From Balneolaceae bacterium (GTDB taxonomy: Bacteria > Bacteroidota > Rhodothermia > Balneolales > Balneolaceae), in assembly GCA_017640605.1 (NCBI GenBank), contig JAEPQH010000015.1, positions 1-64,000 of the forward strand: DNA of 64,000 nt. Reading direction: 5' to 3'. The notes under the pieces were generated by a model that had not been told where the DNA came from, did no database searches, and was given only the letters and a program-made list of their open reading frames with translations. The position numbers and the translations under genes are program-made. Position 1 is the stretch's first letter; each line of letters opens with the position of its first letter. Shown one piece after another: positions 1 through 64,000 of this stretch.

Positions 1-1259
1 ATCACAGCAGCTATTAAGAAGTACGTTTGTCAGCAGAGAATCTAATTCATCTCGAAAAGAGTTCAAATCACAGCAGTGGTACTAAGTACCGTGACTTATT
101 GCGTAATCTAATTCATCTCGAAAAGAGTTCAAATCACAGCACCATTGATGACCTTACAAGCCTTGCAGGAATCTAATTCATCTCGAAAAGAGTTCAAATC
201 ACAGCAAGTACATCGTACACACATCGGGGGTTGAAAATCTAATTCATCTCGAAAAGAGTTCAAATCACAGCGCAAAAGGTTATTTCCGAAACCGCTAAAA
301 GAATCTAATTCATCTCGAAAAGAGTTCAAATCACAGCGTAGTTCACGTACCAAAGCGTCCACGGCTTAATCTAATTCATCTCGAAAAGAGTTCAAATCAC
401 AGCGATAATGGCGAGTGCAGGATTAATAGGAGCGAATCTAATTCATCTCGAAAAGAGTTCAAATCACAGCACAGATGAAGCGCTGTTTAATGGTATCGGA
501 ATCTAATTCATCTCGAAAAGAGTTCAAATCACAGCCTGAAAGGTTTGATTTACTCCTTTGAGTTCAATCTAATTCATCTCGAAAAGAGTTCAAATCACAG
601 CTTCAGCCGTTGCGTAATACGCATACTCGCCAATCTAATTCATCTCGAAAAGAGTTCAAATCACAGCACCAATTTGAATCCCACGGCCATAGCTCAGAAT
701 CTAATTCATCTCGAAAAGAGTTCAAATCACAGCACCATTGATGACCTTACAAGCCTTGCAGGAATCTAATTCATCTCGAAAAGAGTTCAAATCACAGCTG
801 TAATGAATTTGCGTGATGATGTCCGGGAAATCTAATTCATCTCGAAAAGAGTTCAAATCACAGCCATATCCTAATACCTTTCGCTTTTGCGATTAATCTA
901 ATTCATCTCGAAAAGAGTTCAAATCACAGCAACTTTGGTGGCCGTCCTGGTTCAAACAAAATCTAATTCATCTCGAAAAGAGTTCAAATCACAGCCAAAT
1001 CTTCCCGTTCGAGTAGATGCTAACCAATCTAATTCATCTCGAAAAGAGTTCAAATCACAGCCTGTTTATGATTGCTTTCATCGTGTTATAAAATCTAATT
1101 CATCTCGAAAAGAGTTCAAATCACAGCAAATGATCCATTGTATATAGATCAATCAAAAATCTAATTCATCTCGAAAAGAGTTCAAATCACAGCAACGTCT
1201 ACAACTGATAACTGCAAAGCAGAAATCTAATTCATCTCGAAAAGAGTTCAAAAGTAACC
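1..1259. CRISPR. CRISPR array, right-hand end (19 spacers in window)
   Basis: The repeat is 36 nt; on the + strand it begins AATCTAATTC and ends AAATCACAGC, with a short CTC-GAAAA-GAG hairpin in the middle. Eighteen exact copies start at 39, 105, 170, 236, 302, 368, 435, 500, 566, 632, 698, 763, 829, 895, 960, 1026, 1092 and 1158. Bases 1-8 are the end of another copy, so the array continues off the left edge. The copy at 1224-1259 matches for 29 nt and then diverges (AGTAACC instead of TCACAGC), as expected of a terminal repeat. Nineteen spacers of 29-31 nt are visible; those at 141-169 and 734-762 are identical. No cas gene is in the window. Repeat and spacer lengths fit type II-C or type VI-B; the minus-strand start GCTGTGATTTG resembles type II-C repeats of Bacteroidota as I recall them. 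Transcription direction is unresolved. Confidence 0.98.
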
Positions 1260-1331
1260 AATCATAATTCGTGTTTCTGTGCTTTTGTGGCAAATATAAT
1301 TATTGATTTCCGATTCGAAATTAATCAAATT

Positions 1332-1357
1332 CCTTACATTAGGTAAGAAAAGTAAGG
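1332..1357 (+). promoter_or_regulatory. Candidate autoregulatory operator of the vapBC operon
   Basis: Just upstream of the antitoxin start, CCTTAC (1332-1337) is followed by two inverted partners, GTAAG at 1343-1347 and GTAAGG at 1352-1357. The last one overlaps the Shine-Dalgarno sequence TAAGGAG. AbrB-type antitoxins commonly bind inverted repeats in their own promoter, so this is a plausible operator. An RNA hairpin masking the ribosome site is an alternative. Confidence 0.4.
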
Positions 1358-1366
1358 AGAGTTATC

Positions 1367-1627
1367 ATGCCAAGTGCAACTATAACATCAAAAGGGCAAA
1401 TCACCATCCCCAAAAAAATAAGAGATGAGTTGAATCTGAAAGCGGGAGATGTGCTTAATTTTGAAACCGAATCAAATTCTAAGATCACTATAAGTGTGGG
1501 AAAAAAGCATTATAGTGAGATCATTGGGAAATTTAGTTACAAAAAAACTAAACCCGAAGGGCTTACTCCTGAAGAAATGGATGAGGGAGTTGCTGAGTAC
1601 TTTAGGAAAAAATATCGGGTCAAATGA
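1367..1627 (+). CDS. vapB: AbrB/MazE-family antitoxin (VapB type)
   Basis: This 86-residue protein is a DNA-binding antitoxin that should neutralise the PIN toxin encoded next to it and repress the shared promoter. Residues 3-47 form the swapped-hairpin SpoVT-AbrB domain, with the typical TSKGQITIPKKIRDEL signature and the following L..GD.L stretch. The C-terminal half (GLTPEEMDEG to the basic end) would be the toxin-binding tail. A good ribosome site (AAGGAG, about 8 bases upstream) supports the ATG at 1367. The stop overlaps the toxin start as ATGA, indicating translational coupling. The pair starts about 107 bp after the last CRISPR repeat. Family assignment is firm; the VapB label follows from the PIN-domain partner. 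Confidence 0.9.
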   Translation: MPSATITSKGQITIPKKIRDELNLKAGDVLNFETESNSKITISVGKKHYSEIIGKFSYKKTKPEGLTPEEMDEGVAEYFRKKYRVK

Positions 1628-2007
1628 AAGGTGTAGACACAAATATTTTAGCTCGGTTCTTTATTGGAGATGTAGCAGAGCAAAGTGAGAAAATCACTGA
1701 AGTTCTAGAAAAAGGTGAACAGTTTTATATCAATGCTTCGGTACTTACAGAACTAACCTGGGTACTGATTTCTAGTTATAAATTTACCAAAGATGAATTA
1801 GTGCAAGCCTATGACAATTTGCTTGATAGTTCGGCATTTATTGTATTCGATCACGCAATTGTAGTTAAGGCTCTCTCCAAATTTATTAGTAGTTCTGCAG
1901 ATTTTAATGATTGTTTGATTTGTGAAATAAATAATGCCCATTCACTTTCAACCCTAACCTTTGATAAAAAAGCCGCACAACTCGAAGGAATGGAACTGCT
2001 TGGTTGA
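1624..2007 (+). CDS. vapC: PIN-domain ribonuclease toxin (VapC type)
   Basis: This 127-residue PIN-domain protein is expected to be a Mg2+-dependent endoribonuclease that cleaves tRNA or rRNA when freed from its antitoxin. The acidic catalytic residues are in place: D5 in VDTNIL, E43 in LTELTWVL, D93/D96 in ADFNDCLI and D114 in TFDKKA. The length is normal for VapC. It overlaps vapB by 4 bp (ATGA). No ribosome site of its own is evident, so it is probably translated by coupling. The cellular target cannot be read from the sequence. Confidence 0.9.
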   Translation: MKGVDTNILARFFIGDVAEQSEKITEVLEKGEQFYINASVLTELTWVLISSYKFTKDELVQAYDNLLDSSAFIVFDHAIVVKALSKFISSSADFNDCLICEINNAHSLSTLTFDKKAAQLEGMELLG

Positions 2008-2028
2008 TAGGGTAAAGTTAATCGTTAT

Positions 2029-2083
2029 TTGTTAATGGTTATTCGTGGACTCATCTTGCCAAATAACCAATAACCATTAACAA
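2029..2083. repeat. 15-bp inverted repeat between convergent genes (possible bidirectional terminator)
   Basis: The arm TTGTTAATGGTTATT (2029-2043) is perfectly complementary to AATAACCATTAACAA (2069-2083), with a 25-nt loop. It lies between the 3' ends of vapC and the minus-strand gene ending at 2097. The stem is AT-rich and lacks a T-tract, so termination is uncertain. The words GTTATT and TAACCA recur within it, as in other intergenic repeats of this window. Confidence 0.7.
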
Positions 2084-2096
2084 TGAAAGAAATCAC

Positions 2097-2312
2097 TCAA
2101 TCAGCATTCGCTTCCTGCAATTGTACTAACCGAGCTTGAAACCACTGGTCATCGGGGTAGACGCCTAAGTATTGATTCGTAAGTTGTATCGCCTGATCGA
2201 ATTTATCTTGTTCTTCCAAGGCAACTACCTGATAATACCCCATCAATGCTTTATGGAAATCGGAGGTAGCTTTGGTTGAGAAATATTCTGCCAAAGTAAA
2301 AAGCTCATCGAA
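2097..2312 (-). pseudogene. TPR-like C-terminal fragment, in frame with the upstream FKBP gene
   Basis: Downstream of the FKBP stop (TAA, 2313-2315) the same frame stays open for 71 more codons, starting FDELFTLAEYF. The fragment looks like tetratricopeptide helices (KALMGYYQVVALEEQDKFD, then a YPDD turn) that would continue the helical tail of the FKBP protein. There is no ATG; the only candidate start in frame is a TTG at 2292-2294, which would give 65 residues (2097-2294). The simplest reading is that one nonsense change split an originally longer FKBP-TPR gene. Independent translation from the TTG is possible but has no clear ribosome site. Confidence 0.55.
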
Positions 2313-2903
2313 TTATTCGTTTTCTCTCATTTCGCCAAACATAGGCTGTAGCAAGTCTAGATCGGTGTGATATTGATCAGATAATTCAGAATCTATTATG
2401 CTTTCATAAGCTTCTCGAACTCCCTCAGTACCTGCTTCACTAAACGCGATAGCCAACGTGTCTGCAAGCACTTTTTTAGGCTCCGAAACCGAAACAATTT
2501 CATAGCGATCATACACCAAAGTAGCGTAGGGAGGGATATCATCGCCGGCACCATCTTCCCCATAAGCAATGTCGTAAGGAAGTGTAGCTACCACATTATC
2601 ACCTTCGCGCATCAAAAATGCCATTTCTTCGAAGCCATCAATTACACCCGAAACACCGGCTATAAAGGTGAACAGCGAATCCTCAGCTTCATAAGATGTC
2701 CAGATCAACTCATCTTCAACTAACAGACTTAATTTTGTTTCTACAATAGAACCTTTTTCGATCATTCGCCCATCACCCTTTTTCAGGTAATAATATTGCA
2801 ATCCACTTTCGGTGGTGATAGTGTTTTCGGGACCCAGGCCGTCATTGTTACTTGAAGTGCAGCTCATAAATAGTGCGATGGTAATTATTAAAGTAAAGCG
2901 CAT
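2313..2903 (-). CDS. FKBP-type peptidyl-prolyl isomerase lipoprotein, probably truncated
   Basis: This 196-residue protein should catalyse cis-trans isomerisation of prolyl bonds outside the cytoplasm. It starts with a short hydrophobic signal and a lipobox-like FMSC (Cys15). Residues about 30-140 form an FKBP domain: ESGLQYYYLKKGDG at the start, the core VIDGFEEMAFLMREGD, and the family ending LPYDIAYG...IPPYATLVYDRYEI. The remaining roughly 50 residues are a helical tail that ends abruptly at ENE. The same reading frame continues past the stop into a TPR-like segment (2097-2312), so the tail appears truncated by a nonsense codon. The FKBP domain is intact and may still function. Confidence 0.85.
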   Translation of the reverse strand: MRFTLIITIALFMSCTSSNNDGLGPENTITTESGLQYYYLKKGDGRMIEKGSIVETKLSLLVEDELIWTSYEAEDSLFTFIAGVSGVIDGFEEMAFLMREGDNVVATLPYDIAYGEDGAGDDIPPYATLVYDRYEIVSVSEPKKVLADTLAIAFSEAGTEGVREAYESIIDSELSDQYHTDLDLLQPMFGEMRENE

Positions 2904-2937
2904 TGGAACGGATGGTATTAGATTTTGAGAGCTTCTT

Positions 2938-4770
2938 TTAATGAATATTCAATGTTGCGGTGGCCATAATACTCATATTGTAATATTGCCCATTTGTATT
3001 AAATGATTCTGTAGAATTTAATAGGTTTCGAATTGCCAGCCCCATATTTAAGTAATCATTGAATAAACTTGTTTGAAACGAAAAATTCAAAAGATGTATA
3101 GGTTTAATTCTAGCTGGTGGCCATCTAGTAGAAATCGTTGTAAACGAGTGAATATATCTAGCAGGACTGTATCTGTAATTCAAAATGAATGAACTATTTT
3201 GAGATACTTTGTAATAAAGGTTTTTCTGCAAAAGAAATGAATAGAGGGATTCATTTAATCTTTCTACGTATCTACCGCCATAAAGTATGATTTCTGAAGA
3301 AAGATCTAATTCTGATTTAAGGTTACTACTCCAATCGTAGTCAGTTTTAATAAGAAGATCTGTTACTCCATAATTTTTTAAATCCTCGATGGTAAAACTT
3401 GGCTTATATGGCTTTGAATAACCTTGATGAGTGTATTCAACGTTTTCGTATACATAATTCCAGAAATGGGTAAAGTTTACATCCAGAATTACACTTAGAG
3501 GGGAGTCTGTTTTATTATTCGACGCTATACCGATTTTAGAATATCGATAAATAAAGTCGGAAGAATTATTAATGGAGAAATTATCAGCAGTGTTAGGGTC
3601 AAAAATTAAATCACTACTCAATGTGGTAATATTGAATCCATTTTTTTTCTTAGAATAGTTTCTGTGAGTGAATAATAGATTAAATGAATTGAATTTAGCT
3701 TTACTTGATAAATGTAAGTCTAAATTTGAATAGGATAGATTTAAAACTAGACTTTCATCATAATTTAATTTGGAATCTACCCCGAATTCCGATTCTGAAT
3801 TGCTTAACAAATGCAGTGTGTCGTTCCATTTTTGGATGACATAAAAAGGCATCAGAGTTATATTTTTTGAAATGTGAGCAGATAATATTTGATGTGTTCT
3901 TTTTGAATTAACCTCTATTGGATAGCTAACTGAAGGCAATAGACTTTCCGCGTAGTCTTCTGAGATTAACGTTTTCAGTTCAAATATTTTTCCTATAGTA
4001 AATTTATTACTCAGCTGTTTTTTTTCTATGTATACCGGTAAATCAATGCCCGCCTTCGGATACCAGACAAATGCTTCTGAATTCGATGAGTTAATCAAAG
4101 TGCTAATCGAAAATAATTTACTACGATAGTCGGCTCGTAGCATCAAACTTTGCATTCTACTTCTTTGATAAACTTCCTGATCATTTTCAAAATTTTTTGT
4201 TCGTGCTAGTAATCTATTATTTACAACTCGATCGTATACAAGTGCATTAGTTCTTGAGAAGTCTACTTCGTCATATGTGAAATGTGAAAATACCCTTCCG
4301 GTTTTGTACTTAAATGAAAGATGATCGCTTTTCTTTACGTATTCTACGTTTGGAGTTCTATTTTCACTTAAAACATTTAATCCGGGATCGTTTACCTGGT
4401 TGAATAATGACTTTTTTACCAGAAGATTTGACTCTTTTAATACATGTATGGTCGTTCGATTATTGAATCGATTAAAGTCCATTTTGTTCGATTCATAAGA
4501 ATCGGATGGGTAGAAAAGCTGATGATTAAACAGCCAATTTGTATCAAATAGTAAACTATCAATGGTTAGTTGTTCATTTTCAATGCGACTGAATGATAAT
4601 GGCTGAATGTCGAGCAAATCGTAGCTATCAAATCCAATCAAAAATTCGTTATAGTGATGTTCTTTAAATGAATATCCAAACAAATTATGGGTACTTTCCT
4701 GCGCTGTCAGATTACTGCTAAAACCTACAATTGCCACCAGTAGAAATAGCAAATACCTCAATTGATCCAT
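2938..4770 (-). CDS. Outer-membrane beta-barrel protein, TonB-receptor-like without plug
   Basis: This 610-residue protein begins with a signal peptide (LLFLLVAIVGF, cleavage after LTA-Q). The rest is a series of alternating polar/aromatic strands ending in the TonB-receptor-like phrase MGLAIRNLLNSTESF and a final antiparallel strand pair. I see no recognisable plug or TonB box. It overlaps the next upstream gene by 13 bp, and that gene overlaps polX by 4 bp, so the three form one transcription unit. Base composition is clearly more AT-rich than polX, which suggests separate origin. A specific substrate cannot be named. Confidence 0.7.
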   Translation of the reverse strand: MDQLRYLLFLLVAIVGFSSNLTAQESTHNLFGYSFKEHHYNEFLIGFDSYDLLDIQPLSFSRIENEQLTIDSLLFDTNWLFNHQLFYPSDSYESNKMDFNRFNNRTTIHVLKESNLLVKKSLFNQVNDPGLNVLSENRTPNVEYVKKSDHLSFKYKTGRVFSHFTYDEVDFSRTNALVYDRVVNNRLLARTKNFENDQEVYQRSRMQSLMLRADYRSKLFSISTLINSSNSEAFVWYPKAGIDLPVYIEKKQLSNKFTIGKIFELKTLISEDYAESLLPSVSYPIEVNSKRTHQILSAHISKNITLMPFYVIQKWNDTLHLLSNSESEFGVDSKLNYDESLVLNLSYSNLDLHLSSKAKFNSFNLLFTHRNYSKKKNGFNITTLSSDLIFDPNTADNFSINNSSDFIYRYSKIGIASNNKTDSPLSVILDVNFTHFWNYVYENVEYTHQGYSKPYKPSFTIEDLKNYGVTDLLIKTDYDWSSNLKSELDLSSEIILYGGRYVERLNESLYSFLLQKNLYYKVSQNSSFILNYRYSPARYIHSFTTISTRWPPARIKPIHLLNFSFQTSLFNDYLNMGLAIRNLLNSTESFNTNGQYYNMSIMATATLNIH

Positions 4771-5330
4771 TCAGTAATCTTTCTAGGAAGTTTAAATGAA
4801 TAAGAGGCTCCGAAGGATATAGAAGATATTTTTTGCCTCTCATAGTAAAAGACAGTGTGATAAGAATAGGAGGAGAAAAGAGTAAAATGATTCTTTCTTA
4901 AATATAGTTTTAATGAGCTCCCTAATATTGCTTCACGTTCCCTTTTATTTCCATCTACTTGATTAACTACGATTTCCTGAGCTCCAATAAATGGACTTAT
5001 TCCAACACTCATAAAATCAACAATCGGAATTAGGTATATGAACTCCAGAGTTATATCAGCGGTAGAAACATCAATTTGGTTGTCCAGTTTATTGACTTGA
5101 TTAAACCGAGCGTATTTCAACTTGATCTCACCAAAGGAAATGGGAGTTGACACATGAAATCCATTTAGTAAACGAGATTCGAATGCCCAATTATCTCTGT
5201 AATCAGAAGAAACATTTGTAGCATTTACTGTTTCTAAACCAAAACTTATGGTTTCGTAGGTTTGCGCTACTAACGATTTGGTCAAAAAAGTAAGGATGGA
5301 AATAAGAAATAATACTCTTATTTGATTCAT
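4758..5330 (-). CDS. Small exported protein, probable outer-membrane barrel
   Basis: The 190-residue product has a signal peptide (FLISILTFLTKSLVA, cleavage before QTYE). Repeated amphipathic strands follow, such as IKLKYARFNQVN, LEFIYLIPIVD and ISFGASYSFKLP, suggesting an 8- to 10-strand barrel. The start overlaps the polX stop (ATGA), and its end overlaps the 610-residue barrel gene by 13 bp. The two barrel proteins may work together, but no family was recognised. AT-rich like its partner. Confidence 0.65.
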   Translation of the reverse strand: MNQIRVLFLISILTFLTKSLVAQTYETISFGLETVNATNVSSDYRDNWAFESRLLNGFHVSTPISFGEIKLKYARFNQVNKLDNQIDVSTADITLEFIYLIPIVDFMSVGISPFIGAQEIVVNQVDGNKREREAILGSSLKLYLRKNHFTLFSSYSYHTVFYYERQKISSISFGASYSFKLPRKITEWIN

Positions 5331-7084
5331 CTCGCCCTAAAAAACTCCATCACTTCTGCTGCCGATTTCGTATTCAATACCCGCTCTTTTTCATATTTCC
5401 CTTTTCGAGCGATGCGAACGCCGTACTGAATATCGTCGATGCCTTCGATACTGTGGGCGTCGGGATTGATACTCGTCATCAAGCCAACTTCTTTCGCTTT
5501 ATTTCCATAACTCCAATCCAAGTCCAATCGCCACGGCGAAGCATTGATTTCAATAGCAGTATTGTGTTTAGCGGCCAACGCCACTAATTCGTTCAAATCG
5601 ATGTCGCTTCCTCCACGCTTTAGCAGCAAACGCCCGGTGGGGTGACCTAAAATTCGGGTGTAAGGATTCTTGATAGCGTTTCGAAATCGCTCCATCATTT
5701 TATCGCGGGGCATATCCAATGTTTGATGCACGCTTGCAATCACAAAATCAAAACCTTCTAAAATCTCATCAGGGTAATCTAGGCTTCCATCCGCAAGAAT
5801 ATCACTCTCAATGCCTTTTAGAACTTTGAAGTCAATTCCTTCTTCTTTTAAGGATTCATTTAGCCGATCTATTTCTTCCCATTGCGCTTTAACCTCATCG
5901 ATGGAAAGTCCTCCCGCATAAGCAGCTGTTTTTGAGTGATCGGTAATTCCAAGATATTCATATCCACGTTCGATACAAGCTTCTGCCATTTCCTTGATCG
6001 AAAACTTACCGTCACTCCATGTGCTATGAGCATGAATCACTCCTTTGATATCATCGTCAGCAACCAAGGATAGTTCTTCGTGATTCTCAAAAATATCAAA
6101 CTCGCCTCGATCTTCGCGAAGTTCAGGTGGAACCCAGTTGAGCCCAAGTTTCTCATATATATCATGCTCCGTTTCGAAAGGAACAGCATCATCGAAATTG
6201 GTTTCTCCTGAATCGGTGAGATTGTATAACCCATATTCATTCAGGCTCATGCCACGCTCGCGTGCACGTGAGCGCATGATCACATTATGCTCTTTGCTCC
6301 CTGTAAAATACATCAGCGCTGCCGCAAAATGCTGTGGCTTAACAATGCGCAAATCTACTTGTCGGCCTTCTGTTGTTCGTACCGAACTCTTGGTTTCGCC
6401 TTTCCCCAAAATTTCTGTAACCCGCTCGTGAGTTGTAAATACCTCAAATAAATTGGGAATGTGTTCTTCATCAGCGGCAATTAAAATATCGATATCGCCA
6501 ATGGTTTCTTTTGCGCGTCGAAGTGAGCCTGCTACTTCAATTTGTTGAACGCCTTCCAAATCCTTTAAGCTTTCATAAATATCTTCGGCTATGGAAGTCG
6601 CCTCATCTAATCGGCAGCGTTCGTCGAATTGTTCCATCCATTCAATGGATTTTTTGATCTTCTCTGCTGATTTGCCCCCCAGTCCGGATAGTTTGGCAAG
6701 TTCACCCGATTCTATCAATCCTTTCAACTCATCGATTTCTGTAATACCGAATTCCTTATGAATTTTGAGGATGTTTTTTGGTCCTAATCCGGAAATATCG
6801 AGCCATTTGATCAATCCAACGGGTACTTTTTCTTTAAAAGCTTCGAGCACGGGCATTTCGCCGGTTTCTGCATAAGCGTAGATATCTTCAGCAATTGATT
6901 TTCCAATCCCTTTTATATCGGTAAGGTTTTTGTTTTCGATGTATACGTTGATGTCGTCATTCAGACCTTTTACCGTTTGCGAAGCTTTATCAAAAGCAAT
7001 GGCTTTGAAGCGGTTTTCACCGGCAAGCTGCATCAATTGAAATACGAGATTCAGTTTTTCGGCTACATCGAGATTGCTGGGCAT
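5327..7084 (-). CDS. polX: DNA polymerase/3'-5' exonuclease PolX
   Basis: PolX is a family-X DNA polymerase thought to fill short gaps during base-excision repair. The 585 residues show the usual bacterial order. Helix-hairpin-helix segments come first (DIKGIGKSIAEDIY near 56-69; KLSGLGGKSAEKI near 131-143). The nucleotidyltransferase core has GSLRRAKETIGDIDILI (metal ligands D197 and D199, third Asp near D244). The C-terminal PHP phosphoesterase/exonuclease domain starts with HAHSTWSDG (H351, H353) and continues with YLGITDHS. The length is normal. The stop overlaps the next gene's start by 4 bp. Confidence is high. Confidence 0.95.
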   Translation of the reverse strand: MPSNLDVAEKLNLVFQLMQLAGENRFKAIAFDKASQTVKGLNDDINVYIENKNLTDIKGIGKSIAEDIYAYAETGEMPVLEAFKEKVPVGLIKWLDISGLGPKNILKIHKEFGITEIDELKGLIESGELAKLSGLGGKSAEKIKKSIEWMEQFDERCRLDEATSIAEDIYESLKDLEGVQQIEVAGSLRRAKETIGDIDILIAADEEHIPNLFEVFTTHERVTEILGKGETKSSVRTTEGRQVDLRIVKPQHFAAALMYFTGSKEHNVIMRSRARERGMSLNEYGLYNLTDSGETNFDDAVPFETEHDIYEKLGLNWVPPELREDRGEFDIFENHEELSLVADDDIKGVIHAHSTWSDGKFSIKEMAEACIERGYEYLGITDHSKTAAYAGGLSIDEVKAQWEEIDRLNESLKEEGIDFKVLKGIESDILADGSLDYPDEILEGFDFVIASVHQTLDMPRDKMMERFRNAIKNPYTRILGHPTGRLLLKRGGSDIDLNELVALAAKHNTAIEINASPWRLDLDWSYGNKAKEVGLMTSINPDAHSIEGIDDIQYGVRIARKGKYEKERVLNTKSAAEVMEFFRAR

Positions 7085-7230
7085 AGAAATAATTTTAAAA
7101 GTTATGTTCAGATTGGTGGATTCACAAAAGAACTCTTACTATAACCCAGAATTTAAAATGAAAGATTCAAAATTGTTGGATTAGATCATCCTTTCTGACA
7201 TGAGTCTTCAACTAATGTAGAACAACAATT

Positions 7231-9732
7231 ATGAGAAAAATAGCTAACTGGACTTTTCTACTGATACTCATCCTTTCGGGTGCGGTGAGCGCTCAGGTGC
7301 AATCACCTGCCGAGTTTTTAGGATACGAATTAGGCGATGAATGGACGCCTCACTACAAAGTGTATAACTATTTCCAACATGTAGCAGAAAATTCTGATAT
7401 GGTGGCAATGGAAGATTATGGATTAACCTACGAAGGTCGTGAACTTACCCATGTGGTGGTGACCTCACGCCAAAATCACGCAAATCTGGAGGAAATCAGG
7501 ACCAATAACTTAAAACTCGTTGGCTTAGAATCCGGGGAACCAACCGAAAATACCAAAGCCATTGTTTGGATGAGTTACAATGTGCATGGCAATGAAACCT
7601 CTTCCAGCGAAGCGGCCATGCATACGATTTATGAGTTAGTTACCGAAAAAACGGCCTGGCTTAACGACGTAGTTGTAATTATCGATCCGATGGTGAATCC
7701 GGATGGACGGGATCAATATGTAAACTGGAACCGAACTGTAACCGGTGCCTTTATCGACGCCGATCCCATTTCCCGCGAGCACATGGAGCCTTGGCCTGGC
7801 GGGCGTACCAATCATTACCATTTTGATTTAAATCGTGATTGGGCGTGGCAAACACAGGTGGAGTCGCAACAAAGAAAAGATATTTATTTCAATTGGATGC
7901 CTCACGTGCATGTTGATTTCCACGAACAAGGATACAATTCGCCCTATTATTTTGCTCCGGCCGCAAAGCCGTTTCATAAAGCCATCACAGATTGGCAAAA
8001 AGAATATCAAACGATGATTGGCCGCAATAATGCGAAATATTTTGATGAAGAAGGCTGGATGTACTTCACCAAAGAGCGCTTCGATTTATTTTACCCAAGT
8101 TATGGCGATACCTGGCCAACCTTTAACGGTGCTATCGGAATGACCTACGAACAAGCCGGGCATAGTCGGGCCGGATTAGCTATCGAAACTGCCGAGGGCG
8201 ATACGCTAACATTGCGAGATCGTCTAATCCATCACAGTACATCAGGACTTTCTACCGTGGAGATTACAGCCATGAATGCAGATCGAGTAGTAGACGAGTT
8301 TGGAAAATTCTTTGATGATGTTCGCAACAATGGTAGCGGCGAATACAAGACGTATATAGTAAAAAAGAGCTCCAATCCGGATAAAGTAGCCATGATGATG
8401 CGCTACTTGATCGATCAAAACATTCAGGTTCAAGCAGCTGCTTCAGACAGCCGAGCAAATGGCTTCGACTATGCAACCGGACAAACAGGACGTGTAAATG
8501 TTGAAGAAGGTGATTTTGTGATTTCCACAAAGCAACCAATGGGTAATTTGGTGCGTGTGTTATTCGAACCTTCGCCAGAACTGGAAGATTCGGTTACCTA
8601 CGACATTACAGCGTGGGAAATGCATTATGCGTACGGTGTAGATGGTTTTGCGCTAACCGGAGATATTGCCACCAAAGCCGTGGAAATGGAAAATATGCCA
8701 ATAGATACAGAAATGATCGAGCGCCCGTATGCCTACATTGCAAAGTGGAACTCATTGGATGACCTGAAGTTTTTAGCCTCTCTATTAAAAGAAGGTGTTC
8801 GTCCACGTTATACAATGAATCCTTTTTCTATTGATGGAAAAGAGTATGCTACCGGTACCTTAGTAATTACCAGAAATGGAAATCATACCATGGGCGCACG
8901 ATTTGATGACATCGTAAAAACATTGGCGGACGCCCATAATCGGGAAATACACGCCGTAACTACCGGTTTTGTGGATTCCGGTAATGATTTTGGTTCATCA
9001 TCAGTACAATTAATTGATCCTCCAAAAATTGTTTTGGTATCAGGTGAAGGCACCAGCAGTAACATGGTGGGACATATCTGGCATTTCTTCGATCAGCAGA
9101 TTTCATATCCTATTTCTTTGGTGAATATGGATGATCTGGCTTATATGGATTGGAGTAAAGTAGATGTGCTGATAATGCCTTCCGGTTCGTACAGCCGTAC
9201 ATTCGGCGAAAGCGGACTAAATGATCTAAAAGAATGGATTCGCGGTGGAGGAAGATTGATTGCCGTTGAAGGTGCCAATAGATTTCTTGCCGGTCAGGAT
9301 GGATTTGCACTCCAAAGAAAATCTGGTGGAGATGAGAGCAACGATGATCCCGAAGCAAATCTACGTATCTATGGAAATTCAGAACGCGATTTCATCACCA
9401 ATTTTAACGCCGGATCGGTGTACGAGCTCGATTTAGATACCACCAATCCGTTGGTGTTTGGTTATGGTGATAAATATATGTCGCTGAAATTAGGTTCTAC
9501 CGCATACGAATATCTCGATAATGGGTGGAATGCTGCGGTGGCTAAATCAGGAACACCCCGAAGTGGTTTTGTTGGTGCTGCTGCACAAAAAAATCTAGAG
9601 CATTCACTTAGTTTTGGATTCCAGAATATGGGAAGCGGTCAGGTAATTTATATGATTGATAATCCATTTTATCGAGGCTTCTGGCACAATGGTAAACTGT
9701 TGATTGGGAATGCGGTGTTTTTTAGCAATTAA
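7231..9732 (+). CDS. Exported M14-family zinc carboxypeptidase
   Basis: This 833-residue metallopeptidase has a Sec signal peptide (FLLILILSGAVSA, cleaved before QVQS). The M14 domain covers about residues 35-330. The zinc-binding HGNE is at H119/E122, the third ligand is probably in HVHVDFHEQ near 226-234, and the substrate-binding Asn-Arg pair lies in FDLNRDW near 200. The C-terminal half resembles a class-I glutamine-amidotransferase-like fold (LIMPSGSYSRTFGESGL, then GGRLIAVEG), as found in large M14 proteins of this group. It probably degrades peptides in the periplasm or outside the cell. It is transcribed alone, with a terminator at 9761-9788. Assignment is firm for the family, not the substrate. 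Confidence 0.9.
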   Translation: MRKIANWTFLLILILSGAVSAQVQSPAEFLGYELGDEWTPHYKVYNYFQHVAENSDMVAMEDYGLTYEGRELTHVVVTSRQNHANLEEIRTNNLKLVGLESGEPTENTKAIVWMSYNVHGNETSSSEAAMHTIYELVTEKTAWLNDVVVIIDPMVNPDGRDQYVNWNRTVTGAFIDADPISREHMEPWPGGRTNHYHFDLNRDWAWQTQVESQQRKDIYFNWMPHVHVDFHEQGYNSPYYFAPAAKPFHKAITDWQKEYQTMIGRNNAKYFDEEGWMYFTKERFDLFYPSYGDTWPTFNGAIGMTYEQAGHSRAGLAIETAEGDTLTLRDRLIHHSTSGLSTVEITAMNADRVVDEFGKFFDDVRNNGSGEYKTYIVKKSSNPDKVAMMMRYLIDQNIQVQAAASDSRANGFDYATGQTGRVNVEEGDFVISTKQPMGNLVRVLFEPSPELEDSVTYDITAWEMHYAYGVDGFALTGDIATKAVEMENMPIDTEMIERPYAYIAKWNSLDDLKFLASLLKEGVRPRYTMNPFSIDGKEYATGTLVITRNGNHTMGARFDDIVKTLADAHNREIHAVTTGFVDSGNDFGSSSVQLIDPPKIVLVSGEGTSSNMVGHIWHFFDQQISYPISLVNMDDLAYMDWSKVDVLIMPSGSYSRTFGESGLNDLKEWIRGGGRLIAVEGANRFLAGQDGFALQRKSGGDESNDDPEANLRIYGNSERDFITNFNAGSVYELDLDTTNPLVFGYGDKYMSLKLGSTAYEYLDNGWNAAVAKSGTPRSGFVGAAAQKNLEHSLSFGFQNMGSGQVIYMIDNPFYRGFWHNGKLLIGNAVFFSN

Positions 9733-9760
9733 GTTAGCTAGCATCTTATTTAGTAATACT

Positions 9761-9788
9761 AAGGCAATCCAAACGGGTTGCCTTTTTT
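9761..9788 (+). terminator. Rho-independent terminator after the M14 peptidase gene
   Basis: AAGGCAATCC (9761-9770) pairs with GGGTTGCCTT (one G-T pair) across an AAAC loop, followed by a run of T. It closes the M14 transcript. Confidence 0.9.
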
Positions 9789-9837
9789 TGTGGTTTTACG
9801 TTGTATACTAATCACTCTAGTAATACGTAAAAGCCGC

Positions 9838-11097
9838 ATGAGTCCGAGTTTTCGTTTTCTTTTCGCATCCTTTATTTTGATTGCAATGGCATGCAGCAAA
9901 ACGCCGTCTTCCTGCGAGCGATGCGATCGTGAGGTCACAACTACACGCTGTTACGATAACCATCGCCAGTTCGAGCAGGGTGTTATTTTTAATCTGGACT
10001 CAGAAGCCGTCGAATTTATTCCATTGCCTCAGATGGATATTTTTATGGAAGTTTTTTTGATGGAGGTAGATTTAATCGCTGTTTCTGAAAGAGTAGTGTT
10101 GGTATCGTCGGAGCATGGAAATTATTTGGTGGATGTTTTTGGTGCGGTAGTTGTTCCCTTAGATGCCGCAGAAGCACCGGTAGTAGCAAAGTATGGCGAT
10201 CGTCGATTTTTTGGCATTCAAGAGGTGATCGGAGAATTCAACATAAACGATGAGTTTGCTTTGTCGAATGTTCAGTTGTCTGCGCAGGTGCTGGAATTAC
10301 CCATTTCCGGTGGCGAGCCAGTGGAAATTATGAGTGTAGAAACTTATGTGTCTGGTGAAGACTCGTTAATTACCGGACGAATTTTTTTCCCTCACTTATC
10401 TACTGATAACACGATAGATTTTCTAAAAATAGAGGAAGTGCGATCGTTTTATACTAACGAAACTACTGGTCAGGTTCGCACTAATGATGAATATATGCGA
10501 CGAAGATGGGAGCGACTGAACTTGACATCAAAAGAATCAATCGCGCTCACAAACTGGGAAACTGTAACTCAACTAAGAAAACCCGAGCGTTACAGTATTT
10601 CTGATGATCAATCATTGAGAGCTTATCAGCCGGTAAGAAACAAGGTGCTTGTAAGTGAAACAGATAATGAAGCGAATACAATGCTGCAATTAGACGAGGC
10701 TCGTTCGCCGCAAATATCCCCGAATGGTGCATACATTTCTTATTCAGATTTTAATCTGGTTGAAGTGCTAGATCGGGCTAGCGGAAAAGTTTATACCATT
10801 ACTGATGAAAGCGACTATACCTATTACAATCCAACGGGTTTTCTAAGAGATGGTAGCGGTATTTTGTTATCTGAAAGGAGAACAGCATCCAGCGATTTAC
10901 GAGATATGGGAATACGCAAAATCGAATTTGACGAAAATGGAATCACGTCTAATTCCACGAAATTTCGACTAATCGAACATCTAAAAGTAGATTCGCTCGA
11001 TTTTTTGGTCTCACGGGCCAGTCAACCGGTAGATTTAGGCAACAACAACGTATTCTTTTTACTATTTCAGCATCAATTGAGTCTTTGTGACAATTGA
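9838..11097 (+). CDS. Hypothetical lipoprotein
   Basis: A 419-residue protein whose start is set at the ATG at 9838. The longer frame from 9778 begins inside the upstream terminator and has no signal peptide, whereas from 9838 a lipoprotein signal follows at once (FLFASFILIAMAC, lipidated Cys about 19). The mature part is rich in Cys at its beginning (CERCDR). Later it contains repeated beta-strand segments with SPQISPNGAYISYSDF and GFLRDGSGILLSERR, like WD40/TolB-type propeller blades. It may be a surface beta-propeller, but no family was recognised. It stands alone between convergent genes. Confidence 0.7.
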   Translation: MSPSFRFLFASFILIAMACSKTPSSCERCDREVTTTRCYDNHRQFEQGVIFNLDSEAVEFIPLPQMDIFMEVFLMEVDLIAVSERVVLVSSEHGNYLVDVFGAVVVPLDAAEAPVVAKYGDRRFFGIQEVIGEFNINDEFALSNVQLSAQVLELPISGGEPVEIMSVETYVSGEDSLITGRIFFPHLSTDNTIDFLKIEEVRSFYTNETTGQVRTNDEYMRRRWERLNLTSKESIALTNWETVTQLRKPERYSISDDQSLRAYQPVRNKVLVSETDNEANTMLQLDEARSPQISPNGAYISYSDFNLVEVLDRASGKVYTITDESDYTYYNPTGFLRDGSGILLSERRTASSDLRDMGIRKIEFDENGITSNSTKFRLIEHLKVDSLDFLVSRASQPVDLGNNNVFFLLFQHQLSLCDN

Positions 11098-11151
11098 GGT
11101 GAATTTAGAATAGGAGATTATAGAATTACGAAATACGATTTTCCAATAGAT

Positions 11152-12099
11152 TCAATCCTCCAGATTCGCCAATTCAACCTCACTTGCTATAAAACCAAAC
11201 GAGGCCCAGTTTCCGGCATCGTACACATTCCGCCAAATAGTTTGCGCACGATCTTTTCGACCATTAATATCATGCCAAAATCCTAAGCCGTATCCAACAG
11301 TTGCATTCGAGAGCGCATCCGATTCATTGTCTAGCAACATCTCCGGATCAAATTCTCCCTTAAACACCAATAGCAATTTCAAATAACTGTCGTTTTCGAT
11401 GATGTTCATATCCGCTGAAATTAGATCAAGGAGCTTTCCTGCCTCAACATCTTTGCCTTGCTTTCGAAGTGCCATGTATTGCCAATATAAAGCAGCTACG
11501 CGCATATCATCATTGGTGCTTAAATCGTAGCAGTTTTGGTACGAATCTACCGCCATTTGATATTCACCTTTCAGATAATGTGCCAATCCCATATGATACC
11601 AAATATTGGTTTGTAGGGTAGATAATGGCCTATTTTGGGCATTTGGAAGTCCATCTTCTTCAACCCGGTCTTTAGTACCCGCTACAAGATTTGCAGCAAT
11701 GGAAAAGTCTGTAATAGCGTAATTAAACTCTCGTAACGTGATGTATCTATGCCCACGATGGCGAAGAACACGAGCTTTTTCTTCGCTCGAAAACCCTGAA
11801 CGTACTCTGTTGCTCAGCATTTCAATGGTTGTGCGATAATTTCCGTGATAGGCTTCTTTTCGAGCTTCCCAGATCAGGGCTGAAGCGACGTCATCAAGAA
11901 TAGTTTTAGCGTTAATCATTGAATCTATTCGAGATTCAAGTGGCTTAGGTAAACCATTTGAAGTAGAACGAAGAGTGTCTCCCAGTAACGAAATAGCCTG
12001 AACATCTTCCGGTAGATCAACGAAATGTGGGGTTGGATTGGAACAATAAATAGTTACACATCCCAAAAACAGCAAAGAAGAAAGTAGTTTAACGCGCAT
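11152..12099 (-). CDS. TPR-containing lipoprotein
   Basis: The start is placed at the ATG at 12099, which leads directly into a lipoprotein signal (VKLLSSLLFLGC, or the later TIYC as an alternative lipid site). An in-frame ATG lies nine codons further upstream. The roughly 315-residue product has helical repeats, for example IWYHMGLAHYLKGEYQMAVD and VAALYWQYMALRKQGKD, typical of tetratricopeptide repeats used for protein binding. It overlaps the 3' end of the asparagine-synthase-like gene, so the two are co-transcribed and may be functionally linked. Confidence 0.75.
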   Translation of the reverse strand: MRVKLLSSLLFLGCVTIYCSNPTPHFVDLPEDVQAISLLGDTLRSTSNGLPKPLESRIDSMINAKTILDDVASALIWEARKEAYHGNYRTTIEMLSNRVRSGFSSEEKARVLRHRGHRYITLREFNYAITDFSIAANLVAGTKDRVEEDGLPNAQNRPLSTLQTNIWYHMGLAHYLKGEYQMAVDSYQNCYDLSTNDDMRVAALYWQYMALRKQGKDVEAGKLLDLISADMNIIENDSYLKLLLVFKGEFDPEMLLDNESDALSNATVGYGLGFWHDINGRKDRAQTIWRNVYDAGNWASFGFIASEVELANLED

Positions 12100-13792
12100 C
12101 AGAAAGAGATTTTCGGTAAAGTTCAAAGGTTAGCATCCAATTAAGCGATGACGTGAAAGCATAATCATTGAGTTCGTAAAAAGACGAAAGTATGTGTGCT
12201 ACTTTATTTGTGTCATACACCTCTGAGTTTTGTACTGCTTCAGAAGAAAACAGATCCCGAATTTCAGTTTGATGTTTATGTAACAGGTTAGGCAACATGG
12301 TGTTTGTGTATGAGCGCCCAAATCGAGTTTGAATCTTGTTCCAGATAGTGGCAGAAATATCTTTCATCCAATAAGGATACTGTTGATCACCTTTAACCAG
12401 CGGAATTTTAGTAAGAATCGGTTGGTGTTTTTTTATGAGTGACCGGAATAGTTTGGCATTAGATCGCTCATTTTCGGGCAGGGAAAGTATGCCGGTTAAA
12501 AAGTCGTTTTGTGCAAATGGCATAATATGAAAATGCGTGTCATCCACCCATTCCTGAGTTAATCCTGCAATGTTCGAAATGCGTGTTCTTATTGAAAATA
12601 AATCAAGCCAGTTCCCTAAACCCAGTTGATTCACATCCGGCATGTTTTTGCAAGCCGATTCCAAGTCGTGTTTAAGGCCATGATGCATTCGTTTATTTAC
12701 TTCATTGTTGAAGAAATCGGCTTTTGGGGCATAAAAAAATGGGATTAGTTGCTCGTAATTCTGTTCATAAACAAACTTTTTTCCTCTCAGCTCAAGATTT
12801 TTCAAGTATCGCCGTCTTCCAATTTCACCTACACCACCATCGATGCTGGCTAATCCTTGGTTCCCTAATTGTTGATATAAAGCATTGGTTAGCTGACCGA
12901 AAATTGAATGTTTTAATGAAGATCGTAAAGTCAAAGCCGAAAGCTGTTCAAGGCTAAAATCAGAGGCATCATAGTTTATACTCTGATGCTCTACGCCAAT
13001 TTTTTCGACCAATTTATGAACGACAGATTCATCAGGATGGCCAATTCCACCAAAGGTATAAGTAGAAATGGGTGGATTTTGATTAGCGAATAATGCGAGT
13101 AGAACCCGCGAGTCGAGTCCACCGGATAAACCAAGCGAGAGCTGACCTTTTTTCTCATAAATACCAACCGCCAATTTAGAGAGAAGCCCTTCAATATGTA
13201 CAGAATGTTGGCTCGGAAGCCATTCTTGTTGGCTTAATACAAGTTTTGAAGTAGACAAAGAAAAACTAGCCTTACCTCTAAGTCGAGTAATTCCTTTAAC
13301 AAAATTTTGCCCAGAAAAAGGATTAGCAGCAAGCCAATAAGGCCCAAAAAGGGACCAGTCGATCGATTGATCCGAAAAAGGAATCAACCAGTCGATTCGG
13401 GTGGAGATAAGTACTGTTTTACCTATTGAACATAGATAAAGGCTTCGTAAACCTACGGCATCAGTAAAAAGATTTATTTCTGAGTTTGAGTAGAAAATTC
13501 CGGCAAAATGTCCGTTTAACTGTTCTAATCTTGAGCTTTTAGTGGTGAGTACTCGGTTCCAGTCCTCTTTAGTTAGTAGGTGTAGATCAGGATAGGGATG
13601 TAGCCCAATTCCTGAAACAATCCAGCCTTTCGAATTAGGATTCTCTTCCACATAAAAAAGCCGATCGCTAGGCGGATCGGCTAGTAAAGTAAAAGTAGAT
13701 GTGTTAGTGAGTGAACGTGTTAAGCCACTAACATTTTTTGCTTTTTCAATGAGTTCACTTGTGCCATTAATGATTGCAAAGAAAGAACTCAT
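12089..13792 (-). CDS. Asparagine-synthase-related protein
   Basis: The 567-residue protein has an ATP-pyrophosphatase (asparagine synthetase B-type) domain with the PP-loop LGLSGGLDSRVL (SGGLDS at 223-228). It would adenylate a carboxylate and form an amide. The N-terminal ~170 residues resemble the glutaminase domain (GHFAGIFYSNSEINLFTDAVG) but lack the catalytic Cys2: it starts MSSFFAI. It therefore cannot use glutamine through that domain and may use ammonia or an amine, as in specialised-metabolite amide synthetases. It precedes a TPR lipoprotein (11-bp overlap) and follows an M28 peptidase gene. No peptide precursor or transporter is adjacent. The substrate is unknown. Confidence 0.85.
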   Translation of the reverse strand: MSSFFAIINGTSELIEKAKNVSGLTRSLTNTSTFTLLADPPSDRLFYVEENPNSKGWIVSGIGLHPYPDLHLLTKEDWNRVLTTKSSRLEQLNGHFAGIFYSNSEINLFTDAVGLRSLYLCSIGKTVLISTRIDWLIPFSDQSIDWSLFGPYWLAANPFSGQNFVKGITRLRGKASFSLSTSKLVLSQQEWLPSQHSVHIEGLLSKLAVGIYEKKGQLSLGLSGGLDSRVLLALFANQNPPISTYTFGGIGHPDESVVHKLVEKIGVEHQSINYDASDFSLEQLSALTLRSSLKHSIFGQLTNALYQQLGNQGLASIDGGVGEIGRRRYLKNLELRGKKFVYEQNYEQLIPFFYAPKADFFNNEVNKRMHHGLKHDLESACKNMPDVNQLGLGNWLDLFSIRTRISNIAGLTQEWVDDTHFHIMPFAQNDFLTGILSLPENERSNAKLFRSLIKKHQPILTKIPLVKGDQQYPYWMKDISATIWNKIQTRFGRSYTNTMLPNLLHKHQTEIRDLFSSEAVQNSEVYDTNKVAHILSSFYELNDYAFTSSLNWMLTFELYRKSLSDAR

Positions 13793-13801
13793 AAATGGAG
13801 A

Positions 13802-15067
13802 TTACAGTTGTAATTCTAACGTCATCTCTTCTCCATCACGTAAAATTGTAATGGTTGTAAGCTGTCCTTTTTCCAAGGTATTTAAGGCGCCCATATATCC
13901 ATAAATATCTTCAAGCACCACGCCGCCAAGACCAATAATTACGTCTCCGTTTTGCAAGCCTGCATTGGCTGCCGGCTGGCCTGGATTAGTTCCTGTAATT
14001 TTCATGCCTTTTCCATCATAACCATAATCAGGTAACACTCCAAGAGTGGGACCTTCCAAGCGCATGCTTTGGCGTTGCTCGCCCGGTGCTTCAATAAATG
14101 CCATCTGCTCTTTGTTAATAGTATCAAGGTATTCAATCACTCGCGAAAGATGACTCATAGACAGCGCAATTCCCTCGTAATTGATGTATTCTACATCATC
14201 GGATGGGCGATGGTAATCCGAGTGGGTATCGGTGAAGTAATGCAATACCGGAATATTTTTATAATAAAAGCTAGTGTGATCACTTGCACCGGTGCCATCT
14301 TCAACCAAATCCAAATTAAGTGAATCGGTATTGGCTACCAAAAGTATGTCTTCCCAATCGGCAGTGGTTCCAATGCCGAATATGATCAGCTTGCTTTCTT
14401 CCATTCGACCAATCATATCCAAATTTATCATCGCAATAGCGTTATCAAGATCAACCGTGGGTTCCTCCACATAATGTGCAGATCCGAGTAAACCCATTTC
14501 CTCTCCCGAAAATGCTAAGAATAGAACATCGGTTTCCGGGCGGTTTTTACTAAGATATTCAGCCAATTCGATCAAGCCTGCGGTACCGGAAGCATTATCA
14601 TCAGCGCCGTTGTGAATACGCGGAGTTTCTCCTCGATATAAGGATCCAAATTCTCCATACCCAAGATGATCATAGTGTGCACCTATAATGATGATTTCAT
14701 CCGAATCGCCGGTTCCTCTAAGTAAACCGGCTACGTTTTTTGAGAGTCGTTTTTCGCCCGTTGTATCTGTAGAATGTGGATTATTAAGTATGGAAGTGTT
14801 GATGGTGAATTCCTGGAAAAAAGTGCGATCATCACCTGCCGGTTCTAATCCATAATCACGGAATAGATCAGCAATGTAGTTTGCGGCTACGGCTTCATCG
14901 GCGGTACCGGCTTCTCTACCATTAAGTTCGTCGGCTGCCAAAAAAGTGACATGCTTTTCGATGTCGGCAGATAAAATTTCGGGTGAGGTACCCATCTCGT
15001 TGGTAGCAGAGTTGCATGCGATAAGTAGTAACGAAACAGGAAGTATTATTCGAATAGTTTTAAACAT
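13802..15067 (-). CDS. M28-family metallopeptidase lipoprotein with PDZ domain
   Basis: The start is set at the ATG at 15067, which gives a lipoprotein signal (IRIILPVSLLLIAC); the open frame extends 27 codons further without one. The product (421 residues) has a PA-like N-terminal part, then the M28 zinc aminopeptidase core. Metal ligands lie in IIGAHYDHLG, HNGADDNASGT (bridging Asp), FSGEEMGLLG (catalytic Glu) and the later ASDHTSFY. The last ~90 residues are a PDZ domain (GKGMKITGTNPGQPAANAGLQNGDVI). It likely trims peptides at the cell surface. It is the first gene of a minus-strand run with the asparagine-synthase-like gene 9 bp downstream. Confidence 0.9.
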   Translation of the reverse strand: MFKTIRIILPVSLLLIACNSATNEMGTSPEILSADIEKHVTFLAADELNGREAGTADEAVAANYIADLFRDYGLEPAGDDRTFFQEFTINTSILNNPHSTDTTGEKRLSKNVAGLLRGTGDSDEIIIIGAHYDHLGYGEFGSLYRGETPRIHNGADDNASGTAGLIELAEYLSKNRPETDVLFLAFSGEEMGLLGSAHYVEEPTVDLDNAIAMINLDMIGRMEESKLIIFGIGTTADWEDILLVANTDSLNLDLVEDGTGASDHTSFYYKNIPVLHYFTDTHSDYHRPSDDVEYINYEGIALSMSHLSRVIEYLDTINKEQMAFIEAPGEQRQSMRLEGPTLGVLPDYGYDGKGMKITGTNPGQPAANAGLQNGDVIIGLGGVVLEDIYGYMGALNTLEKGQLTTITILRDGEEMTLELQL

Positions 15068-15214
15068 AGGGAAATCAGATTTTTTATATCCCATAAGGTA
15101 AGACTGTTCACAGAAAATTGTAGGGGAACAGAAAGATTTACTTTCCATTCCCCCATCCCCTAAAGCCAGCTAGTTAAGCTGTATCGATCAGGTCATCCCC
15201 CTGTTAGCATTGGT

Positions 15215-15463
15215 TCAGGCTGAACCTAATAGTTTTTGTAGATATTGCTGGTCTCTTTCATGTTGCAATTGCCTTTGTTCGTGTATCAAATGCTTGTATT
15301 CCTTGTAACAGCCATTGCAAGTAGCTTGACTCGAGCCAAGTATTATTCTTTGCTGAATGTGTGTAAACTCAAAGTGCTTAATGGAAAAATGGCCATCAAC
15401 CGAACTACACATAAAACAATTTGAAGTAGGAATTTTGCTCCTGTCAACCCAACGTATTCTCAT
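15215..15463 (-). CDS. Small four-cysteine (zinc-ribbon-like) protein
   Basis: An 82-residue ORF with two CxxC pairs, NCFMCSS near 17-20 and TCNGCYKEY near 49-52, spaced as in small zinc-binding treble-clef or HNH-type proteins. A basic, Gln-rich helix follows (EQRQLQHERDQQYLQKLL). There is no signal peptide. It lies alone between the M28 peptidase gene and the divergent sensor-kinase gene. No overlapping gene explains the frame, and the paired cysteines argue that it is real. The function is unknown. Confidence 0.55.
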   Translation of the reverse strand: MRIRWVDRSKIPTSNCFMCSSVDGHFSIKHFEFTHIQQRIILGSSQATCNGCYKEYKHLIHEQRQLQHERDQQYLQKLLGSA

Positions 15464-15564
15464 CTGATACCATCACTATTTGATTTAACTAGTGAAAATT
15501 ATACTGAATCCTATAGCAATTAGAGTTATACTATTCTGTCAATTAGTTTAATTATTCTCTCATT

Positions 15565-18500
15565 TTGAAACGGGTAATTGGGTGTATCTTATTTATATTT
15601 TTGGGGATGGGTTCGGAGTTTGCAAAATCCTATCAGGGAGAAATAGCGAATTTTGATTGGGAAAAGTTACCGGGAGCACACTCAGTTCGCAATTTTACTG
15701 TAAAAGATGGCTTACCAATTAACTCGGTGAATTATATCAGCGGTTCGCACTCAGGGTATTTGTTTATGGCAACCAACGATGGGCTTGCCCGATTCGATGG
15801 GGTAAATTTTACGGTTTACAATACATTTAATTCGCCCACATTACGAAGCAACAGAATTGCATGGGTAGGCGAGTTCGGAGATGAACTTTGGCTTACCGAC
15901 GATCAACGTAATGTATATCGGTATAGAAACGGTGAACTGTTATGCATGCAAGATCTGGAAGGATTAGAAGAAATCGAAGGGTATAAAATTGCGAAGTTCG
16001 ATACTCAGACCGTGTTAATTACTACGAGTGCAGGATTTTTTAAAGCAAAAAACGGTGTTTTTGAGTTTGAGCGATTTGATGACCCCAGCACATTTGTGCA
16101 TTTTAACAACAGTTTTTCGTTTGGGCGAGATAGTGTCTATTTCATTGATGAGAATGGGCTAAACAGAATCAAAAATGATCGAGTGTTTTTAGTTCATTCT
16201 ACCCAGGAGTTTAAAATTGGGGTTGAATCGGTGTTCAATTTAGTGCCTACTCAAGATGGGGTATTATGGTTGCTTAGCGATAACGGGTATCTCACCAAAG
16301 TGTCTTCTGGAAATCAGCCGGAATCCTTTTTTCTTGCCCCTGGAATTGAATTCAGAGATGCCATCGAAATTGAAAACGATCAACTTCTTTTGAGTACGAA
16401 CAGAGGGTATTTCCGATTCGATAGAAGAGAAAATAGATTTATTAATACAGAGCAGATTTCAGACTCGGAATCCTATTTTGAGGATAACGCCTGGAATAGT
16501 GGGGTCGATGAAGTAATCACCGTTTTTAATAATTCTGTGTTTATCAATGGGCAGATGGTTTTAAATCCTACTCGATCTATTTCTTATCTGATGCGTGCAA
16601 ATGACGAGTCGATATGGGTGGCAACAAATGGCGGGGGCGTCTATCAAATAAGAAAAAATAAACTAATTACGATTGGTGTGGAAAGTCATCCCGGCTTCGA
16701 AAACACCTATGGATTAAATGAACACAAAGGAGAAATTTGGGTTTCGGCGTTCAATAACTATGTATTTACTGTTAGCAATTCTGCGATTACACATTTAAAT
16801 GATACAAGCACGGGATTTACCCAGCCTTTTTTTCGCACCGTAGAAATCACAGAAAATGGAGATGTTTACGCCGGTAACTTTGATGTTTGGAAAAAACGAT
16901 ATGGAACTGATTCCTGGGAGATGTTAGATTTTTCACGCCAAAGTGGACTTGTTAATGTTTCGTACGAAGATGAGAAACGTCGGCTTTGGATAGGTACAGA
17001 CTATGGTTTATTTATTCACGAAAATAATTTCATTACCCGTTTTACGGATGCCAATTCAACTCAGCTCGGTTCTGTACAAGCTATTACCGAATTAGAAAAC
17101 GGTACGCTTTTATTTGCCACAAAGAATCAGGGAGTTGCCGTTCTATCAACCTTTGGAATTGTGAGTTTTATTGATGCACAAAATGGGTTGTCAAGCAATA
17201 TTGTGCGTGATGTAGCCATGTTCAGTGCTGATACTTTATGGATTGCTTCCGAAGATAAAGGTCTTAATCGAGTGATTGTAGATGATGCTTTTAATGCAGT
17301 GAGTATTAGCTCGCTTACCACCAATGATGGATTAAAAGACAATTCGCTTCATCGGATTATTAAAGACGATTACGGATATCTGTGGTTGAATTCCAATCGG
17401 GGAATTATGAGAATTTCTTATCGAAATATTAATGCATACTTAGAAGGAAAAGAAAACTTGCTGGTGCAGCACTTTTCGGAAGAAGATGGGTTGGTGAATA
17501 TTGAAGGCAATGGTGGTACTCAAAAAGCAGGATTTATCACTTCTGATGGCAAGCTTTTATTCCCCAATCAAGCCGGAATAGTATACACGCGGCCGGAATG
17601 GCATTTAGAGGATAGCAGAAGTCGGCTAGAAACGATCATCGTAGAAAATATTCAATCAGCAGATTCAGCATTAACAATTAGTTCGAACAATGTTATTGAA
17701 TTGCCGGAACGGGTTCGAGAACTGAGTATCGATTTTACTTTGCCCACATTCACTTCCCAGAATAAGTTACAATTCGAATATAAGCTGGAAGGCGTAAATA
17801 CCGATTGGGTGAATATTGGGAGCGAACGGAGTGCAAATTTCTCGAACTTACCTAGCGGAACACATACTCTTCGAATTCGAGGTGGGATAGATGGAGAAGC
17901 ATTAAAAGCTGAAAAAGCGATGACAGTTTTTGTGCCGGCGCGTTTTTACGAGACACCGAGTTTTATTTTTCTGATGATTCTTGGAGTTATTGGCGCCTTC
18001 TTCGGCTTTCTTAAACTAGCTATGAATCAAGCTAAAAAGAGAGAAGAAACGCTAAATGAGATTGTTACCGAGCGTACTCTTGAGGTGGTTCAGGAAAAGG
18101 AAAAAACGGAACAGGCGATGAGGCAATTGGAAGAGTTGTCGGAATCGAAATCGCGATTCTTTACCAATTTTACTCACGAGCTTAGAACTCCGCTTACGTT
18201 GATCCTGAATCCTTTAGAAGACATCATCCAAAAAAGGACTGGAAAAACGGTAGAAAATGATCAGTCGCTGTTATTGGTGCAAAGAAACGCGCAACGCTTA
18301 AAAAAGCTGGTAAATACACTACTCGATATTTCGAAACTCAATGCTAATGAGCTGAATATCATTTTCAGGCCCGTAAATATAGTCGAAATAACTACCCGAA
18401 TAGCGTCGCAGTTCGAACATGAATTGGCTAAGAAAAACATTTCGTTTTCCATCCAAACAGACGAGCCAAAAACTATGCTATATCTGGATATCAATGCATG

Positions 18501-19647
18501 GGATCATATTTGTACCAACCTGATCAGCAATGCCATTAAGTTTACTGAGGCAGGAGGAGTGATTTCCATTCGGATAACTCAATTGGATAAGCAGGCGATC
18601 ATTGTTTTTGAAGATTCCGGGATTGGAATACCGGAGTCGGAGCTCTCACATATTTTTGATATTTATTATCAAGGCGATTCATTGATTACCAGATCGGGAG
18701 GGACAGGAATCGGGCTTACTCTGGTAAAAGGTTTTGTTGAAAGATTGAAAGGGCAACTATCGGTAACATCAACTGTTGGAGAGGGAACACGGTTCGAAAT
18801 CTCATTTCCTTTAGGCAAACAGCATTTAGAGGAATCAGAAATAGTTGAAGATCAATTTGCTGAACAGGTTTTGGAGCAACCCCAACCCGTTCCATTCAAC
18901 GAGACTATGTTTGACTTAAAAGAAGGAATGCCCAAAAAACGAAGAGTGGTGTTAGTTGAGGACAATGAAGATATGCGGGCATACATCGCTCAGGTTATTT
19001 CGAGCGAATACGAAGTTAGAGTTGCACCAAATGGGAAAGAGGGACTCAAAATCATCAAAGAATTTTCTCCGGAGCTTATTGTTTCCGACATTATGATGCC
19101 GGAAATGGACGGAATAGAAATGATGAATACTATCCGAAGCATTAATGCCTATAAGCATATTCCATTTGTGTTTTTAACGGCAAAAGACAGCGCAGCCGAT
19201 ATTCAAAAAGGATTGAATTTGGGGGCGGATGTGTATCTAACCAAACCCATCGAGAACAATGTGCTGCTGCTGCAAATAAAAGTGTTATTACGCCGGGAGC
19301 AGAAGGTTACCAAATCGGAAATTGTTGAATCAGAACATCCTTTAATTGGACAAGTAACTTCCATTATTGCACGGCATTTAGGGAATCCCGATTTAAGCAT
19401 AGAACTGTTAGCAGAAGCTTTGGCAATGAGTGAATCTACTTTGTATCGGAAATGGCGCAAAGTAAGTGAGGTAACTATCAACAAAACCATTGCGAGATTA
19501 CGTTTTGAAGAAGCCATGAAGTTAATTCAGGAAGAAGAGCTATCCATTTCTGAAGCGGCATTTGCAGTGGGATTTCGGCATTTATCGTATTTCTCGTCGG
19601 CCTTCAAAAAAGAATATGGCGTTTCCCCACAGGAGTATTTCAAATAA
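15565..19647 (+). CDS. Hybrid two-component system sensor/regulator (one-protein HTCS)
   Basis: A 1360-residue membrane-spanning regulator that senses an extracytoplasmic ligand and acts directly as a transcription factor. It starts with TTG and a signal/anchor (IGCILFIFLGMG). Residues ~40-670 are two-component propeller repeats (GYLFMATNDGLARFDG, IWVATNGGGVYQI), then a Y_Y_Y domain (~690-790) and a membrane segment near 800-820. The kinase has the H-box FTNFTHELRTPL (His871), N-box NLISNAIKF (~985) and G-box EDSGIGIPES. The receiver contains VSDIMMPEMDG (Asp1175), and the C-terminus is an AraC-type helix-turn-helix. Such proteins often control neighbouring polysaccharide-use genes, but no such locus is evident here. 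The gene just downstream has its own riboswitch. Confidence 0.95.
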   Translation: MKRVIGCILFIFLGMGSEFAKSYQGEIANFDWEKLPGAHSVRNFTVKDGLPINSVNYISGSHSGYLFMATNDGLARFDGVNFTVYNTFNSPTLRSNRIAWVGEFGDELWLTDDQRNVYRYRNGELLCMQDLEGLEEIEGYKIAKFDTQTVLITTSAGFFKAKNGVFEFERFDDPSTFVHFNNSFSFGRDSVYFIDENGLNRIKNDRVFLVHSTQEFKIGVESVFNLVPTQDGVLWLLSDNGYLTKVSSGNQPESFFLAPGIEFRDAIEIENDQLLLSTNRGYFRFDRRENRFINTEQISDSESYFEDNAWNSGVDEVITVFNNSVFINGQMVLNPTRSISYLMRANDESIWVATNGGGVYQIRKNKLITIGVESHPGFENTYGLNEHKGEIWVSAFNNYVFTVSNSAITHLNDTSTGFTQPFFRTVEITENGDVYAGNFDVWKKRYGTDSWEMLDFSRQSGLVNVSYEDEKRRLWIGTDYGLFIHENNFITRFTDANSTQLGSVQAITELENGTLLFATKNQGVAVLSTFGIVSFIDAQNGLSSNIVRDVAMFSADTLWIASEDKGLNRVIVDDAFNAVSISSLTTNDGLKDNSLHRIIKDDYGYLWLNSNRGIMRISYRNINAYLEGKENLLVQHFSEEDGLVNIEGNGGTQKAGFITSDGKLLFPNQAGIVYTRPEWHLEDSRSRLETIIVENIQSADSALTISSNNVIELPERVRELSIDFTLPTFTSQNKLQFEYKLEGVNTDWVNIGSERSANFSNLPSGTHTLRIRGGIDGEALKAEKAMTVFVPARFYETPSFIFLMILGVIGAFFGFLKLAMNQAKKREETLNEIVTERTLEVVQEKEKTEQAMRQLEELSESKSRFFTNFTHELRTPLTLILNPLEDIIQKRTGKTVENDQSLLLVQRNAQRLKKLVNTLLDISKLNANELNIIFRPVNIVEITTRIASQFEHELAKKNISFSIQTDEPKTMLYLDINAWDHICTNLISNAIKFTEAGGVISIRITQLDKQAIIVFEDSGIGIPESELSHIFDIYYQGDSLITRSGGTGIGLTLVKGFVERLKGQLSVTSTVGEGTRFEISFPLGKQHLEESEIVEDQFAEQVLEQPQPVPFNETMFDLKEGMPKKRRVVLVEDNEDMRAYIAQVISSEYEVRVAPNGKEGLKIIKEFSPELIVSDIMMPEMDGIEMMNTIRSINAYKHIPFVFLTAKDSAADIQKGLNLGADVYLTKPIENNVLLLQIKVLLRREQKVTKSEIVESEHPLIGQVTSIIARHLGNPDLSIELLAEALAMSESTLYRKWRKVSEVTINKTIARLRFEEAMKLIQEEELSISEAAFAVGFRHLSYFSSAFKKEYGVSPQEYFK

Positions 19648-19705
19648 ATTGAATAGACAGTAAATCTAGTTGATGTGCTCTGAAAATAGTGCGTATATTT
19701 AAACA

Positions 19706-19792
19706 TCGGTTAGGGGTGTCTTGCCTTAGCGAGACTGAGATCATACCCTGATTACCTGATCCGGATAATACCGGCGGAGGGAAACCAGATTG
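19706..19792 (+). ncRNA. TPP (thiamine pyrophosphate) riboswitch
   Basis: The conserved THI-box elements occur in order: TTAGGGGTG (19710-19718), GACTGAGATCATACCC (19732-19747), then ACCTGATCCGGATAATACC and GGCGGAGGGAAA (to about 19784). It precedes a TonB-dependent receptor gene, a known position for thiamine-regulated outer-membrane transporters in Bacteroidota. The hairpin that would act as the expression platform is listed separately. Confidence 0.96.
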
Positions 19793-19814
19793 CCATTCAT
19801 GCATTCGTTTGCCT

Positions 19815-19845
19815 CCTCCATTAATTTAACATCATTAAATGGAGG
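19815..19845 (+). promoter_or_regulatory. Shine-Dalgarno-sequestering hairpin (riboswitch expression platform)
   Basis: CCTCCATTAA (19815-19824) pairs, with one bulge, with TTAAATGGAGG (19835-19845). The right arm is the ribosome site GGAGG located four bases before the ATG at 19849. No T-tract follows, so ligand-dependent blocking of translation is more likely than transcription termination. Confidence 0.75.
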
Positions 19846-19848
19846 ATT

Positions 19849-22131
19849 ATGTACACACACATATCCCGACTGTTTACAGTCGTACTTTTTTTATTTCTAT
19901 TCAATTCATCAACAGCGGCGCAAACCATCAAAGGAATAGTGCTGGACGCTGAAAACGGCGAGCCACTTGCCGGCGCAAATGTGGTATTAGTTTCAACAAT
20001 GAGCGGTACCGCAACCGGTTTCGACGGTAGTTTTGAACTGGAAGCACAACAGGGACAAGAACTGCAAATCAGTTTTGTGGGCTATCAAACTCAGCTGATT
20101 TCAGCTGAAAATAACCTGCGCGTGATGCTGGTACCAACATTAAGTTTGGAGCAACTCATTATCGAGGCGGTTAGAGCCGAAGATATAGACCCTGTTACAC
20201 AAAGCACCATTTCCAGAAAAGAAATTGAGCGCGAGTATCAGGGCGAGCAACCCATTTTTTACCTTGCAACCTTAACTCCTTCAATCACTTCGTACAGTGA
20301 ATCGGGAACGCGATTGTTTAATGGAGGACAAATGCGTCTGAGGGGAATCAGTCAGGAGCGGATTAACATCACCTTAAATGGTGTTCCGTTAAATGATATG
20401 ATCGATCACGGTGTATTTTTTTCAAACTTTACGGATATCAGCGGTAGTTTTGAGTCGGTTCAGGTCCAACGCGGGGTTGGAACCAGCACCAACGGCGTAG
20501 CATCCTACGCAGGTTCTATCAACTTCGAAAGTGTAAATCTGGAAAACAGTGAGCAGGGTGGAAGCATTCAAACAGGAATCGGTTCGTTCGCTACTTCTCG
20601 ATTAAATGCCAGTGCTCGTTCAGGGTTAGTCGATGATAAATGGGCATTTTATACCAACTTTAGTAAAATTCAGTCGGATGGATACCGTGATAATACTTCC
20701 ACCGATTCCTACTCTTTCTTTTTCTCGGGGGGATATTTTGGGGAAAAAGATCTGATTAAGATCAATGCATTTGATGCACGATCAAAAAACGGTTTAGGGT
20801 ATTTAGCCGTGGCAGAATCAGATCTCGCTGTTGATGAAACCATCAACTACTTAAACGAAAACGACAAGGATGATTTTGGTCAACGATTTGTTCAAATCCA
20901 GCACACTCGTTTGTTTTCAGAGGACTTCACAACAACCAGTTCGTTGTATTATGGTGGGGCATCTGGAGATTATTTCTATACCTACCCGGACGGTAACGGA
21001 GGATTTGATCAGATAAATTATCCACTTCGCAACGATCACTATGGGTTGATGGTGAATGCGAATTATGGACTGGATGAGATAGATTTGACCGGAGGAATCC
21101 ATGTTTATCGTTTCGATCGAACGAATGAAGAGTCCGTAACTCCTGATTTCGAAAATCCTTATTACTTGGAAACATCTACCAAAGTTGAAATGAGTGCATT
21201 TTTAAGAGCCGATTGGTCGACGGATAAGGTGTTGGTTACGGCTGATCTTCAAGTTCGAAGCATGGAGCTCAGCATTCAGCCGGATTATTTGTTTTTGGGA
21301 ATAGCTCCTGAAGGTGACATCGAAAAAAACTGGAGTTTTGTGAATCCACGATTTGGAGCAACTTATAAACTTTCAGATGCAACATCAGTGTATGCATCGA
21401 TTGGCAGAACAGGCCGTGAACCTACAAAAATCGATATTTTTGGTGGGTTTAGTTTAACAAACGATAATTACACAGAAGCTCGATCCGATGATTTTGGTCC
21501 GGAATATGTAACTGACATCGAAGCCGGTTTAAAAGCTAATTTTCAGCGACTGGCAGTAGCTGCGAACTTTTTCTATATGGATTTCAAAGATGAAATTGCC
21601 CCAATTGGCGAAGTATTGGCGTTTGGGGTTCAGAAAAGAGAAAACATCGAAAGCAGTTATCGTGCTGGTATCGAGTTGGAATGGGCGTATGCACCTATGA
21701 AAGAACTGACTTTTACAGGTAATGCCACAGTGATGCAGGCCGAAATCGATGCTTTTACAGATGCGAATGGTGCTGAGTTTCTAAATATCACACCCATCTT
21801 CACTCCATCACTACAAATCAACGAATCGGTGGAGTATATAATTGGAAATGGGTTCACCGTAGGGCTTACAGCTTCCTATCTAAGTGAGCAGTATTTGACA
21901 CTTGAAAATAATGCTAACGACGTTGTGCCATCCTCTTTTGTAACCGATAGTTTTGTAGCATTTGCATATAAAAATGCTGAATTGAAGCTACAAGTCAATA
22001 ACCTGCTTGATGAAACCTATTACACCAGCGGAGCTATGGTTGATGTGGACTTCGACGGAGCGAATGACGAACCCGGTTACTTCGTAAATGCCGGTCGTAA
22101 TTTCTTTTTAAACCTGACCCTTAACTTCTAG
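19849..22131 (+). CDS. TonB-dependent outer-membrane receptor, probably for thiamine or a precursor
   Basis: A 760-residue outer-membrane transporter energised by TonB. After the signal peptide (cleavage near AAA-QT) comes a carboxypeptidase-regulatory-like domain (IKGIVLDAENGEPLAGANVVL, ~25-100), a plug domain (MRLRGISQERINITLNGVPLND, ~110-235) and a 22-strand-type barrel ending in FFLNLTLNF with a terminal Phe. The TPP riboswitch in its leader is strong evidence that it imports thiamine or a related compound. The ATG at 19849 follows GGAGG, which the leader hairpin can hide. A convergent hairpin lies after its stop. Substrate is inferred from regulation only. Confidence 0.93.
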   Translation: MYTHISRLFTVVLFLFLFNSSTAAQTIKGIVLDAENGEPLAGANVVLVSTMSGTATGFDGSFELEAQQGQELQISFVGYQTQLISAENNLRVMLVPTLSLEQLIIEAVRAEDIDPVTQSTISRKEIEREYQGEQPIFYLATLTPSITSYSESGTRLFNGGQMRLRGISQERINITLNGVPLNDMIDHGVFFSNFTDISGSFESVQVQRGVGTSTNGVASYAGSINFESVNLENSEQGGSIQTGIGSFATSRLNASARSGLVDDKWAFYTNFSKIQSDGYRDNTSTDSYSFFFSGGYFGEKDLIKINAFDARSKNGLGYLAVAESDLAVDETINYLNENDKDDFGQRFVQIQHTRLFSEDFTTTSSLYYGGASGDYFYTYPDGNGGFDQINYPLRNDHYGLMVNANYGLDEIDLTGGIHVYRFDRTNEESVTPDFENPYYLETSTKVEMSAFLRADWSTDKVLVTADLQVRSMELSIQPDYLFLGIAPEGDIEKNWSFVNPRFGATYKLSDATSVYASIGRTGREPTKIDIFGGFSLTNDNYTEARSDDFGPEYVTDIEAGLKANFQRLAVAANFFYMDFKDEIAPIGEVLAFGVQKRENIESSYRAGIELEWAYAPMKELTFTGNATVMQAEIDAFTDANGAEFLNITPIFTPSLQINESVEYIIGNGFTVGLTASYLSEQYLTLENNANDVVPSSFVTDSFVAFAYKNAELKLQVNNLLDETYYTSGAMVDVDFDGANDEPGYFVNAGRNFFLNLTLNF

Positions 22132-22142
22132 TCGGGTAAACG

Positions 22143-22182
22143 ATGGGGTGACTTAACAGTAGTATTCCGTTAGTCATCCCAT
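22143..22182. terminator. Hairpin between convergent genes, likely bidirectional terminator
   Basis: ATGGGGTGACT (22143-22153) pairs with AGTCATCCCAT (22172-22182), with one G-T pair. It separates the TonB receptor gene from the convergent CotH gene ending at 22191. There is no strong T-tract. Confidence 0.6.
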
Positions 22183-22190
22183 ATTTGTAT

Positions 22191-24512
22191 TTATTTGATT
22201 AGACTCATTGTATTTGATAACGACAGTCCGGATTTAGTTTCCAGTCTGTAGATATAAATACCCGAAGCAAGTTGAGAGGCATCAAAACGAAGAGTGTGAG
22301 TGCCGCTGGAATAAAACCCGCTAGCCAAAGTGCGAACTAAAGCACCGTTTATCGTATACACTTTTAGCGTAATTTCATCCGCCTGATTTAACGTAAAAGA
22401 GAGCTCAGTGCTGGGATTAAATGGGTTAGGGTAATTCTGATGAAGAATAAATCCTTGTAGATCTTCAGCCGAGATTTCATCAATTGAAGTCTCTCCGTTG
22501 TTTGAAGCGCCCGGTGTTGGAGCATCAAAAAATACAAAGCCACTAGCGCCGTCTTCTTCTCTTCCATACGAAATGTCGGTTTGCTGTTCGCCATATGTAA
22601 ATGCGTCAACAGCAATGATTTCATCTCCGTTTTTATGATATAAACCCAAATCTTCTCCCGATTTACTTAGCTTAAACGAAGCATGCATTGGTCCGTCTTC
22701 TTCGTCATCGTCAACCCAAATTAAGAGAAAATCCTTTGGCTGAATGACCGTATCCGGAAAAGCCCATTTGGTTTGATTAGCAAGATCATCGGTTAAGTAA
22801 TAGCCCGATAGTGAGATTTCGCTTTCCGTTGGATTATAGAGTTCTACCCAATCCGGAAAAGCACCCGATTCATCGGCAATGGTTGATGAATTAGAAGCCA
22901 TAAATTCATTGATCAACAATCCTGTATTGGATCCGGCAAGTTCAATATCTACAGTATTTGAGGGATTAAAAGGATAGCGTTCAGTTTGATTTTGTTCGTC
23001 TTCAGCTTCAACAAATATGGAAAATTCTTTTTGTATGGATGAAAGTGGAATAAGCGCGGTATAAAAACCATCACCAGATACTTCATCACCTTGTTCGCCA
23101 CTATCATGTAAAGGAAATGTTCCGTCGACGTCGCCCGAAAAAGTGGCCGTAATTGTTAGGGTGTCGTCATCCATAACCTGAGCAATAATTTTTAGAACCG
23201 GACCACTACCTGATTGTGTGATTTCCCAATCAAAGTTCTGAATTACTGGATGAATGTTAGTTAACTGAAGTTGCTGTTTCGCAGAGTTATATCGATTTGT
23301 GATGTATTCTTTTAACCCACTTTTAACATGCGCTCCTAAGGCTTCTGTGTAGGAATTATTGAAGTCTTCGATGGAATATCCGTAATCGCGTGTGCGATAC
23401 ATATCCTCTTCGGCCGCTGTTTGTATCATTGTTTTGATGCGATCTATCTCAGGAAATAAAACCAATTCGTTAAAGTGTGTATCCAATAGATTATTGATGT
23501 AATAATGCAATCTGTTTTTAAACTTAGGAATAGCAAAAAGCCGATCGGTGAGTGGGCGGTATTCATTGCTTCCCCAATTGTTGATATCTCGTGTACTCCA
23601 ATCAATATTAAACCAGTCAATTCCAAAGGTGTTATCATAATCAAAAGGAATAAACTCGAAGACTTCGCTATTTGGATTTTGATATAGATAATAATTGTTT
23701 TTATTAAACATGTAATCGTCCCACATTCCTGTAAGCATGTCCACGGCCATTACACGAAGTACGCCATCAACGTTTATGTAATCTCGAATTTGATTTTCAA
23801 AGTCTTCATCGGAAGATTGAGACAGAAACTTGATAAAATTAGCTAGGTCGGTATAATCATCGGTCTCTTCATTGATTTTGAGTTCATATATCCGCCGACC
23901 ATGAAGCTCTTTTTTATAATCATCCGGATCTTCACCTAAGTAGGTTAAATCAGAAGGGTATAATGATTTATACAAATTACCGGCATTCGACCCGAAACGA
24001 TCCTCAACAAACTCATTGTCGATATGCTCTACATTCATGTAAAGTCCGTAGTACTCTTGATTGATGTACAGCTTCACATGATTTGAGCGTGGTGCTTTTA
24101 CACCCAAGGCTGCGAAAGTGTCCCAGCTTAATTTCGATCGGATGATTGACGGATCGTTGTGCTCTCCGTTGATATTCATCTTATCGAATCCCAAATATTC
24201 TCGGCCATCCACAAAGGTATCAAATGACACTTTGAAGGACTTTTTTTGGGAAGCTCGGGAGGTATTTCCACGAATGCGAAATCCGATGTTTGATACCGTA
24301 TCAGAAACGGCGTCACGTGTAAACACAAACTCTGCGGGGTACTCTACATCGCTATAATTGTTGATGAAAATGGAGTCGAGATGCTCGGGATTTATGGAGA
24401 TGTGAATAATGGGTAAGGTAGAGTCGTCAAACAGCCAATCAGAATTCGATTGAGCAAAACTTAGATGGGTGTGAATTAGGATGAAAGTGGTGAGTAGAGC
24501 GAGTTTTTTCAT
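22191..24512 (-). CDS. Secreted CotH-kinase family protein with lamin-tail domain and T9SS sorting signal
   Basis: A 773-residue protein with a signal peptide (LALLTTFILIHTHLSFA). Residues ~30-430 form a CotH domain, an atypical protein kinase fold: VEHID and NLYKSL near 175-195 supply the conserved Glu and Lys, MWDDYMFNKNN the Asp-Asn pair, and FIPFDYDNTFG the DFG-like metal site. A lamin-tail (LTD) domain (LLINEFMASNSS ... PDWVELYNPTE) follows at ~530-640. The last ~80 residues are a type-A T9SS sorting domain with NYPNPFNPST and the end NTMSLIK. It should be exported and anchored or released by T9SS. The substrate is unknown. Monocistronic on the minus strand. Confidence 0.9.
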   Translation of the reverse strand: MKKLALLTTFILIHTHLSFAQSNSDWLFDDSTLPIIHISINPEHLDSIFINNYSDVEYPAEFVFTRDAVSDTVSNIGFRIRGNTSRASQKKSFKVSFDTFVDGREYLGFDKMNINGEHNDPSIIRSKLSWDTFAALGVKAPRSNHVKLYINQEYYGLYMNVEHIDNEFVEDRFGSNAGNLYKSLYPSDLTYLGEDPDDYKKELHGRRIYELKINEETDDYTDLANFIKFLSQSSDEDFENQIRDYINVDGVLRVMAVDMLTGMWDDYMFNKNNYYLYQNPNSEVFEFIPFDYDNTFGIDWFNIDWSTRDINNWGSNEYRPLTDRLFAIPKFKNRLHYYINNLLDTHFNELVLFPEIDRIKTMIQTAAEEDMYRTRDYGYSIEDFNNSYTEALGAHVKSGLKEYITNRYNSAKQQLQLTNIHPVIQNFDWEITQSGSGPVLKIIAQVMDDDTLTITATFSGDVDGTFPLHDSGEQGDEVSGDGFYTALIPLSSIQKEFSIFVEAEDEQNQTERYPFNPSNTVDIELAGSNTGLLINEFMASNSSTIADESGAFPDWVELYNPTESEISLSGYYLTDDLANQTKWAFPDTVIQPKDFLLIWVDDDEEDGPMHASFKLSKSGEDLGLYHKNGDEIIAVDAFTYGEQQTDISYGREEDGASGFVFFDAPTPGASNNGETSIDEISAEDLQGFILHQNYPNPFNPSTELSFTLNQADEITLKVYTINGALVRTLASGFYSSGTHTLRFDASQLASGIYIYRLETKSGLSLSNTMSLIK

Positions 24513-24527
24513 CCCGTAAAGGTAAAA

Positions 24528-24556
24528 AAAAAGGACGGATGAACCGTCCTTTTTCT
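24528..24556 (-). terminator. Rho-independent terminator after the DUF2911 gene
   Basis: AAAGGACGG pairs with CCGTCCTTT around an ATGAA loop. On the minus strand the stem is followed by about nine T, downstream of the gene ending at 24568. Confidence 0.92.
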
Positions 24557-24567
24557 GACAAACTAAA

Positions 24568-25131
24568 TTAGTCGATGGTAATAGGGATTGCGGCTTTTGT
24601 AGTTCCCCAATGCAAATTAAGATGTGTTTTAGTGTCTGTTAACTCATCAAAATAAATAGCAAAACGCTCCATAAATGGCGCATCAGTTACGGTAACCGCC
24701 GCAGGAACGCGAACTTGATCTTTTGATTCGTCGTAGCCATAGGCACCCCAAGCTGGGCGTCCGTCATCTCTGGTTAGAACGTTATTTAAGATGATCGTCC
24801 AGTTTTCGCCTGGAATGGTGTACAGTGTGTAAGTACCAGCTGGAACCGGCTCGCCACCAAAGTTTACATCGGTAGAAAACGTAATGGTCGAAGCTTCGTT
24901 TGCTCCGGTTCTCCACACTTCGCCGGTAGGAGTTAGCGACGAAAGTTCACGACCTTTCAAGCCGGGTCGTCCATAAGTTACGGTAATAGTTGAAGTGTTG
25001 AATATGGTTTGGCTAACCATTGCATCAGGGCTCAATCCATTCGAGCCACCACGTTCCTGAGCGATGGAAGTATCGCCGGTTACGATCAAAGTTAGTACCG
25101 CTAAAGCAGCAATTTTTAAGAGAGATTTCAT
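24568..25131 (-). CDS. DUF2911 domain-containing exported protein
   Basis: A 187-residue exported protein (signal peptide IAALAVLTLIVTGDTSIA, cleaved before QERGG). It matches DUF2911: it begins with SQTIFNTSTITVTYGRPGLKGRE, has the central VWRTGANEASTITFSTDV, then PAGTYTLYTIPGENWTIILN and a final beta strand. DUF2911 proteins are periplasmic beta-sandwich proteins of unknown function common in Bacteroidota-like bacteria. It lies 15 bp after the amidohydrolase gene's stop site on the other side and ends at its own terminator, so it is either the last gene of that run or separately transcribed. Confidence 0.9.
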   Translation of the reverse strand: MKSLLKIAALAVLTLIVTGDTSIAQERGGSNGLSPDAMVSQTIFNTSTITVTYGRPGLKGRELSSLTPTGEVWRTGANEASTITFSTDVNFGGEPVPAGTYTLYTIPGENWTIILNNVLTRDDGRPAWGAYGYDESKDQVRVPAAVTVTDAPFMERFAIYFDELTDTKTHLNLHWGTTKAAIPITID

Positions 25132-25146
25132 AGTAGTGTTTTTTGT

Positions 25147-26262
25147 TTAGTCGTTGGGAAAAAGAGATTTATCAATGCCCGGTATAATTTTCAATGCATT
25201 TTTGTAATACACCTTCTTAAGTACTTCATCGGGTAAATTCATTCCATACATTTTCCAGAAAGCATGTCGTTTGCGGAAATAATCGAAATATTCATCGTCG
25301 CTTTCTAATACCCTGAAATAAGTATGAAATTCAACAGGCCGATAAGTGTCTTTACCAAATAGAATCCGATCCTGATATTTGATAAAAAATTCCTGAGCAA
25401 ATCGGGGCTGTCTACCTAATTCTGCGATAATAGCCGCCGTTTCGGTATACACATTAGGAAACTCATCGAGGTGTTCTCCAAGACGTTGAAGGTCGTTAGC
25501 CATCCATCCAAAATGTGCGTTGATAAAGGTAGTTTCCGGGTGTTTTCGAAATACATTCCATTGTTCCTGCATTACCACTTCCCAGCTCGGGTATTTAGTA
25601 GAATCGCCTCGGTGACGGCTTGGGAATTGCTTCATTTCCAACCAGCGCTCATTCTTTTCGTCGATGGGCTCCCAGAAAACAGCGGGTTCTCCGGTATGGA
25701 TGAGAACAGGAATTCCTAACTCGCCACATTTCGCCCAAACCGGGTCGATACGTGGATCATCTGTTTGAATCCGATTTCCTTGGGAGTCGGTAGCGGTAAG
25801 TCCCAGGTTTTTGAAAATCTTTAGACCTCGTGCCCCATTATCATAATCTTCTTGAAGTTGAGCGACGGTTCTTTCAGTCCAATCAGGATCGTCGATTCCA
25901 TCAAAATTGATATTCGCAAAAATGATGAATCGGTTTGGTGCAGTTTTCTGGGCGGCATAAGCCATCGCTGCAAGTTGCTCACCGGAACGTCCACTCAGGT
26001 TTACAAGCACTTGTAAGTTTAAACTGTCCATCTCACCTACAGTCTGATTCAAATCCATGGTTGCCATTCGCCACAAATGGCTGTGAACATCCACATACGG
26101 ATACTTGGCACGTACAACTTCTTCGCCCGGAATGATAAGAGTGGAAGTGGGTTCGTACTCTTCAAAACTCATGGTCATTTCAGAATGTTCATGATTTTGG
26201 GCTAATACAGGAGCAGAGAGCAGTAAAAAAGTAAAGCCGAATAGGAAAGTTATGAGCTTCAT
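25147..26262 (-). CDS. Exported amidohydrolase-family protein
   Basis: A 371-residue TIM-barrel metal hydrolase with a signal peptide (FLFGFTFLLLSAPVLA). Metal-site motifs are visible: VDVHSHLW near 76-82, LIHTGEP near 190, FINAHFGWM near 250 and LFGKDTYR near 310. This pattern fits the amidohydrolase_2 family (hydrolases and decarboxylases acting on ring or amide bonds). It is exported, which is unusual for degradation enzymes but common in this phylum. Its start overlaps the stop of the upstream Wzi-like gene (TAATG), so the two are translated together. The substrate is not evident. Confidence 0.85.
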   Translation of the reverse strand: MKLITFLFGFTFLLLSAPVLAQNHEHSEMTMSFEEYEPTSTLIIPGEEVVRAKYPYVDVHSHLWRMATMDLNQTVGEMDSLNLQVLVNLSGRSGEQLAAMAYAAQKTAPNRFIIFANINFDGIDDPDWTERTVAQLQEDYDNGARGLKIFKNLGLTATDSQGNRIQTDDPRIDPVWAKCGELGIPVLIHTGEPAVFWEPIDEKNERWLEMKQFPSRHRGDSTKYPSWEVVMQEQWNVFRKHPETTFINAHFGWMANDLQRLGEHLDEFPNVYTETAAIIAELGRQPRFAQEFFIKYQDRILFGKDTYRPVEFHTYFRVLESDDEYFDYFRKRHAFWKMYGMNLPDEVLKKVYYKNALKIIPGIDKSLFPND

Positions 26263-28004
26263 TAGAATGCCTTGTTAACGATTGGAATTTTGTTGATAAA
26301 GCGCTGAACTCCGGGATAAAAATACACTTCCAAGCCACCGAGTAGCATGTCAAAATCGTCAATTTGATCCCCTTCGATCATCATTCTTTTTCGATAATCA
26401 GCAAACACTTTTATACCTCTGAAAGGCTCAACCTCAAACTGAATTCTGATAGTATTCCAACGATGGATGTCGCCTTCAAACAACAATACCTGATCACCTC
26501 CACTTTGTCCTTCAAAAAGATCGCCACCTACATCTTGCTGTAAATCGCCATTCTCATCAACGATGTTAAACCCTTTTTTTGAGGAGCTAAAAGAAACATC
26601 AATAAATGAACGCCATTGAAGCCATTGCCTGGCTGATACAAAAAATTGACGTGAATTCGGTCCAATGGAAGCACCTAAAGGGGACCCAAGTTCATCATAA
26701 GTATTAAAGAATTGCCAATGAGTGTAGAAATATGGATCAAATTGAATTAATTCTGCATTGATTAATGTAGAAGTGGGTAAAGTTACATTAAAACCAGCCT
26801 GATAACTGATCACGGCATCGTTTGAGGACCTTTCTCCCGGAGCTTTTATTATATCCGAAAATGAAAGTAAATCATCAATTCCTAGAGTAGCATAAAGTTC
26901 TAGATTCTTAAGGGGTCTTATACTACCATCAAAAAACCAAATTGGGTTGTCTTTGTCTAAGGTTTCATACTCGCCAAATCTGAGTGGCAACAATGGATTG
27001 TAATAAGCAAGTTCAGCCGGTCTGTTCGAGTATGTTAAGGATTCCGTAAATGCCATAGTAATCCATGGTGCCGGAGTTAACTGAATTCTGCGAAGTGCAA
27101 ACCACCTTTCAGGAGAAAAACGGCTCCTAACTCCGGGATATCCTTCCACATTAATATTTACTGTTTCAGCTTTTAATGCTCCATGAATAAATGTGTATTG
27201 TAGATATTTAGTGTCAAAATTAATACGCACCCAGTCAAAATTACCAGCTTCCTGTCGCAGTATTTGAGCTTCATTGCCTTTATTCCCAACTTTTATATCA
27301 CCATTACCAATATGAATTCCCAGTTGTTTGTATTGTAGGGTTGCAAAAGCTTCAGTGTATAAGGTAGATTCTTTATCTCTTCGTCGACCATCAAAAGTTT
27401 GCCCCCACTCTGGATGATACCGTAATTGACCAGTTGTAAATGAATATGGATTCGAGATTTCTACATGAGCGCCGATGGTGTTATAAATGGTACCGTAGGT
27501 ACGAAGCGTTTTGTAGGTGATATCGGCAGCCTGATTGTAATTTTTTAGAGGATCATTAACAGTAAGAGTTCCTCCTCCAAAGGAATAATCAACCACCCAA
27601 TGCATGCTGTCCGAAAAGAACACGAATAAATGAGGTTCTTTATCCGAGAATAGAAATTCTAGTTTACTTTTGGCTGAGGATAAAACATCATCTTCCCACC
27701 CTTGCAAATAAGTTTCTTTAGCATCAATCTCTAATTGGTCAACAGAAAACTCTTGTTTATACCATTTCAGGAGCCTTGAATCAATCCCGTTTAGATTGCC
27801 CGAGTTTTCTACCTGTTGTAAGAACCCGTTTATTTGTTTTCGGGTAAGAGGCAAGGCTTCGTAACTATAATTTGTAATATTTCCCTTAACCCGTTGAAGA
27901 TGTAACCACTCGTACACTTGGTGACTGGCAGGAACTAATGATACTTGTGATTTTAATCCCGTAGAAAAAATGATACTAACTACGAATATTAAGAGTAATC
28001 TCAT
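26262..28004 (-). CDS. Capsule-assembly Wzi-like outer-membrane protein
   Basis: A protein of 580 residues from the ATG at 28004; an in-frame GTG three codons upstream is less likely. It has a signal peptide (LLLIFVVSIIFSTGLKS), a helical N-terminal region and a long beta-barrel with phrases such as ERWFALRRIQLTPAPW, LAYYNPLLPLRFGEYE and NLELYATLGIDDL, which match Wzi-type capsule-assembly proteins in Bacteroidota. Wzi is an outer-membrane lectin-like barrel that attaches surface polysaccharide. No capsule synthesis genes are nearby. Co-translated with the amidohydrolase. Confidence 0.75.
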   Translation of the reverse strand: MRLLLIFVVSIIFSTGLKSQVSLVPASHQVYEWLHLQRVKGNITNYSYEALPLTRKQINGFLQQVENSGNLNGIDSRLLKWYKQEFSVDQLEIDAKETYLQGWEDDVLSSAKSKLEFLFSDKEPHLFVFFSDSMHWVVDYSFGGGTLTVNDPLKNYNQAADITYKTLRTYGTIYNTIGAHVEISNPYSFTTGQLRYHPEWGQTFDGRRRDKESTLYTEAFATLQYKQLGIHIGNGDIKVGNKGNEAQILRQEAGNFDWVRINFDTKYLQYTFIHGALKAETVNINVEGYPGVRSRFSPERWFALRRIQLTPAPWITMAFTESLTYSNRPAELAYYNPLLPLRFGEYETLDKDNPIWFFDGSIRPLKNLELYATLGIDDLLSFSDIIKAPGERSSNDAVISYQAGFNVTLPTSTLINAELIQFDPYFYTHWQFFNTYDELGSPLGASIGPNSRQFFVSARQWLQWRSFIDVSFSSSKKGFNIVDENGDLQQDVGGDLFEGQSGGDQVLLFEGDIHRWNTIRIQFEVEPFRGIKVFADYRKRMMIEGDQIDDFDMLLGGLEVYFYPGVQRFINKIPIVNKAF

Positions 28005-28060
28005 TGCAAACACTTTAATTAAAAGTGAGTAAAAATACCCATTCTACAGTTCTTTAAAAC

Positions 28061-28090
28061 AAAAAAGTCCGTTACAAAAACGGACTTTCA
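28061..28090 (-). terminator. Rho-independent terminator after msrA
   Basis: AAAGTCCGTT (28064-28073) pairs with AACGGACTTT (28079-28088). On the minus strand a T-rich run follows (TTTTTTGTTTT). Confidence 0.9.
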
Positions 28091-28096
28091 AAAAGG

Positions 28097-28723
28097 TTAA
28101 AAAGCGGGATTATCCTTAAGTAGATAATCGAACTCTTTTTTGAATTTCTTCACTTTAGGTGCAATCACAAATGAGCAATACCCGGCATTAGGATTGTTCT
28201 CGAAGTAGTTTTGGTGATAATTCTCAGCTACATAATAATTGGTCAGAGGCTCGATGGTCGTAACAATCGGATCATCCCAAAGATCTGAAGCATCAGTTTT
28301 CTTTAACGATTGTTCAGCGATGGCTTTTTGCTCATCGTTGTGATAAAAAATCACTGAACGATACATTGGACCAACGTCATTGCCCTGACGATTTAAGGTG
28401 GTTGGGTCATGGGTATGCCATAAGACTTCGAGAAGCTCCTCATAAGTAATTACCGAAGGATCAAAATGTAATCGGGCAACTTCAACATGACCGGTTTGCC
28501 CGGAAGTAACTTGTCGATACGAAGGGTTTTCTATATGTCCGCCGGAATATCCGGATTCCACGTGAACCACCCCTTCAACCAGTTCATAAATTGCTTCCAC
28601 GCACCAGAAACATCCGGCGCCAAAGGTGGCCTTTTCAATATTTTGAGTTTTTTCCATTTCCTGAGCTTGTGATGTCTGTATCCCAACTAAAGGGAATAAG
28701 AGTATGAATAAATATTTTTTCAT
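28097..28723 (-). CDS. msrA: Peptide-methionine (S)-S-oxide reductase, exported
   Basis: MsrA reduces methionine-S-sulfoxide in oxidised proteins. The 208-residue protein has the catalytic ATFGAGCFWCVEAIYE near 33-48, followed by GYSGGHIENPSYRQV, HVEVARLHFDPSVI and the C-terminal HQNYFENNP. The N-terminus is a signal peptide (LFILLFPLVGIQTSQA), so the enzyme should act in the periplasm or outside, repairing exported proteins. No MsrB domain is fused. It has its own terminator, and the tRNA-Leu gene precedes it on the same strand. Confidence 0.95.
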   Translation of the reverse strand: MKKYLFILLFPLVGIQTSQAQEMEKTQNIEKATFGAGCFWCVEAIYELVEGVVHVESGYSGGHIENPSYRQVTSGQTGHVEVARLHFDPSVITYEELLEVLWHTHDPTTLNRQGNDVGPMYRSVIFYHNDEQKAIAEQSLKKTDASDLWDDPIVTTIEPLTNYYVAENYHQNYFENNPNAGYCSFVIAPKVKKFKKEFDYLLKDNPAF

Positions 28724-28799
28724 GAGTTCAATTTTCTAATGAAACTGTTTACAATCAAAATAACATTCCATGTTGCCCAATGTTGTAACGAAAGTATTA

Positions 28800-28833
28800 C
28801 AAAAAAAGCCCGCTTCTGTAAAGAAACGAGCTT
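28800..28833 (-). terminator. Rho-independent terminator after tRNA-Leu
   Basis: On the minus strand AAAGCTCGTTTC pairs imperfectly with GAAGCGGGCTTT, followed by seven T. It lies directly after the tRNA 3' end. Confidence 0.85.
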
Positions 28834-28841
28834 TAATTAGT

Positions 28842-28924
28842 GCTCACGAATGGAGTCGAACCATCACGGGATTTCTCCCACACGCCCCTCAAGCGTGCGC
28901 GTCTACCAATTCCGCCACGTGAGC
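28842..28924 (-). tRNA. tRNA-Leu (anticodon GAG)
   Basis: The minus strand folds as a class-II tRNA. The acceptor arms are GCTCACG and CGTGAGC, the D-loop contains AATTGGTAGACGC, the anticodon loop is TTGAGGG (anticodon GAG, reading CUC/CUU), the long variable arm is TGGGAGAAATCCCG, and the T-loop is GGTTCGACTCC. The CCA end is not encoded (ACTAA follows). Confidence 0.97.
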
Positions 28925-28980
28925 TTAATTGCAAGACTTCAAAGATAGAACTTTTCCACTCCAAAATTCAACGAAAATAA

Positions 28981-29007
28981 AAAACCCGACTTGGTTAAAG
29001 CCGGGTT
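28981..29007 (-). terminator. Rho-independent terminator after the Spy/CpxP-like gene
   Basis: AACCCGACTT pairs with AAAGCCGGGTT. On the minus strand the stem runs into a T-rich tract (GGGTTTTTTATTTT) just downstream of the gene ending at 29013. Confidence 0.88.
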
Positions 29008-29012
29008 AACGC

Positions 29013-29444
29013 TCACTTATTTCCTTTATCGGAATAAGCTCTCAGGCGTTGGCGAATATCATATTGAATGGATTCCTTCTTCTCCAGATACACTGCATAT
29101 TGGTCTTTGGATAGTATTTTATGCAGAGCCTGTTGGTGCTCATTCCGAAGATCGCGCATCTCAACCATTCGGCGTTGTCGGTTTATCGATGCTTCTCGTA
29201 GTTCTTTGCCTCGTTCGGAAAAATCCTTATCGATTGTTTTAATTTGTTCTTTTTGAGTATCAGAAAGTTTTAGATACTCATCAAAAACAGCAATGTGGGC
29301 TTCCGAACGAACTTCAGCCGGAATATCCAACATCCGTTGATTAGCTTGTTGCCCTCTGTTTCCCCTGCCGGGCTGTGCAATAGCTGTTGCAGAGAATAGG
29401 GCAATCAATACAAAAATTGATAGTGTAGATATTGTTCGTTTCAT
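29013..29444 (-). CDS. Periplasmic Spy/CpxP-like (LTxxQ) helical protein
   Basis: A 143-residue exported protein with signal peptide (LSIFVLIALFSATAIA, cleaved before QPGRG). The mature part is charged and almost entirely helical: EYLKLSDTQKEQIKTIDKDF matches the L-[ST]-x-x-Q motif of the Spy/CpxP fold, and IRQRLRAY closes the chain. Proteins of this kind act as periplasmic chaperones or metal/stress sensors. No stress operon is adjacent; it has its own terminator. Function is inferred from the fold only. Confidence 0.75.
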   Translation of the reverse strand: MKRTISTLSIFVLIALFSATAIAQPGRGNRGQQANQRMLDIPAEVRSEAHIAVFDEYLKLSDTQKEQIKTIDKDFSERGKELREASINRQRRMVEMRDLRNEHQQALHKILSKDQYAVYLEKKESIQYDIRQRLRAYSDKGNK

Positions 29445-29525
29445 GATGGTTAAATTGAAGGGTTAGCGACCAAGCATTTTCAACTCTTCAATATGACGAT
29501 CAGTCCCCGAAAATAGTTGAATGAA

Positions 29526-30071
29526 TTATTCTTCGTCTAGTTGACGACGAGCATACTCATTATCAGGATCAATTTTAAGTGCTTGCTCGTAATAAGTTCG
29601 TGCTTTATCGTCCTGTCCACCACGTTTAATCATGTCGCCCATTAGAATCCAGTTTTCAGGATCGTGTGGATCAGCTTTGATACGACCAATTAGATAAGGT
29701 ACAGCTTCCTGTCCGCGTCCGGTCATAAGCATCAACATTACTTTATTTCGATGGGCGCCTGGTAAATCCCCTTTTTCAATAGCGGAATCAAAATCTTTTT
29801 CTGCTTCTTCCAGCTTTTCTTGCTGCATAAATAAGTTACCTCGCAGATTAAGATATGCAGCATTGTCATCGCCAAGTTCAATGGCTTTATTGATAGCTTT
29901 TTCACTTAATTCGAACTGATTAAGTTGTTGGAAAATCAACGCTTCCAAATAGAAAGGCTCGTGTGCCTCCGGTTGTTCTTTTTGTAGTTCTCTTGCAGTA
30001 TCTAAACTATGATCAATGTCTTTATCTCTAAAAAGTTCGAACCCTTTATTAAGCTTTTCCTCGAAATTCAT
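29526..30071 (-). CDS. Tetratricopeptide-repeat protein
   Basis: From the ATG at 30071 (five bases after the upstream gene's stop) the product is 181 residues with no signal peptide. It carries about four TPR units; clear ones are EPFYLEALIFQQLNQFELSE, AAYLNLRGNLFMQQEKLEEA and the final PENWILMGDMIKRGGQDDKA. It is the last gene of the dnaA-folB-folK-kinase run, likely a cytoplasmic scaffold. A longer frame up to 30113 would overlap the upstream gene and is not preferred. Confidence 0.85.
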   Translation of the reverse strand: MNFEEKLNKGFELFRDKDIDHSLDTARELQKEQPEAHEPFYLEALIFQQLNQFELSEKAINKAIELGDDNAAYLNLRGNLFMQQEKLEEAEKDFDSAIEKGDLPGAHRNKVMLMLMTGRGQEAVPYLIGRIKADPHDPENWILMGDMIKRGGQDDKARTYYEQALKIDPDNEYARRQLDEE

Positions 30072-30075
30072 GAAT

Positions 30076-30264
30076 TTATTTTGTGTTGTCGGATAAGTCT
30101 TCAAATTCGGCATCTTCGATCTGATCCAGATTTCTGCGTCTGGATCGTGATCTTGGCCGAGGCGGAGTAAAATGTTGTTTGCGCCCGCTGGAAGGTAAGA
30201 ACAATCGACGTATATATCTTCTTATCAACCAGAAAAGCAGTAAAAAGAAAAGAAGTTTTAACAT
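30076..30264 (-). CDS. DUF4834-like small membrane protein
   Basis: A 62-residue protein with one N-terminal membrane helix (LKLLFFLLLFWLI), followed by basic residues (RRYIRRLF) and a Pro/Arg-rich linker, then an acidic end (QIEDAEFEDL). It matches the small membrane family DUF4834 common in Bacteroidota near dnaA or kinase genes. It is spaced 2 bp from the kinase stop and 5 bp from the TPR start, so it belongs to the operon. The function is unknown. Confidence 0.75.
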   Translation of the reverse strand: MLKLLFFLLLFWLIRRYIRRLFLPSSGRKQHFTPPRPRSRSRRRNLDQIEDAEFEDLSDNTK

Positions 30265-30266
30265 AA

Positions 30267-30908
30267 CTAAGGGGCTATGTGAATATGAGTGTTCGAGTGG
30301 ATGGGCCGCTCAAAAATTTGCTCCTCGATGTACGTTAAATGCTCCGGATTGTTAACAAAATCGATTTCAGTTGCATTAATAAATATAACCGGTGTGCGAT
30401 TATAGTGATAAAAAAAGTGATTATATGCGTTGTTCAAATCTCTTAAATAATCCGGAGTAATGTGCTGTTCGTAATCACGGCCTCGTTGGTCGATATTTTG
30501 CATCAGGCGATCCACAGACGATTGAATGAAAACAACAAGATTTGGTTGTGCAGCAATCCCGGTCATTATATTAAAGATGCTGTCGTAAAGTGCGAGTTCA
30601 TCCTGATCTAAATTAAGCCGTGCAAAAATCCGATCTTTATCAAAAATGTAATCCGAAATAGTAAGCTGGTGAAACAAATCACCACTCATCATATTTTGTT
30701 GTTGCTTAAAGCGGCTTGCCAGAAAAGCGAGTTGTGTTTGAAAAGCATAGCGCTCTCGGTCTTCATAAAACTTCGGCAGAAAAGGATTATCTTCAAATTC
30801 TTCGAGCACTAAACGTGCACCACGGCGTTCGGCTAACAAGTTTGCGAGCGAGGTTTTACCGGCTCCGATTACCCCTTCTATTGCTATAAAATCGAGCGGA
30901 TTCGACAT
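30267..30908 (-). CDS. Deoxynucleoside kinase
   Basis: A 213-residue kinase that phosphorylates deoxynucleosides for the salvage pathway. It has the P-loop FIAIEGVIGAGKTSLANLL near 7-25, the substrate-binding FEDNPFLPKFYED near 38-50, FQTQLAFLASRFKQQ, the ERS-like site replaced by ISDYIFDKDRIFA and the LID region QRGRDYEQHI. These are hallmarks of the dCK/dGK-type family. It begins one base after the folK stop, in the operon led by dnaA, linking nucleotide supply to replication initiation. Confidence 0.93.
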   Translation of the reverse strand: MSNPLDFIAIEGVIGAGKTSLANLLAERRGARLVLEEFEDNPFLPKFYEDRERYAFQTQLAFLASRFKQQQNMMSGDLFHQLTISDYIFDKDRIFARLNLDQDELALYDSIFNIMTGIAAQPNLVVFIQSSVDRLMQNIDQRGRDYEQHITPDYLRDLNNAYNHFFYHYNRTPVIFINATEIDFVNNPEHLTYIEEQIFERPIHSNTHIHIAP

Positions 30909-30909
30909 A

Positions 30910-31398
30910 TTACCAGTTCAGCGTGGTTTTTCGGATGGCCATTTTTGGTGCTTTTTTGAGCAGTGTTTCTATAGGTGTATGATGTTTTGGATCAACCCAA
31001 TTTGGTTCAACTTCCTGAAGGGGCAATAATACGAATAATCGGGAACTGTATTCAGGATGAGGTATCTGTAAATTTGGCAAATCAATGATTTCGTCGCGGT
31101 AAGCAATAATGTCCAAATCAAGCGGGCGGGCTGTCCATTTAGGGTAACGTGATGGCCGGCCTTGCGCAAGTTCTTGCTTTTTGCATTCCTCAAATAGTTC
31201 AACAGCACTTAGTGACGATTCTATCGAAATAGCGGCGTTCAGAAAATCATACTCAGATGGACCAATGGGTTCCGATAAATAAATGGAAGATTTTTTTATC
31301 GGAGCTTCGGATAGGGTGCTAAGAAACTCAGCGGCTTTTTTTAGTTGTGCGTGTGGATTATCTAGATTAGAACCTAAAGCAATTATAGTCCGGGCCAT
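30910..31398 (-). CDS. folK: 2-amino-4-hydroxy-6-hydroxymethyldihydropteridine diphosphokinase
   Basis: HPPK transfers pyrophosphate from ATP to hydroxymethyl-dihydropterin in folate synthesis. The 162 residues contain the family signatures IIALGSNLDNPHAQL at the start, SSIYLSEPIGPSEYDFLNAA, and the catalytic RPLDLDIIAY with IPHPEYSSRLFVLLPL. Its start overlaps folB by 16 bp. FolB makes the substrate one step earlier, so the two genes form a functional pair. Confidence 0.97.
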   Translation of the reverse strand: MARTIIALGSNLDNPHAQLKKAAEFLSTLSEAPIKKSSIYLSEPIGPSEYDFLNAAISIESSLSAVELFEECKKQELAQGRPSRYPKWTARPLDLDIIAYRDEIIDLPNLQIPHPEYSSRLFVLLPLQEVEPNWVDPKHHTPIETLLKKAPKMAIRKTTLNW

Positions 31399-31745
31399 GA
31401 CAATGTTACTTCAGAATACTCGCAAGTATGTTCGATAGGAGGATTTAGTTTGCGTACAGTCACTTCAAAATTGTTAAGGGATGGAAATCGAGCTGAAATC
31501 TTCTCCCCAATTTGAAATGCAAGATGTTCTATCAAGTTTTTGGAAGGTCCAAGCATCACTTCTTTGGCGCAATCGTGTAGCTGAGCGTAATCTATGGTAT
31601 CACTTAAATTATCGGAATAAGCAGAAGTTCGTAGCGAGGTTCGGATGAGAATATCTACCTCAAAATCATTTCCATTCTGCTTTTCATGCTCAAATACACC
31701 GTGCATGCCTCGAAACTTGAGGCCTTTTAACCTCAATGTGTCCAT
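31383..31745 (-). CDS. folB: Dihydroneopterin aldolase
   Basis: FolB cleaves dihydroneopterin to hydroxymethyl-dihydropterin and glycolaldehyde. The 120-residue protein has the start LRLKGLKFRGMHGVFEHEKQNG, with the catalytic Glu near 20 in the GVFEHEK block, then TIDYAQLH, KNLIEHLAFQIGE and VTVRKLNPPIE. Its ATG overlaps the dnaA stop (TAATG), indicating translational coupling. Confidence 0.96.
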   Translation of the reverse strand: MDTLRLKGLKFRGMHGVFEHEKQNGNDFEVDILIRTSLRTSAYSDNLSDTIDYAQLHDCAKEVMLGPSKNLIEHLAFQIGEKISARFPSLNNFEVTVRKLNPPIEHTCEYSEVTLSWPGL

Positions 31746-33190
31746 TAAAGGCTGGCTACTTCTATGCGTTGATGTAATTCCTCAAGAATACGTTTGTGCT
31801 TCGGGCTGGTCATCATGCGTTCTTCAACGGTAGAGATTGCATGAATTACCGTAGAGTGGTCGCGACCACCAAAATGCAATCCAATTGTTTTTAAGCTCGA
31901 TTTAGTAAACCGCTTAGAGAGATACATCGCGATTTGGCGTGCTTCTACAATTTCCTGCTTTCGGGTTTTTTCACGCACTTTGTTGGTATCTATTCCAAAA
32001 TAATCACACACGTAATTTTGAATGGACTCGATGGAGATCTGCGTGTGTGATTCTTTCACCATGTCTTTAAGTACGCGCTTTGCCATCGCAAGATCGATGT
32101 CGTCGATGTTTTGCAGCGATGCATGTGCCAATAACTTTATGATAGCTCCTTCTAAATCTCGCACATTCGATTTGAAATTATGAGCGATGAATTCAATGAT
32201 TTCAGGCTCAATTTCAATGCCATTGTCATTGGCTTTGCGCTCTAAAATAGCATAACGAGTTTCGTATTCCGGCATTTGTAAATCGGCACTCAATCCCCAG
32301 CTAAAACGAGAGATTAGTCGTTCTTCGATATCTGGTACATCTTTTGGCGCTCGATCGCTACTTAAAACGATTTGTTTTCCTTCTTGATGAAGAGCATTAA
32401 AAATGTGGAAGAACTCTTCCTGTGTTTTTTCTTTGCCACTAAAAAACTGAATGTCATCTACAATCAATACATCAATATTGCGGTAGAACATCGAAAACTC
32501 ACTGGCGCGGTTGTTTCGGATGGCGTGTACGAACTCATTCGTAAATGCTTCAGAAGAGATGTACAACACCGATTTTTCGTCGCCAAATTTTTGCTTTACA
32601 CGGTTACCAATACTTTGAATTAAATGTGTTTTTCCTAACCCGGTAGGGCCATAAATGAAAAAAGGATTAAATGAATTGCTTCCGGGGTTATCAGCAATAG
32701 CCATAGCGGCAGAGCGAGCTAAACGATTACAATCTCCTTCTATATATCGCTCAAATACGTACGAACTGTTTAAGTTTGAATCGATCTTAGTTTTTTTGAT
32801 GCCCGGAATTACGAAAGGGTTCTCAATTACTTCCGGCGAATATTCGGGATAACCATTGATGTTCTGCGGTTGAACCGGCGGCATAGGGCGCTGGGGCAGA
32901 CGCACTGCACGATTGTTTTCGAATTGCTCCGATTTTTCCATCAAAATTGAATATTCAAGCTTTCCCTCTGGTCCTAGCACTTTTGCCAGGGTAGAGCGAA
33001 GCATATTATAATAGTGCTCTTCCAGCCATTCGTACCAAAATTGGCTGGGCACCTGAATAGTTAAGGTGTTATCGGATAGACTAACCGGCTTAATTGGTTC
33101 AAACCACGACTTAAATTTTTGATAGCTAATGTTATCCTTAATAATATCCAGACAGTTGTCCCACGCTGTCTCTGCTGAAACCTTTTGCAA
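31745..33190 (-). CDS. dnaA: Chromosomal replication initiator protein DnaA
   Basis: DnaA binds DnaA boxes at the origin and opens the duplex. The 481 residues show domain I (1-85), a proline-rich linker (100-125), the AAA+ domain with Walker A IYGPTGLGKTHL (181-189) and Walker B VLIVDDIQFF, and the C-terminal helix-turn-helix with the signature GGRDHSTVIHAI. It is the first gene of a six-gene operon. The 355 bp upstream carry DnaA boxes, so it is next to the likely origin and probably self-regulated. Confidence 0.98.
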   Translation of the reverse strand: MQKVSAETAWDNCLDIIKDNISYQKFKSWFEPIKPVSLSDNTLTIQVPSQFWYEWLEEHYYNMLRSTLAKVLGPEGKLEYSILMEKSEQFENNRAVRLPQRPMPPVQPQNINGYPEYSPEVIENPFVIPGIKKTKIDSNLNSSYVFERYIEGDCNRLARSAAMAIADNPGSNSFNPFFIYGPTGLGKTHLIQSIGNRVKQKFGDEKSVLYISSEAFTNEFVHAIRNNRASEFSMFYRNIDVLIVDDIQFFSGKEKTQEEFFHIFNALHQEGKQIVLSSDRAPKDVPDIEERLISRFSWGLSADLQMPEYETRYAILERKANDNGIEIEPEIIEFIAHNFKSNVRDLEGAIIKLLAHASLQNIDDIDLAMAKRVLKDMVKESHTQISIESIQNYVCDYFGIDTNKVREKTRKQEIVEARQIAMYLSKRFTKSSLKTIGLHFGGRDHSTVIHAISTVEERMMTSPKHKRILEELHQRIEVASL

Positions 33191-33545
33191 TGTTTCTTTT
33201 TCCTCCAGTACTAAGTTGATCGATTCGATGAGTGGATCAGTTATCCACAGCAGAATTAGACCCCAAGTGCGTCAATTCGATTTGAAAATGATGAATTATT
33301 CCTCACTTGTCAAACGGAGAGTTGGCAATTACTTGAAAGTTATCCACATTGATACAATGTCCGTAACTTGCTGCAAGACAGTATTTTATTTTGATTTTGG
33401 CAGTTTTGTGAAATTTATATGAAGGGCGCATAATATTGGCGTAACATACTATTCAAAAGGGGGTAGGCGAAAATTTTTATATCGCTATTATTTTTCCACA
33501 AGTTATCCACATTTTATTCAGTGGTATAAAAGGAAAAAAATCAAA
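33191..33545. other. Candidate replication origin (oriC) upstream of dnaA
   Basis: The gap between dnaA and prmC has three perfect DnaA boxes TTATCCACA in the same orientation, at 33241-33249, 33340-33348 and 33503-33511, plus a one-mismatch copy TTTTCCACA at 33492-33500. The stretch from about 33380 to 33545 is very AT-rich and could be the unwinding element. Position next to dnaA agrees with many bacterial origins. Strand skew could not be measured here. Confidence 0.7.
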
Positions 33546-34427
33546 TTAAAAATCACTTTTTTTTCCGTGAAATATGCCCCTTATGTAGCGGTGTTTACCT
33601 GCATAATCTACTATTAGTTCTGCATCCCAAAACGGACCATTAAAAAGTGAGAGTACCTCTTCGCCAAAGCGTTCATTAATCTCTAGGTAAATCTTCCCGT
33701 TGTTGGTTAGAATTTGCTCTGCCAAGTTTTTTAAGGCTGAGTAAATCTTATGGGTGCTTTCGCAAAATAGAGCGAGTTCGGGTTCAAAGTCTTTTACCTC
33801 TTTATCCAACGAAGCTTTTTCTTCATCCAAGATGTAGGGTGGGTTAGAAATTAACACATCAACCTTTCGCTCAATTACTTCCGGAGTAGGCTTAAAAACA
33901 TCGTTCAGAATAAAGTTAACCTCCGCCTGAAGATCTGCCGCATTTTTCTTAGCAATTACTAATGCATCTTCCGAGATATCTGTAGCGGTTACTGCCCAAT
34001 CAGAGCGTTCTTTTTTTAAGGTGATTGGTATGCAGCCTGATCCCGTGCCAATATCAATAACAGTGAATTCGGTGGTATTTTTATGCTCTTCAAGAACAAG
34101 TTCCACTAATTGTTCAGTTTCAGGGCGGGGTATCAATACGCCGGGAGCAACTTTAAATGGGTATCCAAAAAAATCAGTTTCCCCAATTATGTATTGTAAA
34201 GGCTCATGATGGGCTCTTCGTTTTACTAAAGGGCGTAGAGTTTCCAGTTCTTCTGCCGATAATGGGCGGTCGTACATCAAGTACAAATCTAATCGTTTTA
34301 CCTTTAGTACATAGGCTAACAGCCATTCTATACTAAATCTGGCGTTGCTGATTGATTTGCTTTCGAAGAAGCTGGTTGCCCATTCCAGCATTTTTAATAC
34401 CGTCCAGTCGGAGCGGGATTCGGCCAT
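33546..34427 (-). CDS. prmC: Release-factor glutamine methyltransferase PrmC
   Basis: PrmC (HemK) methylates the GGQ glutamine of peptide release factors 1 and 2. The 293 residues have an N-terminal helical domain (to about 90), the SAM-binding FTVIDIGTGSGCIPITL, and the catalytic motif VLISNPPYI (NPPY) near 195. The length is normal. It starts three bases after the end of the upstream hypothetical gene. Its 3' end abuts the candidate origin. Confidence 0.95.
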   Translation of the reverse strand: MAESRSDWTVLKMLEWATSFFESKSISNARFSIEWLLAYVLKVKRLDLYLMYDRPLSAEELETLRPLVKRRAHHEPLQYIIGETDFFGYPFKVAPGVLIPRPETEQLVELVLEEHKNTTEFTVIDIGTGSGCIPITLKKERSDWAVTATDISEDALVIAKKNAADLQAEVNFILNDVFKPTPEVIERKVDVLISNPPYILDEEKASLDKEVKDFEPELALFCESTHKIYSALKNLAEQILTNNGKIYLEINERFGEEVLSLFNGPFWDAELIVDYAGKHRYIRGIFHGKKSDF

Positions 34428-34430
34428 AAA

Positions 34431-34817
34431 TTATTCTTCTTCTTTGGTGTCAGATACAGTCTCTTCCTGAACCGTTAACCCATAACGTTTCGCAAAATCG
34501 AAGATAAAATCCATAACGCTTTCTTCAATTTTTTGCTGTTCTGTGAGCGAACTTCCCCGAAATCCCATGCGGCCGCCGGTTTTTTTCAGGATGATTTTGT
34601 TGTGCTGAGGGGTAGTTTCAAAGATACATGTGAGTGTAATACTAGAGTTGATTTGCTTTTCGTACTCTTCGTAAACTGCTACATCCATGTTTGTTTGTAA
34701 GCTCTCGAAGTTTCTGGAATGCAGGAACTTAGGTGGGTATTCAGTAAACATTTTGGTGGACATGCGCTTGAGAGTTGCGGAGGGGCCAAATACTAAATAC
34801 GTTGTGTGTGAATTCAT
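34431..34817 (-). CDS. Conserved hypothetical protein
   Basis: A 128-residue cytoplasmic protein without signal or membrane segment. It starts MNSHTTYLVFGPSATLKRM, has central beta-rich phrases (SSITLTCIFETTPQHNKIIL, TGGRMGFRGSSL) and ends in a long helix with an acidic tail (DTKEEE). I do not recognise a family. It is spaced three bases from prmC on the same strand, so the two are co-transcribed. The neighbouring plus-strand gene is divergent. Confidence 0.7.
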   Translation of the reverse strand: MNSHTTYLVFGPSATLKRMSTKMFTEYPPKFLHSRNFESLQTNMDVAVYEEYEKQINSSITLTCIFETTPQHNKIILKKTGGRMGFRGSSLTEQQKIEESVMDFIFDFAKRYGLTVQEETVSDTKEEE

Positions 34818-34922
34818 TCCAGTAATAAACGAGTTTGTTGCTTTTTAATAACGAAAATTTGCTGTGCTGAAAATAACAGGTTATGCATTTAAGACAATAA
34901 GAAAATGGAGAAAATTTCGTTG

Positions 34923-34930
34923 TAACTTTG
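34923..34930 (+). promoter_or_regulatory. Possible Bacteroidota-type -7 element
   Basis: TAACTTTG matches the TAnnTTTG -7 consensus of the phylum and lies about 39 bp before the ATG at 34969. No good -33 TTTG element is seen at the expected distance. Confidence 0.3.
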
Positions 34931-34968
34931 TTTATTCGAAATGAACGTAAAGTTTTAGACTAACCTAC

Positions 34969-35805
34969 ATGAAATTACGACCCACCATTATCACGTTTTT
35001 TGTATTGATAGCAGCGCTCGCCACTCCGGTAGATGCACAATATGGAGAACCGGAAATTCAAGAGATTATCCAACCGAAAAATTTATATGACGAGGGCTAC
35101 AAAAGGGGATTTGGATTCAATTTTAGCTTAAATGATTTTGGTTTTGGAGTTGGAGCTCAATATCGTTTGGGGCTTAGTCCATATACCGAGGCTCTAATAA
35201 ATCTGAAAATTGCAGGCTTGCGCGACCCAAGTGAGCAAACTCACATCGATATTTATTTCGGCAATCGAACAATAGCGAGTAAGTATCAACGAGTGATTAC
35301 CTTTCCAACCACTATCGGATTGAAGCGACGCCTATTTGCGAGTCAAATTTCCGATAATTTTCGAGTGCATACTTCAATGAGTGCCGGACCCAGCTTTGCT
35401 GTTACACTTCCATACTTCAAAGACCTGAACGAAAATGGATATCGAGAAGATGATATTTTTAGATACGGTACTTTTGGGGTTGAGCCCATTAACGATATTT
35501 TCCAGGGATGGAGCGATGCAAATTGGGAACTTGGCTGGACTGGAGAATTAGTACTCGGAATAGATTTTGGCGATAACTTTGCCCGATTACAAACTCTGCA
35601 GTTCGGTTACACCTTTTACTACTTCGACCAAGGATTACAGATAATGGAGCCCAATGCGCCTATTATCAACAGCAGAGGAGGGATTATTGACGAAAATGGT
35701 GACGGCTTCCCAGACTTTCCTGAAGGATTTCGACCTGCAAACGACCCTGTAAAATACTTCGGTTCTGCTCAGATAACTTTCATTATTGGATGGATGTTTG
35801 ATTAA
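34969..35805 (+). CDS. Exported outer-membrane barrel-like protein
   Basis: A 278-residue protein with a signal peptide (ITFFVLIAALATPVDA, cleaved before QYGEP). The mature chain alternates aromatic/polar strands (GFGFNFSLNDFGFGVGAQYRL, LQFGYTFYYFDQGL) and ends with a strand finishing GWMFD, which suggests an outer-membrane barrel. A DENGDGFPDFPEG stretch near 240-255 looks like a calcium-binding loop. No precise family. Its 3' end overlaps the convergent HAD gene by 23 bp. Confidence 0.7.
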   Translation: MKLRPTIITFFVLIAALATPVDAQYGEPEIQEIIQPKNLYDEGYKRGFGFNFSLNDFGFGVGAQYRLGLSPYTEALINLKIAGLRDPSEQTHIDIYFGNRTIASKYQRVITFPTTIGLKRRLFASQISDNFRVHTSMSAGPSFAVTLPYFKDLNENGYREDDIFRYGTFGVEPINDIFQGWSDANWELGWTGELVLGIDFGDNFARLQTLQFGYTFYYFDQGLQIMEPNAPIINSRGGIIDENGDGFPDFPEGFRPANDPVKYFGSAQITFIIGWMFD

Positions 35806-36490
35806 TCGTCTTACCGATTAAAGCATTAAACCAAACTTCCGGCTCCTTTAGCGAATCAATGATTAAATCGGGGCGATAAGATGCCAATTCATCGTGGGAA
35901 TACGATCCGGTTGTAATCGCAACCACACGCATTCCCGCACTTTGCGCACACAATATATCGCGTGGAGTATCGCCAATAACTACAAATTTCTGTGGATCGG
36001 CTTCGATATCAAATAACTGCTCAAATTTATTCAAAGCAATCTGCGGCAACATATTTCGGTCTTTATGAAGATCACCATAAGCTCCAATCTTGATTTCCAA
36101 TTGAATATTTGCCGCCTTCAATTTTGTTTGAGCAGCTTTGGGGAAATTTCCGGTGAGTAACCCAATTTCGAACGATGAATCAGAGAAATAGCTAATGGCT
36201 TCGTCCACAAACTCATGTTTTAATACATGCTGAGGAGCAAGTTCTTTGGCCAAACGTTCTAAATAGCCGTTTTTTAGTAATTGATATTGGGAAGCAGCTT
36301 GCTCATTGTGGTCCAGAAAGGAAGAAAGAATATCATGATCTGTTCTGCCAGAAAAAGAATCGGTTTCTACGCCTTGGTAGTTAATATTTAATTCAGAAAC
36401 GATGTCGCGTAAAAGTGGTCGAATGAAAGCAGAATCAACAGTTAATAAAGTACCGTCGATATCAAAAAGTATAACCCAAGGGTGTTTCAT
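35783..36490 (-). CDS. HAD-family phosphatase
   Basis: A 235-residue haloacid-dehalogenase-type hydrolase. Motif I is VILFDIDGTLLTVDSAF (nucleophile Asp in DIDGT), motif II is IGLLTGNFPKAA, and the later metal site is VVIGDTPRDILCAQSAGM. A helical cap between motif I and II follows the phosphoglycolate-phosphatase-like layout. It dephosphorylates a small metabolite, exact substrate unknown. The gene stands alone and overlaps the neighbouring gene's 3' end. Confidence 0.88.
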   Translation of the reverse strand: MKHPWVILFDIDGTLLTVDSAFIRPLLRDIVSELNINYQGVETDSFSGRTDHDILSSFLDHNEQAASQYQLLKNGYLERLAKELAPQHVLKHEFVDEAISYFSDSSFEIGLLTGNFPKAAQTKLKAANIQLEIKIGAYGDLHKDRNMLPQIALNKFEQLFDIEADPQKFVVIGDTPRDILCAQSAGMRVVAITTGSYSHDELASYRPDLIIDSLKEPEVWFNALIGKTINQTSIQ

Positions 36491-36557
36491 AAATAATTGT
36501 TCGATGAATAGGTGATTGTTTCTAATATAAACACTAATTACAGATTCAAATAAACCT

Positions 36558-36573
36558 GTCTGTTAAATCAGAC
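36558..36573. promoter_or_regulatory. Small palindrome upstream of a lipoprotein gene
   Basis: GTCTG and CAGAC flank TTAAAT, about 15 bp before the ATG at 36588. It is a possible operator; nothing else supports it. Confidence 0.25.
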
Positions 36574-36587
36574 CTATAAAGCATACC

Positions 36588-37013
36588 ATGCGCATACTTA
36601 AATGTCTTCTGGTTGTGTCAATAATTCTGATTGCCTGCAAAGACAATACCATAAACACATTTATCGAAAAAGAGTTCACTATTCGAACGTTGGTTAATGC
36701 AGATGACGGCGGCTCTTATACCGGAACTCACGTTTTTAAAAACGATTTAGAGTATGAAAATTTCTACGGTCAAGTTACCAATGGTTTCTTATTTGGAAAT
36801 GAAATGATTGTTGTTGCTTACAAAGGGAGGCAATCTGTAGGAGGGCATAGATATGAAATTGTACAAGTGCTTGAAAAAGAAAATGAAATCGAAGTTCATA
36901 TCGAGTTTGAAGCTTGCAAAATATCTTGTCCAACCGAAGTTACAAACCCATATCATATGATTGCCACAGATTTCAGTTCAAAAAAAGTTATCTTTCGCGA
37001 GACAGAATTTTAA
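36588..37013 (+). CDS. Hypothetical lipoprotein
   Basis: A 141-residue lipoprotein (signal LLVVSIILIAC, lipid Cys about 17). The mature part is beta-rich (FIEKEFTIRTLVNADDGGSY, GGHRYEIVQVLEKE). It has a Cys pair (EACKISC) and no recognised family. It is followed by the enolase region, but about 110 bp separate the two; probably independent. Confidence 0.7.
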   Translation: MRILKCLLVVSIILIACKDNTINTFIEKEFTIRTLVNADDGGSYTGTHVFKNDLEYENFYGQVTNGFLFGNEMIVVAYKGRQSVGGHRYEIVQVLEKENEIEVHIEFEACKISCPTEVTNPYHMIATDFSSKKVIFRETEF

Positions 37014-37051
37014 CAGCGGTACACACTAAATTCATCACACACACTTAATTT

Positions 37052-38411
<1,360 letters not shown>

Positions 38412-38429
38412 GTAGTTCCTTTCATTTTA

Positions 38430-38466
38430 AGAGCCCGGATTTTCCGTAAATCCGGGCTTTTTTTAT
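38430..38466 (+). terminator. Rho-independent terminator after eno
   Basis: AGCCCGGATTT pairs with AAATCCGGGCT around CCGT and is followed by eight T. Confidence 0.95.
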
Positions 38467-38550
38467 GCATTAGAGAATTTTTCTTATCTACTAATTGAAT
38501 TCAAGATCAGCTAACTTGAATGCATTCCATTTAGAGAGTTTTTTGTGTAT

Positions 38551-41500
38551 ATGATGATCAGGCAGTTATTGAATAAATGTTGGGCTACCATTTTATTGAT
38601 TTTCATTATCGGTGGACAAACTTCAGCCCAGCTTGTGATTAACGAGATTAGCGCTAGTAATTCGAATGTGATTTTTGATGAAGACGGCGACTCTCCCGAT
38701 TGGATAGAGATTCAAAATATCTCGGACGCAGCTGTTCAACTTAGCAGTTTTTCTATCAGTGATGACCCTGAAGAACTAGATAAATTTGCTCTGCCCGAAT
38801 ATTTGCTTCAACCCGGCGAGTTTCTACTCTTATTTGCTTCCGACAAAAATCGAACCGGAGGTGCGGTTTATTGGGAAACCGTGATCAGAGAAAATGACGA
38901 AACAAAGTACATTGTACCTCAATCGGCCGTGAGTACTCAATGGACACTTCCCAACTTTATCGACAATTCCTGGCAAAGCGGCACATTTGGGATTGGTTAC
39001 GGAGATGAAGATGATGCAACACAAATTGCAGCGGGAAGTATGTCGGTGTTTACCCGAACAATGTTTACGGTTGATGACACTTCGAGCATTTATGATCTGA
39101 AGTTCCATATCGATTACGATGACGCCTACATTGCATTTCTAAATGGTGAAGAAATAAGCAGAGCCAATATTACCGGAGCAAATCCAATCCCTTTTGATCA
39201 AGGAGCGGATAATTTTACGGAGCCTCGCCTTGTTTTCGGAGAAGACTTACCCACTATCAATCTTAAGAACAAACTTGACCATCTTTTAGATGGTGAAAAC
39301 GTACTTGCGATCCAAGTTCATAATTTTAATCAAAGCAGTTCCGATTTAACACTCATACCTTTTCTAAGTGTAGGCTACAATCAGCAACCGCAAAACGCAC
39401 GAGGAGTCGCAGATCCAACCCGACTTCAGAATATTCAAATCGATTTTCCGCACACAAATTTCAAACTCAGCGCACAAGGTGAATCGGTTATTTTGAGTAA
39501 ATCAGATGGAACCATCATCGACGAAATTACTTACCCCAAACTATTTGCGGATGAGTCTTTTGGCCGTTCTTTGGATGGTTCACAATTACTCATTTTTACC
39601 GACCCAACTCCCGGTGCTGCCAACGAATCGCAGGGATTTGCCAGCCGTTCTGATACACCTGAACTAAACGTTACAGGTGGTTTTTATGAGCAGCCCGTTC
39701 AGTTGTATATAGTAAGTTCTGAAAACGCTTCACAAACGTACTACACCTTTGACGGAAGTGTACCTACGGAATCATCTCCTCATTTTGGTGATGGAGCGAT
39801 CGAAATTAGCTCAACAACTACGGTTAAAGTCAGAACTATCGAATCCGGAAAAGTTCCCGGCGATGTAGTGGTAGAAAGTTTTTTCATCAATGAATCACAC
39901 AATTTACCGGTAGTCACGGTGTCCACTCATCCGGATAATTTATGGAGCGATGAGAGTGGTATTTATGTGGTAGGAACAAATGGAATTCCTGCATGGGGAA
40001 TGTACGACAATGGTGGAGCTAATTGGAATCAAGATTGGGAGATTCCCATTCACATAGAGCTTTTTGAAACACACGGAAGTAAAGCATTTGGCGTTGGTGC
40101 TGGCGCAAAAATCGGCGGAGCATGGAGTAGAAATAATCCGGCTAAATCACTTAAAATTTATTTTAGAAGTGAATATGGTGCAAATGCCCTTGAGTATAAA
40201 ATGTTTGAAAGTAAAGAAATTGATAGCTTTCAAAGCATCGTACTTAGAAATTCCGGCAATGATTTTACTTCACAGGGTCATTCGATGTTTAGAGACGGAT
40301 TGATGACTTCACTTGTGCAGAATACTCAGAATGATATTCAAGCTTTTCGGCCGGCGGTACTTTATCTGAATGGTGAATATTGGGGGATTCATAATATCCG
40401 GGAAAAGATCAACGAGCACTTTATAGAATCAAATAGCACTGCAAATTCCGATAATATTGATTTATTGCAAGGTGGTGGCGAAAGAGATTTTCCGAATAGC
40501 TTTGGCGCAACGCATGGAACTGTAGAGGATTATGATAAGATGATATCATTTGTTGTTTCATCAGACTTAAATGATCCGGAGCTTTTTGCGCAAGTTGAAG
40601 AACTGATTGATATGGATAACTACATCGATTATATGGTTGCCCAGATTTATTATGCCAATACCGACTGGCCTGGAAACAATGTGAAAATTTGGCGAAGCCG
40701 AGAAGAAGGAGGCAAGTGGCGCTGGATTCTTTACGATACCGATTTTGGATTTAATCTTTCATACGGCGGGCAGGTTTGGCATAACACCATCGACTTTGCC
40801 CTGGAACCTAACGGACCCGGCTGGCCTAATCCACCTTGGTCTACCGTGCTTTTTCGCGAATTGGTTGAAAGCGAGAAGTTCAGGGAAATGTTTGTTAATC
40901 GTCTTGCCGATATGTTGAACTCGAACTTTAAACCCAGTTATGTAGAGCAAATGATTGATTCTTTGGCCGGATTAATCGCTACCGAAATTCCGCGACATAT
41001 GGCCAATCAAACCCGAAGCGGAAATTGGGGAGGTACAGTCTCAGGATGGAATGATCAAATCCGAATTTTGAAAGAATTTGCCAATCAACGACCGGATTAC
41101 GTGGAAGGATTTTTGAGACAACCTCGAAGTAGTGGTGGAAAATTTGAAGTGGGAGCGCTAACGCCTCTAACTGTCTCAGTTTCTGATTTAGATCATGGAT
41201 ATGTTCAGGTGAATCGATTAAAAATTGACCGAAAAAACTGGTCCGGCAATTATTTCGCAGGTACCAAAATACCGGTAACTGCGGTAGCTCGTCCGGGTTA
41301 CCGTTTTATAGGTTGGACAGGAGATATTCAATCCCAATCTAACACCATCGAAGTAGGTGCCGGAGTAGAATTAGTAGCCAATTTTGAGGCATCGCAAGAG
41401 GGACAGGAGCTGGTAATCAATGAAATAATGTATCACAGCGATGATGCCAATGATTCCGAAGACTGGATCGAGATTTATAATCCTAGTGACAATATGGTTG

Positions 41501-42177
41501 ATGTAAGTGGATATGTAGTAAAAGATGACGACGATACTCATTCATTTTCCATCCCTGAAGGCACACAACTACCATCCAATGGTTATTTAGTGATTACGAA
41601 AGAACTATCGAAATTTGAAGTCGTATATCCTTCTGTAGAAAATGTAATCGGAGATTTGGGATTTGGGCTTTCAGGAAACAGCGATCAGGTTCGTTTGTAT
41701 AATGCAGACGGCTTATTACTGGATTCACTAACTTATGATGATGAAGCACCATGGCCGGTTGCTGCGGATGGCGAAGGATTCAGTTTAGAGCTTATCAGCT
41801 ATGAAAGCGATAACAGTTTAGCCGAAAGTTGGAGGGCATCAACATACCAACAAGGAAGTCCTGGAATGGAAAATGGATTGCAGGTTTCCACGGAAACTCG
41901 AAACGATATTCCTCAACAAGTAACTTTATTTCAGAATTACCCGAATCCATTTAATCCTACAACTAACATCACTTTCGAGCTTCCTTCGCGGCAAGAGGTT
42001 TCTTTAGATGTGTTTAGTATATCAGGACAAAAAGTGGCCACACTTGCAAATTCTATGTACTCAGCCGGCACTTACTCCATAACATGGAATGCATCGAATA
42101 ATGCTAGTGGAGTTTATTTTTATGTGCTTAACGTGGGCGAGCAATCCTTTTCGAAAAAAATGACTCTTATCAAGTAA
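38551..42177 (+). CDS. Large secreted CotH-kinase protein with two lamin-tail domains and T9SS sorting signal
   Basis: The ATG at 38551 is preferred over the GTG at 38545; the next ATG (38554) is also possible. The ~1208-residue protein has a signal peptide (ATILLIFIIGGQTSA). A first lamin-tail domain (LVINEISASNSN ... SPDWIEIQN) starts at once. A chitobiase-like segment (TYYTFDGSVPTESSP) leads to the CotH kinase domain at ~440-850, with NGEYWGIHNIREKINEHF and the DFG-like RWILYDTDFGF. An InlB-type repeat (ARPGYRFIGWTGDI), a second lamin-tail domain (LVINEIMYHSDDAND) and a type-A T9SS domain (NYPNPFNPTT ... KKMTLIK) follow. Likely surface-exposed kinase; the target is unknown. It leads a probable two-gene run with the nuclease gene. 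Confidence 0.9.
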   Translation: MMIRQLLNKCWATILLIFIIGGQTSAQLVINEISASNSNVIFDEDGDSPDWIEIQNISDAAVQLSSFSISDDPEELDKFALPEYLLQPGEFLLLFASDKNRTGGAVYWETVIRENDETKYIVPQSAVSTQWTLPNFIDNSWQSGTFGIGYGDEDDATQIAAGSMSVFTRTMFTVDDTSSIYDLKFHIDYDDAYIAFLNGEEISRANITGANPIPFDQGADNFTEPRLVFGEDLPTINLKNKLDHLLDGENVLAIQVHNFNQSSSDLTLIPFLSVGYNQQPQNARGVADPTRLQNIQIDFPHTNFKLSAQGESVILSKSDGTIIDEITYPKLFADESFGRSLDGSQLLIFTDPTPGAANESQGFASRSDTPELNVTGGFYEQPVQLYIVSSENASQTYYTFDGSVPTESSPHFGDGAIEISSTTTVKVRTIESGKVPGDVVVESFFINESHNLPVVTVSTHPDNLWSDESGIYVVGTNGIPAWGMYDNGGANWNQDWEIPIHIELFETHGSKAFGVGAGAKIGGAWSRNNPAKSLKIYFRSEYGANALEYKMFESKEIDSFQSIVLRNSGNDFTSQGHSMFRDGLMTSLVQNTQNDIQAFRPAVLYLNGEYWGIHNIREKINEHFIESNSTANSDNIDLLQGGGERDFPNSFGATHGTVEDYDKMISFVVSSDLNDPELFAQVEELIDMDNYIDYMVAQIYYANTDWPGNNVKIWRSREEGGKWRWILYDTDFGFNLSYGGQVWHNTIDFALEPNGPGWPNPPWSTVLFRELVESEKFREMFVNRLADMLNSNFKPSYVEQMIDSLAGLIATEIPRHMANQTRSGNWGGTVSGWNDQIRILKEFANQRPDYVEGFLRQPRSSGGKFEVGALTPLTVSVSDLDHGYVQVNRLKIDRKNWSGNYFAGTKIPVTAVARPGYRFIGWTGDIQSQSNTIEVGAGVELVANFEASQEGQELVINEIMYHSDDANDSEDWIEIYNPSDNMVDVSGYVVKDDDDTHSFSIPEGTQLPSNGYLVITKELSKFEVVYPSVENVIGDLGFGLSGNSDQVRLYNADGLLLDSLTYDDEAPWPVAADGEGFSLELISYESDNSLAESWRASTYQQGSPGMENGLQVSTETRNDIPQQVTLFQNYPNPFNPTTNITFELPSRQEVSLDVFSISGQKVATLANSMYSAGTYSITWNASNNASGVYFYVLNVGEQSFSKKMTLIK

Positions 42178-42240
42178 TACTCTTAAAGTGTCAGTATTTT
42201 AAAAGGCTGTCACAAAAAAAGTTATAAGAGTTTTATTTAG

Positions 42241-44175
42241 ATGTTTAAAAAATCGATTCTGTACTTCAACACCCTTTTAATTGCCATATTTCTAGGGGTT
42301 TTCTCACCAACCTTTGCACAAAATGACCTGATAGAGCCTACACTTACAGGCACAGAATTGATTGATTATCTGCAGAATAATTTCACCCCAACCAGCCCCA
42401 AAAGTTATAATAGTGCCCGAGATGCCATGTATGGCTCCATCGACAATAAAAACGGGCAAATAATTGGCGTATATACCGGCTTTACAATCACCGCAAATAC
42501 TCGCGGCGATGCGTTCAATAAAGGGATTAATACCGAGCACACATGGCCACAAGGTTTATTTGATAGTGACGAACCCATGAGGGGTGACATTCACCATTTA
42601 TATCCAACAAGAATTGAAGCGAATTCGGCACGCAGTAATTATCCTTTCGATGAAATTCCGGATAATCTCACCGATAAGTGGTTTTATTTAGATGGAGATC
42701 AATCGTCTATACCATCATCAAACATCGATTTATTCAGCGAGCTAGATAATGGTTCACGCTTCGAACCTCGGGAAGATCATAAAGGAAATGTGGCGCGAGC
42801 TATTTTCTATTTCTGGACTATTTACCAAGACCGAAATAATGTGGCGGATGACGCGTCTTTTTTTAATGGTATGAAAGATGTGCTGTTAACCTGGCACGAT
42901 TTAGATCCCGTTGACAATGCGGAAGTTACTCGAAGTAACGCTGTGGAAGGTGTACAAGGGAATAAAAACCCATTTATCCACGACACTACCTTAGTACGAC
43001 GTGCATATTTCGGTGGCGGAACTGTGGAGCCGGATCCGGTGCCAAATCCTGTTACAGGTACAATAAACGACATCGAAAACAGTAGTTTTACTCTGAATTA
43101 TGACGATGAGGGTGCAAACCGAAGCACAATGTTTAGTTACAATGCCGGAACTCAAATTCAGGATACTACGGGTAGTGCAATAACCCTTACTGATTACTCA
43201 CGCATTGATGAAGCAGAAGTTCGGTGGACTCAGGGAAATAACGAAGATGAATACATCGCCGATGAAATTTTGGTAATTATGATCGAAGAACAAGGCGATA
43301 CCGTAATTACAGGTCCGGCTGCTCGACCACAATCATTGATTCTTACCGGAATATTTGATGCCACTCTATCCGGTGGTACTCCAAAAGGAGTAGAACTTTT
43401 TGCATTAACAGACATCCCCGATTTAGGAATGTTTGGGATAGGTTCGGCAAGTAATGGTGGCGGCACTGATGGTGTTGAATTTACCTTAAGCGGATCAGTA
43501 GCCAAAAATGAATTTATTTATGTAGCCACAGAAAGTTCGAATTTTAATGCCTGGTTTGGTTTCGATCCCGATTTCAACGACACCTTTGGAGTAGCCATAA
43601 ACGGAGATGATGCTGTTGAGCTATTTTTTGATTCAACCAAAGCATTTACAGGCAGTGAAATTGTGATTGACACTTTTGGAGAAATTGATGTAGACGGAAC
43701 GGGTACCAGCTGGGAGTATACCGATGGCTGGGCATATCGCAAAAGTTTTACAGAGGCAGATAGTTCAATTTTTAATAGCAATAACTGGACCTTTTCGGGG
43801 CCTGATGCTTTAGAAAACGAAAGCTCAAACAGCACAGCCACCAATCCGGTGCCCATTGGAACATTTGAACCCAAAATGGTGACTTCAAACGAGAATTTGG
43901 TTCAAAAACCATCGTCTATTCGTTTACTGCAGAATTATCCCAATCCGTTTAATCCTCAAACCATCATACCTTTTGAAGTAAATAAGCCGACGCATGTACG
44001 TTTGGAAATATATAATGTATTAGGTAAGCGAGTTGCAATGCTTATCAATCAGCCATTTTCTGAGGGGGCATATTCGCATACTTTCGACGCAAGCATTTTA
44101 CCGGGTGGTGTATATTATTACCGTTTGACTGCAGGTGAGTTCTCAGAAACTAAAGCGATGATTTTGATTAAATAA
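42241..44175 (+). CDS. Secreted endonuclease I-family nuclease with T9SS sorting signal
   Basis: A 644-residue exported nuclease. After the signal peptide (LLIAIFLGVFSPTFA) comes an endonuclease I (NucM/EndA-like) domain at ~35-260: NTEHTWPQGLF and GDIHHLYPTRIEANSAR supply the catalytic His and Asn residues. A lamin-tail-like beta domain (LILTGIFDATLSGG) spans ~365-550, and the end is a type-A T9SS domain with NYPNPFNPQT and KAMILIK. It probably degrades extracellular DNA or RNA for phosphate or nitrogen. It follows the large CotH gene by 63 bp on the same strand. Confidence 0.92.
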   Translation: MFKKSILYFNTLLIAIFLGVFSPTFAQNDLIEPTLTGTELIDYLQNNFTPTSPKSYNSARDAMYGSIDNKNGQIIGVYTGFTITANTRGDAFNKGINTEHTWPQGLFDSDEPMRGDIHHLYPTRIEANSARSNYPFDEIPDNLTDKWFYLDGDQSSIPSSNIDLFSELDNGSRFEPREDHKGNVARAIFYFWTIYQDRNNVADDASFFNGMKDVLLTWHDLDPVDNAEVTRSNAVEGVQGNKNPFIHDTTLVRRAYFGGGTVEPDPVPNPVTGTINDIENSSFTLNYDDEGANRSTMFSYNAGTQIQDTTGSAITLTDYSRIDEAEVRWTQGNNEDEYIADEILVIMIEEQGDTVITGPAARPQSLILTGIFDATLSGGTPKGVELFALTDIPDLGMFGIGSASNGGGTDGVEFTLSGSVAKNEFIYVATESSNFNAWFGFDPDFNDTFGVAINGDDAVELFFDSTKAFTGSEIVIDTFGEIDVDGTGTSWEYTDGWAYRKSFTEADSSIFNSNNWTFSGPDALENESSNSTATNPVPIGTFEPKMVTSNENLVQKPSSIRLLQNYPNPFNPQTIIPFEVNKPTHVRLEIYNVLGKRVAMLINQPFSEGAYSHTFDASILPGGVYYYRLTAGEFSETKAMILIK

Positions 44176-44249
44176 AATTCTTAACCCATTTTATAAATTC
44201 TGCTAATTATTGTAAGTTCTCGAAAATTGTTAGCAAATAGGGTTCAGGA

Positions 44250-44723
44250 ATGCAAGGTATAGAAAGAGGTGTAGGTCTACGGACTAAGCCGCAAGTTAAA
44301 AAGGGTACTTGGGAAGTTATTATCACTGATCCAAGTCTCAATAAATTCACATTTGGTCCGTCACTAATTAGCAGATATGTAATGACGGATGTCATATCTC
44401 CGCACGGGCAAAAATCCATTTTATACAACACCATACCGGCATCCACTAACGAAGAATTAGTAATTAAACTGAACTTCGAAAGTGTGGATGATTGCAATAT
44501 TTCTGATATCAAAATTCGTTCATCCAGATCCTTATTTCAAAAGTGGAAAGTAACACTCATCGACAACAGAACCGGTGAAAAAATGCCACTTACTGCTGAT
44601 CAGGACATTGCCATAGAGCCTCCAATCCAGTACAATAAGCTTTTTGCAATGGGCTTTATTTCCGAGAATCAAAAAAAGGGCGATCACTTTTTTGAACTTC
44701 GGTTGCAGCAGAAAAACAACTAA
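44250..44723 (+). CDS. Unknown beta-rich protein, paralogue of the gene at 46682
   Basis: A 157-residue protein without signal peptide or membrane helix. Its centre reads GTWEVIITDPSLNKFTFG, VISPHGQKSILYN and FQKWKVTLIDNRTGEKMPL. The same pattern (WEIEVSD, SPDQQNK, ENWQLTLIERQSGF) occurs in the protein encoded at 46682, so the two are distant paralogues. The W-x-hydrophobic-T-L-I-[DE]-x-x-[TS]-G phrase also resembles the beta domain just before T9SS sorting signals. Its 3' end overlaps the convergent TPR/LuxR regulator gene by 4 bp. The function is unknown. Confidence 0.75.
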   Translation: MQGIERGVGLRTKPQVKKGTWEVIITDPSLNKFTFGPSLISRYVMTDVISPHGQKSILYNTIPASTNEELVIKLNFESVDDCNISDIKIRSSRSLFQKWKVTLIDNRTGEKMPLTADQDIAIEPPIQYNKLFAMGFISENQKKGDHFFELRLQQKNN

Positions 44724-46402
44724 ACCTGATTCAAAAAAACACCCAAGTTCTCACTTTTAGGTAGGTCTAGTTTTTTTCTAAGTCGATATCGGCTTTGATC
44801 CACACTCTTTGGGCTGATATTCAAAATCCCTGATATTTCTTTCGAGCTTAAATTCAATCGTAGTAATGCGGCCAATCTCCGTTCCTGATTGGTCAGGTTT
44901 GGGTATTGTTGCTCCAAAGATTTGAAAAATCCATCGCACGCCTGCTCTACCTGTATTTCAAATTCCTCCCGGTCTTTATTGATCATCAAGTTTTGATAGA
45001 TTTTTGATCCTAGCTTATTGATTTGCTTCAATACACCCGAGTTCTTGATCTCGGTTCGAATCTCATTCATCTCTGATTTCACCTCTTCAAGAAAATCGTT
45101 TTTCTCTACAATATGCAGTGCGTAATTAGTTAGTTCTTTTTGAAGATTTTCTTCCCGAAGGCGAGCATTTGCTAACTCTTCTTCTGCAATTCGCTTTTTC
45201 GAGTCTGCTATTATCCGATCTTTTTCCAGCAATTCTATTTCTTTGCGCTTCTTGTTGATAAAGAATAGAGCAGTAATCAATACTACAAGCAATACAGAAC
45301 CTAAACCCGAAGAAATGGAAATTAACCGGGCTGATTGTAATTCTTGCTCTTTCTCCAATAACTCAATTTCGCGTTGTTGTTCGGTAGTTTCATATTCTGC
45401 GCGAAGCTCTGCTAATTTATTTGCGGATTGTTGGTTAATCAGGCTGTCGTTAAACACTTTGTGTTGCACGTAATGCTCATAAGCATTTTTGTAGTCGCCC
45501 AAGTCTTCATAAATCCTAGATAAATTCAGATAGGAATCCTTCTGCTCGTAGGGTATTTCCAGTTCGTTGGCAATTTCAAGGCTTCGTTGGTAGTAATTTA
45601 AAGCAGACTGATAATCTTTATTTTGATAGGATACCGAGCCAAGAATTCGAACAGCATACGATTCCATAATCAATGCATTTTGTTCTTTTGCTGTATTTAG
45701 CGCCAAGGTTGCGAAATAAACGGTGCGGTCTCTACGCTGCAAACGATCATACAAAAGAGCTAAATTAACCTGTGTAGAAGCCATGCTCATCACATTCTCA
45801 TTATCAGTATGCAGGTCTAGTGCTTTAAGGTAGAATTCTTCAGCAAGCTCAAAGTTTTCCAATTCCAGATGGGCACTGGCAATATTATCATACAAAGAGC
45901 CCATTCTAAGTGTATCGTTTAACTCCTCATAAATGGCTGATGCATCCGCATAATACTCTAGTGAAAGCTCCTGCTGAAATTGGATGAAGTAGATATTCCC
46001 AATGCCTCGAACCACTTCCGCTCGAAAACTTAGATGATCCGGATTGTTTAATGCGTCGATGCGAGCTAATAAATCATTGAACTGAGCCAATGCAGGAGTG
46101 TAATCTCCCGAACGAATCATTCCGCGTCCGATAAGTAATCCCGACTCAATAAATAATTGATCATCCCCAAGTTGTTCTGCCATTGTATAGGCTTCTTGCG
46201 CAATGCTAATGAGCGTGTCCGGATTGGTTTGTTGAAATGAACTGCCGATTTCCAGTTTCCAACGTATGATTTGCGCTTCATCAGAACTTTGAGAAATTCG
46301 CTGATTCAACGAATCGACCAACGCACTTTGAGTTTGCGCCGTAGATATTTGAATACTGCAAAAAACAGCAATAAATAAAATGGATGAACATTTCCTAACC
46401 AT
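44720..46402 (-). CDS. TPR sensor with membrane helix and LuxR-type DNA-binding end
   Basis: The ATG at 46402 is chosen because a ribosome site (AAAGGGGAA) precedes it and a signal/anchor follows (SSILFIAVFCSIQISTA). The frame extends 43 codons further without such features. The 560-residue protein has about seven TPR units in the periplasm (YYADASAIYEELND, AEEFYLKALDLHTDNE, ALNYYQRSLEIANELE). A membrane helix near 355-380 (SVLLVVLITALFFI) is followed by a coiled coil of Glu/Lys-rich helices, then a LuxR-family helix-turn-helix (LTNQERRLAALLRLNLSSKEISGILNISP, split here by prose only in part). It probably couples an envelope signal to transcription. The paralogous unknown genes on either side are likely targets. 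Confidence 0.88.
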   Translation of the reverse strand: MVRKCSSILFIAVFCSIQISTAQTQSALVDSLNQRISQSSDEAQIIRWKLEIGSSFQQTNPDTLISIAQEAYTMAEQLGDDQLFIESGLLIGRGMIRSGDYTPALAQFNDLLARIDALNNPDHLSFRAEVVRGIGNIYFIQFQQELSLEYYADASAIYEELNDTLRMGSLYDNIASAHLELENFELAEEFYLKALDLHTDNENVMSMASTQVNLALLYDRLQRRDRTVYFATLALNTAKEQNALIMESYAVRILGSVSYQNKDYQSALNYYQRSLEIANELEIPYEQKDSYLNLSRIYEDLGDYKNAYEHYVQHKVFNDSLINQQSANKLAELRAEYETTEQQREIELLEKEQELQSARLISISSGLGSVLLVVLITALFFINKKRKEIELLEKDRIIADSKKRIAEEELANARLREENLQKELTNYALHIVEKNDFLEEVKSEMNEIRTEIKNSGVLKQINKLGSKIYQNLMINKDREEFEIQVEQACDGFFKSLEQQYPNLTNQERRLAALLRLNLSSKEISGILNISPKSVDQSRYRLRKKLDLPKSENLGVFLNQV

Positions 46403-46681
46403 AGATTCCCCTTTTGTATAGATGTGACGCATGAATCTACATGAAATAAAAGTGAGATAATCTTCAAAATTTCTCGACAAAATCTCTACAACATCATGCA
46501 CATGAATAGTTAAAGCGCATATTTGGAGCAAGCTGAGAAGCTGGGTGAGAGCAAAAAGTAGATATAGAGAATACGGAAATCATATTCGAGCTGAAATTTT
46601 GGAAAATTATTGAACGAACAATCTCTACAATCTATCTACACCTGCTTTAAATAAAATCCCTGCTTTTTAGATTGGCAAAAA
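46403..46681. promoter_or_regulatory. Divergent intergenic region with repeated words
   Basis: This 279-bp gap lies between the TPR/LuxR gene (minus) and the gene at 46682 (plus). The word AATCTCTACAA occurs twice, near 46484 and 46619, on the same strand, the second copy being followed by a related TCTATCTAC. The copies may be regulator sites. No ORF or hairpin terminator was seen. Confidence 0.35.
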
Positions 46682-47146
46682 ATGGAGATGAGTATGCAAT
46701 CAAACGTAGCTAAGAAAGTCTCTGCAAAAAATGCAGAACACTTGATCTGGGAAATTGAGGTTTCAGATTTAGGGAGCAGTAAACCTTTTCTCGGTTTTTC
46801 ACTTACCGGGCAGTATTTATTGGTAAGTCTTACTAGTCCCGACCAACAGAATAAGGTAGACATACAATCGATACCCGAGCAGAAAGATCAACCTTTAATA
46901 ATTCCAATACGTTTAAATGCAATTGATTTTCCGCAAAAAGGTAGGCTACACTTTAAAGGTATTCGCCGTTTATTAGAGAACTGGCAGTTAACATTGATAG
47001 AGCGTCAATCTGGGTTCTCCTTCGCATTAAGAAATGACGCTATATTTTCGTTGGCAAAGATTCAACAAGCTGCGTTTGATTCAAACCACGGCGCTTCCTT
47101 TCAAGAAAAAGTAGTTCTGGAACTACAACTCTCACCCAAGAAATAA
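46682..47146 (+). CDS. Unknown beta-rich protein, paralogue of the gene at 44250
   Basis: A 154-residue protein, no signal peptide. GGAG at 46684-46687 sits seven bases before an in-frame ATG at 46694, so the real start may be there (150 residues). Shared features with the protein at 44250 are WEIEVSDLGSSKPF, TGQYLLVSLTSPDQQNK and ENWQLTLIERQSGF, aligned at W-E, S-P-x-x-Q and W-x-x-T-L-I. The gene is divergent from the TPR/LuxR regulator, whose product may control it. No known family was recognised. Confidence 0.75.
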   Translation: MEMSMQSNVAKKVSAKNAEHLIWEIEVSDLGSSKPFLGFSLTGQYLLVSLTSPDQQNKVDIQSIPEQKDQPLIIPIRLNAIDFPQKGRLHFKGIRRLLENWQLTLIERQSGFSFALRNDAIFSLAKIQQAAFDSNHGASFQEKVVLELQLSPKK

Positions 47147-47269
47147 GAATAAATGCCCGCAAGCAATTATTGTCACACAAAGATTAACGACCCTGCGAAT
47201 AGAGTAATCGACAGTAACCTTGTGGGCTTATTTTCTACAAAAGGTGTATGATTTTGCGTACCATTGCGT

Positions 47270-48400
47270 ATGCAAATTAAATCGCTCACACTCCAAAATT
47301 TTCGCAATCATGAGTCCACAACTGTGGATTGGCTTCCTCATCTGAATGTGATTACCGGACCGAACGGCGCCGGAAAAACCAGTTTGATTGATGCAATTCA
47401 TTACTTGTGTATGTCACGGAGCTTTGTATCGAATTCCGATCAATATGTGATTTTGCAAGGTGAAAGCTATTTTATGCTGAAAGGTGATTTTTCGGGTGCC
47501 ATGCGGAGTGCCTTTGAAGTAGCATGCAGTTATTCGCGAGGTGAGGGAAAGAAGATTTTTGTAAATGATGGCCCCTTAGATCGGCTAAGTGATTTGATTG
47601 GGATGGTGCCGGTGGTAGTGTTAAGTCCGGATGATAAACGCCTAACCCGAGAAGGACCCATCGAGCGAAGAAGCTTTTTGGATTCGTTTATTAGTCAGAT
47701 TTCGAATCAATATTTGCGCGACTTGCTCGATTATCGCCGCATTCGAAGGCAACGAAACAGTTTGTTGCAGCAATATGCCACCGCACCACAGATGCTGGAA
47801 ATGTATCTGGAGCCATGGAATAAACAATTGGTAGAAACCGGCGCTGCTATTGTTGACGCTCGATTCAATGTGCTGGAGAAGTTTAAACGATACTTAGCCG
47901 AAGATTACGCGATGATTTCCGGGATGAATCTTACCACAAATCTGGAGTACAAAACCTTTTGCGATGCTTCGGAAGGGTTGGAGGCGATTAAAAAACATTA
48001 TTACGAAAAACTAGCAGAAGCCGCTGATAAAGAAATTGAGCGCGAACAAACGTTGATTGGCCCGCATCGGGATGAAATAGTCTTTTATTTAGGGGATCGA
48101 GAGCTGAGGCAATACGGCTCACAAGGTCAGCATCGGTTATTTGCGCTATCGTTGAAGTTGGCCCAACTCCACTATTATTCCGACGAGCTGGACGACTTAC
48201 CCATTTTTATGCTGGATGATGTTTTTGGAGATTTGGATCCACAAAAAACCCGTATTTTATTAGAAGCACTCAAAAATCATCCCGGACAGATTTTCATTAC
48301 ATCCGCCAATCCTGTTCCTTTCGAAGATGTAATTGAGTTCGATGGAGAACGAAATCAGCTTTTACGAATCGAACAGGCAGAAATAGTTGGGATAGAGTAA
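47270..48400 (+). CDS. recF: DNA replication and repair protein RecF
   Basis: RecF is an SMC-like ATPase that loads RecA at gaps and stalled forks. The start is set at the ATG at 47270 (the TTG two codons earlier is less likely), giving 376 residues. Walker A is TGPNGAGKTSLIDAI near 30-43. The signature region is QYGSQGQHRLFALSLKLAQL, and Walker B is LPIFMLDDVFGDLD near 315. The gene is followed by a DciA-like gene and ybbR on the same strand. It lies about 14 kb from the dnaA/origin region. Confidence 0.97.
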   Translation: MQIKSLTLQNFRNHESTTVDWLPHLNVITGPNGAGKTSLIDAIHYLCMSRSFVSNSDQYVILQGESYFMLKGDFSGAMRSAFEVACSYSRGEGKKIFVNDGPLDRLSDLIGMVPVVVLSPDDKRLTREGPIERRSFLDSFISQISNQYLRDLLDYRRIRRQRNSLLQQYATAPQMLEMYLEPWNKQLVETGAAIVDARFNVLEKFKRYLAEDYAMISGMNLTTNLEYKTFCDASEGLEAIKKHYYEKLAEAADKEIEREQTLIGPHRDEIVFYLGDRELRQYGSQGQHRLFALSLKLAQLHYYSDELDDLPIFMLDDVFGDLDPQKTRILLEALKNHPGQIFITSANPVPFEDVIEFDGERNQLLRIEQAEIVGIE

Positions 48401-48436
48401 ATTGAGCATGATTCTTACATCAAAAAATGAACCCAA

Positions 48437-48730
48437 ATGAGATTCGATAAACCCAAAAAACTTGGATCAGAATTACAGAATTTTCTGGATCGGTTTCCTA
48501 ATAAAAAGAAACTGAAACAAGGAATGGTTCTTTCTATTTGGGCCGAAGTAGTGGGGGAACGAATCGCCAAACACACCGAAGACCTGCACTTCGAGGGCGA
48601 TAAACTAGCCTGCAAAGTGTCTAATCAGGTTTGGCGGCACGAAATTCATGCCAACCGTTTCAACATTGCAAAGCGCTTAAATGAGCGAATGCAGGGGCAA
48701 GTGGTGGCAGATATAATCGTGCGTAGTTAG
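48437..48730 (+). CDS. DciA-like (DUF721) protein
   Basis: A 97-residue protein of the DUF721 family, some members of which (DciA) help load the replicative helicase. The signature is LSIWAEVVGERIAKHTEDLHFEGDKL with the downstream VSNQVWRHEIHANR. It sits 36 bp after recF, a usual place for this gene, and before the ybbR-like gene, forming a short replication-linked run. Confidence 0.88.
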   Translation: MRFDKPKKLGSELQNFLDRFPNKKKLKQGMVLSIWAEVVGERIAKHTEDLHFEGDKLACKVSNQVWRHEIHANRFNIAKRLNERMQGQVVADIIVRS

Positions 48731-48768
48731 TTGTTTATGCTTCAACACGCTTCTATATTGAAAAGCTG

Positions 48769-49782
48769 ATGGCGGAGGACAAAAAAAATATCATCTTAGA
48801 GCGACTCAAAAGCTTACTGAATGCGAATCGAATTGCCCCGAATACCGATTTGGATTCGCGTGCTGCACGTCGTGAGCGCATTGCTGTGTATATCGTAGCT
48901 TTTTTGATGGCGCTTAGCCTTTGGTTTATCGTAAATCTGAATAATGATTATCGAATAACGATCAATATTCCTGTAGAAACTGGAGAGATTCCCGAAGAAA
49001 TGGCGCTGGTTGATGGATTACCGGAGTTTTTACAAGTAGAAGTAAGTGGCGATGGCTGGAAATTGGTGAGTTTGTATAATAATCCACCGGAAATTCCCAT
49101 TGATGTGGTGGAAGGGGAAGTGAATTTATTCGATCAGGTTCGGCAGCGATTTAATGTTGAACAAGATGTAAACGTGATCAAAGTTCAACCTTTGATCATC
49201 GACATCGCACTGGAGCCAAAAATCTCGAAGAAAATACCGATCCGGTTAGCAACCGATCTAAGTTTTGTAGACCGATACGGATTGGTTTCTGAGCCGGAAT
49301 TCAAGCCGGATAGCCTAACCATCACCGGTGCGGCGTCTCAGATTGAAGAAATCAATGAATGGATCATTGAAGACACCTTATTTCTCGAGAATGTGAGAGA
49401 GGATGTAGACCAATTAGTGTCGGTTAGTTCGACTGATCCGCTTCTGGAAGTAGATGTTGATGAAATCAGATTTTCGGCCAATGTGAGTGAATTTACCGAA
49501 GGTGAAGTGAGTGTGTACATCAGAACGCGAGGCTTGCCCAGGGGCAGTATAATCAATTACAATCCAAGTATTGTCACCATTCGCTTTGATGTGCCCATCG
49601 AACAATATGCGGAGGTACAACGCCAGCGACCTTATGAAGTATACGTTCCTTATCAAGAGATCTTAGAAGATTCTACCGGATTCGTTACCCCTGATATTGA
49701 GCTCGTTGCAACCCAATACAACATTAAATTGCGATCCTTCCAACCCAAAGCAGTGGCTTATTTTTCTGTTCTGGATGATTGA
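48769..49782 (+). CDS. YbbR-like domain protein (CdaR-type)
   Basis: A 337-residue membrane-anchored protein. A single membrane helix (IAVYIVAFLMALSLWFIVNL, ~42-61) is followed by repeated YbbR domains of beta strands (NIPVETGEIPEEMALVDGLP, KKIPIRLATDLSFVDRYGLV, VSVYIRTRGLPRGS). Such proteins in Firmicutes regulate the diadenylate cyclase CdaA, but no cyclase gene is adjacent here. It is the last gene of the recF run. Confidence 0.85.
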   Translation: MAEDKKNIILERLKSLLNANRIAPNTDLDSRAARRERIAVYIVAFLMALSLWFIVNLNNDYRITINIPVETGEIPEEMALVDGLPEFLQVEVSGDGWKLVSLYNNPPEIPIDVVEGEVNLFDQVRQRFNVEQDVNVIKVQPLIIDIALEPKISKKIPIRLATDLSFVDRYGLVSEPEFKPDSLTITGAASQIEEINEWIIEDTLFLENVREDVDQLVSVSSTDPLLEVDVDEIRFSANVSEFTEGEVSVYIRTRGLPRGSIINYNPSIVTIRFDVPIEQYAEVQRQRPYEVYVPYQEILEDSTGFVTPDIELVATQYNIKLRSFQPKAVAYFSVLDD

Positions 49783-49789
49783 CGAAAAG

Positions 49790-49857
49790 GGAAGTAGAAG
49801 TGAAAAGTGAAAAGTGAAAAGTGAAAAATTTTTGCCTTTTCACTTTTGACTTATGAA
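49790..49857. repeat. Tandem AAGTGAA repeats with inverted copy (terminator-like)
   Basis: GAAGTGAAAAGTGAAAAG and further AAGTGAAAAG units occur at 49797-49831, followed by a T-rich stretch and the inverted CTTTTCACTTTTGAC. The inner pair forms a hairpin between convergent genes. A second inverted copy (ACTTTTCACGTTTCAC) lies at 50269-50284 on the far side of the next gene. Confidence 0.8.
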
Positions 49858-50270
49858 TTTATCTGTCTCACCCCGGACATTAAAAATAATAACTGCAAAA
49901 CGAGATTTATACAGATTAAAATACCTGCAATGAAAATAGGTATACTGATCAAAGTCTCCGTAAGCAGAATTTCTGAATACTCATTGTCTGTACTTAAATA
50001 CATAATTTTCAATGCATAAAACTGCATTAATGCAACTAGTAAGTAAAGAAATTGAATAAATATGTTCTCTTTATATAGCCAATAAACAAGAAGGGCGTGT
50101 ATTAAATAAATACTGTAGTAGATTATGCTGTCTTCGTCATTCTCATCAAGACTTGGGTAAAAATCGAATGCGGATAAAAATTCTGTAAATATAGATGCTA
50201 CCCAACTTAGTAAAGCGAACCAGAAAATCGCACGATTTAAGGTATTTGATAATGATTTAAATTTTTTCAC
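49851..50270 (-). CDS. Small integral membrane protein, unknown
   Basis: A 139-residue protein with four likely membrane helices (WFALLSWVASIF, YYSIYLIHALLVYWLY, FIQFLYLLVALMQFYAL, LISIPIFIAGILICINLVLQ). There are no recognised domains. The gene is AT-rich and sits between ispH and the tandem AAGTGAA repeats, with inverted copies on both sides, which suggests insertion as a unit. It follows ispH by 3 bp on the same strand, so it may be co-transcribed with it. Confidence 0.65.
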   Translation of the reverse strand: MKKFKSLSNTLNRAIFWFALLSWVASIFTEFLSAFDFYPSLDENDEDSIIYYSIYLIHALLVYWLYKENIFIQFLYLLVALMQFYALKIMYLSTDNEYSEILLTETLISIPIFIAGILICINLVLQLLFLMSGVRQINS

Positions 50271-50298
50271 TTTTCACGTTTCACTTTTCCCTTCTTCA
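50268..50298. repeat. Inverted copy of the AAGTGAA repeat
   Basis: The segment CACTTTTCACGTTTCACTTT and the following CCCTTCTTC is an imperfect inverted copy of 49790-49832. It covers the end of ispH and the start of the small membrane gene. Confidence 0.6.
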
Positions 50299-51491
50299 AT
50301 AAACGGCGCAATCACTTCATCTACTTCTTTGGCTTCATCAAAATAAGAAAGCAGCTTTAGCATCACTTCATCCACTAAAACATCGGGACAGGAAGCTCCA
50401 GATGTAATCGCCACCCTAAGCGGACGCTTACTCGGCAACCAATCTTTTGTAATCAATACTTCCTTTTTCCATTGGTCGAAATGATGTACTTCGTTCTCTG
50501 ATTTAAATTCGGAAGCATCACGCACATGATAGGTAGGGAAAGAATGCTCGAGAATTTCTACCAAATGCATGGTATTGCTAGAATTGTATCCTCCAACCAC
50601 CACTGCTATATCAGCGGGCTGTTTGGCTAATTCTAAAGTGGCTGATTGATTCTCGTTCGTAGCGTAACACAGAGTATCAGAAGTGTCTGCAAAGTGATCA
50701 AGAATATCGGCTTCGCCAAAACGCTCAATGGTGGCCACTTTCAGGATGTCCATTACTTCCTGCGTTTCGGTGGCCAACATAGTGGTTTGATTGATCACTC
50801 CAAATCGTTTTAAATCCTCTAGTGGATTAAATCCGGGAGTCGCTTTATGTCCGAAATATTCTTCAAAATCGGATAGAGGTCGTTCTTCCGTCATAATTTC
50901 AGCCAAAACTTTTGCCTCCTCTGGATTTAGCACCACCACTACCGCCGAGTGATCGGCACTGTGCGAGAAAGTAGCACGAGTTTCTTCGTGTTCGTATTTG
51001 CCATGCACCACTAAAGCGTAGTCTTTTTTACCAAGCTGCTTGCCGCGTTTCCACACTTTTTCTACAAAAGGGCATGTAGTATTGAACTGATACGGATCGA
51101 TGCCGATCTTTTTTAGTTCTGCCTCAATTTCCAAAGTAGTTCCAAAAGCCGGCACAATCACAATATCCTCAGATGAAAGGGAGCTAAAAGGAACCAACTG
51201 ATTACCAGCCGTATCTTGTAAAAACTGAACACCACGACCTAGTAAATCCTCATTTACTGTAGGATTGTGAATCATTTCGCTGAGCAGATAAATGTTCTTA
51301 TCCGGATGCTCTTCCACCGCTCGATAGGCAATGTCGATAGCATTTTCTACTCCATAACAAAAGCCGAAATGCCGGGGCACAAAAAACTGAACCGGACCAA
51401 AATCTAACAGCGTCGGCGTGAGGTCCTTCTTCATGGGATCGGTTATTTTCGTCGCTTCCTTCACCAATCGTATAATTGGCGACTTGTACAT
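50274..51491 (-). CDS. ispH: 4-hydroxy-3-methylbut-2-enyl diphosphate reductase
   Basis: IspH is the [4Fe-4S] enzyme of the last step of the MEP isoprenoid pathway, giving IPP and DMAPP. The ATG at 51491 is preferred; the frame extends ten codons further to a GTG that overlaps the upstream gene. The product is about 405 residues, longer than the E. coli enzyme but usual for this group. Cluster Cys ligands are in RHFGFCYGVENA, FNTTCPFVEKVW and TSGASCPDVLVDEVM. Substrate-binding His lies in LVVHGKYEHEET. Confidence is high for identity, moderate for the start. Confidence 0.95.
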   Translation of the reverse strand: MYKSPIIRLVKEATKITDPMKKDLTPTLLDFGPVQFFVPRHFGFCYGVENAIDIAYRAVEEHPDKNIYLLSEMIHNPTVNEDLLGRGVQFLQDTAGNQLVPFSSLSSEDIVIVPAFGTTLEIEAELKKIGIDPYQFNTTCPFVEKVWKRGKQLGKKDYALVVHGKYEHEETRATFSHSADHSAVVVVLNPEEAKVLAEIMTEERPLSDFEEYFGHKATPGFNPLEDLKRFGVINQTTMLATETQEVMDILKVATIERFGEADILDHFADTSDTLCYATNENQSATLELAKQPADIAVVVGGYNSSNTMHLVEILEHSFPTYHVRDASEFKSENEVHHFDQWKKEVLITKDWLPSKRPLRVAITSGASCPDVLVDEVMLKLLSYFDEAKEVDEVIAPFIEEGKSET

Positions 51492-51510
51492 ATCCGGTAT
51501 TTGAAATTCC

Positions 51511-52752
51511 TTACGAGGCACTATTTTTTCTTTTTGGGATTGTTGGTTTTATAGTTAGTTCTCTTTCTAAAGGTTTAGGCAGATTTTTCCCGTACAAAAA
51601 AATCTTAAACAAAATTTCTTTCTCAAGTGTTTGCTCGCCAAATACTATTCGTAAACCTGAATCAAAAACATTTGTAGGGATATGATGCTTAATCTCTCCG
51701 ATATCCTCTTCAATAACATAATACTGTTCTTTGGCTTTAACTGACGGATAATAAAGTGAATACCTTCCAATATTTTGAATTAAACTTCTTTCAGAGGGTT
51801 CTGAAAAAATTTCTTCGCTAATAATTAGTCCATCTAAATTTTCTACTAAAACTTTTATTGAAGCATCTTCAATGTAATTTTGAGACTTATTAATAATAGT
51901 TAAAAATATTTTTTGAGAGTTTAGTTCAAATAATGCATAGTAATCGTGCTTTTGAAATCTTTTATCAACTAAGTCTAGTTCTTTCTCTAGCTCTTCTATA
52001 GACAAATGTTCTTCATCAAAAAAACCAGGTATTCTTGGAGTTATTTGAATTTGTTGCAGCAAATAATTCGCTTCAAGAATCTTTTTAAATTTAGGATCTG
52101 CATTTTGAATATCATTTTTGGTAATTCTTTTGTTTTCAGATTTTTTTTTCTGATCAATTAGAACTTGTAATCGTTCCTTTTCAATTGCTGATGGTAGTCT
52201 AAAATTTAGTAGAACTTCGGGTTCAATTATTTTACAATTATGATCATTAAAGAATCCTATTTCTAAGAACTTATCAAAGTCTACTGAAGGTGATAAGCTA
52301 GAATACTTATCAAAATCTTCACGTACTAGCCTGTCAGTGCTATCACCTCTTCTAATAAAACCGTCACCTTTTTTTAAATTTCGATAATCCTTTCGCATGA
52401 GATAGGGTGGGTTATGATTATCAAATATTTTAAAAACCCATAGTTTTTTTGATTCTACTTCATATTCAAAAAAATCAAAATGTAAAGCTGGTTCAATATT
52501 TTCATTTACAAGTTGATGATACATAGCAGTATCAGGGAAAGGACTGTCAATTCCAATAATGTCTCTCTCACCATTAGTTTTATAGTCAATCCCAAAAATA
52601 ATGTATTTACTCCCACTCCTAAGTACATTTGCAAAACTCATAAGGTCCTTGATCAGGTCTTCTTTTTTAGAATTCGAATAAAAAACTCGCTTAAAATCTA
52701 ATTGGGAACTTTCTCTATCGAACTTTATGATATCGTTTAAATCATCATTCAT
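51511..52752 (-). CDS. AlbA_2-type (Schlafen-like) protein
   Basis: A 413-residue protein with an AlbA_2/Schlafen-type domain at ~10-150: SSQLDFKRVFYSNSKKEDLI at the start, the core DLMSFANVLRSGSKYIIFGID, then DNHNPPYLMRKDYR and the GFIRRGDSTDR end. AlbA_2 domains bind nucleic acids; Schlafen-related proteins include nucleases with antiviral roles. The rest (150-413) is beta-rich and unassigned, with no helix-turn-helix seen. The gene is clearly more AT-rich than ispH and smc, consistent with insertion. It ends 20 bp before the preferred ispH start. Confidence 0.8.
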   Translation of the reverse strand: MNDDLNDIIKFDRESSQLDFKRVFYSNSKKEDLIKDLMSFANVLRSGSKYIIFGIDYKTNGERDIIGIDSPFPDTAMYHQLVNENIEPALHFDFFEYEVESKKLWVFKIFDNHNPPYLMRKDYRNLKKGDGFIRRGDSTDRLVREDFDKYSSLSPSVDFDKFLEIGFFNDHNCKIIEPEVLLNFRLPSAIEKERLQVLIDQKKKSENKRITKNDIQNADPKFKKILEANYLLQQIQITPRIPGFFDEEHLSIEELEKELDLVDKRFQKHDYYALFELNSQKIFLTIINKSQNYIEDASIKVLVENLDGLIISEEIFSEPSERSLIQNIGRYSLYYPSVKAKEQYYVIEEDIGEIKHHIPTNVFDSGLRIVFGEQTLEKEILFKIFLYGKNLPKPLERELTIKPTIPKRKNSAS

Positions 52753-52909
52753 TGGAAATAGAATTAAATAAAAAATTATTAAACCAATAAAGTATACTTG
52801 TAATGATACAATTTATTAAAACTTCCTTTTCAGGAATCTTATAAAGGATACTTTTATGAAAACTAACAGTGGTTTGATAACATAATAAATATGCACCCTA
52901 TCTTAGCAA

Positions 52910-55900
52910 TTAAGCCGCATCCCCAATATCATCCATTTTAACCCCAACAAGTCGGCTCACCCCGGTTTCGGGCATGGTAACTCCGTACATCATTTCGGCT
53001 TTACTCATCGTCTTTTTGTTGTGCGTGATGATGATGAACTGCGTATCGTCGCTGAAGTTTTTAATCATTTTCGCAAAACGTTCGATGTTGGCATCATCCA
53101 ATGGAGCATCCACCTCATCCAGCACACAGAACGGAGATGGTTTTACCAGATAAATGGCAAAAAGAAGAGCAATAGCGGTGAGTGTTTTCTCGCCACCCGA
53201 AAGCTGCGAAATTCCGCTCGGACGTTTACCCCGTGGCTGCGCCTTAATTTCAATACGGGCTTCCAACGGATCTTCCACATCTTCTTCGATCAATAAATCG
53301 CAGTAATCATCCTCGAAAAAGAGGGTTTTGAATACTTTTTGGAAGTTCTCTCTTACTTTTTCAAAGGTTTCGTTAAATCGTTTGGTGGCCGTCTCGTTAA
53401 TTTCATCGATGGTGGCAAGTAGCTGTTCCTCGGCCTTGTTCAGGTCTGCAATTTGTTCTTCATAAAAATCGAGTCGCTCTTTCTCTTCTTTATACTGTTC
53501 AATGGCAAGAGGATTCACATCCCCAATGGAATTCAGTTTTTGTCGAAGCCAGCCTATTCGTTGTTTTACTTCTTCCGGCGTTTTTTCTTCCGGCATCTCC
53601 ACGCCTTCAATCTGCTTCATCAGGATGCCGTAAGTTTCCCAGATATGATCCGAAAGTCCCTGAATCTGCATCTCCATTTTTTCTTTGGCCATCGAAAGAT
53701 GATGCACGAGTTCCACATTTACATCTTTCTGATTACGAATTTCTTTGAGATTTTTCTCCAGTTCGTTAATCAAGCCGCGTTGTTTTGCGGCATCTTCTTC
53801 GGCTTTTTTCAGGGCTGCATCGGCATCGGCTTTTTTCTCTCTGTTTGTTGCCAATTCTGCTTCCAGTTCTTCGATATGTATCGAATATTCCTGAATATTC
53901 TTTTTTGACTGCCCGGTGAGTTTATTCCGATTCTCGATGCGAGCTTGAACACTGTCGATGCCCGTTTCGGCACGACGTACATCCCGCTCGTGATTATCTA
54001 CCTTGTTGCGTAAATCCTGATGGGTGAGCTGGGCGTCGTTGTATCGACTTTGAGCCAACGAGCGTTGTTCTTCAAGCTCTTCAAGCAACGTTTTTTTAGC
54101 CTGCTGTTTCTCGTCCAGTTCGGCTTTCTTTTTTTCTAATTCCTTTTGTTTTGGCAGGATGTCTTCCAACTCTTCCTGCGCACTGCCTTCGTTGTTTTTC
54201 AGATTATCTTTGCGATTCACCAGCTCGCTGATGTTCTTCTGATATACCTGCACCTTGGAACTTAAGCTGTGCTGCTGTTGCTCCAAACGTCGGACTTCCT
54301 GCTCTTTTTGCTTCAACTGAGCATTCATCGCTCCAACATCGATCGCTTTATGCTTTTCGATAATCTGATTCAGATACTCTGTAAGCTTATCAATTTCTTT
54401 AAGCGTAGCCGCTTTTTCTTTTTCAAGTCGGGTGATTTTATCCTTCAATCCAACCCGCATCCCTACATTCTTATTCTTGCTACCGCTCTTAAAGAATCGG
54501 GTTTTGGTGATTACTTCCCCATCATACGTAACCCCCATGGCGCTGCTCTTTCGCAATCCTTGATAGGCTTCTTCTACCGTATCAAAAACCAATACATTCC
54601 CCAGCAACAATTGCTTTAGCGCCGAATATTGGGGTTTCGATTTCACAAAATGAAACAGCGAACCATCTTTCACTTCATATTTGGCGGAAAGCTTATCTAA
54701 GGGGATGAAGGTCGCTTTACCTTTTCGATGTTTCTTTAAAATCTCAGCGGCCCGCTTTCCTTCTTCCAGCGTGGGCACAATGATATTATTAAGCGCGCCT
54801 CCAAGCAGCGATTCCAATGCAACGGCGTGCTTTTCATCGGTATCAAAAACCTCAGAAACGGTGAACATTTCTTTAAACTCGAAGCGGTGATTCTCCAGCA
54901 GATATTTCACCGAACTTGGAAAAGCTTCGTTCGAATTCGCCAAATCGTTCATCAAACGTACTTCATTCAGTAAACTCGAATGCTGACTGTGTAAGGTTCG
55001 AAGCTCGTCTTTAATTTCGTTTTGTTTGGCAGCGAACCCTTCTTTTTTGTCGCGGGCTTCATCCAATTCCTGTTCCAATTCATCGCGCTCGCCCACCAGC
55101 TTTTCTAGTGTCTTTTCGGTGGATTTCTGCTCCTGATTCAGATTATCAATCTCATCGTTCAAATCAACAATCTCGTTGTTGATGCGCTCCAGATCGCCCT
55201 CGGTATTCTCCAGTCGCGATTCAATTTTGATCTGCTTGGTTTGCAGCTGAGTGAGTTCATTATTGGCTTCCGAGAACTTCACTTCAATATCATACAGCTC
55301 GTTCCGCTCTTTATTATACTGCTGCTGAATCTGCGTGTATTTCTTTTTTGATTCCTCTAAGATGCGTTCTGAGCGATCAAGTTCGTTATCAAAGCCTTCC
55401 AGATTTTTGCGACTTGTACTCAATAAATCCATCAACTCTTTCAGGTCTTTTTCACCCTGGGTGATATCTTTTGAGTACTCGCCAATCACCTTTTTCTCGT
55501 TTTCGATCTTCTCTTTGGTGATACGGATATTCGTCTCGGCCTCTCGTATGGCATTATGTAACTGACTCACCAAACGTTGAGCATCTGCCTGATTTCTTTC
55601 CTTCTGAATCAGCTGACTTCGTGCCTTTTCGTCCTCGGCTTCCAGCTTTTCGGAGGTAACCGCAATCTCTTTCTTCTCTTTCTCCGCGTTTTTGATGCGT
55701 TCGCTTAGCGGAATCAATTCCTCTTCAATCTTATTCAGATCGTGCAGAGTAAGTGCTTTGTCGAGCGTTTCGAGTTCGTCTTTATACTTTTTCGCTTTCT
55801 CTGCTTTTTCAGCCTGAATTTCCAGCGATCGTGCTTTTTTACGAAGCTCAATCAATAAATCGTCTACTCGTTGTAAATCTTTACGAGTCTCATCCAGCTT

Positions 55901-56437
55901 TCGAAGGGTTTTCTTTCGCTGATCTTTATAACGGGTTACTCCGGCGGCTTCCTCAAATAAACGGCGGCGATCGTTATTCTTATCGTTCAGAATTTCCTCC
56001 ACCATTTTCAGCTCGATCACCGAATAGGCATCCGAGCCCATTCCGGTATCCATAAACAGCTCCATGATGTCTTTTAACCGACACGGAGTATTATTGATGA
56101 GATATTCTGAATCCCCCGAACGGAATAATCTACGAGTAATGGTAACCTCGCTGTATTCGATAGGGAGAATGCCTTTATCGTTTACAAAAGTGAGGGAAAC
56201 TTCTGCCATCCCCAACGCTTTCTTTTTGGCAGTGCCGTTAAAAATCACGTTGCTCATTGCAGAAGAACGTAGCAACGAAGGACGCTGCTCGCCAAGAACC
56301 CAGCGTAAAGCATCTACAATATTTGATTTACCACAGCCATTTGGACCTACGATGGATGTAATTCCACTATCGAAAGAAACTTTCGTTTTGTGGGCAAAAC
56401 TTTTAAACCCGTGTAGATTTAGCTCAGATATATACAA
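52910..56437 (-). CDS. smc: Chromosome segregation protein SMC
   Basis: SMC organises and condenses the chromosome as a ring-shaped ATPase. The 1175 residues show Walker A IVGPNGCGKSNIVDALRWVL near 28-47, long coiled coils, the central hinge (~510-650, FPSSVKYLLENHRFEFKEM to TKTRFFKSGSKN), the ABC signature ISQLSGGEKTLTAIALLF and Walker B PFCVLDEVDAPLDDAN near the C-terminus. The start is TTG: the conserved beginning YISELNLHGFKSFA fixes it although no ribosome site is visible. An imperfect inverted repeat precedes it. Confidence 0.98.
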   Translation of the reverse strand: MYISELNLHGFKSFAHKTKVSFDSGITSIVGPNGCGKSNIVDALRWVLGEQRPSLLRSSAMSNVIFNGTAKKKALGMAEVSLTFVNDKGILPIEYSEVTITRRLFRSGDSEYLINNTPCRLKDIMELFMDTGMGSDAYSVIELKMVEEILNDKNNDRRRLFEEAAGVTRYKDQRKKTLRKLDETRKDLQRVDDLLIELRKKARSLEIQAEKAEKAKKYKDELETLDKALTLHDLNKIEEELIPLSERIKNAEKEKKEIAVTSEKLEAEDEKARSQLIQKERNQADAQRLVSQLHNAIREAETNIRITKEKIENEKKVIGEYSKDITQGEKDLKELMDLLSTSRKNLEGFDNELDRSERILEESKKKYTQIQQQYNKERNELYDIEVKFSEANNELTQLQTKQIKIESRLENTEGDLERINNEIVDLNDEIDNLNQEQKSTEKTLEKLVGERDELEQELDEARDKKEGFAAKQNEIKDELRTLHSQHSSLLNEVRLMNDLANSNEAFPSSVKYLLENHRFEFKEMFTVSEVFDTDEKHAVALESLLGGALNNIIVPTLEEGKRAAEILKKHRKGKATFIPLDKLSAKYEVKDGSLFHFVKSKPQYSALKQLLLGNVLVFDTVEEAYQGLRKSSAMGVTYDGEVITKTRFFKSGSKNKNVGMRVGLKDKITRLEKEKAATLKEIDKLTEYLNQIIEKHKAIDVGAMNAQLKQKEQEVRRLEQQQHSLSSKVQVYQKNISELVNRKDNLKNNEGSAQEELEDILPKQKELEKKKAELDEKQQAKKTLLEELEEQRSLAQSRYNDAQLTHQDLRNKVDNHERDVRRAETGIDSVQARIENRNKLTGQSKKNIQEYSIHIEELEAELATNREKKADADAALKKAEEDAAKQRGLINELEKNLKEIRNQKDVNVELVHHLSMAKEKMEMQIQGLSDHIWETYGILMKQIEGVEMPEEKTPEEVKQRIGWLRQKLNSIGDVNPLAIEQYKEEKERLDFYEEQIADLNKAEEQLLATIDEINETATKRFNETFEKVRENFQKVFKTLFFEDDYCDLLIEEDVEDPLEARIEIKAQPRGKRPSGISQLSGGEKTLTAIALLFAIYLVKPSPFCVLDEVDAPLDDANIERFAKMIKNFSDDTQFIIITHNKKTMSKAEMMYGVTMPETGVSRLVGVKMDDIGDAA

Positions 56438-56457
56438 GGAGGCTTTGTGTAAATTTC

Positions 56458-56564
56458 AAATTCCAGTGATCAGTTTTCAAACAATGTCCAAGTTTCAATA
56501 ATCAATGCTTTTAACATTTCAGATAAAGTATTGTTCGAACCTTGGAATTTGAAAACTGGAATTT
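56458..56564. repeat. Imperfect intergenic inverted repeat between frr and smc
   Basis: The left segment (56458-56499: AAATTCCAGTGATCAGTTTT with CAAACAATGTCCAAG after it) is partly complementary to the right segment (56531-56564: CCTTGGAATTTGAAAACTGG), with a seven-base insertion in the left arm. It resembles the other composite repeats of this window. Confidence 0.6.
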
Positions 56565-56566
56565 AA

Positions 56567-57136
56567 TCAGACCGTCATGATTTCATCTTCTTTATGAGCG
56601 AGAAGATCATCTACGGTTTTGGTATGAGTATTTGTTACTTCCTGCACATTTTCTTCCGCTTCGTACTTAGAATCTTCGGGAAGTGAATGTTCGTCTACGG
56701 CTTTTTTGATTTGATCGTTGGCATCACGTCGTGCATTCCGGATTCCGATGCGAGCTTGTTCCGCTTTATCGCGCGCAACTTTTACCAGTTCTTTACGGCG
56801 CTCTTCGGTAAGAATTGGAAGTGGAATTCGAATAAAATCTCCATCATTCATGGGGTTTAATCCTAATCCGGCCGCCATAATTGCTTTTTCTATGTCCTGT
56901 AAGCTTGACTTATCGTACGGTGAAACCATCAACATTCGAGGTTCCGGAACCGAAATATTGGCGAGCTGCTGTAACGGAGTTTGCGATCCGTAGTATTCAA
57001 CTTTAACGCCGTCGATTAAAGCCGGACTCGCTTTACCGGTTCGGATGTGTGAAAATTCTTTTTTCAGAAACTGGATGGAGTCGTCCATCTTCATGTCTGC
57101 TTCGTCGATAATTTCTTGTAATTCTTCGCCAATCAT
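56567..57136 (-). CDS. frr: Ribosome recycling factor
   Basis: RRF splits the post-termination ribosome together with EF-G. The 189 residues match the family: KEFSHIRTGKASPALIDGVKVEYYG at the start, PLQQLANISVPEPRMLMVSPYD, GLGLNPMNDGDFIRIPLP and the helical ERRKELVKVARDKAEQARIGIRNARRD (motif spread over 110-145). In most genomes frr directly follows pyrH; here two other genes and repeats lie between. Confidence 0.97.
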   Translation of the reverse strand: MIGEELQEIIDEADMKMDDSIQFLKKEFSHIRTGKASPALIDGVKVEYYGSQTPLQQLANISVPEPRMLMVSPYDKSSLQDIEKAIMAAGLGLNPMNDGDFIRIPLPILTEERRKELVKVARDKAEQARIGIRNARRDANDQIKKAVDEHSLPEDSKYEAEENVQEVTNTHTKTVDDLLAHKEDEIMTV

Positions 57137-57341
57137 GGGTACTCGGTTTGATTAAAAGATCAGTATTCGCCTTTTTTGCAATGGCGTGAAGTTACTAAAA
57201 GTGCACATTAATTCTTAATGAAATAGCCCCTTCCAATCTTGCTAAATCATTTACTCAACACAATATAATTCACCTTTCTCCGGTTTTGGGTTGAGTATTT
57301 CGGCCAAGGCTGATAGCTTGATCAAAAATTAACAATCGCAC

Positions 57342-58355
57342 ATGCATACTTTCTCGAACAGCACGCTATTTCTGTGTTTCTTTTCAATACTAATCATTGG
57401 TTGCCAATCAAATAATACGAACAATCTCGAACCCTCCGGAATAACCGACATCACGGATGAAATTTTCACCAAAACCACCTCCGATTGTACTGAATATGCC
57501 GATAAGTACGCTTCACTAGTTACGGATATACAAAGAAATGCACGTTTTCAGGGTTCGGTTACCATTGTGACTTTCCTTGAGGATTGCACGATTTCGGTGA
57601 ACGGCATTCCAAATCACGATTTTAACGACGAGAGCGCAAATTTTGCGAATCAGGTGGATGATATAAATCGAACGTTTACTATTACTCGAACTCCTGAAAT
57701 AGCGGCTGAGCCAACTGCGCTAAGTCAGCAATATTTTGATGCGGTAATGTTGAACGGAGTGGTAGTGGATATGCTTTCAGCAGGATGTTACCGACCAAAC
57801 GGCGCGCAAGCAGATAAAGACGGGAATGTTCCCATTGGTTGTACTCCTAACGATCTCTGGCTGGTGGATCCGTTGGGCAGCGATTCCAAATTCGGTGCCG
57901 ATGCAAATAACGCCCACACTCAACCCGATGGAACCTATCATTATCATGGAAATCCAATGGCTATGTTCGATGATGAACCCGGACCAAATGGTTCGCCGGT
58001 AATTGGTTTTGCTGCAGATGGATTCCCGATTTACGGCAGTTATTTTCTTGATCCACAAACCAACGAAGTACGAAAAGCAATTTCGGGGTACACGTTAAAA
58101 GAAGGCAACCGTCCCGGACCGGATGACAACAATCCGGGAGGAACCTACAACGGCTTATATGTGGATGATTACGAATTTACCAATGTCGGCGATTTGGATG
58201 AATGCAACGGCATGACGCTAAACGGGCAATATGGATATTATGTGACTGATTCCTATCCATGGATTATCGGTTGTCATACAGGAACGCCGGATCCATCCTT
58301 CCAAAAAGGGCAGGGGAAGTTTAAGGAAGTAGAAGCGTGGCATCATGCACATTAG
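57342..58355 (+). CDS. YHYH-domain lipoprotein
   Basis: A 337-residue exported lipoprotein (FFSILIIGC, lipid Cys about 21). The YHYH domain covers ~130-330, with NAHTQPDGTYHYHGNPMAMF at its centre, then VIGFAADGFPIYG and the ending IIGCHTGTPDPSF. YHYH proteins are secreted, likely metal- or redox-linked, with unknown function. The gene interrupts the usual pyrH-frr neighbourhood on the opposite strand. Confidence 0.88.
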   Translation: MHTFSNSTLFLCFFSILIIGCQSNNTNNLEPSGITDITDEIFTKTTSDCTEYADKYASLVTDIQRNARFQGSVTIVTFLEDCTISVNGIPNHDFNDESANFANQVDDINRTFTITRTPEIAAEPTALSQQYFDAVMLNGVVVDMLSAGCYRPNGAQADKDGNVPIGCTPNDLWLVDPLGSDSKFGADANNAHTQPDGTYHYHGNPMAMFDDEPGPNGSPVIGFAADGFPIYGSYFLDPQTNEVRKAISGYTLKEGNRPGPDDNNPGGTYNGLYVDDYEFTNVGDLDECNGMTLNGQYGYYVTDSYPWIIGCHTGTPDPSFQKGQGKFKEVEAWHHAH

Positions 58356-58818
58356 GAATTACGAATTAGGAATAAGCGAATGTTGAAATACGAATTGGGG
58401 GAGGAGTGGAACATCGAACAGTTGAACATTGAACAATCGAACTTTGAATAAAGAGTAGTTTGATTTCTGCCTGACTGCTTGAGTTCGTCTGACAGTTATC
58501 TAACATCTACAATTTCGAGTGGAACGAGAAATCTAATGTAGTTTTGAACCAAGCATGAATAGATTTCTCTCCCCCAACTGGCGGACCGAAATGATAAAAC
58601 CGATGTAATAAAAAAAATGACCTCACCCTGTCCCTCTCCTGCATCAGGTGAGGGGACTCATAAATTAAGCTCATCTTTGATTTACATTATTGGGTTTAAT
58701 TAAATTCGGTATCTACATGGGAGGTAGTTTTAATAAAAGGGCATCGACTGAGCTTTTTCACTCGATCCAATGCTCTGCGTTGGATCGGATTCTTCATTGG
58801 AATGGAATCAGCGCCATA
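58356..58818. repeat. Gene-free stretch with low-complexity composite repeats
   Basis: No convincing gene lies in this 463-bp stretch. It begins with near-repeats of ATTACGAATTAGGA (58357-58400) and a series of GAACA(T/A)-type words (58409-58450). It also has a GTGAGG/CCTCAC hairpin (CCTCACCCTG with CAGGTGAGG, 58621-58655). It looks like accumulated intergenic repeats. Confidence 0.6.
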
Positions 58819-58848
58819 AAAAAGCTCCGACGATGACCATCGGAGCCA
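58819..58848 (-). terminator. Rho-independent terminator
   Basis: The minus strand has GCTCCGATGGTCATCGTCGG closing to a near-perfect palindrome (GCTCCGA with TCGGAGC), followed by six T. It terminates the gene ending at 58883. Confidence 0.9.
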
Positions 58849-58882
58849 GAGGTAAAAGGCATCGATTGAATAATAAAAAGAT

Positions 58883-59380
58883 TTAAAATTGAACTCTATT
58901 AATTTCAATCCCATGAATCGCCCATTCAGTTTCGTCAGTTTTTTCGATGTAATGGAAAATTTCAAAATTATCATCAGCCCAAATAGAACTGTTCACATTT
59001 TTAGTTTCCTTTTGATCGTTTGACCCAAATTGTTGAATTAGTTCTGATCTAATATTCAAATAGTGCCCGTAATGAGTATCAAAATCATATTCTCCGTCAG
59101 CATCTAAAAATCGAATATTTACACTATCAAGAATTAATGAATTTGGTTCGGCATTTCTAACCAAATTTTTTCTAAAGGCATAAATGACGCTCACTTCCTT
59201 ATCAAAGTAGGTAGTATTAACAGTTAGGTGTTTAAACCTGCTATTTACGATAAGTGTGGGATCATCTTTTAAAAATTCATTGAGCTCTTCGTAAGAAATC
59301 TCCCAATCAATCTTAGGTAATTGTGCAGTGATTTTTGTTGAAGCAATAAAAAGGATACAGAGTATAAGCGACCGTGCCAT
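58883..59380 (-). CDS. Hypothetical exported protein
   Basis: The ATG at 59380 gives a signal peptide (SLILCILFIASTKITA, cleavage before QLPKI) and 165 residues; the open frame extends further into pyrH but has no signal there. The mature part is alpha/beta (WEISYEELNEFLKDDP, VIYAFRKNLVRN, HYGHYLNIRSELIQQFG). No family was recognised. It begins 10 bp after the pyrH stop and has its own terminator, so it is likely the last gene of the pyrH run. Confidence 0.7.
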   Translation of the reverse strand: MARSLILCILFIASTKITAQLPKIDWEISYEELNEFLKDDPTLIVNSRFKHLTVNTTYFDKEVSVIYAFRKNLVRNAEPNSLILDSVNIRFLDADGEYDFDTHYGHYLNIRSELIQQFGSNDQKETKNVNSSIWADDNFEIFHYIEKTDETEWAIHGIEINRVQF

Positions 59381-59390
59381 CACAAATTGA

Positions 59391-60110
59391 TTACTCCCAA
59401 ACCACCGTAGTCCCCAAATCTTCCCCATCACAAACTACTTTTTTAAGAGCGCCTTTATCATTCATGTTGAACACAATGATGGGCGTTTCGTTTTCGCGAC
59501 AGAGTGTAAAGGCGGTTAAATCCATCACAGAAAGTCGGCGCTTGAGTACTTCGTCGCCGGTGATTACATCAAACTTAGTGGCATCAGGATTTTTTTCAGG
59601 ATCGGCATCGTAGATACCATCTACACGGGTTCCTTTTAAGATTACATCTGCTTCCACTTCAATAGCGCGAAGAGCTCCGGCTGTATCGGTGGTGAAATAA
59701 GGGTTTCCGGTACCGGCGCCAAAAATCACAACTCGGCCTTTTTCTAAATGACGAACTGCACGTCTACGAATATATGGTTCCGCAATGGCTTCCATCCGAA
59801 TGGCTGAAAGGAGGCGGGTTTTTACATCCTGACGTTCGAGTGCATCTTGCAATGCCATCGCATTAATCATGGTAGCAAGCATTCCCATGTAATCGCCTTG
59901 CACGCGATCCATGCCTTCGGTAGCACCTTTTACGCCACGAAAGATATTTCCACCACCAATTACGATAGAAACTTCAACGCCCTCACGTTGTACTGCTTTA
60001 ATTTCATCGGCATAGCGGGTAAGAATATCCCCGTCGATGCCATGTCCTTGCTCGCCCAAAAGAGCTTCGCCACTTAATTTTAGAAGAATGCGTTTGTATT
60101 TGTTTGCCAC
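59391..60110 (-). CDS. pyrH: Uridylate kinase
   Basis: UMP kinase makes UDP from UMP with ATP. The 239 residues follow the family: [20 protein letters not shown] at the start, [15 protein letters not shown] near 47-62, [21 protein letters not shown] (partial motif near 125-145), and the nucleotide-binding [14 protein letters not shown]. The gene follows tsf across a terminator, so it can be transcribed separately. Confidence 0.97.
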
Positions 60111-60140
60111 GATGTTTGTTGATTCAGAAAATTATAGATC

Positions 60141-60174
60141 AAAAAAAAGGCTGTCCCGAAATTCGAGACAGCCT
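60141..60174 (-). terminator. Rho-independent terminator after tsf
   Basis: AGGCTGTCTCGAATTTCGGG with the matching ACAGCC end forms a strong stem on the minus strand, followed by eight T, just after the tsf stop at 60193. Confidence 0.93.
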
Positions 60175-60192
60175 AAGGTAATCAAAAATGAT

Positions 60193-61026
60193 TTAAGCCT
60201 CTTCACCTAATTGAATTCGGTGGAAGGCCGTTGCAAGAGGAGTGTTGTTTTGCTCTAAATATTGCTTAACGCTTACTCCATTGTCTTTTACAAACTTCTG
60301 ATTTAACAGAACGCGCTCTTCGTAGAAACGGCGAAGTTTACCTTTAGCTGCTTTCTCAGCGATTTCAGCAGGCTTTCCTTCGTTGATTAATTGCTCTTTC
60401 GCAATCTCAAGCTCTTTTTCTACAATAGAAGCGTCAACTTCGTCTTGAGTAACAGCGATTGGCTTCATAGCTGCTACTTGCATAGCAACGTCTTTAGCTA
60501 CTTCGTCGTTATCAACAGTACCGTCGAATTCAACCAATACCGCTAGCTGATTCCCGGGGTGGATGTAATCAACCAGTGATCCTTCAGTTTTAGCAAGTAC
60601 TACTTTGCTAATCTGAATTTTCTCACCGATAGTACCGGTCATATTTTGAAGATGCGTAGCGATAGTTTCGCCATCAACTTCAACATCCATTAAAGCTTCC
60701 GCACTTTCGATATCGTTATCGTAAGCAGCGTTTAAAAATTTATCCGCTTGTGCCTGGAAGTCATCGTTACGAGCTACGAAATCGGTTTCGCAGTTAATCT
60801 CGATGGCAACAGCTTTTTTAGCGTCGTCGCTGATGCGGGTTAGTACCAACCCTTCTTTTGCTTCACGGTCGGCACGTTTGTCAGCTACTTTTTGACCTTT
60901 TTTACGAAGGATTTCAACAGCTTTATCAAAATCACCTTCAGCTTCGGCGAGGGCTTTTTTACAGTCCATCATACCGGCGCCGGTCATGTCTCTTAATTTC
61001 TTTACGTCAGCAGCAGAAATGCTCAT
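60193..61026 (-). CDS. tsf: Elongation factor Ts
   Basis: EF-Ts regenerates EF-Tu-GTP by nucleotide exchange. The 277 residues have the N-terminal UBA-like domain with KKLRDMTGAGMMDCKKALAE, the core INCETDFVARNDDFQAQADKF and the end KQYLEQNNTPLATAFHRIQL. It is 27 bp downstream of rpsB on the same strand and ends at a terminator. This rpsB-tsf pair is standard. Confidence 0.98.
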   Translation of the reverse strand: MSISAADVKKLRDMTGAGMMDCKKALAEAEGDFDKAVEILRKKGQKVADKRADREAKEGLVLTRISDDAKKAVAIEINCETDFVARNDDFQAQADKFLNAAYDNDIESAEALMDVEVDGETIATHLQNMTGTIGEKIQISKVVLAKTEGSLVDYIHPGNQLAVLVEFDGTVDNDEVAKDVAMQVAAMKPIAVTQDEVDASIVEKELEIAKEQLINEGKPAEIAEKAAKGKLRRFYEERVLLNQKFVKDNGVSVKQYLEQNNTPLATAFHRIQLGEEA

Positions 61027-61053
61027 GTCTTTCTGATTTTAGTCGTTTATAAT

Positions 61054-61920
61054 TTATTCTTCTTCGTCAGATTTGTTGTCTTCGGTAGCTTCATCAGCAG
61101 GATCTAATTCAGGCTCTGCTTGTTTTTTTCGGCGCGAGCGTAATTTAGTTTTTGCTTCTGCTACTTCTTCGTCAGTAACGTCTTTAGCTTCAATAGCTGC
61201 AGCTTCCATTACTTCTTCTTCAGCGTGTGCTTCACGTTCTGCAGCACCTTCAATAATTGCATCTGCAACTTGAGAGGCTACTAATTGTATAGTTCTAGCT
61301 GAATCATCGTTACAAGGAATAATGAAATCCGGCACATCAGGATCGCTGTTGGTATCAACCATCGCGATAATTGGGATATGAAGCTTAATGGCTTCACTTA
61401 CTGCTAAGTGTTCTTTAATGATGTCTACCACAAAAATTGCACCGGGTAGGCGAGTCATGTTAGCAATACCACCTAAGGTGTCTTCCAGCTTTTGCTGCTC
61501 CCGGGTAAGCATTAACCCTTCTTTTTTAGTCAGCTCGGCCATGGTGCCGTCGGTTTTCATGCGCTCGATCTCTTCCATACGAGAGATGCTTTTACGAACG
61601 GTAGAAAAGTTCGTTAACATACCACCTAACCAACGGTGTGTTACAAAAGGCATTCCTGCGCGAACGGCTTCTGTTTTGATGATTTCGGTAGATTGCTTTT
61701 TAGTACCAACAAAAAGAATTGTTTTACCGGCACGTGAAAGATCCTGAATTTGATCAAGGGCTTCTTGTAGGTAATTACGAGTTTTCTTTAAGTCGATGAT
61801 GTGAATCCCGTTGCGCTGCATGAAGATAAATTCCTTCATTTTTGGATTCCAACGGCGGGTTAGGTGGCCAAAATGCGCACCCGATTTTAATAGTTCTTCT
61901 ATTGAAGCTGCTTTAGGCAT
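61054..61920 (-). CDS. rpsB: 30S ribosomal protein S2
   Basis: S2 binds 16S rRNA at the head-body junction. The 288 residues have the family start [50 protein letters not shown] and the signature [13 protein letters not shown] near 195-207. A C-terminal extension of about 55 residues is rich in Glu/Ala and Lys/Arg ([14 protein letters not shown] to [13 protein letters not shown]), longer than in E. coli but common in this group. A gene-free 129-bp leader precedes it. Confidence 0.98.
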
Positions 61921-62049
61921 ATTAGATATGTGTTAGGTTTGTCCTCTATGTGGGTCAGCCTCATCATCCAATCCCGACCTTAATATCGGAACACCAGGCG
62001 ATGAGTCGCCACATATGTGTGTTATTAAATTGTTTCGGTAGCGTAAATA
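61921..62049 (-). promoter_or_regulatory. Structured rpsB leader region
   Basis: Between rpsI and rpsB the minus-strand transcript can fold GGCGACTCATCGCC (61998-62011) and, next, CCGATATTAAGGTCGG (around 61976-61991). Such leaders often bind S2 to control rpsB-tsf. There is no known match I can claim, and a terminator for rpsI is an alternative for part of it. Confidence 0.4.
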
Positions 62050-62436
62050 TTAACGCTTGCTGAACTGGAACTTCTTACGAGCCTTAGGCTGACCTGGCTT
62101 CTTACGCTCAACCATACGGTCGTCACGAGTTAGAAGTCCGTGTTCTTTAAGAATACTGTGTGCATCAGTTTCTTCGCCATCAATAGCGCGGGCAAGAGCG
62201 TGCTGTACAGCACCTGCCTGACCTGATTTTCCACCACCACGTACAGTAACTTTAATGTCGTACTTACCTTCAGTTTCTGTTACTGAAAGCGGAAGTGAAG
62301 CGATGTTTTGAATCGCTTTAATTGGGAAGTATTCTTCAAACGGAGTGTTGTTGATAAGAATGTTACCAGAACCCGGCTTAATGTATAAGCGCGCAGTTGA
62401 GGTTTTTCTTCGTCCGATGTAATTAGCTTGTGCCAT
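62050..62436 (-). CDS. rpsI: 30S ribosomal protein S9
   Basis: S9 (128 residues) binds the 16S head; its C-terminal tail reaches the P-site tRNA. Signatures are YIGRRKTSTARLYIKPGSGN at the start, VRGGGKSGQAGAVQHALARA in the middle and KPGQPKARKKFQFSKR at the end. Twelve bases separate it from rplM, the conserved pair. Confidence 0.98.
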   Translation of the reverse strand: MAQANYIGRRKTSTARLYIKPGSGNILINNTPFEEYFPIKAIQNIASLPLSVTETEGKYDIKVTVRGGGKSGQAGAVQHALARAIDGEETDAHSILKEHGLLTRDDRMVERKKPGQPKARKKFQFSKR

Positions 62437-62448
62437 GTATAAAATCGA

Positions 62449-62892
62449 TTAAAGCTCGATGATTTCTGGGTTCTGAGCAGTTTGTTGATGAACCGGACCT
62501 GCGTAAACGCGCAAGTTGGTTAGCAATTTGCGTCCAAGTCTGTTTTTTGGAAGCATACCTTTAACGGCTTTCATTACTAAAGAAGTTGGGTCTTTTGCCA
62601 ACATATCTTCAGCACTGGTAAAGCGCTCACCACCTGGGTAAAAGGTGTGACGGAAGTACATTTTATCCGTCATTTTCTTACCGGTTAATTTTACTTTTTC
62701 TGCATTGATAACAATTACGTTATCGCCGGTATCCATGTGTGGAGTAAAAGTGGGCTTGGTTTTGCCTCTCAGGATAGATGCTACAACAGTACTCAAACGC
62801 CCTAAAGGAACGTCCTCGGCGTCAACTAGTACCCATTTTTTCTCAATGTCGCTGGGCTTAGCTGAGTATGTTTTAAAACTTAATGTATCCAC
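62449..62892 (-). CDS. rplM: 50S ribosomal protein L13
   Basis: L13 (147 residues) binds 23S rRNA early in assembly. It has [20 protein letters not shown] at the start, the family block [28 protein letters not shown] and the signature [20 protein letters not shown] near 110-130. It leads the rplM-rpsI-rpsB-tsf-pyrH block. Confidence 0.98.
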
Positions 62893-63162
62893 TGTATTGT
62901 GTGTTTTTGCTTTTTGGGAAAGACCTAAAAATTACGGCAAATAATCGTAGTTATCAACATTAGAAATTAAAAAAGAATCGGGTGATCAATTATTCTCGCT
63001 GTTGGATGAAAATTGTAAAATTGCCTTAAATATTTCTCAATATTGGAAGCACTAATCTGTGCTACTCCTACATTCTATCTCGATAAACCAGACAGTTAAT
63101 TTAGTTAGCTGTAACGGTTAAAGTCATCCATATACAATTTGTACTTTTACTAAAATCAGCAC
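62893..63162. other. Divergent intergenic region, no gene seen
   Basis: A 270-bp gap between rplM (minus) and the CotH gene (plus). It must hold both promoters. It is AT-rich, but no clear promoter consensus, hairpin or ORF was found. Confidence 0.5.
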
Positions 63163-64000
63163 ATGTCTCCGTTCAAATTAACATCTACCCTCACTTTTTG
63201 CTTGTTCCTTTTATTGTTGTTGAGCAGATCGACATTTGCACAAAATGCGAGCGTTTCGCCGGATCCCGGTTTCTATTCCGATTCGGTAGAAGTTGTAGTT
63301 TCAGGATTAAACCCTTCGGATCAGGTCTTCTATTCCCTGGATGGTAGCAATCCACTTGTAAATAGGGTAGCGCTTTCCGGTGGAATCTCCATCACACAAA
63401 CCACAGCATTGAGAGTTGCAGTACTTACTGCACAGAATGATACCCTTCATTTCTTCAGGAGTTATCTGATTGATGAGCCCACCGAATTGCCTGTGTTAGC
63501 TATCACTACCGAACCTGCAGGTTTTTTCTCTGATTCGGCCGGCATATATATAGAGGGCACTAATGGTATACCTGGATATTGTAGGAGTTCGCCAAAAAAC
63601 TGGAATCAGGATTGGGAGCGAGCTGTGAATCTCACTTTATTTGAAAAAGATCGAAGCGTTGGATTTTCTGAGAACGCCGGGGTGAAAATTGGTGGCGGTT
63701 GCACGCGTTTGTATGATCAGAAATCACTCGACATTTATTTTCGCAGTGAATATGGGGCATCGAAATTGAAATACCCATTATTCCCAGATAAGCCATACGA
63801 TAGTTTTGATCGGTTATCTCTGAGAAACGGTGGGCAGGATTGGTATCGCTCGATGGTGAGAAATGCAGCGGTTCAAAGTTTTGTGAAAGATCGTATGGAT
63901 TTGGGATTTCAAGCGTTCAAGCCGGTGGTGGTTTTTCTGAATGGGGAATATTGGGGCATTCACATCCTCCGGGAAAAGCAAAATGAAGATTTCATTGAGT
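63163..64000 (+). CDS. CotH-kinase family protein, 3' end outside the window
   Basis: From the ATG at 63163 the frame stays open to the window edge (279 codons). It starts with a signal peptide (LTFCLFLLLLLSRSTFA, cleaved before QNASV). A chitobiase-like segment follows (DPGFYSDSVEV, VFYSLDGSNPL). The CotH kinase domain begins near residue 107 with NWNQDWERAVNLTLFEKD and KSLDIYFRSEYGASKLKY. The run VVFLNGEYWGIHILREKQ matches the protein at 38551 (LYLNGEYWGIHNIREKIN). It is the third CotH protein in this window. A T9SS tail is expected beyond the edge but cannot be seen. Confidence 0.88.
   Translation, partial: MSPFKLTSTLTFCLFLLLLLSRSTFAQNASVSPDPGFYSDSVEVVVSGLNPSDQVFYSLDGSNPLVNRVALSGGISITQTTALRVAVLTAQNDTLHFFRSYLIDEPTELPVLAITTEPAGFFSDSAGIYIEGTNGIPGYCRSSPKNWNQDWERAVNLTLFEKDRSVGFSENAGVKIGGGCTRLYDQKSLDIYFRSEYGASKLKYPLFPDKPYDSFDRLSLRNGGQDWYRSMVRNAAVQSFVKDRMDLGFQAFKPVVVFLNGEYWGIHILREKQNEDFIE

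Follow-up and report, generated by a model that had tools for sequence, protein, structure and literature searches.

The gene pair flanking a membrane-bound TPR–LuxR regulator in the 64,000-nt stretch of Balneolaceae bacterium DNA analysed here (the window; positions 1 to 64,000 of contig JAEPQH010000015.1, from a genome of 3.74 Mb, G000) encodes two signal-less, stand-alone versions of a domain that otherwise precedes the T9SS tail of long secreted proteins. Taking the proposal as a whole, we consider it reasonably probable that the regulator (R) binds direct repeats in the intergenic region that it shares with one of the two genes (B) and activates that gene, and that B and its paralog (A) are cytoplasmic proteins derived from the pre-T9SS-tail domain.

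A and B are signal-less paralogs flanking the regulator

On the forward strand of the window, genes for a CotH/lamin-tail T9SS protein (38545-42177) and a T9SS endonuclease I (42241-44175) precede A (44250..44723, forward strand, 157 aa), which starts 74 bp downstream of the endonuclease gene. R (44720..46402, reverse strand) is convergent to A, and the two stop codons overlap by 4 bp (CTAA, 44720..44723), as they likewise do in the genomes G001, G034 and G025. Divergent from R lies B (46682..47146, forward strand, 154 aa), followed on the same strand by recF (47264-48400) and, beyond it, by conserved housekeeping genes. A GTTAGCAA-like motif about 20 bp upstream of the A ATG (44220-44249) is conserved in 7/7 genomes and could be a leader or translation element.

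An earlier note, made from the letters alone, had described the two flanking products as paralogs with W-E, S-P-x-x-Q and W-x-x-T-L-I patterns in common and without signal peptides, one gene convergent and the other divergent to a membrane TPR protein with a LuxR-type end, and each of these descriptions was borne out. BLASTP aligned A with B at 26% identity over 97 residues (E=5e-14); across orthologs, both W and the S-P of the common patterns are invariant, while E, Q and T-L-I vary. A signal peptide could be excluded for both proteins because in-frame stops lie directly upstream, 3 codons before the ATG of A and 9 codons before that of B, and neither protein contains a hydrophobic segment. 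B may instead start at its third Met (46694), for which an SD-like GGAG and agreement with the orthologs speak. A and B thus lack the N-terminal signal peptide of T9SS cargo, and the C-terminal sorting domain (Por_Secre_tail) is absent as well, both proteins ending at the domain.

Searches of Pfam and NCBIfam gave zero family matches for A and B, a P_proprotein match (E 0.1) being noise. The structure models of both proteins, of moderate confidence (pLDDT 76 and 81), are all-beta with short helices, and no significant match to them was found in the PDB by sequence or by fold (Foldseek). A 153-aa ORF of the same genome (C26) that gave a weak match was rejected as a third paralog, as it belongs to a lipoprotein family.

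A and B match a domain that precedes the T9SS tail

When the own genome was searched with a profile built from 13 A and B orthologs, the matches other than A and B themselves were an FG-GAP cargo protein of 999 aa (2.2e-9) and a protein of 2604 aa (0.07); across the order, the profile matched many long ORFs with HMM E-values down to 5.8e-10. Among the embedded matches examined, 13-57 residues almost always separated the domain from a following T9SS motif NYPNPF. Profile–profile comparison, a check suggested in the earlier note, likewise linked A and B to this embedded domain: hhalign matched the A+B alignment to 12 embedded domains at 98.7% (E 1.5e-16), and B alone matched them at E 4.8e-17. 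These profile comparisons identify A and B as stand-alone forms of the beta-domain found ahead of the T9SS tail in long secreted proteins of the Balneolales, a domain that has no name in Pfam and NCBIfam. Its detachment into cytosolic, non-exported proteins is a new point.

The T9SS cargo of P. gingivalis has, according to Sato et al. 2018 as cited in PMC11285876 and PMC10202324 (layout in PMC7712824), an Ig-like domain before the CTD, the same position as that of the Balneolales domain homologous to A and B. Unlike that Ig-like domain, A and B are free-standing and lack both signal peptide and CTD, and the likeness is one of position, Foldseek having given no significant match. Like A and B, PorA, which acts with PorXY-SigP (PMC7712824), is a small beta-domain protein tied to a regulator, but it has a CTD, reaches the cell surface by export and acts upstream of a two-component system, whereas export signals are absent from A and B. 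Another TPR–LuxR regulator, in G002, is transcribed divergently from the gene of a T9SS protein of 625 aa with two copies of the domain (L146 3976-5853), one copy standing directly after the signal peptide.

Their homology to a cargo domain, the missing signal peptide and tail, and the fast evolution of B (56% identity between congeners) could also mean that A and B are functionless, decaying fragments of T9SS cargo genes. We regard this as scarcely credible and rejected it on conservation: the proteins keep a length of 149-159 aa throughout seven genomes and three genera, about 37 positions of A are invariant, the B promoter is conserved (see below), and substitutions are constrained, with purifying selection on B (dN/dS 0.17) and a dN of 0.149 for A, for which dS is saturated.

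The stand-alone form probably arose once and was found in three genera only

Searches of 129 genomes of the order and 394 of the phylum found the stand-alone form in only seven Balneolaceae genomes of three genera; elsewhere in the phylum it was absent from the 394 genomes drawn, where all other matches were in ORFs of at least 299 aa. Scanning contigs with an A-only profile gave five records, from Balneolaceae, Balneolales or Rhodothermia. The A-R-B block adjoining recF is kept in five genomes of the three genera (G000, G001, G034, G025 and G014). In G002, whose sisters are G000 and G001, A and B form a tandem pair that no R interrupts, and in G007, of the same genus as G034 and G025, only A is present.

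In the maximum-likelihood tree, the A clade (support 100/99) and the B clade (81/82) together split from all embedded domains (100/98), which indicates one detachment and then a single tandem duplication, both older than the divergence of the genera, and the R tree is congruent with this history. Read parsimoniously, the distribution points to a loss of R in G002 and of R together with B in G007, although G002 is an 82%-complete MAG in which R could sit in unassembled sequence. As A is kept without R in both genomes, R is dispensable for keeping A.

R is a membrane-anchored TPR–LuxR regulator

The start of R was placed at 46402, giving 560 aa, a 603-aa ORF with a TTG start being a wrong call. 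The protein has an N-terminal signal-like segment, TPRs (TPR_12, 1.3e-20), one transmembrane segment (residues 371-389 of the translated 567-aa frame), a coiled coil and a LuxR-type HTH (LuxR/GerE, 1.9e-6; NISPKSVDQSRYRLRKK). TPRs, membrane segment and HTH are thus found in one chain, as in a transmembrane one-component regulator, and from these features the TPRs would be periplasmic and the HTH cytoplasmic. As a regulator that binds DNA and is held in the inner membrane, R resembles the transmembrane transcription regulators surveyed in PMC10269533, in whose main text LuxR/GerE and TPR are absent.

Two NCBIfam models with the same TPR–TM–HTH architecture matched R partially, SusR_regulator (NF058541) at 2.2e-12 with 47 of the 480 bits of its cut-off, and BT3442_fam (NF053779) at 1.2e-10 with 41 of 940 bits. 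Since these scores fall far below the curated cut-offs, R lies outside both equivalogs, SusR and BT3442, and its neighbours and the site-bearing promoters are T9SS-related and not glycan loci. R also matched FimS (NF053520; 1.5e-26 over residues 16-395), a TPR-sensor histidine kinase of P. gingivalis with a related periplasmic TPR sensor (PMC11053733). FimS acts through its kinase and FimR, while R has its own DNA-binding domain.

A direct repeat lies at a fixed distance from the -7-like box of B

The R-B intergenic region, aligned among five genomes, is 54% identical overall, and 31 of its 47 invariant columns fall inside two 18-20-bp direct repeats of the form TCTCTAC-N4-TCTCTAC. Site 1 (TCTCGAC-AAAA-TCTCTAC, 46472..46489, forward strand) is conserved in six genomes and has no -7 box at 28 bp. 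Site 2 (TCTCTAC-AATC-TATCTAC, 46622..46639, forward strand) would be where an activator acts on the B promoter; the -7-like box TAGATT (46668..46673, forward strand) follows it by exactly 28 bp in 6/6 genomes. Including two cargo promoters beside R3, a paralogous regulator, a TAG[A/T]TT box was located exactly 28 bp downstream of the site in 8/8 promoters. All nine other sites have a TA at 27 or 28 bp; three of these nine promoters were located by the motif alone, two of the three preceding orthologous secreted proteins in G007 and G002.

The -7 element of Bacteroidota is TAnnTTTG, and the geometry of the B promoter resembles that of such an element with an activator bound just upstream of -33. 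From site 2 and its 28-bp spacing to the -7 box, we infer that R probably activates B, whereas site 1, which has no such box, may serve autoregulation. The strict form of the repeat occurs once in the G000 genome, as site 2, and a looser form at sites 1 and 2 and once more inside a 998-aa coding sequence, so that the R regulon in G000 looks minimal.

The upstream region of A has no repeat site. This bears on the suggestion in the earlier note that the three genes form a dedicated sensing module in which R controls A and B as its effectors. That part of the suggestion which ties R to its neighbours stood, in that the A-R-B block is syntenic in five genomes of three genera, A and R are convergent and overlapping, and the operator-like sites tie R to B. 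What did not stand is the inclusion of A, which lacks a site and has outlasted R in G002 and both R and B in G007; in two of the seven genomes, therefore, the genes are unlinked from the regulator, an outcome which the note itself had named as speaking against its reading. We now hold the classic module to be quite improbable, and prefer the reading in which R probably acts on B.

The sites follow a subfamily of R-like regulators

The core CTAC-N7-CTAC was found upstream of 10/10 sampled regulators of the R, R3 and R4 groups, in each case on the strand that points away from the regulator, and in 0/18 other TPR–LuxR relatives (R2 among them) and 0/141 control genes of the same loci; as the R/R3/R4 grouping was made during the reading of the sites, the 10/10 describes the sample and is no blind test. 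The tree requires two changes of the site label. The same layout of site and promoter recurs near T9SS cargo or zinc-ribbon genes beside paralogous regulators. In G034 and G025, R3 adjoins a parallel-beta-helix cargo of the T9SS; its target in G025 has a domain homologous to A and B, weak in HMM score (E 0.6) and clear by eye.

It is conceivable that the repeats are bound by another regulator, such as an OmpR/PhoB-type response regulator, with R merely sharing the intergenic region. A 7-4-7 direct repeat is the classical layout of Pho boxes, and G002 retains both sites although no R stands between A and B. Together with the commoner binding of dyads by LuxR-type HTHs, these points also speak against the proposed link between R and B, though G002, which keeps B, does have R2. 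Against another regulator, the sites follow the R/R3/R4 subfamily, the A locus of G007, a genome from which R and B have been lost, has none, and the recognition helix of the G002 R2 (NISPKSVDQGRYRLRKK), whose own gene has no site upstream, is identical to that of R in G034 and G025. On balance we judge binding by another regulator unlikely, and continue to favour R as the binder.

Several further loci were observed alongside. At L153 (G007:C5:79321) and L156 (G002:C232:4051), a 7-4-7 repeat with TA at 28 bp precedes orthologous large secreted proteins (NISIPGITGVDFDTTGGSYTI), which are likely further targets of the R family, judging from this layout. Upstream of R4, a site and a -7 box face a stretch of about 200 bp without a conserved ORF (L049 8629-8956, L053 8965-9290, L050 8200-8507), which ends in a conserved 'GACCAGACAAG..AAAGC' terminator and is a candidate regulator-activated small RNA; Rfam gave no match in five related loci, this candidate included. 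Zinc-ribbon-like CxxC proteins (about 87-102 aa, CxxC..EGK..CxxC) recur beside TPR regulators of the R kind (L049 3813-4121; L050 10412-10675 and 3397-3669; L046 11064-11351), some of them with an upstream 7-4-7 site.

A proposed role for R, A and B

In the mechanism that we propose, R would be a membrane one-component regulator that senses something periplasmic through its TPRs, as has likewise been proposed for FimS (PMC11053733). Once triggered, it would bind the tandem 7-4-7 repeats (nnnCTAC-N4-nnnCTAC) of the divergent intergenic region with its cytoplasmic HTH, and turn on B from site 2, at 28 bp upstream of the TAnnTT-type -7 box, with site 1 probably contributing autoregulation or cooperativity. 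A would be the older partner, expressed without R from a position immediately downstream of the T9SS endonuclease gene, and the pair would have arisen by a single derivation from a pre-tail cargo domain and a tandem duplication before the genera diverged.

What A and B do can be proposed only tentatively. They may be cytoplasmic proteins of an adaptor or holdase-like type that possibly pair with one another, B being the inducible form; this is a doubtful suggestion, although we place it ahead of the following two. They may form an anti-activator or feedback arm that touches the coiled coil or the HTH of R-family regulators, which would suit the probable induction of B by R and the joint loss of R and B in G007, where B would have been co-dependent; the persistence of A without R argues against it, and we think this role improbable. 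More speculative, and in our estimate very improbable, is that R, R2, R3 and R4 monitor the periplasmic traffic of T9SS cargo and control cargo with the pre-tail domain, with A and B as internal mimics that set the response.

The operator/promoter rule of the R subfamily is a new point, no description of a target site for this membrane-bound TPR–LuxR group having been found in the literature searched, and it can be tested as stated: a 7-4-7 repeat, 28 bp, and TAnnTT. Together with it, the locus would provide a case in which a domain of secreted proteins has turned into a conserved pair of cytoplasmic proteins. If it is true that the R family controls T9SS cargo, the rule would offer a handle on the regulation of secretion in Balneolota.
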